Origin: Haemonchus contortus
Lineage: Eukaryota > Nematoda > Chromadorea > Rhabditida > Trichostrongylidae
Length of the DNA: 64,000 nt
Direction of reading: 5' to 3'
Assembly: GCA_000469685.2 (NCBI GenBank)
Contig: LS997562.1
Coordinates: 26,136,076-26,200,075 of the forward strand
Shown here: positions 1-64,000 of the stretch, piece by piece
Position numbering within the stretch: position 1 is the first letter of the stretch
Layout: every line of letters begins with the position of its first letter
The notes under the pieces: model-generated
Databases searched by the model: none
What the model was told of the DNA's origin: nothing
Seen by the model: only the letters and a program-made list of their open reading frames with translations
Made by a program: the position numbers and the translations under genes

Positions 1-180
1 AGAATAACAGTCTATCGGAACTAGACACGTTTTTGACTTGGGTTATTCACGTAACCGCAGTATCCATGTAATGTCAGAGTTGAGGAAGATTATCATATCA
101 TCACTTAGAGGATATCATATCTTTCCAGCTTCCAATTTGAGTCCTCTTTTCACCAGAAAGGGTTGTTCATCTCAAACACA

Positions 181-193
181 TTATTCACTTTAG
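181..193 (+). promoter_or_regulatory. Possible spliced-leader trans-splice acceptor before the p66 start codon
   Basis: A T-rich tract ending CACTTTAG lies directly against the ATG at 194. In nematodes this arrangement commonly marks an SL1 trans-splice site, so the 5' UTR would be essentially absent. No spliced leader RNA gene is visible in the window. An ordinary cis acceptor with an upstream non-coding exon is the alternative. Confidence 0.45.
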
Positions 194-3100
194 ATGCCTA
201 ACGGTACTCCAACGAAAACAGTGGAATTCCCTGATGGCCAATTGTCACCTGCGTCGTTGCGACGTCGCAGTACTCGTGCCAGTGCGCTGAAAGCGCAAGA
301 GAAGATTAAACTCAAAGATGATGTCATTGTCACGGCAAACATGGATAGGGTACGTTATTAGTGAATAGCAAACGATTTGAGTCAGAATCTTGTCTTGAAT
401 AGTGCTCAAATTTTCTTGGCATGCGCGTTTTTGATAGTTGTTTCTATACGCTGTAATTTTGGCACACATAGAGCAGCAGATGTTTTTTAGTGGATACACT
501 AGTCTTCATTACGAGTCCTAATTTGGCAGCATTGCCTTATAGATGAAAATGTAGTTGGGGGAGCGGGTAGGCAGTGTGGGGAAGGGAGGGAGGGGGACAT
601 ATAACCGTGCTCATATAACAAGGAATCAACACGGTGCTACTTGTTAAACCGTGTTTTACTAGCACTGTATTGGAGATGGAGAGTAGGTGGTGAAAATGTA
701 GTTGGGAGGGGGGGGGGGGGCACCCATCCGAAGTTCAGTATATCAAGAAATGAACTCAGCCTAACGTGTTAGTCCTTGTTATATTAGCACTGTATCGGAT
801 GCGTAGAGGATGATGGGAAGCGACTCCCTTAGCTCTTTTATACGGTTTCAGCTAAGGAGATTTAGTTTCCCAAATAAGCCTAAGTAGGGTAGGAGCACCT
901 GCGTGGCTGGTATGATTACCTGCCGCAAAACAAAAGAAAAAAAAATAAGGAAAACTTGCCCACCGCGGTGCTCCCTCCCTACGAAAGCCCTTATTGAAAA
1001 CTGGCATGTCCTTGATATAACACGACATAACACGTTTCATTGACGTCATTGCTAGATATACTGAACTTCGGATGGTTGCCCCCCCCCCCTAAACAACATT
1101 TCCACCGAGTAGGATAGGCACTAGTCACGGGGATGTAGTTTTCAAACGAAACCTCAGGAGGGTAGGCGCACCGAGATAGGTGGGGAAACTACCTCGTGAG
1201 AAACGCCGAAATTTCGCCCACCCCGAGCTCCTTTCCTCCTGTGGCTTGATTAAAAATTTGCCACTGATCTCCCAAGGAATAACACGCAACACCGGTTCGA
1301 TTTCTCATTGTACTAACACTTTTACCCTCCGCCAACTACATTCTCACTGGAATTTATATAGCCGTCAATTGCGATCTATTGTTAGTACGCTTGCTCTAAG
1401 TCACAGTTTGGTAAAACAAAATGATTTAGGGAGATGTCGAGGAAAGTGGTGAAACGGTTCCCAAGAAGCGGCGGTTGCAAGTTGGATCCGGTTTCGACCA
1501 GTTCAGCCATAAATTTGGTCTGCGGGTAAGCTGAGTTTTGGTCGAATGGCCCACACTTACTTTGAAATACCTTACCTGTGCCAGTGCTCCGTCTTTTTTA
1601 TGCACATCATTTATTAATCTCTTTCTTATAGAACTAGAGGTAAAGATTGTCAGTTTCATTTTTAGAGGAAGTCATTATCCCAGGCACAATTTTTTGAAAG
1701 CGCGGTAGGAAAAAGAGCTTGAAGCTCTGAAAAAAAGCTCTGAATGACTACACAATACTGTAGATGCGATTGACGGATGTGCATTTGGGGGGAGGGGGGG
1801 GGGGGCTGCGCATAGTGGACAAGCGGTTCGTGGGAAGTGTGATAGATTTTGACGTAGTCGTGGCATAAATATGTGCGGTAGTTAAGTGGTTTGAAACCAG
1901 ATCGTCGCCCAAAATTGTTAACTTTTTGATACACCTATATATGCAGTAGAGGCTTTAACTAACGGCAGGTTTCGATAAAAGCAAACGGTAGCATTGAAAG
2001 TGATCCCATTAGGGAAGTGATGTTGTTCAACCTTCATCGTATACTTACATTCGAATCAGTTGCAGAAAAAGAGTATGTTCAGGGTTTCAAGGTTTGTTTT
2101 TTCGCGGCTTAACAATTTATTGACCCAGCTCCTTTTTTTTCGTGTTTTTCATATTAAGAGACACCGAATCAACGTATACTTCGATAATAATTGCTTTTGG
2201 CGCGAAATTACGCTGGGTGGTAGGCGGGGTACTTTTTTCATCAACCTTCTCATAGATTTACTGCAAGCAATTCGCTATACAATTGCGAGAGCAAGCGGTA
2301 CGGGTTGCTGTGACTGTATTGTGATATGACTTGCGAGCCTGCCCTCCAGGAATGATCACAATTTCTGGGCTCTGTTCCTAGTTCTTGAGCATCCTTTCCT
2401 GATGATTTGGTATAAGGAACCAGTAAAGGAAGCCACACGGATATCAGTTTGTGATTTACCCAGTTTGTTACTACCATTGGGATGTTAGGCCTAAATTACC
2501 GCCATCTTCGAGCGGGCTTTCCTATGCGCACTCACTTCCGTTCCGTCAGCCGCTTATTGGTGAATTCTAGTAATTTGGAAATGAAATGCGCTCGCAACAA
2601 TCCAGCAAAGTGAAAATAAGCCATTTATACGGATTTATCAGGAGTAACATGATCGTTCATCGAGATCGACGTTGACAGTATGCGAACATGAAGACTAACC
2701 GGCAAAGCCTCACCTCTCCTTTGGTCATTACTGCGCGTCTAGTCTAGTTGTCGTATTTTCATATTATCGTACATAGAATTTTCTCATAGCTTTACTGATT
2801 TCTTCTTGTTTCGGCGCAGAGGTTTCCAAAATAGAAACGAGTGCTGTAGTTGAAGATTGTAGCAGAAAATGTTGCGATCATACTAGCTTCTACAATCCGC
2901 ATTTTTACTACTTGTTTAATGGATGTAATTAGATTTTATATCTTTAAGGAGCAAGAAGGAAATGTTTATCCTCTGACGGATGAAAGCGAAGTGTCATCCC
3001 TACATGACAGTGAAATCTTGACGCTGAAAGCAAGCTATGACAAGGTGACTCTTTCCATTTTTTTCAGTGATGATTCTTGTTTTTCGCATTTCTTAGGAAC

Positions 3101-6100
3101 GTGGCTTTTCATTGTCTTGCGAACTGTTATCTTATTTGACTCCTTGGACGTAGCAATTTATTTGGATTCGTAGCTTCATCGTCGACACGTTGGTAATGTG
3201 CAGCAGTGAGGAAACACGAACTGTTCATGATAGCTTTAGTTCTAACTGCTGCTTTTTAGATTGCCATATCGGATAATTTTTGGTTTACTGACTCGAGTCC
3301 CATTTGATACCTGATTTTGCTCTCACGGTGGCAAATGGTCAAACTGAGGATAAGGATAAGGAATGAGGATATTACGTAATGTCTATTTTTAGTTGGTGAG
3401 CAAAGAGCTCACTTCGGAGCAGCGACATGAGCGAGCTCTTATGATCAAACAATGTGAAGCAGAGTTACGATTAGAGGAAGCGAAACTAATGATGCTGAAG
3501 AAAGTCAAAGCAAGTCAGATGCTGGCCAATCAAAAGGTTTGTTTTGTGTTTTGTTGTTGTTCCTGCAAATGAACCAAATTGACATTTTTGGGTTTAATTT
3601 TCAATGTAGATAGGGGTTCGCCAAAAATTTCTTTGCATGTATTCATTCATGTTGCGGTATGGATGGTAATTTTTGCGTTTTGTGTCGATTCAAATATCTT
3701 GCGGCATCTCGGCTCTGCTTTGCCTTGTTTGCAGTTGAGTGCCATATCTGTTGTACATCAACGCTTTATGACTGCTTTTTATGATTATAAGAACTGCATT
3801 CCGAAATCTTGCCATTCCAACTGGTCACAGTATCTGCAAAAATTGATTGCTGTCGTTTAAAAACGATAGATATTCATTTCCTAAGTTCGGTTACCTTTTA
3901 TAAGTTGTCAGAATCGATTTCCAGCAGCTTCAAAGCTACTGCCTCTATGCGATTCTCTGCGTTTTCAGTTCCGCTTTTTAAAAGCGTAACTGAGTAGGAA
4001 GAGGACACTCCTTGTTGAATTCAGTCTCATCTTAAGGTGATCAGAATCAGCAAAAAATTGTTAATTTCTGGTTAAATGTACTTGCCAGAATCAGAGCATC
4101 TTGGCAAGATTGTCCGAGTAGATAAATTCCAGTTATGGCTTTCTCTTCGTAAGTTCGCCTTTGGTTCGAGGTTCCCGTTGAGCTCGCTATTGTTTCGTTT
4201 TGCTTTCCTTTCTTGTTTTGAAGATTCCGTCTACCTGAAATGTTCAATTAAAGTGGCTTTGGTAATGTCTCAGTACTTTTGCTAATATAGGTATTTGCTT
4301 TTTTGTAATTAGTTGCATTGTAAAAAGAGGTCTTAGAATTCTGAAGCGCGTCGGAGTGAAAAGATTTATAAGGAAATTAAAGATGGTCAGTGGTGATTAT
4401 TAGGTGGTACTGTCAGCTGGAATGATTTAGAGTTAACGTTCATAGTTTCCGATCACGAAGAAATTTTCAAAATAGTCCCTCAGGATTGATAGGTCTGAAA
4501 CAAAAGATTCGGAATACTTTATTTATTCAAGATACTTGGCATAATTTGGATCTTTTTTTTTGGCACAGTGTTATGCTCCAAATGATACTTTGGGTTCATT
4601 GTGATCATTTTCAGCTTCATGAGGCCAAGAAGGGAGTAGCTCATATGTCTCTCAATAACACCGGTGGTGCATACAAACCACTTGTGGCACCGCCCTTGAA
4701 CAAAAGCGGCTCCACTAATGGAAAGAGTAAGTGTTTTCATTTTGCTCGTCAGTTTTTATTTCCCGTAGTTTTTCTCCTCGGAAAAAAAAATAGGTATAGC
4801 TACCTTCTTGCATTTCTGTAAATATGGCATGTGCAGCTTACTTGCAATTTGGCAGTTCAAGCATTTAAGTGGGATTATCTGAAACCTTAAGAAGAAAAGA
4901 TAAGTTCTTTGGGTGTTAGAGTTTCTGGTTGTGATTAGGAAAATATTCGTCTCAAAAGCAAGACTACTATGGGCTATCAGATTTTTATAAGTAGATGTCA
5001 GAGCACATGCGGCTGAAAGAAAATTGTGGTATTGGTACAAGTTCGGTTTGATGTGATTAGATAGTTGATTCGTTGCTTTTCCGTGAGTGTTCTCGAGGTT
5101 ACAACAAGTGGGTGTGACCTGCGGCACACGAGTGTGCCAGGTGGAAATTCAATTACTCTAGTATATTTTAGAGAAGATAGGGGAAGTTTTCTGTCAAGAA
5201 TAAGCTTAGCCTCCTTCAACTGGAGTTTTTCGAACAACCTTCTCCTTTTCCTGTAGCTCTGAACGACCACAGCTATGCAATTGTGGATCTATTCAGCTTT
5301 GTAAAATTTCCTATGGGGGAAGGTTTGTCCAGGATTCGCTTTAGGGTAGTATTTTTACCCTTTGTTACAGTATACGAGAAATTATCAACGTTAGCTCTGA
5401 TAGCAGGCAGACAACTGCTTATGAGGAGCGCTTTTGTTGATAGTATTAGCTTTTCCTGCTCAATTTATACCTAACAAAAAATTAAGAATGAGAGAAATAT
5501 ATAGAAAAACTGTGGAGTTCGCATTATTCGTATGAGTAGCCTACCTTTGCTCGTGAAGCACTGACAGCCTGCATCATTCCAATGAGCTGAGAATATTTGG
5601 TTCTATGAGTAGAACACGACCTGAATAATTCTTCGTGATCGGATCGACGATTTCTTAGATTGATAGGAAATTGTACATGATCCCAAGTTAAGGGATTCAT
5701 GTACCCCTGAGGTCTGTTACTAGAACCATCATCATTCATCATCGAAAACCGCTTAAAGTTCTCACAAAGTCTTTGGATGTTTTGAATACCACTTAATCAG
5801 TTGTAGTGAGAAGCTGATTGGGCTTTTATACGTTAACAATGACATCTCAGGGGGTATACGAATCCCACAAATTGGAGTCACGTACAATCCCCTATCAATC
5901 TAGGAAAACTAGTTCCTGTCTGTCTATAGTGAACGAAAATAAACCTGACAGGAGTTTGTTTTAATATTGAAAGAATAAAATGCTCAGCTGTTGAAGATTA
6001 TTCATCTTTCCCATAGCGAATGACAGATGCTTTTCTTCATATCGTCTCTTCTGGATGTCGCCCAGGTCAACCGAACCTTCCTCTCTTTGCTACTTGTAGT

Positions 6101-9100
6101 CACGTAGACGCACTGCACGAATGGGAACAAATCATTTTTTTTCTGTCTTCGAATCCTTTCAAATCGCGTCTAGCAAAGCACCTATATTTGGAGTTTTCCC
6201 CTTCAAAGAAGTATTCACATCCTGAGTCGTTCAACTAACCGCCCTCAAAGAATGTTCAAGCTCATTGGCAATCACTGCGACAGAAAACGTTCGCAAAGAA
6301 AGCCTTTTGATTACATCTAAAGTACGATTTTCACTGATCAACGGATTTTTATTTAGTACCTACAGGATGGAGTACTTAACAAGGTGTTTATTACAAGATG
6401 ATGTTCTGGTTGCGGCCATAGGAAAGTTTTAGTTGGTTGCTAACTGGTGAGATTCCTTTTTTAGGTACAAATTCGGCATCGCGAACGAATCCTGTTTTAG
6501 GACTGGCCGGTTTGACGACTCAGCAACAACAGGAGGTAGAAAAAAAATATTTTCGATTGCACGTTGGGCGTCATTACTGTGACACTGGACATGTGAATTC
6601 CCATATTTAGAATGATTTTTCAGCTTCTCCGCAGTGCACAGGCCAACCCTGCTGCTTTGCAAGCTTTACTCATGCAGGCCGCGAAGAATGGGCAGTCACC
6701 AGCACAGGCACTTGCAGCGCTATTCGCGAATCACGCTTCCACCTCGTCGCATGTTGTTTCTGTAGCTCAACAGTTGAAAGAACAACGCGCGAAAGAGGAG
6801 CTACTCCTTAAGGAACAGGCAGCAGCAGCCACACAGGCGAACACTGCTGCACAACAGGTAAAGATGAACAGGCGAAGTCAGATTTATAGGAGAACTGTTA
6901 CACGTACACATGGTGATTGTCCAGGCAAAACTGCTGGCAGCACAAACTCCCCAGCAACGCGCCGCCACCGCAAGGCAGGCCTTCCGAATGCAAGCCGATA
7001 AGCAACTTATGCAGGTTCGTGGTGCTACAATATCTGAAATTGGTCCAAAGTCATCAAACTTCAGCAAATCTCCGCTCCAAAAACGCCTCCAACCGATTTG
7101 TTTTTCATTCCGAACGGCTCGCAACCAGATTTTTGCTACCTCGTCGGCCTAGATCTCGTCGTTCAACGGGTGCTCAAAGACAAGAATGTATACAGGTGAG
7201 GGAAATATTGATATAATCACCATATTGTTGTGTCGTCCAGTTGCCATTCACTTTCGATTGGAGAGAATGAGCAATCGTGCCTTTCCTTCACTTCTCCGTG
7301 TCACTTTCCAGTTTTTTTTATATTACTGCTTGTTGGTTTTACTTCAGGTTTTAATATCTGAATTAACATAACTTAATAACTTAACGAATTTCAGGTCTGT
7401 CACTGAGGGACCGTACGAATGCGAGGAGTGCGGCACAGATTTTACGCCTTCGTGGAAGGCTATTGGCACGTCATTCTCGGATATGCACCTGTACTGCGAA
7501 CAGTGTGTACGCACCGCTCAGAAACGCAAGATTCGAACGGATCACTCTAATGTGTTAAAGAAGGCCTACAATAAGATAAACAGCCAAGAAAAGGTTCATC
7601 TTTGACCATACCTTTTTTCTGACTTATTATGCTATTTCGATATAAAATTCTTGGGTCTGCATATTTTTGAGTTTAGTTCAGAATGCAGTAGTTTGTTAGC
7701 TGTGGCATAGCTATAGTCACATCCCGTATTCGATGGTTCGGTGTTCATAATTCTATTACCTACCTCTTTCCAGGAGTTCGAAAAGCAAATAGCCGACGGT
7801 AAGCTAGAGGCGGCCCTTGCTGCTGCTGCGCAGGCGCACGCAGCAGCAGCCGCTGCAGCGGCAGCCTCGTCAGCCTCCATTGCCTCAACCAGTCAAGCGC
7901 AAAACTTGAGTACAAAACCTAATCCATTACAAGGGACACCGCAACGTAGCGGGACCAGTACACCAACATTGCGGAAGGCAGCTACCCCGGTGAGAAATTG
8001 CTATACTCTTCCACTGTCCTAGTTTTTATAACATCAGAATAATTGTTTGAGGTACCACCTTCCACGACCCCACTTTCGAAAGTTGGTGCGACATCTTCAG
8101 GCACGACTTCTAATCCTCCATCCCTGAAGAAATCGAGTAGTGCTCCTGGATTGAATATGGTGAATTTTGTTGAAGTTTTGGTCTATTCATAAGTACTTTC
8201 TCGTATCCACTTGGAAGGGAAGCTTGAGCAGTTCCTAAGGCTACAGTTTTTACCTTTTTCCATATTTTTTGACATGGTGCACTCACGAAAATAATTCTCA
8301 GTGCTTCTTGCATGCTACACATGCTTAACACTGTAACCTTCACTTCGAAGGCTCGAAGGCAGCTCTCCATAATAATAATGATGAACATAATAATCCTCGT
8401 TTAACCCCAACAACTTGTATTCCCAACATATCTTTACCGAATGACTAGGAAAAATCTTATTCGCAAATGACATCAACTGCATGGTTTTTCTGGCCAGGTG
8501 CCCCAGGGGTCTGGAATGTATTTATTTGCGTGCATTAAGGTAATAGTGGGCCATCGGTAATGAATGTTTAGTGTTAATTTTGTCTCACTTCTTCTAAAAC
8601 TAGGGCGGTATGTATTATAGCGGTATTCACTCGTGTCATTATAAGAAATCCTGCCGGTAGTTTCGTAAGTGCACCAATGCTCACGAAATCTGAATTATTA
8701 TTTTGATCAATCAAGCAAATTTATGATGCTTTTCACCTCACCTATTTTCCGAGTATCTGTTGGGAGATTTTAGGCAGCAATGCAACAGCAAATGGCGGCT
8801 ATGCAACAGTTAGTTCGCGCAAATCCAATGATGGCGATGGCAGCCACTCAGATGGCGGGTGCTGCCGCTGCTGGCAATCCTATGGCAAGCATGATGCAAC
8901 AGGTGGGCAGTGAGAACGAAAATAGCCTCATTAGTCCAGCACTGATGTAAAATTTCGTTACATTGTAACATATTTTTCAGATGTGGAATCCAATGATGTT
9001 GCAGGCGGCTGCTACTCAAATGCGCTTGCAGCAACAACAAGCGCAACAGCAGGTATTTCTTGACATCTGAACTCGTTGCTATATATCATGCTGTCTTGTA

Positions 9101-10533
9101 ATTTACCATTTTTTAAAGACTTTGTGGAGAGTCAAGGGGTATTAATAACCAGTAGTTACTGTCTTTATTTACCTTACTGATCAAGGACTTGCTTCCATTT
9201 ACTTCCCAGTCTGTGCTTTGATGTCCTAGGAACGCTGGCGCATGCTGTCGAAGGTTAGGCCTGGTACGCGAGACCTCGAAAACCGCGGCAATCCATTGGG
9301 GCAGTCCTTAACAAGAGTAACAACATAGAGTAACACGTATGGAGCAATTCCTACCTGGGCTGATTCTGGGTTCGCGCGGCAAATTGCGCGGCGAAATTCG
9401 CGATGATTCAAACAACTACTGCGCCCATCATTGGGGTCCAAATTTGAAATAAAGAAGGTAAGTAGGATTGTCCGACCCTACTAAAGTACTCTATTTAAGT
9501 TTGTGCCCCAATGATAGGCGCAGGAGTTGTTTTATCATCGCGAATTTCGCCGCGCAATTTGCCGCGCGCACCCGGAATCGCACGAATCGCACGTCCCCCA
9601 TGTCTGCTTTGTAAGGAATAGAGTTGCCATAAAGCGGAATGGCCGTGCTTTGTCAATCTGCTTTATGTCTTTCTCGTTTCACCCCACCCCCTTCTAAAGT
9701 TTGGGCCACAGAATCCGACCAGTATCTTATGTGGCTTACGCTGTTGTCTTGTTTAGTGAGGCGATTTCTGGTACCACCTCGTGGCCATATAAGTTACATA
9801 GTGAAAACAATTTTTTCGAGTTTATTATATAGTCTTCTGGTAAGTTGAGTTAGAGGTTCATTGCATTCATGTGACTTCGTTCGTTTAACAAAGTCGGTAC
9901 TATAAAATTCTCGTTATAAATCTGTGGCTTTCCATTTCCGCAGAGCAATCATTCTGATAATTTCTAAGTTCTCTAACTATCGACTTCCAAGTTGTGGCAT
10001 TTAATACAAACTTTTTGCGCTTCGGTCTTCCTTTGTAATACACTTTATGTTCCAGGCAAGTCAACCAAATATGGCAATGACAATGCTCGCGCAAGCTGTA
10101 CAGCATGCACAGTCATCTGGACTAAGTGGTCAGAACAACAACGCCATTGCTCAACTAGGTATCCCAATTCTTCCTTCGAGTGCTTAGTTTCCGTGCAGCA
10201 AATCGAAGTGATCCTTTTGTTCATTGGTCCTTCTTGGGAGAGAAATTCATTTGTTAGCAGGCATTATATGATATATTCCATGCGGGAACTCAGGCTATAG
10301 TATAGCATTTTCAAGATGCATTGTCACGCCTTTCAGCTTGAGTTGAAGGAGGGAGATCCTTTTCTTCCCAATAATCTGAAGGATAGTTCATTTTTCGCTG
10401 TTTCCAACTGAAGACCTTTTCAGCTGCTGCAGCTGCAATGAATCCCGCACTGATGAACAATCCTCAATTGCTACGACAAATCCAGCAAATGCAGAGCCGT
10501 GGACTGATTGAATCGCTGCAAAGGAAGAAGTAA
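194..10533 (+). CDS. dcp-66: p66-type NuRD subunit with GATA zinc finger (GATAD2/dcp-66 homologue), 16 exons
   Basis: This is a nuclear co-repressor subunit. In known family members p66 links MBD proteins to the Mi-2/HDAC remodelling-deacetylase complex and binds histone tails. I read the exons as 194-349, 1430-1525, 2949-3044, 3393-3536, 4615-4726, 6465-6535, 6624-6857, 6925-7014, 7065-7195, 7395-7593, 7774-7989, 8052-8159, 8774-8902, 8981-9052, 10056-10158 and 10424-10533. All junctions are GT-AG and in phase, giving 688 codons. Residues 1-52 are basic and serine/threonine-rich. PKKRR (about 63-67) may be a nuclear signal. Residues 117-164 match the CR1 coiled coil. Residues 334-377 include YLVGLDLVVQRVL, the conserved segment before the finger. 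Residues 378-443 carry the zinc finger. The C-terminal third is Ala/Gln/Met-rich low complexity. The weakest calls are exon 3, whose acceptor is TTTAAG, and the 50-base intron 8. The family assignment is strong; the symbol rests on homology only. Confidence 0.88.
691..1105. repeat. Palindromic MITE-like element with G-run termini (p66 intron 1)
   Basis: The 24-base segment 721-744 is repeated inverted at 1055-1078 with one mismatch. The arms continue outward into a run of 13 G (708-720) on the left and 11 C (1079-1089) on the right, then into a diverged GTAGTT/AACAAC block. The interior has no coding signal. The rest of intron 1 shows diverged fragments of similar composition. Confidence 0.6.
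1526..2948 (+). other. p66 intron 2
   Basis: I see no conserved coding segment here. A 12-base G run lies at 1794-1805. In another frame, 2822-2845 could encode eight residues as a micro-exon in phase 0 (donor GTAGTT), but nothing else supports it. Confidence 0.4.
3393..3536 (+). other. p66 exon 4: CR1 coiled-coil (MBD-binding) region
   Basis: The exon encodes 48 residues with heptad-like Leu/Ala/Met spacing and strong charge, including ERALMIKQCEAELRLEEAKL followed by MMLKKVKASQ. In the p66 family this CR1 helix pairs with a helix of MBD2/3 to dock the remodelling module. The acceptor is TTTTTAG and the donor is AAG|GTTTGT. It is in phase 0 on both sides and could be skipped without a frameshift. 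Confidence 0.85.
3537..4614 (+). other. p66 intron 4
   Basis: The sequence is T-rich with several short open frames and no recognisable domain or repeat. Confidence 0.4.
4727..6464 (+). other. p66 intron 5
   Basis: This long intron has a strong donor (GTAAGT) and a TTTTTTAG acceptor. The open frames on both strands are short, and I recognise no domain or repeat. Confidence 0.4.
7395..7593 (+). other. p66 exon 10: CR2 GATA-type zinc finger
   Basis: The ligands CEEC and CEQC (residues 386/389 and 411/414) give the spacing C-X2-C-X21-C-X2-C. TDFTPSW after the first pair and the basic tail KRKIRTDHSNVLKKAYNKIN match the p66 CR2 family. That family binds histone tails and helps localise the complex; it is not a classical DNA-binding GATA finger. 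The X21 gap is longer than the 17 residues I recall for vertebrate p66, so the finger loop appears expanded by about four residues. Confidence 0.85.
9362..9580. repeat. Palindromic MITE, family 1 copy A (p66 intron 14)
   Basis: The left arm (from GGGTTCGCGCGGCAAATT at 9368) and the right arm (ending near 9578) are complementary over about 90 bases each, with few mismatches and a short centre. A related copy at 43497-43740 shares the CGGCAAATTGCGCGGCGAAA core and the CAAATTTGAA-TAAAG centre. It is non-coding. No clear target duplication was found. Confidence 0.7.
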
Positions 10534-13140
10534 CAGCTAGTATGCATCTACACCGTTGTTTGTCGATATCGCCATTACTGCTACAGCTCCTTTGACGGTG
10601 ACAGCGCTTGTCTCCATGCCACTCGAGTGCCGCGACGGTTTGTCGTAGAGATACTAGAGAGAGGAACATCTGTTTGTTGTTGTTTGTTTTGTTGGGTTTC
10701 CTGTGCTTCTGAATATCACTCGACATGAGCGTCTCCACCAGTTACCTCCTCTTCTTCCAATATCTATCCTCCTCCCTTCTTTCTCATCATGTAGAGCTTG
10801 TGGAGCACTGGATCCAAGCGTACGTAGTGGCTGTATTTACAAAACCACGCGCGTATCACATTTCCATATGTGTCTTGTTGCTGTAGTTTGATTGGTTGAT
10901 ATTGATCCATTGTGATCTTTACAACGTTATTATCTATTACTGGTAGCGGGTTGTTATCTTTCCTAGTTTGCATATGTATTCACATGATATGGCGTTTTAG
11001 GAGTTATCATCAGATGTATGTGTTCTTTAAGACGCTTTCGTCCTGTTTTTTATTTTGAGGGTTGATCTACGAGTAGGAGGGTGGCTGCTGCTTTGAGTGG
11101 TTCATATGGTCCTCACCAGTGGGACAAGTCGTTGGTCACTCGAAGGAACTTGTACTCAAAGAAGCTCCCTTTTGCCACTCTGCAGATTTCATATTACTGC
11201 AGCGCAGCTCGTGAGATGGAACAGTTTCATGTCAGTTCATTTGTGGTTCACTTGATTTGTGTGTCAATATCTCTTGATTGCGCTTTGCGCTACCCTTATT
11301 CACCCTTCTTCTTCATTGTCATTATTTTTCATCGTTTTTCTCACATGGGTATTGACAGGATTGTGTATAGTTCAGCGTGGATCAAAGTGTACATGATGAT
11401 AAAATGAGGTTATATTATTGTTGCGCTCCATGGTGATGTTACGTTTCTGCTGCCTTCCATTTGGTCTTTATTTGTCAACAATCTCAACGTCTCAATCACC
11501 TGCTCGGTGCCGTCTGATCTTAACAGGGTCAACGCTCTCGCGATTCTAACTGTTCAATCGGTATTTTAATGAATGCTTTGTAGAGTGGACGTTGAGGATG
11601 TTATAGAAGTACACTCATTCGCTGTTTCTGCACATCAATAAGCGGATTGAGTAAAAATTGGTTCCTTATTAATCTCATCTTTGGGCTGGGGATGTACTCC
11701 TGTGTAATATAAGACGTGAAGTTCGGTGCTCTGAATGTTAGCTGTGACCGGGCTTTTTTCCTTTATGTCAGAATTTCCTTGAATGACGTCAGAAGTTTTT
11801 TCTTCTTTTTATCAAACCGAAGCGTTCCCTCCATTCCCTCCATTGCTTTTTCTTGCAAACTACATTTTGTCGGGAGTGTCAATTCTTTTCTATCCTACTT
11901 TTCCATTACACGTGCATCATGTGTATATTTCATTCACACGATATCCCCGAGTTTGTGATCTTTCGAATGTGAATGGTTGGATACGCGTTTACAATCGTGT
12001 AGATTTGATAATATAATTTGTTTTGTAATGAATTTTTATTGTTCCTTTGTTTTAGCTGGTGTTTCCTTCTGGATAAATTAAATAGTCAACAGACGTTGCT
12101 TTGGTGTCTAGTAAGACTGCATATCTATTTTTATCATTATTTTCACAAGACAGATTTAATCGTCCCGTGAATGGAATGTGTGACACAGTAACCCAAAGAC
12201 ACGCTGAAGCGCCTCAAAAGCACCGTCACATATTCGACGCAAAGGAAAGGTACCCTGGATGAAGCCCATGGGAGTGGGTGGTGGGACACTAGGGGATTAC
12301 GGTGTAACACATTCACGAGACGTTAAAATCCCTCTAATTTATTCTCCTTTTCTAAGCCTTTGTTCTTTACTTATGCATGGTTCGCCATCACACGTTAACA
12401 CCTAATGGTAAGAAACCGTAATTGATAGTCGCTCAAGCTATCTCCCGGTAGTATCAAATCCGATTGTTGTACTCGGCAGATTCACAATGTTAGAAGGTTG
12501 GCGGTCGTTTTCCGCGGCTCATTGCAACTAATTCAAAACATTATACACTGCGTTGTATAATGATACAGACAGCCACCAATGAATTTCACATAAACTCATG
12601 TTCCAGGACATTTCAGGAAGAGCTTAATAGCCCTACTCGGACCATCACTTGTAGACTAACAATGAGTGCCAACATGGACAATTTTCAGAAATCGCCTCAA
12701 CGACCCCTACCATCCCGCAGGATTGTAGTTTAAGTCTATCGCTTTGCTTTGTCAATGAACATAGAGCCATTCATTTATGTTTTATTGAGTAGTAAGGGGA
12801 GTGCATCTTTGCAATATTCGTTTTGAGTGCAATGGATCAATCAGTTTTTACTACTACTTTTACTTTCTTTTTTTTTAACTTGTGTATAGTATATTTCAAC
12901 ACAATTAACAATAACGTCAATTTGATACATCCAATGAGCTTCGTATCAATAATGGACGTGCACTCAGTAGGGAGGTGTGATGAAGGCATGATCTCTTCGC
13001 TACTGTACGTATATGAACTAATCCGAGACCAGTTGGTGTGTCCGACTTCGCCCCGAACCGGCTGTCCAACTTTCCTGTGGGTGACTGTTGTTTTTTAAAC
13101 TGTTATTTGATGGTCTGTGTTGTTGTAACTATAAATGAGC
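10534..13140 (+). other. p66 3' UTR and intergenic flank
   Basis: The sequence after the TAA at 10531 is T-rich with no recognisable domain. I see no AATAAA close to the stop, so the 3' end of the transcript is not placed. Short open frames at 11081-11407 and 11716-11958 look like chance runs in T-rich DNA. Confidence 0.35.
12560..12690. repeat. Dispersed repeat, copy 1 (partner at 45537-45660)
   Basis: The order ATGATACAG, a GAATTTCA-like block, AACTCATGTTCCAGGACA, AGGAA and a GCCCTACTCG block is also found in 45537-45660 with point changes and small gaps. The identity of the repeat is unknown. Confidence 0.5.
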
Positions 13141-13149
13141 TTACAATTC

Positions 13150-13188
13150 ATTGGAGGATGGCTCATTCCCGAAACGTTGTCAACCAAT
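13150..13188 (+). ncRNA. Degenerate hammerhead-like motif followed by AATAAA
   Basis: ATTGG and CCAAT flank CCCGAAACGTTGTC, which reads as GAAA, a 2-bp stem III (AC/GU) and a cleavage-site UC. AATAAA follows at 13186. The expected CUGANGA core is not intact, since the corresponding bases read AGGATGG. It may be a dead relative of the hammerhead family at 53-63 kb. Confidence 0.2.
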
Positions 13189-13501
13189 AAAGAATGAGAC
13201 AAAGCCAAGTGCTTCACATATCTAATGGACACGAGAAATTTTTATAATTATCGAAAGCAAGCAGCTAATCTGGATCTAGAGCAACTATATGCTTTAGATG
13301 TTCTTTGGGCAAACTGGACGTCTACACCCTTCGGTTCATTTCATTCCGCATTTCTAGCTTACTTCTTTCATCATTTCGGGACGGAACATTGCTCTTCAGT
13401 TATTCATGAATCTGTTTCCTTAGTTTTGATTCCATAGCCCTCTCTTCCTAAATAGGACGAATATCGCGACGTGCGGCAACTCCACGGGGTGATCTAACAC
13501 T

Positions 13502-13699
13502 GGCTGCTTTTATAGTCCACGACTTGGCCCGCGACCGATCGAGCGAGCGACCGACCGACCGAGCGAGCGAGCGATCGAGCGATTGGGGCAGCGCTTGCCC
13601 CTTGTTTACAACTGAATTCTGGTCGATATCGCGTGCAAGCGCCGCCCCAATCGCTCAATCGCTCGCTCACGGGCCAAATCATGGACTATGAAAGCAGCC
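13502..13699. repeat. 198-bp palindromic element with GAGC/GACC short repeats
   Basis: The 30-base ends 13502-13531 and 13670-13699 are inverted copies with three mismatches. A second inverted pair lies inside (GAGCGATTGGGGC against GCCCCAATCGCTC), next to a run of GAGC and GACC tetranucleotides at 13540-13582. The whole unit can fold into one long hairpin. It is a MITE by structure; its family is unknown. Confidence 0.65.
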
Positions 13700-13706
13700 A
13701 TTAAGA

Positions 13707-13863
13707 CGAAGGCGAAAAGAAGTGGAATGTACGCCGCTATGATTCCAAAAAGGACACACGGGAACTGCGCTTCACAAGTTCGCTTTGCCAAGGTGTCGGC
13801 GGTACTCCTCCTTGTGGTAGTCCATGATGGTATCTGCGTCCCTGCGACCCGGCTACGACGACA
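13707..13863. repeat. Dispersed repeat, copy 1 (partner at 57717-57873)
   Basis: The shared blocks in order are AAAAGAAGT, AACTGCGCTT or ACTGCGCTT, GCTTTGCCA-GGTGT-GGCGGT, CCTTGTG and TCTGCGTCCCTGCGA. The partner is on the same strand. The direction of any coding sequence is unclear. Confidence 0.55.
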
Positions 13864-13919
13864 ACGAAACACTTCGCTTCAATACGTGCGTAATCCTGCG
13901 TAATCCCCCCGGTTTACGC

Positions 13920-14740
13920 TTAGAGTTTAATGTTGTGAGCACTACGTAAGTTATGGTGATCAGATCCTACGCTTCGGGTAGAGTGTCGTTAGATCAAGGG
14001 CTGCACCACCGCGCGGCACGTCATGAGCAGGACAGCGCAGGATCCAGCGTTTTGGCGAGAACGACACGCAACGCCCGTCGCCACATAAGCTGATCCCACC
14101 ATTGCGCAGCTCTTAGCACGCATTCGATTCCACTTAAATTTTTACCAGATGAGAACTGGTTTTTGATTGCCCAGAAAATACTGTCTATCAATCAGCAACT
14201 TTATACGGTACAATCACCACCCACTCGCTTGTTTGCACTATAGCCTGTCACTTTGTAGCCGTCCGTTTCCGTGTCCTGTAATTAATGACCGGTGTGTTAG
14301 TTTTTATTTCTTTGGTTCCAGATGAATTGAAAACACAAGTGAAGATTGGAACCCACAGGCATAAAGTCTCATCTTCCAAAGAAAAGAAAGGTAGCTCCAA
14401 GACCTAAAACACAAGTGGGAGGAAACTCGTCTCAGTACCTAATGCGCCGTTCGGCCTAAAGCGCGCGTATTGGAACATTTCTCACACCCGATGGGCTTGT
14501 AGTATAGGTTTGATGCATCAAGATCACGAAGCACAAATCAGTTCCTTCTTCTGTTATATTCCAGCCTGCTTAGATTTGAGCGCCGCTCATCTCGAGCAGC
14601 TTGCCTCAGACATGCTAGTTTTTGCCATTTTTTCCTTTCCCAACTTAGGGGCCATACTGGGCCGAGCACCTAATCCCTAGCAGTAGACCGCTCAATTCGG
14701 TGAAAATCTTGTCTGCTTTGAAAGCTTTTATTTCTAATTC
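13920..14740. other. Intergenic, nothing recognised
   Basis: I see no coherent reading frame, RNA gene or repeat structure. Confidence 0.35.
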
Positions 14741-14744
14741 TAAT

Positions 14745-16120
14745 CTTCTAATCTAATCCGATCTCTCCACAGGCTTTGTCGAGTTCGGCCAGCATTTGTT
14801 TAACTGCCAATATCGTCTGGATCTCGATACGTATACAGCAACAGGGTCTTGCTAGTTCTCCACTAAGTAGGCACTTTGCATTGCGACAGGTAACCCGTGA
14901 AAAGCCCGCCCAGGGTTGACTGGCGGAAGGCTTGTTAGATGTTTTGCTTTGATGCTGTCGGGATCGGGTGCCATACCATTCCTTTTGGAAAGGAGAACTG
15001 ACGGTATACGAATTCGTCTTGCCTAAAACGGTAGGTAGCCAGGTAAACACGGCTATCGAAGAACCTTCTTCATTGGGGGAGGACATCTACGATTGTAACG
15101 GGATGCAGTAACAATTCCGTCAGGATGACGAAGGGAAGTCATCTTGGTCTCATAGTTGACGAAGCTCCGGTGGGCTATGTGAATGCTCTTCCCAGCCTCG
15201 GCGGCTTCAGTCAAATCATTCTTTATCGCTTCTATGCATAGCTTCACAAGTTTGGACGTTAGCTCGTTATTGCCTGCAGTTCGCGCCGATTTCACGCTTG
15301 CGTACCAGTTCAAGAGTCTTCGAAGAAAAACGTTTCTTGACGTCTTTGAAACTCTCAGCTTTCTTGGCGCTATCGTGAAGATGTTCGCCGAGCCGGTCCT
15401 ATTCTTCATCGATTTTGTCGATAACGGAATCTTGCCATTCACTCGCAAGGGAAGCGAAGTGGTCCCAGTTGATGGATGTCTTGCGGCTTTGTTTCCTAAA
15501 CTTCATAGCTCTCTCTCCACGCACTCAGAAGCAGAGTCTAGCGCGGAGGAGACGATGGTTCGATCCCGTGTAGAATTATGGAACAACAGCGACGTCAGGC
15601 AAAACTTTCGATTGACGATGACGTGATCTATTTCATGATGGAACCGCCCACCAGGTGACTCCCATACCATCGGGAATGAAAGAGCTTCTGGAACTGCGAG
15701 TTACCACGATAGTGTGCTTCGCCATGGTAAACTTAGACAGCCTGTCACTCTACTCATTAGATTCCATGTGTCCCGATGTGGAGCTCTTCAGCCGTTCTTA
15801 TGGGGCCAATCTTGACGTTGAAATTACCGACGATGACCTTGAAGAGTGTGTGGTCCTCTCTGTAGAGCCTCTCCAGACCCATATAGAACGCTTCTAACTC
15901 CTCTTCTTCTTAGCTCGAAGTTGGTGCGCAAGCACCGGAGATTGCAAGAGCTGGAGTTGAGCTACATCTTTCCAATCGCAGATGTCCGATTGGAGTTGTC
16001 AAGCTTTCGTACAAATCAATGGTCATGTCGAACTGCACATTGACCTGGACACCCACGCCACCGAGGCCTCTGTTGCCGTATGTTACGAGGCACAGTTCTC
16101 CAATCTCGAGAACGAGCAAT
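14745..16120 (-). pseudogene. Decayed RTE-type LINE (endonuclease + partial reverse transcriptase), internally deleted
   Basis: On the minus strand, three-frame reading gives pieces of a hookworm-type RTE polyprotein in the correct order. The endonuclease/phosphatase part starts near 16119 with RGLGGVGVQVN and APTSS, followed by EELEAFYMGLERLYREDH and EELHIGTHG. The linker at 15053-15300 has TEAAEAGKSI. A pre-RT block contains LARLF-like and TGYLSQC residues. Near 14760-14860 the frame jumps to KQMLAELDKACGEIGL, which in intact elements lies after the FADD box. Most of the RT palm is therefore deleted. The endonuclease GDFN motif reads GNFN (Asp to Asn, codon 15823-15825), and there are many stops. 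It cannot be autonomous. Plus-strand open frames here are antisense shadows. Confidence 0.82.
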
Positions 16121-16129
16121 GCAGCGGGT

Positions 16130-16930
16130 GATGTACTCTCATCTCAATCAGTCCGATAAAGTATCGTCCGAGCTGTCCTACTCAACGCTGCTCTAATCGG
16201 AGCACCCCCAGGTTTGGGAAGACGAGGCCCGTTTATATTGTTGTTTTTGGCATGTGGGTACCCACGAATAGCTTGCCATGCGTTGACGTAGAAGGTGGAT
16301 TGATTCCATGTAGCTAGCCAGGCTATTCCAGAGTGGACAGCTCCCAGTCGCCTCCCGGATTACTTCCCGGCCACTCGCATGCAGACTTTTGGCTGAGCCT
16401 ATGTGCAAGATACCAACCGCCCTCGCAGTCCTGAGAGGAGCAGCAGGTAAAAATCAACGCGGCGCACAAGAAATAGAGATTCTATCTCCTAAACTCACCT
16501 GCGTCGCTGGACAAGTACCAATGGCTTTTAGTCAGCGATTCGCATCGTAGAAGAGAAACCCATGTTTCGCTGCAGAAAGTGGGTGACTACTTCAGTATTA
16601 ATCAAGGGCTTCCGCTCGATAGACCCCAAAGCAGACGGGCAAAAAGCGGGGCTAAAAATGCCGCTTTTTATTGATTCGTGATATTTAGATCATCGAGCGG
16701 TCCAAATTATATCATTGGTAGTGCATAGGCCTATCGATAAGTCACAAAAACAAGTAACAAATGCAGATTTCTTATCCGCAGTGAAGATCCGAGATATTGC
16801 TGTAGAGCTATCTACTCGTTATACAAATTCTCCATTCGAACTGGTATTTTCATCGGCATTTTCCATCGCGCTTGATAAACCCACTGCTACGTGACATCAG
16901 AAAGATTGACATTAACATTGATAGCATTAC
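16130..16930. other. Intergenic, possible 5' remnant of the LINE
   Basis: 16193-16408 continues open on the minus strand and could be 5' sequence of the adjacent LINE, but I could not match it to a motif. Nothing else was seen. Confidence 0.3.
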
Positions 16931-16933
16931 AAA

Positions 16934-16986
16934 CATTACTTTTGATGCATCGACAGGTTGGCATTGTCGATGCATCAAAAGTAATG
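16934..16986. repeat. Perfect 22-bp inverted repeat, 9-base loop
   Basis: 16934-16955 is the exact reverse complement of 16965-16986, and the loop GGTTGGCAT lies between them. It could be the centre of a foldback element or a small hairpin RNA. The flanks (TTAACATTGATAG and GGTGGGAATAATAG) do not extend the pairing. Confidence 0.85.
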
Positions 16987-16999
16987 GTGGGAATAATAG

Positions 17000-19339
17000 A
17001 CGCTCTGAAGCTACGAGAATGGGATTGAATGCATTGGTGAGAGCCACAAAGTTAGTTCCCTGTTCTACAGCAAAGCTACATATAGTAACTTTTCAAAATC
17101 ACTGAGCATTCCTGTTTAGCATCGACACGAAGTAAAAGCCGAAACGTGAACTCTGGCAAAGCGGTTAGTCCCCTAAATGTATTATATTATAATTCTTAGA
17201 ATTCTGGATTGTAAGCAGCTGCTATAGGGAATTTACTTCTGCATGAGCTGAGTTTTTCGCTTGAGTAACCAGAACGACGGTTCCATGGTAGATAGGTATA
17301 AGAAGGAGATGAAGTCGCTAGCAAACTAGCTAAAATGCCGATAACAACACAGCTTCATGGATCTCGGGTAGGAAGGGGAGCACTTGTAAGAAGAACCATC
17401 GTAGAACTTATGCAGTCCATCTCATTCTGCACAGGAGCTCTACTCTACCACTGTTGATCGAACGATTTTTTTCATCCATTACCTTCAGCATCAAAGCGGC
17501 ATCGTCGGAGCAAATGAAGGCTTAAAATGGTTGGATGAGCTGCGACACTGACTGTGGATCGGTCACGGCCGGTCATCGACCTGAAGACATCGGCAACAAG
17601 GTCTACATAGAACACATGCACTCGCAGGGGTTGCGGCGTGTACACGGTAAATGGTCCAGTACCTCTTTCTCGTGTTTATCTTTGCTACCATGGGTCGATC
17701 GCTAGTCTCTTTACAGTACGGCGCAGCAGCTACTATCACTGTCAAACCATTCATCCCGTATTCTGTAGTTTAACTATTCCGTCCTTGATAGCTGTGATCT
17801 TCATTCCTTTCCGCCGCGTTTTCAAAAAAAAAAAACTCACCGGCAAGAACCCCATTTTCATTACGCTTTTTAGAACATGCATTATTTTCGGGATTCTCCA
17901 TTTCAACCTACCTGGCTTGGGTTGGATGATTCGTTTTGCTCAAATGCAACCATTACAATTAGTTCTCATACAAATTCCTCATAGTATTTATCAGAATTCC
18001 TTCATTTATTTGTTCCTTTATCATTTATCTCCTATACTGGTCGCCTACCATTCCACTCAACGCATCACCATCCCTATCACTTTTGTTTTAGCCTTCTTGG
18101 TACATAGAACGTTCGGCTCGTGATATTAGGACTTTTTCTATCAACGTTCAACGTTTTTCTTCGGATGGAAGGAATTCGCCCAATTTTCCTTTTCCTAGGA
18201 GCCCTTAGCGGTGAAGAAGCTCAGATGAAACGAACGTAATGAAGCGCAGTTTGAATGGAATCATTGTTCGGTAGCCTGTTATAGGGTTCGTCGCGATCTT
18301 ATATTTTACACGCTTTCGGCTATGGTCTGAGTATTCCCAAGTTGTCCTAGTACCTGCGAATCTCGTTGAATTCAGTTTTGGGTAACATATCGCGCTTTCC
18401 TTTTCGGGGAACCTGATTCTGCGGGAAAGATAACGATCCCGCTACTTCTTTCGTATTTAGGGGTGTCTAGCCCTGAGTATTTATCTCTCGATAAATAAAC
18501 CTTATTCCGTATATTTTCACATCTTTATTAGAGTTACCTCGTGCAACTGTTTCGGGAATATGAAAATTTGTTGGAGATTTGAAATTCAGGAAACATCAAG
18601 CAGACGTTATTCTTGGGTATTTTATTTTATATTTTTATGCACCAATCCCTCCTGAAAATTTAGTTCGAATGATTCTTACCTTTTCGTTATTCTCTTTAGT
18701 TACCCATGTAGACATCATTCAGGGGTCTTTCAGAAGCCTATCTGAACTGCGCAATATGTTTTGCGCATGACTGCATTTTCATAGATTATCACATAGATCG
18801 CACTCTTCTCAGATTCTTCCACCTGTATATATTGTGTATGTTACTGAGTAGTCAAGCCATCTAATATTCTGTGCTTTTCACATGCCAGGAAACCCCGCGG
18901 CCAATGCTGGAATTGTGGCGCATGGGCATAAAAGCCGATGCTGGACATCACTCATGTCTGTCGTACAAGACCTGCCTTCTACTTCTCGTTGCATTGCTGT
19001 TGGTGATCAAGACCTACTACGATGTTTGTTTTTCTTCAACATTTCAACGCTTCCGTTTCTCAGGGATACTAAGTTTCTTATTAACTTTTTTCTGTTATAT
19101 TACGATTAATATGTTATCTACTCAGCCTGGACACTTTTCCACACATGCTAAAAAAGCGGCTTTTTATGATAGTAAATATACGGTAGAGCACACACAAAAC
19201 AGTCTTTATCACTCGAATTCCAAATGATCATTCTTCTTAATCGTGTTCTTTTCATCTCACCTTTTGCGTCATTCGGTGAAACTGTCAGAGCTCTGATCGA
19301 GTCAGCGAATTGGATTGGTATGCAAAGGCGTGCCACATA
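17000..19339. other. Intergenic, nothing convincing
   Basis: A 161-codon open frame (17638-18123, +) is T-rich and hydrophobic. It has no recognisable domain or splice context, so I do not call it. No RNA gene is visible. Confidence 0.35.
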
Positions 19340-19865
19340 CAGTAGCGCTCAAAAGTCTTCGGTGGAATGGTTCCTTAGCCGTACTTTTCAGTCGTAACTC
19401 CTTCCCTACTGGATCTAGTCAAGTGAAATTTCTATATTTGGAGCGTGGATATATTGCGAATATTTACCACTTTTGATCTGCAATCTGATCGTGTTCCAGA
19501 TATTCCAAAGGGCATGAACTCAAAATCGACTGAAAATTCAGATGATGGTCCTTCTAGAATCTCTTTCCTTTTTGTCCTGTCTAATGTGTACGAGCGATAA
19601 TGCCGAACACAATAGATGAGAAAAACGCACATAAGGTGTAAAAAAGTGGAGACTTCAACAACTTTAGTTTTAGCAAAATCTGCTACCGCAACAAACCCCT
19701 TGCTCTATCTGTGGATCTTGCAGCTTTGCAGTCAAATAGTGTTGGTTAGGGTGAAATATGCTCTAGTTGAACATGTCCAAATTTGGTCCGATTTGGTTTA
19801 CTAAGAGAAAAGTTATGAACGAAAAAGCGTCAAAGCATTTCACCGAAGACTTTTGAGCGCTACTG
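19340..19865. mobile_element. Tc1-family MITE with terminal inverted repeats and TA duplication
   Basis: The left end CAGTAGCGCTCAAAAGTCTT (19340) is repeated inverted at the right end (to 19865). The match covers about 30 bases with one mismatch. TA dinucleotides flank both ends (19338-19339 and 19866-19867), the usual Tc1/mariner target duplication. The termini start CAGT, typical of Tc1-like elements. The 526-base length and lack of a coherent transposase frame make it a non-autonomous derivative. Confidence 0.85.
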
Positions 19866-19869
19866 TATG

Positions 19870-20700
19870 TAGTAGCGAGCATGGCTCCTGCGACAAATTT
19901 ATCTGATAGTTGTTTCCTATTCGGCCAGAGAAACTAATTTAGTTTTTATAAGCACTGCTTGTTACTCTTCTTTACTTTCTTGTTGCCATCCAGTGTTCAA
20001 TCTGCTCGCATCTCGCAAATCTACTAGATGTGAGGTTCGAACCATTGGTGGATGAGACTTTCGGACACCTGCACATAAACATTTTTCACGATAGTGAAAG
20101 TCAGGTCGCAATCCTCAAATCCGACCAAAGCGACAGCTTCGGCAGAGTCCTGAAAAACGAAGTCTGCAGTTCAGTTAGCTTATATAAACCGGAATCCATT
20201 AGAAACTTCACAACAGTGCTAGATTTTCCTGCTCACTCGGTGGAAACCCGGGCGCTTGAACGTTTGTAGAAGAGTTTCTATAGTCATGCCAGAATCAAAA
20301 ATTCTTATCGAATTTTAAAGGTAGGGCTACCTTTTGCACAAGCAGTCACCCTAAATTGGTCACCAGGTACATACCTCTGCATATATCACTTTGTAGGCGG
20401 AGGTCATGCGACTGCTTCCCGCCGTCGCTAGTGGTTCAAGGGGTGTTTCTTTTCAGTAAAAGTTTTGTAATATTTTATGATACTGACATTCATCCAGTTA
20501 AGCACCTTATTTAGATATTTATTTTGTATATATTTTTTATTAATTTTATATATTTATTTATCGTTAACACTCATCTCACACACTCAAGACGAATGTTTCT
20601 GCATGTAACACAGTTCACGATGACACACTTCCCGATAATAATGGTCTTGTAGATTTCTCCCTAGAAAGAAGCTGTGACTCTCAGGGAAAGTAGAAGAGGT
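19870..20700. other. Intergenic, nothing recognised
   Basis: A short open frame at 20030-20269 (+) has no recognisable domain. The stretch 20500-20570 is very AT-rich. Confidence 0.35.
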
Positions 20701-20708
20701 GCTGTCAA

Positions 20709-20745
20709 GTGGTAATTGACACAAGAGGTGGTAATTGACACAAGA
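20709..20745 (+). repeat. Two tandem copies of an 18-base unit
   Basis: GTGGTAATTGACACAAGA occurs twice, separated by one G. Confidence 0.8.
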
Positions 20746-21707
20746 AGGAGGGGAGCCCGACGTCAGCCGGGAGATTGGACTGGTTTAAAATCACAAACAA
20801 TTATGCCGAGGTTGTAGTAAGAGGGAAGTTGGAGACTATACAGGTAATATTTCAATGGCGTAGGTAGAAGCATTTCTTCGGTACCCTCTATGTGTATAAG
20901 GCGGTAACTTTGTGTCTGTTTGTATGTTTTTTGTGTCTCAGCCCGCGAAAGCCACGATGAGAAGAATGAAATGTAGCGAGACGAGGGGGGTACAATGAAA
21001 AAGAAAGTCTACTAATACTATTCGTACTGATCTCCTAGTCGACACGGATCATTTTATGACGTCATTGACTCGGAATCACAACCTTTCCTTTTTTTGTAGC
21101 AGGATGGACCTTATTTGGCTCTCTTCAACCACAGAACGATCGAACGCTTAAAAAAGAGCGAGGATAGGATTGGAACGCTTGAACACTGTACTTTACTGCC
21201 TATGTACTTTTCTCCGCGAGGCAGACGTACCCACTTTTACTTGACTTGTGTTGTTTAAAATGGTGCAGATCAATAGGTATTGAAAAATCATGTCTGGTCC
21301 TGGGTCTTACTCCCTGGGTTCGTGTTTAGACAAAGAGGCAACTACTTTGGCCCGGCCGGGAACGACCACGGTAGGTTGCGTTGCTCAGGTTGACTGTGCA
21401 CCTTGTTCTATTACATGTTGCTAAGTGTTAAGTGACTGGTGCAGTCAATGTTCCATTCATATTGTGGGTGCATGGCCGCCTGTTGCCATTTTGATATTGT
21501 TTTGGCTTTGCATTCTGACTTGACGGTTTTTCTCTCTTTTCTCTCTTTGTCTACTTCGGCTAGTTAGAGGAATGTTGCACTGCCTTCTTTGATCATGGCA
21601 TGCTGTGGCTGGTGCTTTGAGAATTTTTGTGTTTCTTCTCTATGTTTTGCTTCGCTGTGTTGCAAACCCATTTGCCTGAGTGCTTTGGTGCACCATGAGT
21701 GCGGTAG

Positions 21708-21745
21708 ATAAATAAATAAATAAACAAATAAATAAATAAATAAAC
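21708..21745 (+). repeat. (ATAA)n microsatellite, possible LINE 3' tail
   Basis: About nine AAAT-type units, one interrupted by C, follow non-coding sequence ending GCGGTAGATAAAT. Several nematode non-LTR elements end in short A-rich tandem repeats. The preceding roughly 0.9 kb (20760-21700) could therefore be a LINE 3' UTR, but no reverse transcriptase is visible there. Confidence 0.6.
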
Positions 21746-21749
21746 TTTG

Positions 21750-23660
21750 ACATCAGTTAATCAGTACCAATCAAATTTGATTTGTATTGCCAATGATAGG
21801 GTGATTTGCCTCCCTCCAGCATAGTGAAGTCACACTTACAAGGAAAAAATCGGATAATGACATCGACCGAGCGGGGCATCGGCGAAGCGGATTCGTAGCA
21901 TTCAAATTCGTATAGTATCATCTTATTCTAGTAAATCAAACATCTGGCTGCAATAAAGATGCATCTGATTAATGCAATAATAGATGAGCAGCCGTGGGCA
22001 CGCGTTAGCGCAGCCCACCTGGTAGCTATAGTGAACGATCCGATAGGTGCACTAAAAGTTCTCTCACATTTAGCTGTATTCGAAAACGGAAGGTACAATT
22101 TTTCGAATAACCTTAATAGCTCAATGATCACGATCTAACAGTCGAGCCCTGAGGGATTCCGCTTTGATAGGAAAGTTTGGTGCAGGCAAGCACCTCGAAT
22201 CTTTACACTTAGATAGGGCTGAATGAAATTATAGTTTTTTGTCTACTACTGTACAAGTCATCATTCTTTAGGCGAAACCTGCTTTCCCCAGATGGCGACG
22301 CATGGGTCGAGTAATCGCGAATGTAGAGAAGTATTCGAAGATTGTCAGTTCCATGATTCAAGGTCGAAGTTGTCAATGATTTACGATGTTCATTTAGCTC
22401 ACACGCGAAGTAATAGAGAAGGACCACAGCTTCAGAGAGTTCAGCGATCTGTTGGCAAAACGAAAGGACCCGCCATATTTGCTTTATGTGAGTTTGTCAA
22501 ATTTCATAGTTACTCGAGGCGTTTTTGAGATATTTAACTCAAACAACGCAAGGCGAGGACAATCGGGGTTTTGATAGTGAAGGGCTAAGGAGCGCGGTGC
22601 CCGGTAAGCACATGTACGTGTTCGAGTGCCGTTCGGTACCGCATTTTTGCCCACAAATCGCAATCGTCGTGGGCATTCGCATTGCGTCCTGCTGCAAGGA
22701 ATAGCAACAAGAACATTAGCCTAGACATGTTCAGAATAACATTGAACTATTATGTTAAAGTATAGGTGTTCGTTCCTTCACGAAATAGTAATTTTGCTAG
22801 AGGCAACATCTGAAGGGCATTTTCCACGATGTATCCACTACATCCACTCTACAACGCCTGGCCATCTTCCTTGCAAGGGATGGAACCCAGTGAAAAAATC
22901 CTGATGGCTGATGTAGGCTAAAAAAGGCGGCCTTTAACAATTTTTGCTACCTCCTCTCTTCATAGAATAGGCGTAGATTTAAAAACGGAACGATGAGAAA
23001 GCACGAGTACATGAAAGGACCGTAAGTTAAAGGGTCTCAGCTTGACTAGTCGATTTTTATTGCACGATACGAAAAAACTGCTGTTCTAAAATTGGTCTTA
23101 AGGAGCTTTGTTGGTCTTATATCCACTCTCTGACTACGCAACCATTGGTTCTGCATGTTTGTGTTTGTTTCATATTGGCTCGCAAAAGATCCGCCATTGA
23201 TTATGAAACATGATTTTCTTTCGTAAGTAATAGGTTCCATGAGACAGCCACCAGGTCTTCTTCGTCCAATATCGGTATGCACGCGCGTCCTCGGAATTTT
23301 TAAGGCAACCACTATCCGAATTCACATATAAGTGCAAAAGCAGTGCCAGCACATCGCATGGAAGACAAGAGAACTGATACTCTGTATGTAGTAACTACCT
23401 GGTTGGTTACACAATAAATATACAAGGGCAGTATCGACTGATCGGCATCGTCTGCTCTGAACGCAATTTTCATTACACCTGCTATGCTTCCTTGACGTTT
23501 GCATGCCTCACATACTTTGGGACAGAGATTCTCAAATAACAACAACAAAAATGGTCAGGAGTAGAATATGACTACTGCTATTTTGATAACATTGTCAATT
23601 TTGAACGTTTGCGCTTCTTCATGTTTTCTCCACTGCATACTCTAGCTTGTTCTTATTATT
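21750..23660. other. Intergenic, nothing recognised
   Basis: Only short open frames without domain signals occur. No RNA gene or clear repeat pair was found. Confidence 0.3.
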
Positions 23661-23671
23661 ATTCTGAGTTT

Positions 23672-26400
23672 TTAGCGTCTGTCCCACTTATAAGCAGCGT
23701 CCGCTTTTCTGATATGTTGACGCCACTTTCCCTGATTAAATGCTTGATTGGGGTGGATGTTAACCGTTTTCAGGTCTTCGTGCAACGTTTCGAGCTTTGG
23801 GGGTTCTAGGCCGCTTTCCGAGCATGTCAAGGTTGGAACCGATCTTAGGACACTGTCATCATTCGCGCGAATAACATGATTATACCATCGGAGACGGGCT
23901 TCGCGCATTTTATCCACTATGGGCGCTACACGGAATCGCTCCCTGATGAAGTCATTACGTATGTGGTCTAGTTCTGTTGCTCCAACTGTCCAGCGCAGCA
24001 TCTTGGTCTCCATCACATTGAGACGTGTTTCAACTTCTTTGGTCGCAGGCCAGCACTCAGCGCCGTAAATTGTTACTGGCTGGACAACGGTCCTGTAGAT
24101 GTTAGGTTTGATACCTTCAGGCATATTCTTATGGCAGAGCACGCCAGTCGTGGGGCGCCACTTCGAAATTCACGCAAAAATTATTTTCAAAAACCAGGCT
24201 CCCGTCAGACGCAATTGCCGTTCTAAGATAGTCGAATGTTATTATCCGTGTGAGCCCAGAACACTTGACCTTGATAGAGCCTGGCTCGCTCGGATCGGTG
24301 GTAAGTACTCAGTCTTTTTGACGTTTAATCTAAGCACGAACATGGCCAGACGGTCAACCAGGTTTGCATTTGTTGCTCGAGCTCGTTTTTGTCCTCGCTG
24401 GCGAGCATTACGTCATTGGCATGAACAAGCGTCCATGGTACTCCAACGGAGACGGAAAAATCCTCCGATATGCCCGCTGCCCTTTGGACTAGATTAAGAT
24501 GCGTTCCCACTTGATAGGCTTTTCGGGAACGCCATTCTGTTATAAGGCACACCACCTAACATCACAATCGAAAGCCTTCTCCAAAACTAGAAACGCAAGT
24601 TGTACTGGTCTTTGTTCGTCGATGCTTTCCCAGTACACAAGGCTTGCGGCGTGTAGGGCATAGATGGTGCCACCAGTCACAAAATCATACTGGCTGGTGT
24701 TTAGCTTGACGATATCACGGAAACGACTGTATACAACTTACTTAAAGATTCTCATGCTGTGCGAGTGCAAGCGAATTGGGTTGTAGCAAGCGCAATCCCC
24801 AGGACTGCCCTTCTTCTCCCATATAGGAGCTGTCGTGCCCTGTTGCCGATTTTGGGAAACCTCTTCTCTGCAACGACCTATTGAAGAACTCCGTCAGCCG
24901 CCCTTTAAGTTCCAGCTCTTTGAGTTACATAAGTCCGCCGCTAAGTCGTCAGGATCAGTTGCTTTGCCTTATTTCATTCTCTTCATAGCCGTAACGGTCT
25001 CCTTCACGATTATCTTCTAAACGGGACCTTGTAGTGGCGGAGCGCAAGGGATGGCGGGACGAGTATATTCGACTGCTGACATGTTGAGTACTCTCGAGAT
25101 CGTTTCAATGTTTGCTTGCGGTCCGTCAAGAGTTGACCGTCTTCATCATTTATGCCGAAAAACTTCTCTATATCCTCGGTCTGAAGACTGTGGATCTTTG
25201 CCAGGCGCTAAACGTACCGCTAACCACCACGAGACCCGAGTTTCTGGTTAAGATCAACACAATGAGCTGTATTCGCAGGGGCAACGGCTTTCTTCGCCTC
25301 TTTCTTCTCTATCTGATGGCGCTGCCATTTGTCAGCTGTCTTTTTTAAAAGAAACGCATGATGCTGCTTTTCTTACCACCTACTTTATCTCTGACTCTAT
25401 CTCTATCTCTTCTGTTCACATCCATTTTTGCTTGTCATCCTTTCCAAGTCCAGGCTTGGCCATTCCGAGCTCCGACTGCGCAACCCGGCTTATCGCTTAG
25501 ACAGCTCCCATCCGAGTTTCGTCGACGGTCGTCACCGCTGGTAATGCAATACAAGAGACGACGGCCGCTTCTTTCTCCTTAAGTAGCCACCACTTGATTT
25601 GGCTGGCCCACACCTCTCAGCTAGTTTCGGTTTCGGTGGGGCGATCTTTAGCGTACAAATCGGTGGTCGATGTTGTGTTGCGACCGTTTCATAGGGTACT
25701 GTTTCCGCGTCTGTTACGAGCCCCTGATCGCAGTGCCTGACAAGGACAAAACCGATTTGTGTACTGTTCTCGCCGTTATAGAAGGTGATGAGATGAGAGT
25801 TAGTTTTGAAATTTCGTGTTCACAATGTCAAGACGTGCGAGTCTGCACATTCGAGAATTTGCTCGCCATCACTGGTACTACCCCATATCCATAACCGCCA
25901 TGGCAGCTATAACCGTCTTTCGGAGCACCCACGTGACCATTGAGGTCACCCGGTTAACTATGGCTTCTTGTAACGATGCCTCAGTCTTTTCATCGAGTAG
26001 GTTACAGAACTTGTCCTATGTTTGCTCGGAGCATAGAGTCTGTGGAGCATACGCTGAGAATGATTCGGCGTTCGATGATTACAATGATCTTCATTAGACG
26101 GTCATCGAAGCGCTCGACGTCTGCTATCGAATCACGGAGCCGTTCAGAACAATTATCCCAACGCCGTTGGTGGTTTTGGAACCACCACAAAGAACGGTTT
26201 TGAAGCTGTGGCCAAGGTCGCTCGACTTGCAGCAGGACCACCTCGTTCCTGCACGGCACAGAAATCAATTCGTCGACGTTCTAGAGCTTATGCTAAATCG
26301 TACGAGCGTCCCCTTAACGTGCCAACATTTGGCGTCGCAAATCGGGTCTTCCATACGTTGCGTGACGTTCAACTAGCTCAGTTGCCTCCGATGCCGTCTT
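23672..26400 (-). pseudogene. Decayed RTE/BovB-like LINE, nearly full length
   Basis: Reading the minus strand downward in three frames gives, in order: an endonuclease block (VERFDDRLMKI near 26060-26110); a pre-RT block with ELKGRLTEFFN (about 24900) and a GDCACYNPIRL-like segment; the RT region with DFVTGG and LAFLVLEKAFDC (about 24560-24700); the catalytic box as HANDVMLASEDKNELEQQ (24412-24423 for HAND, where intact elements have YADD); and a clean 156-codon C-terminal frame (24142-23672) with YGAECWPATKEVETRLNVME and REARLRWYNHV. The first catalytic-box residue and one Asp are changed, and frames shift repeatedly, so the copy is dead. It belongs to a different RTE subfamily from the copy at 15 kb. 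Plus-strand open frames here are antisense. Confidence 0.85.
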
Positions 26401-26639
26401 TGCACCAGCCGGGTTTTGCGAGTGTGCGTCCGCTCCAGCGGACACCGTAGCTTTAAATCGACAGTGGGACGTGGGTTTTCGTAGGCCGGCCTGTCACGGG
26501 GGCCTGTCGCCTGCATTAGAGTGTCCGCAATTAGCCTCCAGAGTGAGCAGTTACCAGTGGCACCCCTTGGAGGAACGGCGATCACCACTACATAAGAGAT
26601 GCAAAGAACTCGGCATAGCACCGAGTCTTTATGGCTTAA

Positions 26640-28500
26640 GTGTCACTTTCATTAAGCTCATACCAGCCTGGTTTCATTATAACAAGCGAAAAATGAAAAA
26701 TTGAAAGCCTCTGACAGCCCAGCAGCAGTGAGGTTCGTCAAAAGAGTGTGATGGCGATGTTCCCTGGTCAAGTCTGTTAAACTTTGATGACTTAGTGAAA
26801 AAAATCAAGATTTTCGTCCCAGTTTCCTTGTGTATCTGGGAACGGTCATATAAGGGAGAGAATGTCGCATTTCGTTTCCACATTGTGGTACAGTCGTCTT
26901 TCTTCTCAAGTCGGACTGCTTAAAGGCACAGTTCACTATGTTTTGAGGTAATTCCTTCCAGTTGAAAAGCGGAAGTGCTGGTGGAAAATATTGCATTTGT
27001 GCCGAAGAAAGTGAGAAAATCCGTCAACTCCGCGGAAAATAAGGCTTCTAAAAAAGGTGGAAATAGAGGTTGTAGGAGAAGGGAATGTTGTGAATGACAT
27101 TTAGGGGGTAATTGGACGAGATTTAAATTGTTGCGAATGCGTAAAAAGCTGACTAAATTAAGCCAAACAAGTCCGAAACTGCCTTTCAGTTGTTTGCTTT
27201 TTTGGGTCACATCTATAATAGTAATTTCAATTTCCAACAGGGACGCCCTCGTGAGTACATTCTACATACAACACCGTTAAAACTCGTCTGTTATGGGTGT
27301 TGCCGGCGAGCTTTTCCGCTAATATAAAATATGTAGATTAGCTACGTTCACACTGAAACCACTCCTGATCCCCACTTATCTTAAATGTGATTGTACAGAG
27401 TGCTGTAGGCGCCTGAATCAAATGGTGATAATTTATGATGTGAAATGTGATGTTTAAGGATCTCATATGTGACCGTAATAATTTTAGCTGGACAAAGGTT
27501 TCCTGAACTTGACGTTGAACCACATATGCAACCTCGAATATATGCCCGGCGCTTTAACGTAAGTAATTTACTTTATAAGAGATATACAATGGAACTTACG
27601 TACAGGGTGTAGCTCAGTAACAAATGTAGAACGAATCTTTCTCGTACAAAGAGAGCGAGCAATAGGCAGAACCTCCTCCATCGTGGCTCATAATTTGTGC
27701 TTTCCAGCTTCCTGACATTCACACGTGCAGTTCCAGCGGAGCAAATCTTGATTAACTCGAGAGAAGCGATCGCTTCTCTCGCTTCTCTTTCTGCTTACTT
27801 GGGACCGAAGCAAAGATTCTCTAGACATTAATGTGATATGACAACTCGGGTCATCCTATATTATTACTCTTACGAAAAGATCTGTTCCGGAGCAGTTCAT
27901 CTTAGACCCTTCCAAAGAGATATTTTGTCCAAACTTTAGAAGATGCGATGAGATTCGAAAACGACTCCCAACCACAGTCAGTGCTCTGCACCAATTTTTA
28001 TGGCATACTTGATTGAAAAAGAGCATTTCCTCTAGTTTGCCTTAAATAGGGTTCTCGGCATGCTCCATAGAACCGTTACACTCCATAAGTTACGATAGTC
28101 GAGCTTTCTACTAAGGTTGGATTACGTAATTCCTCCAATTGGGTTGCTTGTTGATGAGTTCTTGGGAGGGAAATTCCGCTTCAGGAACTTTTGCTTCACA
28201 GAGGAGCTTCAATTCTTGCGGGTTCTGCTTGCATGTATCATTACTTCATCGGTTACTGAACCCTTCAACCTTTCATTATTGAAGAGACATGATCGACCTT
28301 CTCTTAATTTTGAAAGGCTGAAGCTAGCACGGGTAACGGAACTTCTCCCCTATCGCGGCATTTTCCCTTGCGGCATGCGGCAGACGCCACTGCAATTACC
28401 GTACTCCCGCCAATCGATAGGACGCGGAATTTTTCCTTGACTGGTTTGCTTTTTCACTGGATTTCATCGTTTTTTCTTCTGTTTCTTTTTAGTTTTCATG
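26640..28500. other. Intergenic with one dispersed-repeat-like block and a palindrome
   Basis: The segment starting TAAAGGCACAGTTCAC (26925) resembles a start seen at 50047, so it may be a dispersed repeat. No gene is recognised. Confidence 0.3.
27758..27781. repeat. Perfect 24-base palindrome with no loop
   Basis: CGAGAGAAGCGA is followed immediately by its reverse complement, centred on CGATCG, and a further GCTTCTCTTTC follows. The unit could be a binding site for a dimeric protein or chance. Confidence 0.85.
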
Positions 28501-28839
28501 TTTATTAGACTTGATTAATTCAAATGACTCCTCCTATATAAACGACGATCAGAATCGCATTGGAACTGAAGAGAGCGGCCGGCCAATTCAAATGTTTAAA
28601 GGACTCCCCACCACACAAATCGCGCGCTCCAATCTTCCATCGCAATCCTGCGATAGGCGGCGGGTGCGGCGTGTGCTACGCCGTGTTAGGGGAGAAGTTC
28701 CCGGACCCAAGCTAGCACACATACTTTTATTGTCACTTTTTGATTCATGCCTTTTTTTTCATTCTGAATGTGTGTCACTTGGAAAAATATATTTTTTCAA
28801 CTATCGAATTGTGCGAGCTGCCACCGCTTCTTGTTGCAG

Positions 28840-28939
28840 GCGGCTGGCAATTGTTTCGTTCAATCGCGAAGTGGAAAAGCAACTGAAGAACATTCATCCC
28901 TACATACCCTCTGTCACATTGGATCTTTCCGCAGTCAAG
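28840..28939 (+). CDS. Possible internal exon of an unidentified gene
   Basis: Between a good acceptor (CTTGTTGCAG) and donor (AAG|GTATGC), one frame reads RLAIVSFNREVEKQLKNIHP and then YIPSVTLDLSAVK without a stop. The composition is balanced and unlike the surrounding T-rich DNA. Downstream, 29400-29660 has two overlapping open frames of protein-like composition (one containing LEAENAIEEEYG, another NPLPLFEAWRDYH), but I could not choose a splice path. The dead mariner starts about 70 bases after these, so any gene here may be broken. Its function is unknown. Confidence 0.3.
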
Positions 28940-29729
28940 GTATGCGTGAAATGAAGCATCGCTACAAAGAAAACCAATGGGGAAAACGTATTTGTATCAT
29001 GTAAATTGTGTGCAACAGAAATATGTGCGATTGCGTTTTCAAAAGAATTCCTTTCACGAAGAAGGGCAGTGAGTCTTAACTTTGTAGGGGCCGTAGTTCT
29101 TTTTCAAAGTCCTGGTGATGACGGAGTTCAGAATTCAAAAGTGGAAGTGAAGAGCTAGGATCGAATATGCACAATCTGTTCAAAAATACCATGAATCTGT
29201 AAAAAAAAGTAACCAAAGGCTGCTCAGGTTGCTTAACTGGCTCAAAAACCTCGTTTTGATCAACGAACAATTTTCCTTCAGATTGAGAAAGTGCGAATTT
29301 CAAGAATCGCATAAGTGGATGAGCATGAACTGAAAAGTACTCATAGATACCATCTTTATGAGATTTGGTCGCTATTCCAAAGCGTAGCCCATATCGCGAT
29401 GATATATTTACGCTGGATGAGGAAAAAACCCTTGCTGACAACAAAGCCCGCTCAACAGGTGAACAGCGATAAAGCTTTCGAGTACGTCTTGAAGCCGAAA
29501 ATGCGATCGAAGAAGAATATGGTTGATGTGAAGGCTTGTGCTTCGAAAGTAATCCACTGCCGCTTTTTGAAGCATGGCGAGACTACCACCGAGGAGATGA
29601 GAAGAAAACTAATGCAGTGGGAAAGCAAACTTCCTACCCGTCGCTCCTGCAAAGATTAGAGTTTGACCTAAAAATACAGGCGACCCTCCGGCGCGTGTTG
29701 CGTGCGCGGCTACTGGCCAAATATGAATA

Positions 29730-30815
29730 TTGGGCTGTCCAAAAAGTCTCCGCCGATTTTCGACACCCCGGATTTATCAACTATTGTACAAAAGATCAAG
29801 GACCCAACCTGAAGTTATGTTTCATGAAAGAGTAGGTCCCCCTCTATATTCACGTGGAGATTCTGTCAACGTTGTCGAAGTTTCTGTGTACAGGACTCCT
29901 ATGAAAATGGAGAACAACGGCACGCATTTTCGGCATCTGAAGTTTCCTTCTACAGCAAGGCCTAGAACGCGGCATAGGCCGCAAGAAAGAAATATTACGT
30001 TTGGCTAGACCATGCTCTGGAGGAAAGCACAGTGCTTGACTAGTTTGCGAAATCCAAACAGAGTGAATTGACCCTCGAAGACCGACAACCTTCAGGGAGA
30101 CTATCATAAGTTAAAACGACTAAATCAAAATGTGAATAGAAGCGAATTGGCACATCACTGCTCGTGGAGTAGAACAAGGGTTTAGTGTTTCGAAAACAAT
30201 CCATGATCATCTGCTGAAACTTGGTTTAGTAAAGGGCCTTGATGTGTTTATAACTCGCAAAATAAGCGAGCGCAATGTGATGGACCGCGCCTCCATGTAG
30301 AACTCGTTGCTCAAAAAAACGATAAAAATGAGTTGTTCCTGAAACATATGAGCACTGAGGACGAAAAAATTGGATTGTGTACAACAATGAGGAGCGGAAA
30401 CGATCGTGGAGCCTCCCTAGTGAGCAGTCACAAATCGCTCCAAAAGTCAAAATCCTGGTGCGCAAGACTTGCCGAGTTGGTGGTGGGGTTCCAGGGAAAT
30501 CACTCACCATGAGCTGTTGTCGCATAATCAAACGATGACTTCGGGAAGTACAATTAACTAGATAATATGAAGACAGCGATAAAACAGAAGTGACCCGAAC
30601 TGGCCAATCGTGAGGGTATGATCTCCCAACAAGGTTCCTCCAGATCACACGTATCTTTGACCACTCGTCAAAAGTTGCTGAAGCTTGGGTGGGATGTCTT
30701 GCCACGCCTCCATATAGTCCGGACACAACACCATCAAAATACCACTTGTTTGGGTTTCTGCAAAATTCTTTGAATGGAAAATCGTTCAATAAGCTACTCA
30801 GACTTTTTTTTCGAT
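29730..30815 (+). pseudogene. Dead mariner transposon (transposase with many stops and frameshifts)
   Basis: The left end TTGGGCTGTCCAAAAAGTCT (29730) follows a TA and resembles mariner terminal repeats. The right end is eroded; CAGACTTTTTTTT near 30800 may be its remnant. Three-frame reading gives transposase pieces in order: the helix-turn-helix part with FAKSKQSELTLEDRQPSGR; VSKTIHDHLLKLGLVK; the first catalytic block DEK/WIVYNNEERKRSW split by a frameshift; the HDNA region unrecognisable; and PPYSPDTTPSKYHLF followed by LQNSLNGK. The third catalytic Asp of the D,D34D triad (PSDYHLF in active elements) is Lys here. It is inactive by several criteria. The 187-codon minus-strand frame over it is a shadow. 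Confidence 0.85.
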
Positions 30816-30819
30816 TTTA

Positions 30820-32013
30820 AGTCTGGAACCTTCTACGAAGGAGAAAATTGGAATCTATATATTGTTTAATCAACGGATTCATTCTTGTAGAAATTTTCAG
30901 TCAAAGATGAATCAGAAATCGGATGAGACTTCGGACCCACCAACCCAATATTTTCCTCGAACAGTTTTTCCACTTGCCACAGGAAAACATGTGAAACACA
31001 TTCTTCTGATCATCTCACTGTTATTGCTTAATGTTCTGGCTTGCTCAGAAGTTTATTTATGTTTTTGGGCTCATCACCAATCCCTCTTCCTATTCAATGA
31101 TCTCCATGTCAACAGTTTCGCTATACTCCCTGTATTCTTGCACGCTAAATGCCACGTGGAACTGCTTATTCTTGAAAAGCTTTTTTCTATAGTAAAATAC
31201 GCTGTTAGATTTTAATTTAACTCAGATTTAACCACCGCAGAAGAAACAGCGATACTACCCCTGACTCTGTTCTATCGTTTTAGAGTGTCGTAGTGGCTTT
31301 TACAAACTGAAGTATTGTAAACCCTCTATCTTCACCCCGAAAATGAGAACGTCCCTCTATAGAGCCTATTGCTAGAGGGAGTCTAGGTATTTCCTCATTC
31401 CTAACTTGCTAGTGCTGTAACTCATTTACTAACGTCATGATTCCGAAGGGTGGAAAACATGTTCTGATCTTATGATCCCACAAAACGAAAAAACGTGTTT
31501 GATTCTGTTGGAGTAAAAACATGTATTTGTCTACTCAACTACTGGAATTCCGACGAAGCCAGATAACATGATTGAGTATTGAGGCCAAGGTCCATCTGAA
31601 TTCAATCTCATTCGTCCACTTATCCTCCCACCACCCCACGTGCACTGAACGATGACTCTCTCAACGTTGATATATCTTGTAACATCTCATCTTTATGTCA
31701 TTGGCTCCTTCGAATGGCTCATAACGATAGACGTGAGCTGAAGAGTTCTCATCTGATCAAACGATTCTACCTAAAGGTTGCTTCGAGGACTTCAAAAGCC
31801 GGTTTTATGGCATCGGTTAAAAGAAAATAGAACAACGTGGACACTCGAATGCTGAAGGTGTCTTTGAGAGTGGAGAGAACAAGAACATAAGTAAACTTCT
31901 AAGCAAGCCAGCTTTACAACATCATCAAAGAATATCGAGCAGTAATATTGAGACGCTCAGATATAGATATACTTGAGCGGTCAGTGGTGGAATAACTCCA
32001 GTCGAGGAAAATC
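30820..32013. other. Intergenic; one weak open frame
   Basis: A 117-codon frame (30862-31215, +) has a central hydrophobic segment, HILLIISLLLLNVLACSEVY, that could be a membrane span. It lacks any known domain and sits in T-rich DNA, so I do not call it a gene. Confidence 0.3.
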
Positions 32014-32017
32014 TATC

Positions 32018-32359
32018 TGTCGAGTGCAGGTCGCATTCTAGGCGGCTATTTCCTATCCTGAATGCAGAATAGTGAATGATCCTGGTGTCTCCCAGGGTCT
32101 TGCCAGGTGACGAGTAGCGACAACAACAATTTATTGAACAAAATAAATAATCAACAGTGAGGAAGAAATAAAAGGGGTCAGGGCTAGAGTCCCTTAGGAC
32201 TCTAGGAAATCGAGGGGGTAGGAAACGAATGTAAAAAAAAGACGACTCAGCACTGGGGGTCGGCCTTTTAGGGTACGTCCCGCACGATCGAGACCTTCCC
32301 GCGTGAAAGGTGCTCTTCCGGCGGGACGATGCTGTACCGTATGACTGCTATGATCTGCA
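32018..32359 (-). repeat. 3' LTR of the minus-strand element
   Basis: This is a direct repeat of 33435-33778, sharing for example AGGTCGCATTCTAGGCGGCT and GGTGCTCTTCCGGCGGGACG. It contains the AATAAA polyadenylation signal on the minus strand. Confidence 0.9.
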
Positions 32360-32788
32360 TAGGCTGCATCACTCAGCCTCAGGGATTATATCTCTTCGAT
32401 GGACGATTCTTTGGCCCGTCGAAATTTCTGTTGTAGTAGCGTTGACAAATACATTTGAAGCTCTCTCCGTGAGTTACGGAAGGGTGGCTGACGCAGCGAC
32501 GTTCTGCTGGCTTGAAGCGATTTCCCCTTCTATAGCTCCAATATAAGGGCTTTACTTTTTTCGCATGCGACTCCTCACATGCATTGCGTGTCCATGTAGA
32601 GCGGTTATTCTTGGTTCCACTTTCCTCCTTTGTCTTTATGCTATAATACGGAGTCAACCTCAAGTGGGCACTATAAAATTTGCGAGTGGCCTCGTTCACT
32701 TCGCTTGCCGAGTAAGTATGTGGGTGTGATCCAGAATTGTTCTTCACGATATTGCAGGGGTGGTGAGGAGAATTCCCTTCGGTTTTTG

Positions 32789-33435
32789 TCATAAGTAGAC
32801 ATTTGATTCGTGCACCCAGTTTAGGACGTTGTGCAATCGTTTCCTCACACATTGTAGCTTTTGGCCATTGAGCTTTGTTTCGGGGGTCCCCAGAACGAAG
32901 AGCTCTACGCCAACTGAGACCATACTCAGCATAAGCTGCCACGCCTGGGCCCATGCTGCAGCGGTGAACGCTCTGAAAGCACTGAACAACACTACGGCGG
33001 AAAACTCGTCCCGACACCGTGTTTCCTTCAGTTGAACAACCGCATTCAAGAGGTTAGCTTGCCCACATTTCATCTCGCTAGACAAGCTTCCGATCAAGCC
33101 TAGGTTACGCTCCGCATCGGTCAAGATTGATCGCAGTTGAGGGACGGACAGTCCACTCTCGACCAAAAACTCTCTGAGGTTCCTTACTCCGTTAAGGGGC
33201 TCATCCGTTGCGGCTACCGCGGCCACTTCTACAGAGCTCAAAATGGCTGCACTTTTAGCCTCTGACAGCATTCTGAAGTGACGACTCAGAGCTTCGTCGC
33301 AAGCTCTTGTGATCGCTGTCGCTTCATCTAGGGGCAGTGTTTCTTTTTGTTCTCCCTAGAGCTCTCAACCTGATCTCCATCGATGTCGTCCATATCCTCG
33401 TCATCCGTGCCTGCCTTGGGCTGCTTGGCTCCCAT
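32789..33435 (-). pseudogene. Gag-like protein of the LTR element, frameshifted
   Basis: Translation starts at an ATG that straddles the LTR/primer-site border and gives an acidic leader (MGAKQPKAGTDDEDMDDIDG) of about 36 residues before a stop. One frame shift later a 160-codon frame runs on through LSEAKSAAILSSVEVAAVAA and LRSILTDAERNLGLIGSLSS. The composition is helix-rich and Ala/Leu/Ser-rich, as expected of a capsid-like protein, but no zinc knuckle is visible. A further minus frame (32379-32790, RKFYSAHLRLTPYYSIKTKE) may be its C-terminal continuation. The gag assignment rests on position, not on a recognised domain. Confidence 0.5.
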
Positions 33436-33778
33436 GTCGAGTGCAGGTCGCATTCTAGGCGGCTATTTCCTATCCTGAATGCGGAACAGTGAATGATCCT
33501 GGTGTCTCCCAGGGTCTTGCCAGATGGCGAGTCGCGACACCAACAATTTATTGAACAAAATAACGAATCAACAGTGAGGAAGAAAAGAAAGGGGTCAGGG
33601 CTAGCGTCCCTTAGGACTCTAGGAAGTCGAGAGGGTGGAAAACGAATGTAAAAAAAGACGACTCAGCACTGGGGATCGGCCTTTTATAGGGTACGTCCCG
33701 CCCGATGGAGACCTTCCCGCGTAAAAGGTGCTCTTCCGGCGGGACGATGCTGTACCGTATGACTGCTATGATCTCACA
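33435..33778 (-). repeat. 5' LTR of the minus-strand element
   Basis: This is a direct repeat of 32018-32359. On the minus strand it starts TGTGAGATC and ends TCGACA. The A of its last dinucleotide is also the first base of the gag-like ATG. Confidence 0.9.
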
Positions 33779-33784
33779 TATCGC

Positions 33785-36700
33785 ATTTGGCAGTGGGTCA
33801 AGAGCCGCGCGCGCAACAAACGCCGGAGATCCGCCGATATTTTTGGGTGCGTGCGATCCAATGATTGTTGCTCTTATCTGAAAGTCGCCCTACTAGGGGG
33901 AACGTATTAGACTAAGACACTTCTTGCATCATGTGCACCAGACCAGACCAACTATTACTTTTGAAGCATCTGCGTTGCGCCTCAAGGGTTGAGATCGTTC
34001 GGAACGAAGCTGTTGCCAAAAGCTACTGCCGGCATTTCGTGGGCTTTTGAACGTTGACTTGAACGTGCATGGAGCAAGAATAGACGAGCTTGTCTCGATG
34101 GGCGAATATGCAGGGTAGACATAAATCTGGGAACAAAATGATTGTTTGCAGAAACCACGGTTCATATTGATACGTAGTGGAGTTATGTGAGCAATTGACT
34201 AACACTACTTCAACAAAATGGACGCACGGTCATCTGATATAAACGTCTCCTGTGCTGATTACAACTCGTGTTGTAAGTAAATCAAAATATGGAATCATCG
34301 GTGCGTTGCGTGCTAAAGTCGCTTTGGCTTCTCATCGACGGTTCTTGAGAACCTCTGCGGGCTCACATCAACGACTTCCCAAAAGCAGCAGCAGTGTTGT
34401 GTTCTGAAGCGCATGCTTCCCTTTCCAGTTTACATAATACCCATCGACCCATTCGTGTGCGGTCGCGGAAATTAGTAGGGCAATTGCAAAGGGATGAAAT
34501 TGCGAACATCCCCTCAGCCTGTCTTGATTTTTTCCATTCGTAAGCAAGGGTGCCATAGACTCTAAACCGTGTTCCTGGAATAATCTTCAGCTTTAGCAGC
34601 ACCTCAGAGATTTCCCCTATGAGGACGCTTTGATTGAATTTCATACTTTTCCGTACTAAAATAAGCGACATTCTCTGATGGCACAGATTCTAGCCCATAC
34701 CGTCGTATGAGAGAGGAAGTAGCTACGAGGAACGATCTGACCCTTCTCAATTTCCTCGTCAGTCATGGTGAGAAATACACGGTACTTTAGGATTCGAAGG
34801 TTTCTTTACGCTGAATATCTTCTCACCTGAAGAAATTGTGTCGAACCGCCTGCCGAGTGCAAGCAGGGCAGGCGCTTAATCTTCCTTTCAAACTTCTCCT
34901 CGAAAAATTCACAAGGCTTTCAAAAACTATCTCTATGCAAAGGTGTCTGCTTGGGGAAGACTATTCTCACTGACGTAGAACATACATTCGATTCGGCCGT
35001 CATTTCTCACGTGTTACTGCAAGTTTCGTTGTGTTTTCATTCTTGAGCATTTGTATTCGGTTCGCAAAAGGAGAGAAGGGGGGGGGGGGTGGGGGAGGGA
35101 GGAGTCGTAATTGAGACGAGACAACCATCTTGAGACTTATCTTTTTCCTGTCCACAATTCAAGAGACCGTGATGCGAGAAATGTCGAAACGACCCCTGGA
35201 AAGGCCTACACAAGATGCGCGCTAACACGGAACGACTGCTCAACGAGTGCGAGGCTCTGCCATTTTTTGAAAACCGATGAATTTAGAGCACCAAAGCAGA
35301 TATGTGAATAAAGTATATCGTAAACATAAGAGAAGGTGCAGCTTTGAAAATCCCTTTTCTATCAAAGTAATTGACTTTCGTGAAGCTTGACCATATTTAT
35401 GGCGAGCTCCGTGGACACCTTAAATGAATGTGTTAGTTCGTTTGAGAAAGTTCATTCGGGGCATTTTTTCATTTGTAGCACCTCAATTTCGGCGCTCGCA
35501 AACACGCATTTTTTGCTCCAGTCGAAGATTTATTAAGTTTTTAGCAGCTAGTTTCCGTTTCGATTTATACGGAAAATGTACTCTGAAGTTTCAACTATAG
35601 CTGAGGGATGTTTCTAAAAGTCAGGATTAGTTGTAACTCAGCTGACTTTCTTCTTCACTTGAGTCATCTCATTCGTTGCAAATGTGTCATCTACGTATAA
35701 AAGTTCTAGAGTACCATACCGGAAGATTTGGAAAACCGCCGATACATTGTATACCAATTGGTGCTCATGCTTCGTTCACATATTGCTGCTGTGCTGTCCA
35801 GCCGTGGAATCAGCTTCTGGTCGATGCAACAAGTGATACTCAACATTCTCGAATCATGAATTCGGTTGATTTCGGACATTTTAGGACTCACTGTGGACCG
35901 AGAACTTCGTATCAATGGAAGTGGAAAAACACTATCCTCACTCACAGTTGATATTTGATACAGTCGGCAACGATCAGGTGAGGCAGTATTCGTGAAAACA
36001 AGAGAGTGTGAATCTTGCAAAACTATTGAGCTACATCTTCAAGATCAGAAACTTCTGAGAATAACAGTGTTAGGGAACAATCAAGAAAACCAAAAAAACA
36101 AAAATCTGTGAAGGGAATATCAAAGATGGATGTGCTTAGAAAAGCTCGAAGGGCTAACCAAAAAAATTTCGTGAGAAGAACTTGTCAACAAAGATTCGAA
36201 GAGAGTTTTCGGGCTCATTTTCTGTTTAATAAGTTCGAGCAAAACTGGACTTCACAACGCAAACCTTTGCGATCCGAACCTCCCAACTAATATCGGAGAT
36301 TTTGAAGCTTGCCAAGATCTCATCCAAGCGCTCATAGCCCTTTAAAGTCGAGTGTATTCCAAAAAATATCAATTTAGCTTACCACTAGATAGTTCCTTCA
36401 GAATGATTTCATGAGCATGGTGAGCCGTGCCAGTGCTTGAGGAATTGCAGCACAACGAAGTATAAGAGGGGAGAATGCTGGACATTCTCATAGGAGCGAC
36501 TGATTTCAGAATTTAAAGCGAGCCATGGACATTTTGTGAGGAATTTCGAAACTCAGATCGTGTAAGAATTGCAAGGGACATACCCTTTACAAATGTGCTG
36601 TTCGCTATTCTATGTTCAAAATTTTTTTTTTCAAGTAGAGTTGAACACTTTGTGGGTGTTCTCACGCTTGCGGCAGATGCAGTACACATAAGGGCATAGT

Positions 36701-37000
36701 TCGCGATGATTCTGAGGTACTGGTAATTTTGTGATTTAAGTGAAATATTGGAAATTTCGATGCCGATTAGTGCAAATGCAGGCAAAATAAAGCTTTAAAA
36801 AGTGGTAGGAGTAGGGAGTTGTAAGAGATATGACAACAGAAGTGGCATGGAAAGGGTATTCGTAAAGGTAAGTTATGTTCAACAGCGAAAAATTTTGGCT
36901 ACAGTAAGCAAAAATAGCTTTCTACCGTCGTCGTGAGTCGGGGCTGCATGGATTCAAAGTTTTGGACTTTTTATTGTTATCCTCTTCCACTATTGTCTCT
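33785..37000. other. Intergenic, nothing convincing
   Basis: A 102-codon minus frame (34363-34671) and several 60-100-codon frames lack domain signals. A 12-base G run lies at 35078-35089. No RNA gene was seen. Confidence 0.3.
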
Positions 37001-37033
37001 ATATAGTCTTCGAAACACGGCCACTCTTGGGTG

Positions 37034-37137
37034 TGACTTACAGTGGAGACAACTTTCGAGCTCTTTTTACGAGCTTTATCTAGCCCTTTTTTTAACTCGA
37101 CAGCGCACAAGTTGCATACTCGTGGGCCAGTGATCAA
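37034..37137 (-). CDS. Possible exon with CxxC, saposin-like
   Basis: On the minus strand GPRVCNLCAVELKKGLDKAR, followed by KKSSKVVST, runs into a strong donor (ACT|GTAAGT at about 37042). The CxxC followed by an amphipathic helix resembles the start of a saposin-B fold. No signal peptide exon, partner cysteines or downstream exon could be placed. The call is weak and could be chance. Confidence 0.2.
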
Positions 37138-37358
37138 TCTTAGGATGAATATAGGAACGAGTTACTTCATTATAAACTCTGCCTTCAAGGATATTATTGA
37201 GTCCCAGCCATAGCCTGAATGTCCATTCAAAGATCCGGATACATTTTCCTGTCCAAAAAAGCTCGAAAGACCACAAGCAACCAAACCATCTTACGAGCCC
37301 GTTCGTTTACCCTTGACCGCTAGTAGCAGATAGAAGTGAATACGTGATGGTGAGGTGA

Positions 37359-37520
37359 CTGACGAACTTTCTGAGCTCTTCTTCTACTCTGATAGTTCTA
37401 ATTTACATTCTGTCACTGAAAGTAACTTCAACAGGACAGTCAGCCCAAAAAGCTTATTGTGATCCGCTACACAAGGGCATGTACTGCTGCGAAAGTGATT
37501 GCTCGAGCCTGTGCAGATAA
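37359..37520 (+). CDS. Possible small secreted Cys-rich peptide exon
   Basis: One frame, open from 37359 to the TAA at 37518, reads a hydrophobic stretch (TLIVLIYILSLKVTS) and then a tail with five Cys (YCDPLHKGMYCCESDCSSLC). A signal peptide followed by a short Cys-rich end suits a small secreted peptide, but there is no in-frame ATG, so an upstream exon would be needed. A second frame over the same bases (DSQPKKLIVIRYTRACTAAK..., acceptor TTCAACAG) also looks protein-like. At most one is real. Confidence 0.2.
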   Translation: MTNFLSSSSTLIVLIYILSLKVTSTGQSAQKAYCDPLHKGMYCCESDCSSLCR

Positions 37521-37539
37521 TCTAGAAAAACGATAAATA

Positions 37540-40500
37540 ACACAATGAAAAACCTCAATTTATTCAAATAGTTTCCCTCAGAGTTATTCAGGTCCCGGTC
37601 AAATGCTATTCATCCATTCTACCCAATATCTTCTCTTTTTACTTTCCACATAAATTCATAAATCCTTTCCTTCAGACTGATGAACCGTTTTCGTTACTGC
37701 TTGGTAAATTCCATGCTTGTGAAATGGGAAATCGATCAGACGTAAACCGCTAAACTAAGATCTGATTGAAAATGATTTCGGCAGCATTCGATCGAAAATA
37801 TTCCTCATGCTTAGTCACGACCCCAAGACCATCTGCTGCTACGTTTTCAACATGTTGTACTGTTTTTTTCCGACGGAATTTTCCATTCAGAACTTTTCTT
37901 TTCGAAGCACCCAACACAGATTTTCCGCCAGTTTCTATGTTTTGGCGTTATGTGATATATCATATATATCATGACGAAACTTCCATATTCTACTGGCTAT
38001 ATGTTTTGCCTGCATTTTTGTAATGATTGAGGCTGGATTTCAGGCCTATGTAATATGGTGCTCTATTGCCGGGATCACTACCTTATTACATAAAGTCAAG
38101 ATCGTCCCCCCCAAAAGGTTCACAATCAAACCATACTGCCCCTTCACCTTCTTCCCTTACTCACCACCTATTCTCAACGTCCCACCAGTTTTTCATTGTC
38201 TCACCAGAATAACTTCGGATCAACCACGGGTTGGCAGATCGCCATCGAAATCTGGAAATCGGAGCCCAAAAAACATTGCCTGTGAACTAACTTTAGGCTA
38301 GCCGTCCAAAAGGCTAGGGAATGCGTGAATTAAGAATGACCTTCTTCGATAGAAAATTTCGCCTGAATTTGGTGCTCGTTCTTGCTATTTTTTCGAAGTT
38401 TGAATTAAATCATAACAGCTGCATAAGCCAGTTGAACTTTCTTGTAGAGCATTTCCATAATACTCAAGCGATGCATGATGTAATCCGTAAATGTGGGAAG
38501 AGAAGCTTGTAGAGGAGAAATTCTCTAAATGACCGACGTCAATTCAGATACAGCCGGATAGCTTCCGTCATAATCCCTAACATAAGTATGCGACAGCGAT
38601 GAGCTAGCTTTTCGACTTCAGGCTTGGAAACTGCTCATTGTAGAATGTAGAGGTAGAATATTTGAAGTCGGGATAAACATTGAGGTTATTGTCGCAAAGC
38701 TAATATCCGAGGATACAAAACATTTGAAAGTTGGATGGAGCTAAATTGGGGGGAGGGGGGGGGCAATTCCACTGAAGGGACAATTGATAGCGCGGCAGCA
38801 ATGAAGCCGTAATTCATCGTCACGATCAGAATGATTGAGCGCCTTTCATCTTAATTGCATTGGCATATGTTTTGAAAACAAGAAGAAGCCCTGAAGATCA
38901 AAACCATAATGAATGTCTCTGAAGGGCGAGCTGGTATACATTCGAAACCTAGAGCTTCTTGAGGAAGAAAAGTCTCCTTCTCGGTCCGGCTAGCGATGTA
39001 TTCTTGCACAGCCATCACAAACACGGGTCATTCTCTATCGGGATGGGTTGTGAGCCACGTGTGCGACGTGACCCCATTAGCTCGACGATGAACACGCAGA
39101 ACACCCCTTGCCTCCATTCCCCCAGCCAATAACATTTTAAACCTTCCCTTGTATAGGTAACTTCTGCAGCTATTTTTAAGTGATTCGAACTCCCTGTTAG
39201 TGGCCAATGCCGATGTTGCGTTCAGTTGAGTTACACAAACCAACTTCCGAATCCAATAGCAATAACCCTGAGAGAAGTCTTTCACGTGATAACTGTAGCG
39301 GGACAGCATTAGCAGGTGGCTTTGATCTGTTCGATTCATGAGCGCTTTCCACGTATGGGCCCAAGGATTTGGGACTTCTAATCCATGAGAAAAATGTCTT
39401 TTAGAGTGAGAATTTAATTCGGAAATGTTTTCACACCGTATTTTTTGCATTAGTGCCCTCACTAAGGTTACTATTATTGCCGCTCAAACTTGGTTGTTCA
39501 TTGCTACAAGTTCTTTTCAACGAAGGGGTCTGGGAACTTCATTCGATTTTGGGCTACAGCTGTGGTTCCTCTGTCTATGTGGACCATTTTTATTCCCTGA
39601 ATGCTCTAAGCAACGCTCTGTTCTCAAATTTAAGTAAATGGTGAAAGTAGCAAATGAGGAAGCCAGAGAACGGGACCTGTTCTGAGAAGCGATTCAGTGT
39701 TAGCCTAGGCTAAGACGGATAAGAATAGGAACGAGATTGCGCAAGAATGAAAACGATCCAATAAGAAAATTGATGAAGTCGCAGTTGAGAAGGGGGATGT
39801 CAGCTATGTCCGGGACACTTTCAAAAAAAGAGGGGATTCCATGCTCATGTGTAGGCTACATTGCAACGAAACATGGAATTGCTTTGATAAATGACTTATT
39901 CTCTGCATCTCGCGACTAGCGCGACGTGTATCCCCTAAAAAGTACGTGAGACGATTTCCCATTGAAGGTGCAGATTGCACATTTTTGAATAAACAAACAT
40001 CAATCGCTCATTTTTGCGTCCCTTCACTATATCTTGAAGGGGCACAAGGAGTGGTACCCTTCCCCACCCCCCTTCCTGCGTCCGCGCCCAGATAGCCCTG
40101 AAGTGTTTGAGATTAAGGGCATCTCGGTATTTTCGCATTTCACTGTCGAATTATCATGGTCTGAGTGATGTAGAGTGTTCGAGAACAGCAGGTTTTCAGC
40201 CTATACCCATAAGAAATAATGGAAATGATATGCTGGGAATTCGACGCATCGAAAAAGTAATTGGAAATGAAATGCGGGGAATGTGACCCTTCGAAAAAGC
40301 TGCAAATTAAATTTTCTAAAGTCTGGTGTTCAGGTAACGAATTGACTCAAAAACAGGGCAACTTTTCATGGTGTTCGTGTTTCTTCAAAGCAACATTAAC
40401 TAGCTTTGACAATGCAATATTTTTGCTGAGCTGATGACCAAGATGATATGTCCATTTAGAGCAAAATACAATTTTTATTGACAACTTCAAAACTCGATCT

Positions 40501-40990
40501 TTAAAAAATTAAGTGAGATTATTATGGTCAGTCACGATTACGCTAAAATTCATTTTTTTCAAAAATTGTGAAGCTGTACCAGTCATTTTCTTCTGGAGGC
40601 TGTATAATTGACATGATTGTGGTCAGCGATAACATTTCCATGACTATAGTTCTAGTATGTACAACAGGCTGGTACGAAATCTTCCCGCTTACTGAGAGGA
40701 AGGACACCCCTGTAGAAAAGACTATTCTTTCTATTCTAGGCATGTAGGGCTACCATAGTAATGAAGAATTGGTTGAATCATTCTTCACTTCTTCTCCTTC
40801 GGCATCCTGGAATTGAGATTTTCATTCCGAACATATCACATTGCTTGCATTTCCTAGGTCTTAACCAGCTGTAAAAGCAATGACCAACCTCTTGTAGTAA
40901 GCTTGCCGTCTTAATGACTGTGTGGCTCATTGCACCCGCTCCCTGCAGTATGTGGTTTTCTGAACTGCTCATAACGGAACATCTACCAAC
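37540..40990. other. Intergenic, or introns of the proline-rich gene
   Basis: This should hold the 3' exon(s) of the minus-strand gene at 41005-41997, but I could not identify them. A 144-codon minus frame (39028-39462) has no recognised domain. 40221-40304 is a two-copy imperfect tandem repeat of about 42 bases (GGAAATGA...CGAAAAAG). A 9-base G run lies at 38755-38763. Confidence 0.35.
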
Positions 40991-41004
40991 AATCAATCAC
41001 TTAC

Positions 41005-41997
41005 ACTTCCGGATGCTGATTTTGTCGTTTCTGAGTATGTACCTCCTAAATAGGTTGCGCCTGCTTTTCCAACGTCTGTGCGAGGTCTAGAGACTTTGAG
41101 TGGCTCAGGACTTCTAGTTGTTCGCGTAGTGCTAACTGTTTTCACTTTTTCGAGAACGGGTTTTTTGCTTTCGAGAGGAGCATTTCCGACTTCTTCCGAT
41201 TCTCCAGTAACCCCTTGTTCTGGTTGTGCGGGAGCTACGAATGACGGAGTACTGGGGGTGTATGTGCCTAGAGCAGCTTGCACTTGTTCTTCTGGGCCTG
41301 CTTGTGCTCCACCAACAGCGGGATTTATTGATTGTTCTGACAGCTCACTGCCAGCAATAGGAAAGTTCCCCATGACGGGTCCATGGCTTGCCATTGAACC
41401 AGCACCTGCATTAGCACCTACACCACCAACGAACTCATTGAAGTTGTAGTCGCCTCGCACACCTCCGCCCATCCCGCTCCCAGCAGATGGAATATTAGCT
41501 GGAACGGCATTGATCTGCGCGGGTGGGAAGTAGGGAGTCGGTGGTGCTGCTGGACCAACGTAAGGGCTCGCACGAATAGGTGCAGCAACTCCTGAACCGT
41601 ACTGGGGTTGGACAACATTAGGAGAAGGTGCTATGGCAGGAGTCATAGGTGGTAGAACACTTAGTGGAAGAGAAGGACGTGATACTGGCGCGACAAGTGG
41701 TGGTGGTGGTGGCGGTGCGGCTCGAGGTGGCGGTGGAGGAGCATACACAATAGGCACAGCGGCTCTGGAACATAGATTATTTTCAATCATTAAGAAGCTG
41801 GGGTGGTATATCTTTCGAAGTACTTACACGCAACCGGGAGCGGGCCCAGTTGGAGCGCACGTTGTCGGAGGAGGTGGGGGAGGTGTTGTTGTAGGGTAAT
41901 GACAGCACAGTCCGGCACCGAAACACGCTTTCAACGGTGTGGCTGATAGACAAACGAGAACCAATGTGCGAATCTGAAATAATTTCGCTTTTTCCAT
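41005..41997 (-). CDS. Secreted proline-rich protein, first two exons (3' end not found)
   Basis: Exon 1 (41997-41828) starts MEKAKLFQIRTLVLVCLSAT, a signal peptide with likely cleavage before CFGAGLCC, then TTTPPPPPPTTCAPTGPAPGC. A 63-base intron (41827-41765, GTAAGT...TTCCAG) leads in phase 2 to exon 2 (41764-41005), 253 further residues. These are YAPPPPPRAAPPPPPPLV, then Pro/Ala/Gly-rich spacer with GMGGGVRGDYNFNEF, then a basic Ser/Thr/Lys tail. Exon 2 ends at a strong donor (AGT|GTAAGT), so the protein continues; without splicing it would stop three codons later. A Cys-Phe-Gly start after the signal peptide plus poly-Pro is common in nematode ground-like (grl) and other extracellular matrix or cuticle proteins, but the ground-like domain itself was not seen. 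The reading frame is well supported; the family is not. Confidence 0.7.
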
Positions 41998-41999
41998 CG

Positions 42000-43490
42000 G
42001 GTCACCGTTTAAAAAACTTCCATAAAATATCTTATGAAGCAGGCAACCTGACGTCGTCTTCAAACCAGTTCAAAAAAAGCCACTCGATTAGAAGTTCTTC
42101 AAATATTCACCATAGTCATATAGCCGTTTAACAGAGCTGTAGCTCCGAGAATACCAGAAAGCAGATGGTGATGTTGCTTCTGATTGTCGAAGCAGGAGAA
42201 CCGTGGGCGTGCAACCAGCTGCGTCTCTGATTATCACTTATATAGTCTTAAAGTGGCCGGATCTCATCGAATTCATCTCCCGCGTTCCGCTTATTTTTGT
42301 CACTGGACGAGAGCCAGACGTTTCGCCACCACTGATACCTGCTTAAGTGCGTCTACCCAGAGTTGCTTTGCCCATTCTTCATCAAAAGTCATTGTTTCGC
42401 TCATTAGAAAGCTTAAGTCAATGTTTAGCCACTTTGTGCCAATGACCTAAGTACCATTCACATTCATGCAAAAAAATCTGCTGCCATAGCACTTAAATTT
42501 TACAAGCTTCTCAGTCATTCAACTTCAGACGTGACCCTTCAGTCCTGGCAATGTAGCGATGAATAATTCATCTCATTAAGTAGTGAGTGTAGAAAGATGT
42601 CAATTTGAAAGTTTCCGATTATCCTCCCATTCCAAAAGCTTTGCCACCAAGGCTTATCTAGCACTCAGGTTTACAAGTTTTGATATGAAATCTCTAAAAG
42701 CTCATGTAGAAGGGCAAGACAGTGTATACGATACTATTTCTATTCACGCAGACCTGCAGAATGCCAATTAACTGACCACGAAAGAACGAGGCCTCCGGAT
42801 GACGAGAAGCTTTCAACACACTATAGCTGACAGAATTATCCTGTCCAGATGTCTGAGTTCCAGATTACTTAGCAAGGAGCAGGCAAGCAAGAATTCTTCA
42901 AATTCGAGAAAAGAATTTCAGACTATATCGTGAATAACAGCATATTGATGTGTCCTTCCACAATTTCAGTTTATACACTTTTTGTTAGTGTGGCAGACTG
43001 AGATATGATATTTGCAATTATTGCTCCCTACTCATCTCAAATAATACGGCATTTGCTATCTCTAATTACTTTGAGGATTACAGCATCACATCCTCAGAAC
43101 GTCGAAAATAATGGGTTCTTTTTTTTTCTTCTTCTTCGCATATCTTCTATATTATTCGACGACACAATTCACAACTGTTTTGAGGTAGCCAATTAAAGAC
43201 AAATAATGGAAGTAATAGTCTGAAATAGTGCAAAAGTGGCGGACAAAACGCAAAAATCGGCGTACTTAGAGAAATGTAAGGCTTCAAAACATAGTAGAAA
43301 TAGAGTTTGAACGAGAAGGTGACGACAAAGGTTCCATGAGAGCGGTGCCGTTGGATACGGGTTCGTTACCTTCTCCCCGAAAGTGACGCTGCGCTCATCG
43401 TCGCACTCGCTCGCCCGCGGTCGCGCGCTGTGAGGGATAAGGTTTGAGTTTCCAGTGAAAGGATACAGTAACCGCCGCGTGACCTTTGGT
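42000..43490. other. Upstream region of the proline-rich gene, nothing recognised
   Basis: This should contain the promoter of the minus-strand gene, but I see no specific element. Only short open frames without domains occur. Confidence 0.35.
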
Positions 43491-43496
43491 GTATGT

Positions 43497-43740
43497 GTCA
43501 AGTCGTGCGTCCGAGGAGGCGCGCAGCAAATTGCGCGGCGAAATTCATGGTGATAGGAACGACTTAAGCGCCTATCATTGTAGCCAAATTTGAAGTAAAG
43601 AAGATTATCGGGATCAGATGATCTTACTGATCTACTTTACTTCAAATTTGGGCCACAAGGATAAACGCCGCAGTCGTCCAAATTGGCCACGAACTTTGCC
43701 GCGCAATTTGCCGCGCGCGTCCTCGGCCGCACGACTTGAC
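43497..43740. repeat. Palindromic MITE, family 1 copy B
   Basis: The ends GTCAAGTCGTGCG (43497) and CGCACGACTTGAC (to 43740) are exact inverted copies, and pairing continues through the GCGCGC-AAATTGCGCGGC blocks to a centre with TTTACTTCAAATTTGG. It shares its core with the copy in p66 intron 14. 43757-43830 next to it (GCCGTGGGAATTCGGG, GAAGTTCCG) is a second repeat, also seen at 55905-55985. Confidence 0.75.
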
Positions 43741-43933
43741 CGTCCCCCTGACCACTGCCGCTTGCCGTGGGAATTCGGGGAGAAGTTCCGTCACTCATTG
43801 GGTACAGCTAGCTATAGTAAGCTGTACGTGTGCGTACCTCAAACTTAAGGTCGTAAATCATATTTCGTTTATATTGCCTCTCATATAGATATCTCACAAA
43901 ACAATTTTTCTCGTGAATTGTGCCGTCAAAGAG

Positions 43934-43988
43934 GTCAGGGTAGACCAACTAGTTTATATTCCATATAAACTAGTTGGTCTACCCTGAC
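43934..43988. repeat. Perfect 26-bp hairpin with 3-base loop
   Basis: 43934-43959 is the exact reverse complement of 43963-43988, with loop TCC. Four bases separate it from the left unit of a 194-base direct duplication. The structure is typical of a recent foldback or template-switch event. No coding sequence is involved. Confidence 0.92.
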
Positions 43989-43991
43989 GAT

Positions 43992-44185
43992 TCTCGATAC
44001 ATGAATATTGCAAGATAAATTGTGAGTTATATTTATGACTGCACGAAATGTGGTTCGTACTGCACGTCACAGTATTTATTCATCACCTTTATTGAGGTAA
44101 CCATTTTAACCTGTCCAAATAGGGTTTGAGAAGACCAGACGGGCCAGTACGTTCCATAGCAGCTGATGAAGAAGCGATGTTCCAA
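43992..44185 (+). repeat. 194-base direct repeat, left unit
   Basis: The unit recurs at 44576-44769 at the same length with only about five or six differences. It starts TCTCGATACATGAATATTGC and ends GAAGCGATGTTCCAA. The units are 584 bases apart, start to start. Confidence 0.9.
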
Positions 44186-44575
44186 GTGATACATAGTGAT
44201 ACAATTATACTATCGCTAAGGGTTCCAGGCAAACATTGGTGCTATGCATTGTTTTTATGGACCTCAAAAAAAGCCCAATGTTTTCATAGATTCTTTTCTT
44301 TTTTGTGGCTCAGGAGTATACACTCGAATCAAACGTGTTAGTATAAGAAGAGCTTATTGTGTCGAACAACGAACACTCTCGAATACGGTTTTTAATGATG
44401 ATGAAGAGGTCTTAGTGATCGCAATAACCCTGCAGTGATACATAGTACAAGAAGTCTCGAAGCAAGTTTGAACATCCCTTCAGAAAAGTGCAATCTTAGT
44501 ACCATCTCGCGTTTCGAGAATTTTCACCATCCGGCAAGTCGGATGTTCTACGCAATTTCGCCATGGCCTTCCGTC

Positions 44576-44769
44576 TCTCGATACATGAATATTGCAAGAT
44601 AAATTGTGAGTTATACTTATGACTGCACAAAATGTGGTTCGTACTGCACGTCACAGTATTTATTCATCACCTTTATTGAGGTAACCTTTTTAACTTGTCC
44701 AAATAGGGTTTGAGAAGACCAGACGGGCCAGTACGTTCCATAGCAGCTGATGAAGAAGCGATGTTCCAA
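44576..44769 (+). repeat. 194-base direct repeat, right unit
   Basis: This is the partner of 43992-44185. A 114-codon minus frame (44617-44961) covers this unit and continues beyond it (FLRVFLLTLIHALFSSSSSF). I do not recognise it, and the repeat overlap makes it doubtful as a gene. Confidence 0.9.
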
Positions 44770-44779
44770 TTGAGTCATG

Positions 44780-45535
44780 CGATAAGGATGATCATGGTGA
44801 GAGATCAGCACGCGATTCACTACAGCGGAGAAATCAAACGGTCCGATTGAAAAAAAGCTGCTTGAGCTAGAAAAAAGTGCGTGAATGAGAGTTAACAAGA
44901 ATACTCTCAAGAAAATTGCGTCTTCATCAGCTAAGGCATAATTACCAACGTATTTGACCATTAGATTAGTTGGGGTGGAAATGGATTGCGATCGGCGTCA
45001 TGGATGACACGTAACGTGGTGGAGAGATTAATGAGTTCCACAATACAACAAATTGTCAAGTGAAGAGAGACATCTCAGGTTGCGCTTCTCTGTTCATTTC
45101 GATGCAGGGTTGAATTGGATAAGAAGCGGTTCGCTCTACTTCACTGTATGGTAGAGCCTCCCAATAGCCATTTGAGTTCCGGCACATGTCAGGAAAAAAA
45201 TCATTAGAATTAAAATATTTAAAGTTATTTCTGTACATGCAATTTCTTCGAGGTGTCTGTCACCACCATCATATGGGTACCACACATGCCCGATGAGGCA
45301 CCTACGATGGTGGTAAAAAAACAGTCTTTTCAAAAAATGCGACAAATGCTGGAAATTCTTATTTGATGTGTCTTGTATAAAATACTGGCGTCGCGGTATG
45401 TCACATGTGGTACCATATAAGACTCATTTTTCCTTCACCTTTTCCTTAAACCAATACCTGGGATTGGAGCGAGGAAAACGTTATATTGGCAAGGGAAGCC
45501 GAGTCGCAGTGGCTACTCAATATGAGATATACACT
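44780..45535. other. Intergenic, nothing recognised
   Basis: Short open frames only. A 111-codon frame (45368-45703, +) overlaps a dispersed repeat and has no recognised domain. Confidence 0.3.
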
Positions 45536-45536
45536 C

Positions 45537-45660
45537 ATAATGATACAGCCACCCGTGGATTTCATCAAAACTCACGTTCCAGGACACTCCAGGAAAAGTT
45601 TCAGTATGGAAATTGTGCCCTACTCGAACCGTATCTTATAGACCAACAACGAGTTCCATC
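45537..45660. repeat. Dispersed repeat, copy 2 (partner at 12560-12690)
   Basis: It shares ATGATACAG, ATTTCAT-AAACTCA, GTTCCAGGACA, CAGGAA and the GCCCTACTCG block in the same order as the 12.6-kb copy. Confidence 0.5.
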
Positions 45661-45929
45661 TCTTTTCATTTTCTTATTCAGGAGGAAAAACCTTCCGTTT
45701 TAGACCAATGGTCGTATATAAGTCCTATATACACGAATGAAGATCTTGCTGTGATTGGTCGTAAGAGCCCTGAATATCTCGTAAGAACGGCGATATGCTT
45801 TTTTGTGCATTTCCTTGTAATAATAGGAAAAATCAAGTTTGTTGTCATATAAATAACCTGAATTTCGACCTCTTCAATCTTTTGTATATCTTGACCATTC
45901 ATGACCATTTATGAAATATGCAGGAGATT

Positions 45930-46330
45930 AAGAAGCAGAAGTGCCTACGTGCAAGCACCAAGGTGCGCTCGAAGAGATAGGTATTTGCCAATCATCCGAC
46001 CATTGGAAAGGCATGTCAATGGAATTCTGTAATGGCACCGAGTCCAGAGGAGAATCGTTTACTTCATAGAATTTGAGGTCATCAACGTACTGTTTGGCTG
46101 TAACTACACCATTACTACAAATAGATTGATTGGTTGAATAAATATGAAGGAGAAAACGCAATAGCGTAGGCTACATTTTTGGCAAATACAAGTGGGATAT
46201 TACCTGGGATGACAGAGGAAGAAGCAGACCATTTGACCAAGGTCGTTCGGATGCAATTCCTAGCAAAGTTGACACGATACCGCGATGCTTTTCGTTCATA
46301 AAAAACCTTTACCTTTCTCAGTTTCCGTCA
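45930..46330 (-). pseudogene. LINE reverse transcriptase fragment with YVDD box
   Basis: The minus strand reads YVDDLKFYEVNDSPLDSVPL (YVDD at 46078-46089), followed by a QWSDDWQIPIS segment. This is the RT palm and the following helix of CR1/jockey-type nematode LINEs (YADDxKxY...W...WQLPIS). The upstream part (to about 46330) shows only a decayed GVIPG-like piece. No endonuclease or 3' end is present; it is a short fossil fragment. Confidence 0.7.
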
Positions 46331-46637
46331 GCGATAAACTCACACTTTTTTTACTACGTTCCGAAGAGTAATTATCGGGCCATTAAGCTTGATTTAGAGG
46401 ACTTGATTTCGTACATGACTTTGTCGTATTCCACGCTTCTCCAGAATCGTTTGCTTATATCCTCCCGAATATAACGAAAGACGGCCCGTACTTCTTCTGG
46501 TTCCATTCTCTGTAGGATTCCTGTCGTAGGAAGTCGTATCGTCACAAATCTCGAGCGATTCTGCGATTTAGTCCCTGTTCCTCTTTTTCATTGATTTGAC
46601 CTTTCTCAAAATCGGATAGTCTCTTTTCTTTACCCAT
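46320..46637 (-). pseudogene. Tc1-like transposase N-terminal fragment
   Basis: The minus strand starts MGKEKRLSDFEKGQINEKEE followed by QGLNRRIARDL, matching the first DNA-binding helix-turn-helix of Tc1/Tc3-like transposases (LTxFExGQI...EQGxSxRxIA). The frame then stops. The following bases in another frame (TGRLSLYSG...) may be the second helix-turn-helix. The DDE catalytic domain is absent, and a LINE fragment abuts it downstream. Confidence 0.65.
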
Positions 46638-46649
46638 TACCTGAAAAAC

Positions 46650-48835
46650 TTGACCCATATTAAGCAATTGTGTGAGGTGAAAATGAAAAACGAAGAGTAA
46701 ATATGAGGTGGAAAAATTGGTGAAATTCATGAGCCGCTGTATCATACGCCACGCAGCATATACACACATATGTCCTTTCGGACTTTGCTCTAAAATCCAT
46801 TCTCAGAATCTGTGATACGATCTTCCATGTGGTGCGGGATTTTATCTAGCGTACATCGGGGACGGGTCATTGCACCAGTAATGAATAATGTAAGGTAATG
46901 AGGTCGCAGGCGTGGCATGAGGACCTTTACTAGCCGCTCTTTTTCGGCTGCAGAATCTAAAATTCCCATATGGTTTGGAGAGATATGGACAAAACTTTGG
47001 CCTGGGCGTACTTTGGCCATAAATCCGGGCAACGTGTTCTTCATCGCTTACGCTACCAGAGCCCCGTTTTTCCTTACCTTATCGAAGGGTTTTTACAAGG
47101 ATGGGTCCGGGGTCGGCATTTTTTTCCGATAATTCGGCAAAACTTGGGAGGCCTGCAAAAAATTTCGCACCTCCCATTGATTATCTATAGACCGCTTTTG
47201 CTACAAGAAATATCGGATAACATCTTCTGCGAGATACTGTACAGTCCTTATACTTACTTATTCTTACCAATATATTCATGTGCATATATAAAGAATTGTT
47301 CCAAGTTCAATAACATCCCCATATCTGCTACAACACTACGAAGATTTTCAATAATAGGCATTATCAGCAGTATAATTCATTACTCAGATTTGCTCTTCGT
47401 TTAGTTATACTTAACAAAGAACTTCAGTTGTTTCTTCGTCCACTAACCCCAAACCACTGATGAGCCTCACCGAGAGGGGGGGGGGTTGATGGTCCGCCTA
47501 CTGCAGAGGGAAAACTAGCCATTTTCCACTCTGTTGTCGTAATTTTGTTGTGGTTTCCTTATCGTTTGGTAAGTTTCGTTGATATCAGTCCGTAACACCA
47601 TAGTCATTGACTCTGATTCATTGCTTTTCCCTGTACAAAAAGCGTATGTGTCATGTAAATATTTCACCTTTCACTCGGCTCAACTGTTTACTCGAAATTG
47701 GGAACGACGAGAGAGAAGATGTGTCTGTCACAATTCATTACTAAACATAAGAGATGAAATGCAAAAATGGACCGAGCAGAACAGAAGGTCGAGACCAGCT
47801 GATGGTACGTACCAACAGTGTACTGGGTTGAAAAGGTTGGAAAAATCTTTCTTAGAATAGGCATGGTCTCATCCATAGACTGGGAACCCGGACCAGATCA
47901 ATGCACTACCACGCGTGCCATTGTATTCCGGGTATTGTGCATCACCTGTTGCTCAATGCGTCGCTACAAGGTGAGCCAAAATCGAGCTCGAGCTCAAATG
48001 GGCAGCGGTGTCGTGGGTATATACGAAGAAAGCTCGTAACTAATAGTACGAGTACATTGGCAGCCTTGAAGAATATGACGCTATGATTTTATACCTAGTA
48101 GATTTCATCACCACAATCGAAACGTACTGCAAATTCCAAGACGGAAGAGATGAAAACGGAAGAGAGCAGTTGTATCGGTCTGTGTGAGTGACTTCAATCA
48201 CTTCAGTCTTATCGATGATTCACTACAGCTATTTTTAAACCAAATAATCGAAAGTTGGTGTGACTACTTTTCGGCTAGCGTGTGCCTCTAAGTATATAAC
48301 TCACAAGTGATAAGTGAACGAGAAGAGCATCTACCAGAGTGTGATCTGAATAAGCAATTTCAATATGAGAAATATGCCCATTCATTTACTTGCATTTACT
48401 TGCATCTATTCAGTTCCCAATTTATGATCGTCTTATGCCGCAATGGATTTGTGGGTCAACATTCTTCGCTAGAGCTGGTCCGGTAACAGTGGACTTCTTC
48501 AAGAAGGTACATTGATTTTAGAATAAATCTCAAAATTCTACATTAATAAGGATATTGTAACATTTTCGAGTATCGATCCAATAGATATTGACCCGTCCAA
48601 ATCAATGAGAGATGTCGTTCGTTCCAAATCTTCTATGGCGCGGATAACGATAGGGATATGGGAACAGAATTTCTGCGGTAATTCAAACGCAGGTCCAAGA
48701 CGAATGAAATAGAAACAGAGAAAGGTCTCACACCAAAAATTCCCATATAGCGCGCTATATAAATGCATATGGATTTGATTTCGATTTAAGAAAGACCTTT
48801 AATACTTTGATACTTTTAACACAGCAGCGGCAAAT
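46650..48835. other. Intergenic, nothing recognised
   Basis: Open frames of 60-144 codons lack domains. A 10-base G run lies at 47476-47485. Confidence 0.3.
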
Positions 48836-48841
48836 GACGCC

Positions 48842-49240
48842 CTAGACAACAAGGGTTGTCGCGGATGCGACGGTGGCCGCTGGGCGCACCGCGCGCGCCC
48901 CGGCCCATCTTTGCTCGGCCGCCACAACGCGGCGCGTACGTGGGCGCGTTGTGCGCGTTCCTTCGCATAGCCTAGTCAGTCGGCACTCCTCATGCACCGC
49001 GACCGGCTGGCTGTCGGCTGCTGGTCGGTATAGCCGGGCAACGCTGTGAAGGTGCCTATAAGGCACCGGAGCGCCAGCGTAAGCCCGACCGGTATCCGAG
49101 CACCCCTCTCCGAGGGCGTGCAGTCGTCACCTGTCGGATACCGAGGAGGAAGGAAGGCAAGAAGACCGCCGAGGCCAATGGGGGCCTGGAATGGACAGCT
49201 GAAGGAGCTTGCCTTGAAGGAAGCCTGAAGATCGAGGGAT
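48842..49240. other. GC-rich island, possible retroelement 5' region
   Basis: Base composition jumps well above the surrounding DNA, with CGCGCGC, GGCGCG and repeated CCGAC/GGTATC-type short inverted pieces. TGGAATGGACAGCTGAAGG here resembles GGGAATGGACAGCTGCGTAG at 58313-58332, which hints at a dispersed element. No protein domain is recognised. Confidence 0.4.
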
Positions 49241-49489
49241 AGGTGAGTGTCGCGCTTTGTACATATGTTGTATATATTGCGTCATTGCCATAGTTGATAT
49301 GTTTTATCTTTGTTAATCACTTTCTACTCTTGTGATACTTTATGGCTCTGGCCCACATGTTCTTCCCTATAGTGTAGTTCCTTATCTGGCGTTTCGTAGT
49401 CATAGTATATTTCGTAGTTAGAATAACAAACCAGTGTTCCTTACTTTTGTACTTGCCGTTGTAAGTAGGAGAGGTAGGGCACTTCGGTT

Positions 49490-49870
49490 GTCGCAACGGG
49501 AGAAGTAGGTTATGTCGCCGCGTTCACACAGCTGGTCCCTGTGATGGGGGCAGGGATCCCGTCGCGGAGTCTAGGCTCGGTCGCCGTGGCAAGGTCGGTT
49601 GGACCTTCCCCAGCCAACACCCCTTGGTCCTCGGGGTTGGTCCGCCCTCCTGTCACGGGGCGCAGGTAGGGCGTGGTGGTCCGGTGAGCGAGGAGGTTTG
49701 TGGGCTCCAGTACCACCGATGTCGATCGCGCCCAAAGGGTGGCCATGAACCGCGACAAGGGTGTTCCTACTCAGTAACAAGGATGCTTAGTGAACTGTAC
49801 AACAGGACCGTACTGCAAGGACGCCCTTGTCAAGAGGGGTTTGACAGGGTGATATCGTCTCGTCCAAGTT
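49490..49870. other. Second GC-rich island
   Basis: It is GC-rich with open frames on both strands, as expected from composition alone. The segment between the two islands is AT-rich and ordinary. Both islands could be pieces of one inserted element; identity unknown. Confidence 0.35.
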
Positions 49871-50289
49871 TTTTATAGTGTTCTCAGGGATCGTGCGTCA
49901 AGAGAAAACATGGGATTGGAGGTAGCTAATTACATTATCTCCCACTTGTGAACAACGTTGTTCCTATAACACCGAACATTGAGCAGGCGGATGAATGTTG
50001 CCCTAATTCGGCGATGCATGTGTAAAGATCAGTTACGACTAAGCCTAAAGGCACAGTTCACGATAAAAATGTCCCCATAGAATAAATTTCGTCCCTTTCC
50101 CCACCTATACCACTCGTGCTCCTATAACGTCGAAAAATCTTGGATAGGGCGCAATAAGAGTAATAAGGGTCAGTAGGGATCACATGATAGGGACTATTGT
50201 GGACAGTTGTCAAGTCAGCTTGGCTCGCTTTGGGAAAATACAAGGTGAACAAAAGTACGTTTCCTGACCCTCTGCACTATGCTAACTTC

Positions 50290-51190
50290 AAATCTGGATG
50301 ATCAGCAGAATTCTCAAGTCGTCGAGTGAAACTGTACTTGGAGAGAATGCGCTGTCTGAACGCTCAGGCAAGGGTTAGTTCAAGTACTTTCGTGGAATAG
50401 ACGTCAACCTTTAACATTCAGCCCGAGTTGGATGACGATCCGAAGTCGACAACGACAACATAGGCCAAACTAAGCGTGAACAGCGCGAACCTTGAATGTT
50501 ACCTTCATCGCTGATCACTTTTACCGGATGGTTAAGATGCACAAATTGGCACCGTAGGCACCCATTGACTTGAACGAAAGCAATCGTTCGCGACGCACAA
50601 AGGTGGCCACTTAATTGCTGTGGTACAGATGCACAAATGACTGGCTGCGGTCGCTTGTCAGAGAAGACGAGAAGTGGTGTTCGTATGCCAATATCAAGTA
50701 CCGCCGAGACGGATGACAAGGGGAGCAGCCTGAGCACCTGAGGGTCATAATATGTGTCTGATAAAGCCGCAAGTGAATCATTAAATACAACTTCTCCTGC
50801 GCAACATTACCTTTAAAGGAGATCTCATCTAGCAGCTGGAACTGCTGCTACCGAATGTTGTCATTACACGGACCTGTACTACCAGCAGCTACATAAACTT
50901 CCTGCTCAAATTGTAGAAAATTGTTCGAATCATGGCACGATCTGACTATTACATGACAACGCCCAAACAACCGCAATAGTGACTCGTCGGAAGCCGCTCG
51001 ACTTTATACTCTAGCTTTTCTTGACGCTTTCTACTGCCATGCAAGGAAAAAGTTTGCCGTTGTAACTGACATGGATCAGTGGTTGAGCAACTTCTCAAGT
51101 AAAAGCCGGAACACTCTTACGCACTCTTAAGGAATCCAAACTTGCCTGAAAGAGTTATAGAACGAGATGATGTCTCATTGTTTTTTCAAG
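50290..51190 (+). pseudogene. Second dead mariner-type transposase
   Basis: Three-frame reading of the plus strand gives pieces in mariner order: ENALSERS and a DVNL...RSEVDNDNI segment (linker after the first helix-turn-helix); a block with EDEKWCSYANIKYRRDG (first catalytic Asp region, TGDEKW in active elements); LYYQQLHKLPAQ; LLHDNAQTTAIVTRRKPLDF (second catalytic Asp); the third-Asp region deleted; and KKFAVVTDMDQWLSNFSSK with a GIQ-type tail. The pieces are in different frames with many stops. It belongs to a different lineage from the copy at 30 kb (HDNA is retained here). Confidence 0.75.
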
Positions 51191-51194
51191 CTAA

Positions 51195-51341
51195 TCAAAC
51201 TGGGGCTTTCAGGACAACGTAATATGTGTTCAGAAGGCATTATCGTCAAGATCCCTCCAAAGAGTTCTCCGCGCCTCTAGAAGGAGACGGAAGGGTGATC
51301 TTCTAACCAAATATTATATTGTCGCGAAAGCCCCAGTTTGA
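51195..51341. repeat. Short element with 16-bp perfect inverted ends
   Basis: TCAAACTGGGGCTTTC (51195-51210) is the exact reverse complement of 51326-51341. It lies directly after the mariner remnant and may be a small MITE or a remnant of its terminal repeat. Confidence 0.7.
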
Positions 51342-51344
51342 TGA

Positions 51345-53040
51345 CCTGTGGAATACATTGAATTAATGTTCGGGACTAGTGAGCCTATCATTGCCTTGTG
51401 GGAGAAGTAATTGCCTTCCATCTGTTGTTTTAGTCAACCTTGGCTCTACAAATGGGGTGGAGGAGGGGGGGGGGGTTCCGTTTTTAAGGCAGAATTCTGA
51501 AGTTTGTGATAAGATTCGACTTCGTAGCTCGTCTTTATACAAAAAAACCTACTGATTTGTGGGGAACAGATTTAGCAAAGCCGTGCTTTTCCCGTGTACT
51601 AAAGAAAAGTAGGTGCTAAAGTTTTTGTGGTCGGTCTGATCATGTTGTCTGGAATGAAAATTATTTGAGTTACCTCATTCATATAGTTGTAAGGGATTGA
51701 ATTGCCCTATAACCAGGCAGTTTTTGGTTTTTATTACATAAAATCGGGTAAAAAACAAAACGCACTCCAAGCTTAGACGCGACTTCCAGGTGGCACATTT
51801 GATGACGCGTCGTCAATCTCCCGATTCGTCGATTATGACTTACTTATGTGGCGCAAAGTACTACAAATGCGCCACCCTACCACGATGGTTAGTTTAAATT
51901 TACGTATGTTTGTACGACACAACGATAGTATTAAACTGACTGCGATTATTCGGTTATAATTCCATTTTGAGAGCAGCTTATGAGAATGTGTTCATGCATA
52001 CTGGCAGACTCGTTATGTTTTACGATATCAATCTCTTTCTTTTGTATACCATCCATGGATATTACGTTCACTGACTATTAGAGTGTCGTTCGGAAATTAG
52101 TCAGTCACAGCAGATAAAGTTCAGTGGGAAAGCTGATGGGCCCTGAATCGACAAATGGAAGGTACAGGACCATGGGACTGATGGCGAGGCGGTCAGGAGA
52201 TAGCGTCGTGAGATGGAACTCCTCTCGCAGGTGACTGCGACCCTCTGCGTTCCCAACAAATTTGAGGTAAACAGCATGAGGGAAATAATGGAAGTTTTCG
52301 TGCAGATTCCTGCAAATAAAGCGAAGAAATGCGCCTGATTTGAAGGATTTTAGAGCTTGAAAAGGTATCGAGTGGGTGTTCGCACGGGGTTATCACAGAA
52401 TTGGCATGGAAAGGATATTTGGACCAGCTATGAGCTGAAATAATTGCGTAAGCACTGGCTACAGTGATCCAAATAATCGGAACTGACTCCTTTCGTAGGC
52501 ATTAATAATTTCAGCTCGGTCGCCAGTCGGTACTTTGCACGTCGATGACTTGTGCCATAGTGTTCGTGTCCATAGCGAACAGGCAAAAAGAACAGTTTTG
52601 AGTTGAAAAATTCCATTATACGAGGGCAAGTGAGAGGGTCATGTTTACATTTCTAAGGGAGATATCATAGCATAGAAATTTTTCTCTCGAAGTAAGAAAA
52701 AGTCGCCTGATCGCATGGTCTGTATGGATGAGTGTACAGGCGAGCGTACTATTCTTCATCGGGACACTATTGAATGGTGTACTCATGTAAGAGATACTCG
52801 GACGTCCTGACGCCGGCGTCCGGGCAGAATATGGAGGCGCCCACAGTCGCCATGGGTCACTATTTGTTCGAAAGCTCAACCTTCACTATTCCCTGGAAAT
52901 TCAATCTATGTGTTTGCTGTATCTGGTGCATCATCAACTCTTTGACGACAATGCGGCTCACACTTGAATCGCGCTGTCTCAAATGTTAAGGATGCACCAA
53001 ATACAATGTAGCACGTAGGTTGAACAGGAATAAACAAAAA
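51345..53040. other. Intergenic, nothing recognised
   Basis: An 11-base G run lies at 51465-51475. No gene or RNA was recognised. Confidence 0.3.
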
Positions 53041-53046
53041 GTCAAC

Positions 53047-53107
53047 CAATGAGAAGAGTGCGGCTCACAGTTGAATCGTTCAACTATAAGCCGCACTCTT
53101 CTTATTG
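53047..53107. repeat. Imperfect 29-bp hairpin
   Basis: 53047-53075 and 53079-53107 are inverted copies with three transition mismatches and loop TCG. The arms contain AGAAGAGTGCGGCT. A related AATGCGGCTCACACTTGAA lies at 52950-52968, so it may be the end of a larger repeat. Confidence 0.8.
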
Positions 53108-53440
53108 TTTACAGTTTTGATTATTTTTTCCTAAAGTTTTTTGTACTTAATAAACCCACAATTTTTAATAATTGTAAACAAAAATGAGCTAAAGAAAATT
53201 TTATTAATTTTTGCAGACTACAAACAAATTCTGTCATTCTGCTGATCATTGCACTTTTTGTACATTTCTTGGAAATAGTCGATGCAAAATGAGTTTCCCA
53301 TCTGGTGCACTTAGTAATGGCTCACCTTGTATTGCTAGAAACGTAAACATGCCCAAAGTATCGATATAGTTGATCGTAACAAAAACATCCGAACTGCGTT
53401 TATTGTTTTCTAGAGCTCTTCACGAGGTTTGTAAATGAGC

Positions 53441-53490
53441 TTTATTAGGCTGACGTTTCGACGGGGTCGCCTTCTTCAGAGCCTGAAAGG
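53441..53490 (-). ncRNA. Hammerhead ribozyme motif, copy A
   Basis: On the minus strand: CTTT-c-AGGCT (stem I 5'), CTGAAGA core, A, GGCG-ACCC-CGTC (stem II with one G-U pair), GAA, ACGT (2-bp loopless stem III), C (cleavage site), AGCCT-aat-AAAG (stem I 3'). The core is intact. Confidence 0.75.
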
Positions 53491-53714
53491 ATCATTACAA
53501 TTTGTGACTATCCGGCCAAACGCCTCCACTGCCCTTCTGAAGTTCGAGACCCCCAGAGCACGCAAGTGATTAGAGGAGAACTACCCACCGTAACTTTTGG
53601 ATTCCCCGAAACCACCCAGTAACCGACGATTCTTATCCATCTGATCCAAATCCAGTCTCGAACTTCAGAAGGGCAGTGGAGGCGTTTGGTCGGACAGTCA
53701 CAAATTGTAATGAT

Positions 53715-53765
53715 CCTTTCAGGCTTTGAAGAAGGCGACAGCGCCGAAACGTCAGTCTAATAAAG
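53715..53765 (+). ncRNA. Hammerhead ribozyme motif, copy B (core mutated)
   Basis: It has the same layout, but the first core base is T (TTGAAGA) and the stem I 3' strand reads AGTCT. Stem II is GGCG-ACAG-CGCC. It is probably inactive. Confidence 0.65.
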
Positions 53766-53854
53766 CTCATTTGCAAACCTCGTGAAGAGTTCTAGAAAGT
53801 AATAAACACAGTATACAACTATACCGAGGTTCACAGAAAGCCGTACTTGGAACT

Positions 53855-54705
53855 TTATCCGAACTGCATCCCGAGCCCTCCTTCCAGGCTGCGGCCTGTT
53901 GCTGGTTAGCAGACTCTTTCATTTTCCAGACGTCATTCAGTGTCACTCATTTTGAGGTATTTAAGTCCTTTTTTCTTCACTATTCCATTGTATATCTTCC
54001 AGGAGGTTACCAATGCTGTCTGTGTCATCAGATGGGAGAAAATTCTGAGATACAACTCAATACTTCTCCTCACAAATTGAGTATAAGCAGACATTTGGTC
54101 GCTTTGAACAACAAATTCCATAACTTTATTGAAATCTTCGACTAATTGCGATTTGCCGTTGGGAATGATGACCAACATGTTTCGTAGAAATAATGAGTGA
54201 ATGGCGTTTATTCTCACGGATCAGCCACTGAATCCTTCCTTCCTTGAGGGCTACACACCTGCGTAGATCTAGGTTCTCCATGGGTAACCATCTTTACAGA
54301 CTGAGCTTAAGAGATTTTATTTCATAATTGCGCAGGTTGGAAGGGATGTATTGCCCAAAGAAGTGGTGGTACTAATGACTCATACATGCAAATTTCTTTT
54401 TTCGATCTGTAAACTTCGCACACTAGGCAGTTCGCGTTGAACAGAACAAAGGAACTATTTGCACAGCGTCTTGCCATCAAATTTATTATTATCGACGAAG
54501 TGATAAGAGTTTGATAGGTGCTCAAATCACGTGTCACTTTCTCAGTAATCGAGTGCCCACCACTTGCAAGTCTGGTGCTCCCAGCTCATGCACCTGCACT
54601 ACTCCTGTTTGTATGCAAAATCTGATGAATTTGTTGACTTCCCAGGGTAAGTATCATGAAAATAAGGAACTCTCTTCCCAATGACGCTCTCTGATGCTCC
54701 TCCTC
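53855..54705. other. Intergenic, nothing recognised
   Basis: A 94-codon minus frame (53933-54217) and others have no recognised domain. Confidence 0.3.
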
Positions 54706-54712
54706 TCTATTA

Positions 54713-55282
54713 GGTTGATGCATAATTACTGCGAATTTTTTACCCAAGTTTCCACTTAAAGAAACCAGTAGGAATATTTAGCAAAGTCATTTCCAAATAA
54801 TCACTCGGGAACGCGTCCACCATCTATGTCAAGCTCTGCTTCTCATTTGCTGAGCAGTCGAAATCCATAGGCGAAGAGGTTTCGATTTTCGGAAGCGGCC
54901 CACGCCTTGACTTAGGCCATCAAGACTTCCATTCGTCGAAAGTTGTGTTCGCCAGCCAATTTTTCGACGGGAGATTGACGTGATAAGCCATAGGAGTTTC
55001 CGTTGGTGAATATGGCAACGTAGAAGTAAAAGCAAGATTCCATCCCCTATTCGGCTTTGGCTGATTGTTCTATCACCGAGGAGTTCGTTGAGATCAGATT
55101 GTGCCACCCTCGGACCTTTCTCGAATTAATAGAGCATAATGTGGCGTATACGGAGATTACTTTTTCGACATATCTCTATTAGGAAAGCAAGAAGATTGTT
55201 CCCACTGAATACCGAATTCAATATCCAAATTGTATCGAGAGAAAATAACCCGCGAGAAATCCGCAATAATTAAGCATCAACC
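54713..55282. mobile_element. Non-autonomous mariner with Hsmar1/cecropia-like ends
   Basis: The left end GGTTGATGCATAATTACTGC (54713) and the right end (CGCAATAATTAAGCATCAACC, to 55282) are inverted copies with two or three mismatches, and both are flanked by TA. The consensus resembles mariner ends of the Hsmar1/cecropia type (GGTTGGTGCAAAAGTAATTG). The 570-base length is under half of a full element. The minus-strand interior (open at 54829-55107) shows no clear transposase motif. Confidence 0.75.
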
Positions 55283-55289
55283 TATTATT

Positions 55290-57490
55290 TAGTTCTTCAA
55301 AAACCAGTGGAAGCATTTTTCCTTCAAAATATGGTTCGCAAATATCAACTGGTCCATGGCAACTATCATGTGGATTAAATTGTCGAGTGAATACCACGTC
55401 ATCGTAAACTTCTGCATCACCAATTCATCCGTCTTCACTCTCGCTGCCTGATACAGGTGAATACTCATTGGTATCAGATACCCTATCCTCAAGTAGGATC
55501 AAGGCTCCTCTATATCATCATGGTATTCGACCAATAAGCTTTCATACCACTCGCCGAATCATCTACTGTAGGCTCCTCCATTTTTGACTACTAAAGCTAT
55601 GTTGAGTATGAAAGTAGGATTATCGAGAGTAGATTACTTGTAACACCCCAATTTATACCTATTTGGAACTGAACAATAAAAAAAGTTTGAAAAAAAGCAG
55701 AGCTTGTTTATACTTGAAAAAAGAACCAACCGTGGGACAGCACGGCTCAACGTTGAGCCGCGAAAGCGGATATCTTAAAACGTCCCTCTCCAGGCATGCA
55801 AAAAGGTGTTGTGCTGTCGTCAGAGGGTTGACGATACCGTCATAACACTTAGGTATGTATGTACGTCGACCCTAACGGTTTTGAAAGTCGCCGCGGAACC
55901 ACAGGCCGTGGGAATTCGGGCAGAAGTTCCGCTATCCGTCTCATGCTGAGAGAGCTAGGTAGTCTTTTCTACCGTAAACAGTACCTTTGGGGATTAACAA
56001 GAGGTAAAACATGTTCATCGTAAGCTGAAATTTTCTGGAGCAGATATCGTGGAATCTCTGTGATTTACAGGAAGCTCTTCACATCTGATTTATGCCTGTA
56101 CTACGATTAACCTCTAAAAATGACAATTACCACGTCTCTTGCCCTTTGAATCACAGTCCCTTATAGCATCCCACAATGACTCCTGAAGACATAGCTCCTA
56201 CAACAATGTAGAGAACATCATCGTTATACTCTGAAGGAGATTGGATGCTCGAAGAATTCACTTCGACACTTCGAAACGGTTTAAAAAGAATTTCATTTGT
56301 GAGATTATGAAACTAAGAATGCAGTGCCATGAACGCAACACACACTTCAGCATCATTTAGAACACTAGTTGATGTCGCTGCTTGGAGCTCCACTGTCTCG
56401 CAGCTGCTAAATATATTTTAATACTCATAAATCACCGCCATTACATTTATCGCACAATTCTTCACGCTTACCTGACTGTTCCTGCAATTACCATTAATAG
56501 TGAGGTCTTTTGGAAAACCATTTAATTCTGGCGACTTCCATCGAACAACGAAATCAGAAGGTGGTTGGGTGCGCAATCTCACCAAATTGTAAATTAATGG
56601 GATCTATACAATTCCGAAGAATTTCCGAAGAATTTTGATCCGCAGTGCAAAAAACGTTCAGCAGGTGATTTTATAGGATTGTGTCGTCGTCAAATTTCTT
56701 CATGGGCAATCGGAACATCACACCCATCATCATCCAGGTTTGTGATCTTTTTATTTCTCGACCTAATGAGTTTCTAACTTGCTGGGGTAAAGTATAAGAT
56801 TATCTGCATAGAGACGGATTCATCGAAATGTCATCTCAGCGTATCAATTCACGCCGGACCGCGCATATCACCTGGCGAGCATAAAACTCACGAGTGTGCG
56901 GCGTTTTGCTCAACACGGTTACATGGGCATAGGATCTTGTGAATGAAAGGCGACCCCAATTTGCCGCGCATGGAAGCTAGTAAAAATTATGTTTTCTAAA
57001 ATTATGCGTACTTCCGTTATACTACGGGACAAGATGTAGCTGAAGGTGCATAATTATTGCACAAGTCGGACTGCCTTTCTACAGTCAAGTTTCCACTCCG
57101 ATGGATTCAATTCTCTTGTTGGTTTACTCGCGAAAGGTCCTATTCATCGATAGGTATCTTGCTTAGTCGTCCAATCCTCTGTACAGTACCTACTGATGTT
57201 GCTGAATAATAATGAAAACAATATCGAAGATAACGCGATCATCGCATATGGTTTTTCTTTTCATAGTTGTTCGTCTCAAACAGAGCCGTAGATGGCTGGC
57301 CACGGAAGAAGGGCGACATTCATAGAAGGTTCTAGGAAGACAAAAACAGATTGAAATATTACGCTCTTTGGTGGCACAGTAAAGGTCTGGCACTGGTACA
57401 TGGTGTGGTAGAAAGGATGTGTGGTCTTAAAGTGTGTGGCAAAATGGGATGCTAAAAAAGCAAGGATTTCTGGAAGGCAAACGTCACTAG
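55290..57490. other. Intergenic with one dispersed repeat
   Basis: 55743-55760 is a perfect 18-base palindrome (CGGCTCAACGTTGAGCCG). 55905-55985 repeats the block at 43757-43830. Nothing else was recognised. Confidence 0.4.
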
Positions 57491-57716
57491 ATCTTGCCTA
57501 GTCGCTCTTTGTCAGTTGCCTTCGATTCCTGTACACTATTTTCTATGATCAATTCAGATCCCACTGAGACAAATTTCGCATCACCCTCACAGGGCAAGGA
57601 CACCACTGTGGATATGAAAATCGTAACGAACGCAGTGACTTCGCCTTATATGGTCCCTTATCAGCCCTTACCAGCTATGGTCGGTGTCGCGACGAGCGTT
57701 CACTATACGGGGCACG

Positions 57717-57873
57717 ACGATGAAAAGAAGTTGTGGGGGTTTGAACGCCGCCGTAACCTCCGAGAAGAGCACAAGGGTACTGCGCTTGCCACTGTCGCTT
57801 TGCCACGGTGTTGGCGGTCCTCTTCCTTGTGCGGTGCCCCTTGGTGTTGTCTGCGTCCCTGCGATCCAGTTAC
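57717..57873. repeat. Dispersed repeat, copy 2 (partner at 13707-13863)
   Basis: The blocks match those at 13.7 kb. A 134-codon plus frame (57494-57898) covers it, but part of that frame is repeat and no domain is visible. Confidence 0.55.
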
Positions 57874-57909
57874 AACAACCTCATGGCCCAGCGCTTAAAT
57901 ATGACCCTG

Positions 57910-58970
57910 CGCTATCCCTATGACACTGTGATTAGAGATTAAGAGATTAATGTAAGCAAACACGTCATCACTAATGTTAAATCCGTGGCATGTAATATGT
58001 ACTCTACTGCGCATGGAGATACTCGTGATGGAGATATACTCCTCTTGCTACACAACAAAACATGAAAGAAAAAAAGTGGCTTTATGCCTATTTACAAAGC
58101 AAAGGTGAGATTAACCAAAAGATCCTACGGGATGGTACCTCACCTCACTAGGGGTCGGCAACGTGCATTAAACCTTCTGCTCATGCACAGTGGCGTTAGC
58201 CGGGGGACAATCGACCGGTCGCCACTATCAGCGGAGCAGGAGTTCGCACCCCACTCATCCATACGACCCCGGGATTCCACCTTCCATGCGCTGCGCATCT
58301 GGGGCTGTCCGGGGAATGGACAGCTGCGTAGAGGGATATCACCATCAAAATTATAAATCTCACACGTGGTCATGTGGAATAATCCTCCTCAGCTTATGGG
58401 TCTTTGATAGAGACTGCGCACATCCTGTGATCGTCCGATTACGTAGAAAAGTCAGTAGGAGTAACTGACATAGGGAATGCGGACGAATAACTTAGAGTTA
58501 GCGAGGGAAAGTCGAAGATGGTTAAGGAACCATGCAGAGTTCCAGCCGGATCATGCGCGTATATAAGTTGAGACTGACTGTCGATATGTCCTTTTTTAGG
58601 CCATCCATTCGCATCCGATGATACGCAGGCAAAGGGCTGCGGTGTAGTTGCGCATTGGAACCTACTCGGGCACTCTGATGACCGTCCGAATCATAGGCGT
58701 TGTAGGGACTTTGCGCGTGTGATGTAGTGCGACAGCCGCAGTGGATGACAGTGCGCGAGGAGGTCGTGCGGAAGTCAAGTCGGCTTCTTTCACCAAATAT
58801 TCACAACCCGCATCGCCTAGGATCGGGGGCCCTCGGTTCATGAAGCTGCTTATCGTCCCAGACAACACTTTCGGTCACCTATCGTCAGTATTGTCACCGT
58901 GTCAGTATTGTCACCGTCGCCTGCATTCCTTCTTAATTTGATTGAGATCCAGAGCAATAGGAAATATGAA
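57910..58970. other. Intergenic, nothing recognised
   Basis: It contains a GC-richer patch (58150-58340) with a short match to the island at 48.8-49.2 kb. No gene was recognised. Confidence 0.3.
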
Positions 58971-58979
58971 TTCCAATAC

Positions 58980-59100
58980 GCATACCAACCAAACACCGAC
59001 ACACACATACCAACAGACACGTGACACTCACATACCTACCCACCGCCACACGTTTAGACTTACAACAACACACGCCAACACAAGCGCCGACACCCTCACA
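58980..59100. repeat. AC-rich low-complexity stretch
   Basis: It is a degenerate ACAC/CCAAC-rich strand of about 120 bases, poor in G. It is a simple-sequence remnant and not a clean microsatellite. Confidence 0.6.
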
Positions 59101-59164
59101 ACTATAGCGAAATGCTATGTTACGCGATTCCATTTTGCTCTTCCGATTATTATAACTACACAAC

Positions 59165-59392
59165 ATGCTTGAAGTGTCAAGAAATGTTCAGGTGGACCAC
59201 GAATCAAAACTACCAAAGATGGAACTTTTCAAGAAAGAAAACTTCGTTTTTGTCGATGATGATGGGTCCTGCAACGCCTCCGCAGTAATCCAGATCAAGT
59301 GAGTTATTCAAGCGTTAGAACCTCGGGTCGCAACGAGAGGGATTGTTGCTAATTAGTTTAGGAATGAGACTACCGTTACGCGTCACAAATGA
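59165..59392 (+). CDS. Possible two-exon small gene or fragment, MSP-domain-like
   Basis: An ATG at 59165 opens a frame preceded by an in-frame stop. It reads MLEVSRNVQVDHESKLPKME and then LFKKENFVFVDDDGSCNASA to a strong donor (ATCAA|GTGAGT). A 63-base intron (59299-59361, ending TTTAG) joins in phase to NETTVTRHK and a TGA, 54 codons in all. The pattern K-x2-F-x8-S-x-A-x4-K/TN-T resembles the first strands of nematode MSP-domain proteins. A whole domain needs about 110 residues, and the second half is not seen downstream. It could be a truncated paralogue or chance. Splicing signals are good; the family call is weak. Confidence 0.35.
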
Positions 59393-59399
59393 TAAGAGC

Positions 59400-60550
59400 C
59401 AAGAAAGCATAACAATAGCTAAGGTCCTCTTTACACTAGCCAACTCTCTCACCGGCATAGATTCCCAAACTGTTTGACCGGAAAAATATGGAGTGCTCTT
59501 CGAGGAACACTGAAATGGTTGGAGTGACGTTGTTCATATGCTGCAATGCTAATTGTCGATTTGCTCGAGCGGACACCTGTAACGTCTTCACTCGCACCTG
59601 TCGTAGGCTTATACAGTTCAGTGAACGCTCGCTATTCGATGAGCAAAAAGGAAACCTATTCTTCTTCAAAGACTCCGTAGAGAGTCTCAACATAAATCTC
59701 GTGGCTATTTTGTGTTCTTTTGATATTACGAGGTATCCAGCCAGTCCAACGGCCCACCTATGATGTCCTGCCCACATGATTTTCGATTCCTTGTCGTACG
59801 TCCGATTCATGAGGCATACCTGAAGGTATCATAGCAAAGGGCTCAGTTCCGAATGATCTGTGTCTACTTTAAAACTTCCTCAATGCTTATTAGTGTGTGG
59901 AGGTAATTTAGTGGCATGTATTGCGCATGTATGGTCACGGATCCAAATCCCGGATCGATATTCGCCTAGATCAACATCATTCCGTCTGGAAGGATAGAAG
60001 CACGAATCATCACACCGCAAGTCATTGTTTGGAACACTGCGCATTCAATACGCCACTACGACTTTGTGTGGAAGTAGGATGCGGGGCGCACTCTAAACGA
60101 GATCGATTAACGCCAAAAGACTTTGCCCTTTTTGAGCTCGAGTTTTTTGACGAATAGGTGAGTGCGGAATCAGAGCAAAGGGCTCAGGTTCGGATGGTCT
60201 CTGTCTTCGTCACTAGTTTTTCGATGCTTTTCAGTGTTCTCCAGTGCGTAGTTTGCTTCTGCTCAACTCTGGAGACTGTTCATCAAATGACTCTCCGACG
60301 TAGGAGCGCGTGGCTGGAGCATTCGAAATGGTCACCCCTCCTGAAAGATGCACCAGGAACTGGTTGTTATCCATGAACACATTCTTTGTTAGGTTTGGTT
60401 ATAAAGCGGTTTTTCCATGACCGCTGTTGAACCGAGTCAGCATTCAATCCACCCGCGTGATGTTCAAAGTTGTAGGCTGAATCTCGTCAGTAAGCTAGTA
60501 GGATTTTCCCTTCCATTTTTTTTGCATTTCATTTGAGTCACTGGGAAATA
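59400..60550. other. Intergenic, nothing recognised
   Basis: AGCAAAGGGCTCAG with a diverged continuation occurs at 59835 and again at 60176, so this contains a two-copy degenerate repeat. Open frames lack domains. Confidence 0.35.
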
Positions 60551-60638
60551 CGGTCCATGAACGGCTTTCTATGAACCTCGGCATGATTATATTACTGAGT
60601 TTGTTGTTGTCTTGAACTCTTCACGGGTTTTTAAATAA

Positions 60639-60690
60639 CCTTTATTAGGCTGACGTTTCGGCGGAATCGCCTTCTTCAGGGCCTGAAAGG
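60639..60690 (-). ncRNA. Hammerhead ribozyme motif, copy C
   Basis: The CTGAAGA core, stem II GGCG-ATTC-CGCC, GAAACGTC and stem I 3' AGCCT-aat-AAAGG are intact. The stem I 5' strand reads CCTTT-c-AGGCC, so the pair next to the core is lost (C against A). Confidence 0.7.
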
Positions 60691-61001
60691 ATCACAACAA
60701 TCCGTGATTATCCGACCAAACGTCTCCACCACCCCACTGAGTTCGAGACCCCCAGGGCATGCAGGTCATCGAAAAGGGAACCACTCACCGTAACTTTGTG
60801 GATTCCTCGAAACCACCCAACTAGTAGTGGTAGCAACCGACCACTGTCAGCGGGGGTACGTCTTCATTAAAGTCTGTGAGGGAAGGCCAATCTTATATAA
60901 GGCCGTAGCTCCCGTGTGATTGCGAGGCATTCTTCGCTACGATTCATTTTGGGATCGGTGACCTGTATCCAAAATGCCTCGAAGGTTTTACGCGCGCACA
61001 C

Positions 61002-61452
61002 TTACGACTCCTGTGCTGTGACCTCCACGGTGACCTCAAAATCGTCTCCGTTATGCTTCTGAATTCGATGGCTCCCTAAGACAGTAGACTTTTTCAATCG
61101 TCTCATTCCATCTATGTGCTCCTTGACCCTCACGTGAAGTGGTCTTGCCGTTTCTCCAATATACTCATCACCACAAACCCGGCAAGTAATTCTGTAGACC
61201 ACTCCAGACATGTTACAATCACCTTCCCTTCCAGCTGGACAAACCACACAGTTTGAGGTCGTACATAGGCCATCGTATATCCTGTTACGAATCAAGCTCT
61301 TCTTTAGATTGAAGAGTGGTACATTTACAATAGCTACTGAATTTTCCGAACCCGATCTCTTCGAGCACTTTCTAATGGAGGCGCTGACCTCATCAGAAAT
61401 AAATGGTGGTACAAAAGGAGTCTTGCCTTTAATCGAGGTACTACCATGTCTA
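61002..61452 (-). pseudogene. PLE GIY-YIG endonuclease domain, copy C
   Basis: The frame is open from the junction through FISDEVSASIRKCSK, then a Cys-rich linker CTTSNCVVCPAGREGDC, then GVVYRITCRVCGDEYIGETA (the GIY and YIG motifs as VVY and YIG) and RPLHVRVKEHIDG. It ends at a TAA after TAQES, where copy E reads CAA. About 40 codons of recognisable C-terminus follow the stop. In PLEs this endonuclease sits after the reverse transcriptase and nicks the target; the RT is missing here. Confidence 0.85.
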
Positions 61453-61985
61453 AAATAGCACGCGATATAGCTTGGTCCAATGGCTACTACAATTTTCCAA
61501 CTTCACGTAGAGCTTCTTCTGGTGGTGTGATCCTCAGACATGGTAGTACCTCGATTGAAAGCAAGACTTCTTTTGTACTACCATTTATTTCTGATGAGGT
61601 CAGCGCCTCTATTAGAAAGTGCTTGAAGAGATCGGGTCTGGAAAATTCAGTAGCTATTGTAAATGTACCACCCTTCAATCTAAAGAAGCGCTTGATTCGT
61701 AACAGGATATACGATGGCCTATGTACGACCTCAAACTGTGTGGTTTGTCCAGCTGGAAAGGAAGGTGATTGTAACATGTCTGGAGTGGTCTACAGTTTTA
61801 CTTGCCGGGTTTGTGGTGATGAGTATATTGGAGAAACGGCAAGACCACTTCACGTGAGGGTCAAGGAGCACATAGATGGAATGAGACGATTGAAGAAGTC
61901 TACTGCCTTAGGGAGCCATCGAATTCAGAAGCATAACGGAGACGATTTTGAGGTCACCGTGGAGGTCACAGCACAGGAGTCGTAA
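61446..61985 (+). pseudogene. PLE GIY-YIG endonuclease domain, copy D
   Basis: The 179-codon frame begins with an ATG that belongs to the end of copy C, so the start is an accident of the junction. It contains ARDIAWSNGYYNFPTSRRAS, the linker CTTSNCVVCPAGKEGDC and GVVYSFTCRVCGDEYIGETA. A TAA plus one extra G after TAQES breaks the frame. The C-terminus (FWIQVTDPKMDRREE ... to 62122) follows in another frame. The RT is absent. Confidence 0.85.
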
Positions 61986-62395
61986 GGTGTGCGCGCGTAA
62001 AACCTTCAAGGCATTTTGGATACAGGTCACCGATCCCAAAATGGATCGTAGGGAAGAATACCTCGCAATCACACGGGAGCTACGGCCTTACATAAGATTG
62101 GCCTTCCCTCACAGACTTTAATGAAGACGTACCCCCGCTGACACTGGTCGGTTGGTACCACTACTAGTTGGGTGGTTTCGAGGAATCCACAAAAATACGG
62201 TGAGTGGTTCCCCTTTCGACCACCTGCGTGCCCTGGGGGTCTCGAACTTAGTGGGTTGGTGGAGACGTTTGTCGGATAATCACAGATTGTTATGATCCTT
62301 TCAGGCTCTGAAGAAGGCGATTCCGCCGAAATGTCAGCATAATAAAGGTTATTTAAAAACCTTGTGAAGAGTTCAAGACAACAACAAACTGTGAA
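61453..62395 (+). mobile_element. Penelope-like element, 5'-truncated copy D
   Basis: This is the inverted partner of copy C. It begins about 95 bases further upstream in the element than C does, so the two are separate truncations joined at their 5' ends and not a simple fold-back copy. It ends with TTCAAGACAACAACAAACTG. Confidence 0.85.
62297..62348 (+). ncRNA. Hammerhead ribozyme motif, copy D (stem III mutated)
   Basis: The core CTGAAGA and stem II GGCG-ATTC-CGCC are intact, but stem III reads ATGT instead of ACGT and the stem I 3' strand reads AGCAT. It is probably weak or inactive. Confidence 0.65.
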
Positions 62396-62399
62396 ATAC

Positions 62400-62970
62400 G
62401 TTTGAGGTCAAGTCGCCCTGCCAAACCATCCGTATGTGACGACTTTCTTGCATAACAGTATTGTGAGGCCCTGGTCGTGAAACTGTTTTAAAGCTCAAAA
62501 GGCGTCCGGATACATTCATTAGGGACGCCTTGGCCGATCAGAAGTTGGAATTTGCTTTTGTTTTCACATGTCGAAGTCCATCTTTGGTTCAATCAATGTT
62601 TAAATTGAGCGGCAACTCGTGAAGTTCGAATCCCTCCAACTTAGTGGATATAACTGATCCCACTCGGAACCTTAGCTGTTGAGGTATCGAAACTGTTTCG
62701 TTAATTCGTTGAAAGCATCACATCTCAGCCTTGCAACTGGTGAATCTCTTCAGATGTTGCGAGCGCTCTTCCATACCTGGTGGCTTTCGCTCCAATGCTG
62801 CTCTATCTCATCTACATCTTCCTTAACCGCTTTTCAGCACAACTTCGCAGTGCGAATGTCGAGTGCGAGTGCGAAGGTGGAAAACTCCTTACAGCTCATA
62901 CAATTCTACGTTGAGGTACCGCCCGAGAATTATCGAAGAAAAACGTCCTCTGGTAGTTAATACTTCTAAG
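62400..62970. other. Spacer between PLE copies, nothing recognised
   Basis: A 93-codon plus frame (62679-62960) has no recognised domain. Confidence 0.3.
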
Positions 62971-63060
62971 TCTGTTCCATGTACGGCTTTCTATGAACCT
63001 CGGCATGATTATATTATGAGTTTGTTGTTGTCTTGAACTCTTCACGAGGTTTTTAAATAA

Positions 63061-63112
63061 CCTTTATTAGGCTGACGTTTCGGCGGAATCGCCTTCTTCA
63101 GAGCCTGAAAGG
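63061..63112 (-). ncRNA. Hammerhead ribozyme motif, copy E (best copy)
   Basis: On the minus strand: CCTTT-c-AGGCT, CTGAAGA, A, GGCG-ATTC-CGCC, GAA, ACGT, C, AGCCT-aat-AAAGG. All stems pair fully. Stem I has two 5-bp blocks separated by a C/AAT internal loop. Stem III is only AC/GU without a loop, as in the minimal type I hammerheads known from PLEs, which are thought to act as dimers. Position 7 is A, and one unpaired A precedes stem II. Confidence 0.8.
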
Positions 63113-63285
63113 ATCATATCAATCTGTGATTATCCGACCAAACGTCTCCACCAACCCACTAAGTTCGAAACCCCCAGGGCACGCAGGTGGTCGAAAGGAG
63201 AACCACTCACCGTAACTTCGTGGATTCTTCGAAACCACCCAACTAGTGGCACCAACCGACCAGTGTCAGCGGGGGTACGTCTTCA

Positions 63286-64000
63286 TCAAAGTCTGTCAGG
63301 GAAGGCCAATCTTATATAAGGCCGTAGCTCCCGCGTGATTGCGAGGCATTCTTCCCTACGATTCATTTTGGGATCGGTGACCTGTATCCAAAATGCCTCG
63401 AGGGTCTTACGCGCGCACACTTGCGACTCCTGTGCTACGACCTCCACGGTGACCTCAAATACGTCTCCGTTATGCTTGTTTATCCGATGGCTCCCTAAGG
63501 CAGTAGACTTTTTTAAACGTCTCATTCCATCTATGTGCTCCTTGACCCTCACGTGAAGTGGTCTTGCCGTTTCTCCTATATACTCATCACCACAAACCCG
63601 GCAAGTAATTCTGTACACCACTCCAGACATGTTACAATCACCTTCCCTTCCAGCTGGACAAACCACACAGTTTGAGGTCGTACATAGGCGATCGTATATC
63701 CTGTTACGAATCAAGCGCTTCTTCAGATTGAAGGGTGGTACATTTACAATAGCTACTAAATTTTCCAAACCCGATTTCTTCGAGCACTTTCTAATGGAGG
63801 CGCTGACCTCATCAGAAATAAATGGTAGTAGAAAAGGAGTCTTGCCTTCAATCGAGGTACTACCATGTCTGAGGATCACACCACCAGAAGAAGCTCTACG
63901 TGAAGTTGGAAAGTTGTAGTAGCCATTGGACCAAGCTATATCGCGTGCCATTTCAAGCGACTCTTTTCGCTCTTCCTCCCCAGTGCAGACCTTCCTAGCG
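63286..64000 (-). CDS. PLE C-terminal region with GIY-YIG endonuclease (partial, open at the window edge)
   Basis: The frame is uninterrupted from the window end to a stop at 63286, about 238 codons. It includes ARDIAWSNGYYNFPTSRRAS, a segment ending NVPPFNLKKRLIRNRIYD, the Cys linker (CTTSNCVVCPAGREGDC), GVVYRITCRVCGDEYIGETA with RPLHVRVKEH (GIY-YIG core and conserved Arg), and a tail ARKTLEAFWIQVTDP with ELRPYIRLAFPDRL. The tail is lost behind a stop in copies C and D. The protein would nick DNA for retrotransposition. Residues upstream of ARDIAW (KVCTGEEERKESLEM) continue in frame, so the ATG at 63951 is not the true start. Confidence 0.85.
   Translation of the reverse strand, partial: ARKVCTGEEERKESLEMARDIAWSNGYYNFPTSRRASSGGVILRHGSTSIEGKTPFLLPFISDEVSASIRKCSKKSGLENLVAIVNVPPFNLKKRLIRNRIYDRLCTTSNCVVCPAGREGDCNMSGVVYRITCRVCGDEYIGETARPLHVRVKEHIDGMRRLKKSTALGSHRINKHNGDVFEVTVEVVAQESQVCARKTLEAFWIQVTDPKMNRREECLAITRELRPYIRLAFPDRL

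Follow-up and report, generated by a model that had tools for sequence, protein, structure and literature searches.

How Penelope-like elements (PLEs) insert, why their copies are arranged head to head, what their tail is and what the hammerhead does are the questions behind the analysis of a stretch of 64,000 nucleotides of the Haemonchus contortus genome (contig LS997562.1, positions 26,136,076 to 26,200,075; the window), in which a sequence-only reading had placed five hammerhead motifs of one family at PLE ends. The motifs lie at the positions claimed, a core pattern with at most three mismatches giving five matches in the window and 0/100 in shuffles: copy A at 53441..53490 (minus strand, core 53452-53479), copy B at 53715..53765 (plus strand, core 53726-53753), copy C at 60639..60690 (minus strand, core 60652-60679), copy D at 62297..62348 (plus strand, core 62308-62335) and copy E at 63061..63112 (minus strand, core 63074-63101). 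Each stands at an outer end of one of three insertions with head-to-head arms, an arrangement that the sequence-only reading had missed, and every insertion is flanked by a target-site repeat. Insertion 1 (53398..53855) consists of two head-to-head arms holding the 3' end of the element only, the short-ended one with copy A and the long-ended one with copy B, between the repeats ATCCGAACTGC at 53387-53397 and 53857-53867. Insertion 2 (60554..62390), with copy C in its long-ended and copy D in its short-ended arm, has its arms meeting near 61452 and the repeat GAAATACG at 60545-60552 and 62393-62400. Insertion 3 (62974..64000), with copy E in its long-ended arm, leaves the window and reaches about C1:26201647, the site of the second, short-ended arm; its border string ACTTCTAAGTCTGT starts at 62962, the final two letters overlapping the insert.

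The tie to PLE ends was borne out by the protein content, since the C-terminal (GIY-YIG) portion of a PLE protein is encoded, at 87-99% identity, within the insertions of copies C, D and E. Insertion 2 has it in the left arm at 60870..61454 on the minus strand (tblastn, 90.8% of 195 aa), and in the right arm at 61452..62118 on the plus strand, in two pieces (92.7% and 86.7%), GIY-YIG itself being weakly matched there (E 0.04, under the cut-off); insertion 3 carries the C-terminal 237 residues at 63289..63999 on the minus strand (99.2%). Copies A and B lie in stretches without coding sequence, which match the 3' end of L031, a complete relative from the same genome, at about 84% identity. The window copies retain the C-terminal part of the PLE protein only, and the whole element is seen in L031, where RVT_1 scores 40.5 bits, above the cut-off, and GIY-YIG 22.0 bits, just under the cut-off of 22.6: a PLE of one ORF, with reverse transcriptase (RT) and C-terminal GIY-YIG, both domains being found also in relatives. 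Proteins of rotifers and of vertebrates are among the matches. The genome holds 5285 to 5477 candidate PLE stretches per protein query, of many families and some with open full-length frames; tandem units measure 2988 and 2989 nt, and the pLTRs formed by tandem or partial-tandem units were seen, as were target repeats and tail variants. The ribozyme core lies 59-77 nt upstream of the AUG in 35/40 start regions, and in tandem copies the ribozyme stands at the unit junction, before the AUG of the next ORF.

Since five copies descended from a single family prove nothing by their likeness alone, the motifs could have been plain repeats, or matches by chance, rather than hammerheads, and the silence of Rfam would agree with this. 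The covariance search proposed with the sequence-only reading came out in two ways: the Rfam models gave no hammerhead match at the gathering score, nor at E <= 10 in searches of 11 kb, of 66 nt and of 351 nt, whereas a covariance model (R1) whose 19 source hammerheads come from this genome, all outside the window, matched all five copies. Of its training rows, 17 come from other protein families and two (L211, L215) are diverged relatives of the window family; in the search of the 64-kb window at E <= 10 it found exactly the five motifs, with E from 4.8e-19 to 6.5e-25, and none besides. The missing loop of stem III may be the cause of the Rfam silence. The Rfam matches at low thresholds, among them SNORD51 and, over the inverted repeat of insertion 2, a miRNA model, were set aside as artefacts.

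Across 32 hammerheads of the same genome, whose rows are related, changes in stems I and II compensate each other, the opposite of the outcome that would have spoken against the sequence-only reading, and the core pair C3-G8 also changes in a compensated way. Of 320 cells, 91.9% are paired, with changes on both sides in 7/10 pairs; compensated cells number 28, against 5.5 in shuffles, counts which, the rows being related, are not probabilities. Slid control structures are paired in 18-47%, and RNAalifold, unaided, recovers 7 of the same pairs. Further standard pair types show no excess over shuffles (13 vs 12.5; 247/500). These compensated changes across families, together with the independent R1 test, make the motifs more than repeat likeness or chance, a reading that is left with hardly any probability; as judged from their sequence, all five are hammerheads of the minimal type I form and candidate self-cleaving ribozymes. 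Two of the three features that had been called specific to the window family, the third being the outer stem I block, proved general, namely A7 (A in 25, C in 5 and G in 2 of the 32) and an additional base ahead of stem II, present in 32/32 (A 26, C 6). Stem III consists of A15.1-U16.1 and C15.2-G16.2 only (C15.2 in 31/32, G16.2 in 32/32), without a loop, so that the ribozyme probably works in dimeric form or helped by a protein; the palindrome ACGU would allow a dimer stem.

The grades of decay described from the sequence were correct in outline, with changes seen in B, C and D and copy E intact. The core letters CUGANGA ... GAAA ... UH are complete in A, C, D and E; copy B deviates by C3U and has a G-U in stem I, copy C is without the first pair of stem I, copy D carries C15.2U in stem III and has lost one stem I pair, and stem II of copy A contains a G-U. 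By itself, copy E folds with the bipartite stem I and with stem II formed and the core open (-17.4 kcal/mol, z -2.57), an energy equalled by 2/200 shuffles; as well-folding shuffles number 5 of 200 for C, 25 for D, 54 for A and 78 for B, and the energies of A, B and D, matched by so many shuffles, therefore lend these three no support by themselves.

The insertion ends follow a rule, in that past the ribozyme cut site one outer end extends for 53-69 nt and the other for 98-107 nt in 18/18 of the two-armed insertions measured. Neighbouring opposite-strand pairs are head-to-head in 31/32, and the shared border strings are of 7-15 nt in the 18 inserts, against 3-7 nt in 305/306 mismatched borders (9 nt in the remaining one), the 7-nt repeat of L032 falling inside the mismatched-border range. 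Such inserts could arise by self-priming, with one copy folding back and being copied on itself, and PMC3846280 favours self-priming on an antisense template for the PLEs of Adineta, from palindromes at inverted junctions. The arm breakpoints nearly match in some inserts (L038, L039), and the arms of young inserts are near-identical, with 0-3 differences (W3, L032, L034, L035, L036, L040, L041, L042), as self-priming would have it. However, fold-back predicts one and the same tail on both arms, whereas the ends differ in 18/18; the arm breakpoints are mostly far apart, by up to thousands of nt; and the sole difference between the arms of insertion 3 is an allele found in 6/24 of the arms that cover the site, as if two templates had been used, at one site only. 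A fold-back origin of the second arm is thus disfavoured by the unlike ends and the distant breakpoints, and we regard self-priming as quite improbable.

Downstream of the ribozyme, a conserved helix is formed with the codons that directly follow the AUG, and it encloses an AC-rich loop. In copy E it spans 62997..63050 on the minus strand, ACCTCG (63045-63050) pairing with CGAGGT (62997-63002) and the loop holding the AC-rich stretch and the AUG. The helix was found in 58/60 start regions, its arms change together between families, and an arm finds its own complement in 24/24 and a foreign complement in 1/72. The short insert ends lie in the loop of this helix or at the AUG. The two countable rules, that a two-armed insert has a short and a long end and that the AUG helix covaries, separate two-template priming from self-priming and lend themselves to testing with the published Anolis in vitro system.

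Accordingly, our preferred reading, held with a probability of roughly 0.75, is that these are type I hammerheads of GIY-YIG PLEs which insert by two-strand priming with differing starts, on RNA uncut at that ribozyme. The PLE protein would bind the RNA region of the helix and the AC-rich loop and make a staggered cut of both target strands; reverse transcription would be primed from both 3' ends, on RNA uncut at the ribozyme of that end, the short end arising where one strand begins, in the loop or at the AUG, and the long end where the other begins, about 40 nt beyond; and head-to-head joining of the two cDNAs would produce inserts that have a short target-site repeat and, near most outer ends, a ribozyme. 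In this explanation the fold with its covariation, the end positions, the flank repeats and the uncut ribozyme in genomic copies are based on sequence, while we infer that the protein binds, that priming takes place on both strands in a coupled way, that the ribozyme acts as a dimer and what role cleavage has. Cleavage would part the start-site region from the upstream unit and may thereby divide the RNA between message and template. A bolder version, advanced tentatively and with more doubt than belief, would have the two-strand insertion coupled, with a built-in asymmetry by which each half of the insertion complex takes its own RNA start site, the AUG helix fixing which synonymous codons follow the AUG and the hammerhead serving as an exit switch from the template pool.

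It is also conceivable, though rather unlikely, that the hammerhead fold is kept as an RNA structure for protein binding or start-site choice, with self-cleavage weak or unused in the life cycle. Genomic copies retain the ribozyme and the sequence past the cut site, so that their templates were uncut there; a clear 5' end at the cut site was found in none of 60 start regions, and the genome thus gives no sign of cleavage (L200 has a 5' end near the cut site, which may be a decayed ribozyme). Catalytic mutants of the Anolis PLE still insert, with no RNA ends at the cut site (PMC11167929), and the motif is unrecognised by Rfam. Some families carry core departures expected to harm cleavage, U4C (L219, L221) and C3A (L218), which, like the missing 5' ends, counts against the preferred reading. 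Against a fold without cleavage, the catalytic residues G5, A6, A9, G12, A13, A14, A15.1 and U16.1 are invariant in 32/32 and position 17 is G in none of the 32, while C3 is kept in 27/32, U4 in 29/32 and G8 in 29/32; moreover, in L231 and L232 the catalytic pair C3-G8 is replaced by U3-A8, an exchange which PMC3088659 reports as natural and active.

Hammerheads at PLE ends are a known class, and PLE-linked forms with a minimal stem III had rightly been called established: PMC6155905 and PMC7229834 describe the minimal hammerheads of Cervera and De la Pena (2014), said to occur in all available PLE sequences, and these share with the present motifs the type I order, a minimal or missing helix III and the location in PLE repeats, whereas the host here is a nematode. 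Poseidon PAc of Anolis carolinensis (PMC11167929) has in common an ORF with RT and GIY-YIG, tandem units, a hammerhead near the ORF start, an internal AC-rich stem-loop start and two start sites bounding the tail; its protein cleaves and extends both strands, starting inside the AC-rich stem loop, and its hammerhead requires protein, a precedent in favour of the mechanism proposed here. However, the PAc ORF starts at stem II, whereas here the AUG lies 59-77 nt past the cut site; in PAc the AC-rich loop is found inside the ORF, 111-118 nt from its start, rather than at the AUG, which the helix spans here; and the PAc assay found the start sites of top and bottom strands alike, whereas each two-armed insert measured here has one end per kind. 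This lack of a strand difference and the position of the loop are counted against the proposed mechanism. The Penelope families of Adineta vaga (PMC3846280) likewise have pseudo-LTRs, an inverted pLTR lying head to head, 8-10 bp target repeats and a 31-bp tail at one inverted pLTR; their tail is described as optional, whereas here one end is with and one without it in 18/18 two-armed inserts, and self-priming, unlike here, is proposed as the origin. Among titles and abstract openings on nematode PLE hammerheads, tails, two-strand priming and an AUG helix, neither a strict end rule nor an AUG helix appeared.

Single-armed inserts occur as well (L031, L183, L184, L186, L193), and L182 and L188 have no simple fit to the two-armed scheme. 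Hammerhead patterns elsewhere gave, among the matches listed, some in viral contigs and 19 stretches in genome contigs, which are presumably matches by chance.

The hammerhead copies of the window are arranged in head-to-head pairs (A with B, C with D, and E with one beyond the window, at C1:26201537), each between flank repeats, and among the matches listed, 31 of the 32 pairs of opposite-strand neighbours within 6 kb show the same order, the sole other pair being the gap between the second (C/D) and third (E/partner) insertions of the window. The tail query, itself short-ended, yielded 876 candidates, the best 40 of which were scored and gave, with the window, 27 insertion contexts; both ends were measurable in 18 independent inserts, as well as in L191, which duplicates L190. 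In all 18 (and in L191), one arm ends 53-69 nt and the other 98-107 nt past the ribozyme cut site, while equal random dealing would give 18 unlike pairs out of 18 with a probability of 2 to the power -18, roughly 4 in a million. The right end of L192 was read from its match rows, the automatic call having picked a stray match, and the short arm of L187 has only 38 nt and lacks the ribozyme. The remaining eight contexts lie outside the two-end measurement: L031, L184 and L186 are single-armed with a long end, L183 and L193 single-armed with a short end, L188 has a long end plus a second arm some 10 nt in length, L182 has a short end with the other end aberrant, and the insert of L194 runs past the limit of the stretch compared.

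The arm breakpoints are mostly far apart. The own borders of the 18 two-armed inserts share strings of 7-15 nt, against 3-7 nt (one case of 9) in 306 mismatched borders, where the strings may count letters common to the tail and the 7 nt of L032 fall within the mismatched range. L190 (C5:11870500-11880000) and L191 (C5:11665700-11675200), about 205 kb apart, carry the same two-armed insertion within matching flanks, a segmental duplication. Just before the first window insertion (A/B), an imperfect inverted repeat lies at 53029-53125, with 47-nt arms of 81% complementarity and a 3-nt loop.

The head-to-head order, the target repeats, the unequal tails and the independent arm lengths would all follow from priming on both strands, with a single start site for each. 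The Penelope-like element (PLE) protein of Anolis cleaves and extends both strands, starting inside an AC-rich stem loop (PMC11167929). However, no start-site difference between the strands was seen in that in vitro system, so the coupling of short and long ends found here is unexplained by the Anolis assay (PMC11167929); candidates for its basis are the pair of protomers in a dimer and the order of the strands, first versus second. PMC6155905, PMC3846280 and PMC11167929 already describe the hammerhead class, pseudo-LTRs, insertions in head-to-head order and the presence of a tail on one of the inverted pseudo-LTRs, in agreement with the sequence-only reading that PLE-linked minimal hammerheads are an established class. 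Neither the strict rule of one short and one long end nor the helix described below was found in the accessible literature on nematode PLE hammerheads, PLE tails and inverted inserts, two-strand priming, and an AUG helix or AC-rich stem loop, a scope that does not extend to the main paper of 2014 or to most subscription literature.

The complement of the letters following AUGC was found about 36-47 nt upstream of AUG. With six letters, ACCTCG is accompanied by CGAGGT in 10/10 own sequences and 0/14 others, ATCTTG by CAAGAT in 5/5 and 0/19, and ATCTCG by CGAGAT in 2/2 and 0/22; the CCAGGT families gave no six-letter match (0/7), while the five-letter ACCTG with CAGGT occurs in 7/7 and in 0/17 others. 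Over the five-letter test, the own complement was present in 24/24 cases and a foreign one in 1/72, the 24 sequences being a selection from 60 start regions (L215, a 25th, was too short). All 24 encode Met-Pro-Arg; the codon changes are therefore synonymous, and the far arm changes to match. The helix occurs in 58 of the 60 start regions, some of them near-duplicates, and is absent from L204 (rearranged) and L273. Free folding gave it in many sequences, not all, and it was not seen in free folding of longer reference pieces. In the window family, counting from the cut site, AUG stands at position 68, which places the short ends in the helix loop or at AUG; the long ends fall 30-40 nt inside the ORF.

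The genome searched comprised 283.4 Mb in 7 contigs, including the window. The five hammerhead motifs proposed from sequence alone were recovered with the 28-nt core at up to 3 mismatches (5 matches in the window, 0 in shuffles). The covariance check divided: the Rfam hammerhead models matched nothing in the window at gathering score, nor up to E 10 on pieces of 11 kb, 66 nt and 351 nt, whereas a model comprising both stem I and stem II, built from 19 hammerheads of the genome outside the window (17 from other protein families, plus the window-family relatives L211 and L215, of 82% and 74% DNA identity), matched the five copies only, at 59-75 bits, with nothing further at E <= 10. RF00163 had no match over the whole genome, which is weakly informative since control genomes were likewise silent. 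Stem III consists of two pairs without a loop, which may account for the Rfam silence.

Further PLE families were obtained with the protein queries P0008, P0014 and P0015, each with more than 5000 candidate stretches genome-wide (5285, 5426 and 5477, with 50 or 51 of each being scored); open full-length frames are present among those scored. A hammerhead-like motif was found in 19 of 20 stretches taken past ORF ends, L224 being the one without it. In an alignment of 32 rows (five of the window and 27 others picked as distinct), 91.9% of 320 cells were paired over ten named pairs, outer stem I being outside this cross-family count, compared with 18-47% in slid structures. Both sides had changed in 7 of the ten pairs, and compensated cells numbered 28 versus 5.5 in shuffles, counts that are not probabilities because the rows are related; further pair types showed no rise (13 versus 12.5). 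RNAalifold without guidance recovered 7 named pairs, 5 with compensated changes. Across the rows, pairing in stems I and II is kept despite change. C15.2 (31/32 rows) and G16.2 (32/32) form a near-invariant pair that preserves the palindrome ACGU, which would suit dimer action.

In L231 (127-154, minus strand) and L232 (258-285, plus strand) U3-A8 replaces C3-G8, a compensated core change; the exchange is described in PMC3088659 as a natural, active variant, and was also seen in L260 and L261. L218 carries C3A, and L219 (362-389) and L221 (60-87) carry U4C (CCGANGA), which would be expected to impair cleavage; these changes would count against full activity in every family. U4C is common to whole PLE families, occurring also in L244-L246 and L248.

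The core lies 59-77 nt upstream of AUG in 35 of 40 stretches preceding full-length ORFs, including L264, where the 5' strand of stem I is missing; of the others, L239, L258 and L263 are truncated (the last two being one sequence counted twice), L257 is decayed and L274 is deleted in the motif. In the wider family of the window, the ribozyme is kept in 16 of 20 stretches (with core changes in L209, L210 and L213), L200, L202, L204 and L212 being truncated, rearranged or ambiguous. Since most start regions keep the ribozyme, the genomic copies come mostly from RNA uncut there, and no clear case of a PLE 5' end at the cut site was met in the 40 and 20 start stretches. In L200 a PLE 5' end lies near the cut site, next to an inverted repeat roughly 18 nt long, and may be either a cleavage product or a decayed ribozyme. 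The closest H. contortus protein match of the element (P0002) has 90% identity over 56% of the query, which points to that species or a close relative as the host. The L031 array has three ribozymes at spacings of 2988 and 2989 nt, with the flank repeat GACAATGGAATG, and its ORF scores above the Pfam cut-off for RVT_1 and slightly below it for GIY-YIG. L188:3057-3186 holds two short inverted hammerhead pieces from another PLE family, of the CTGACGAAGGCGATTGGCC type.
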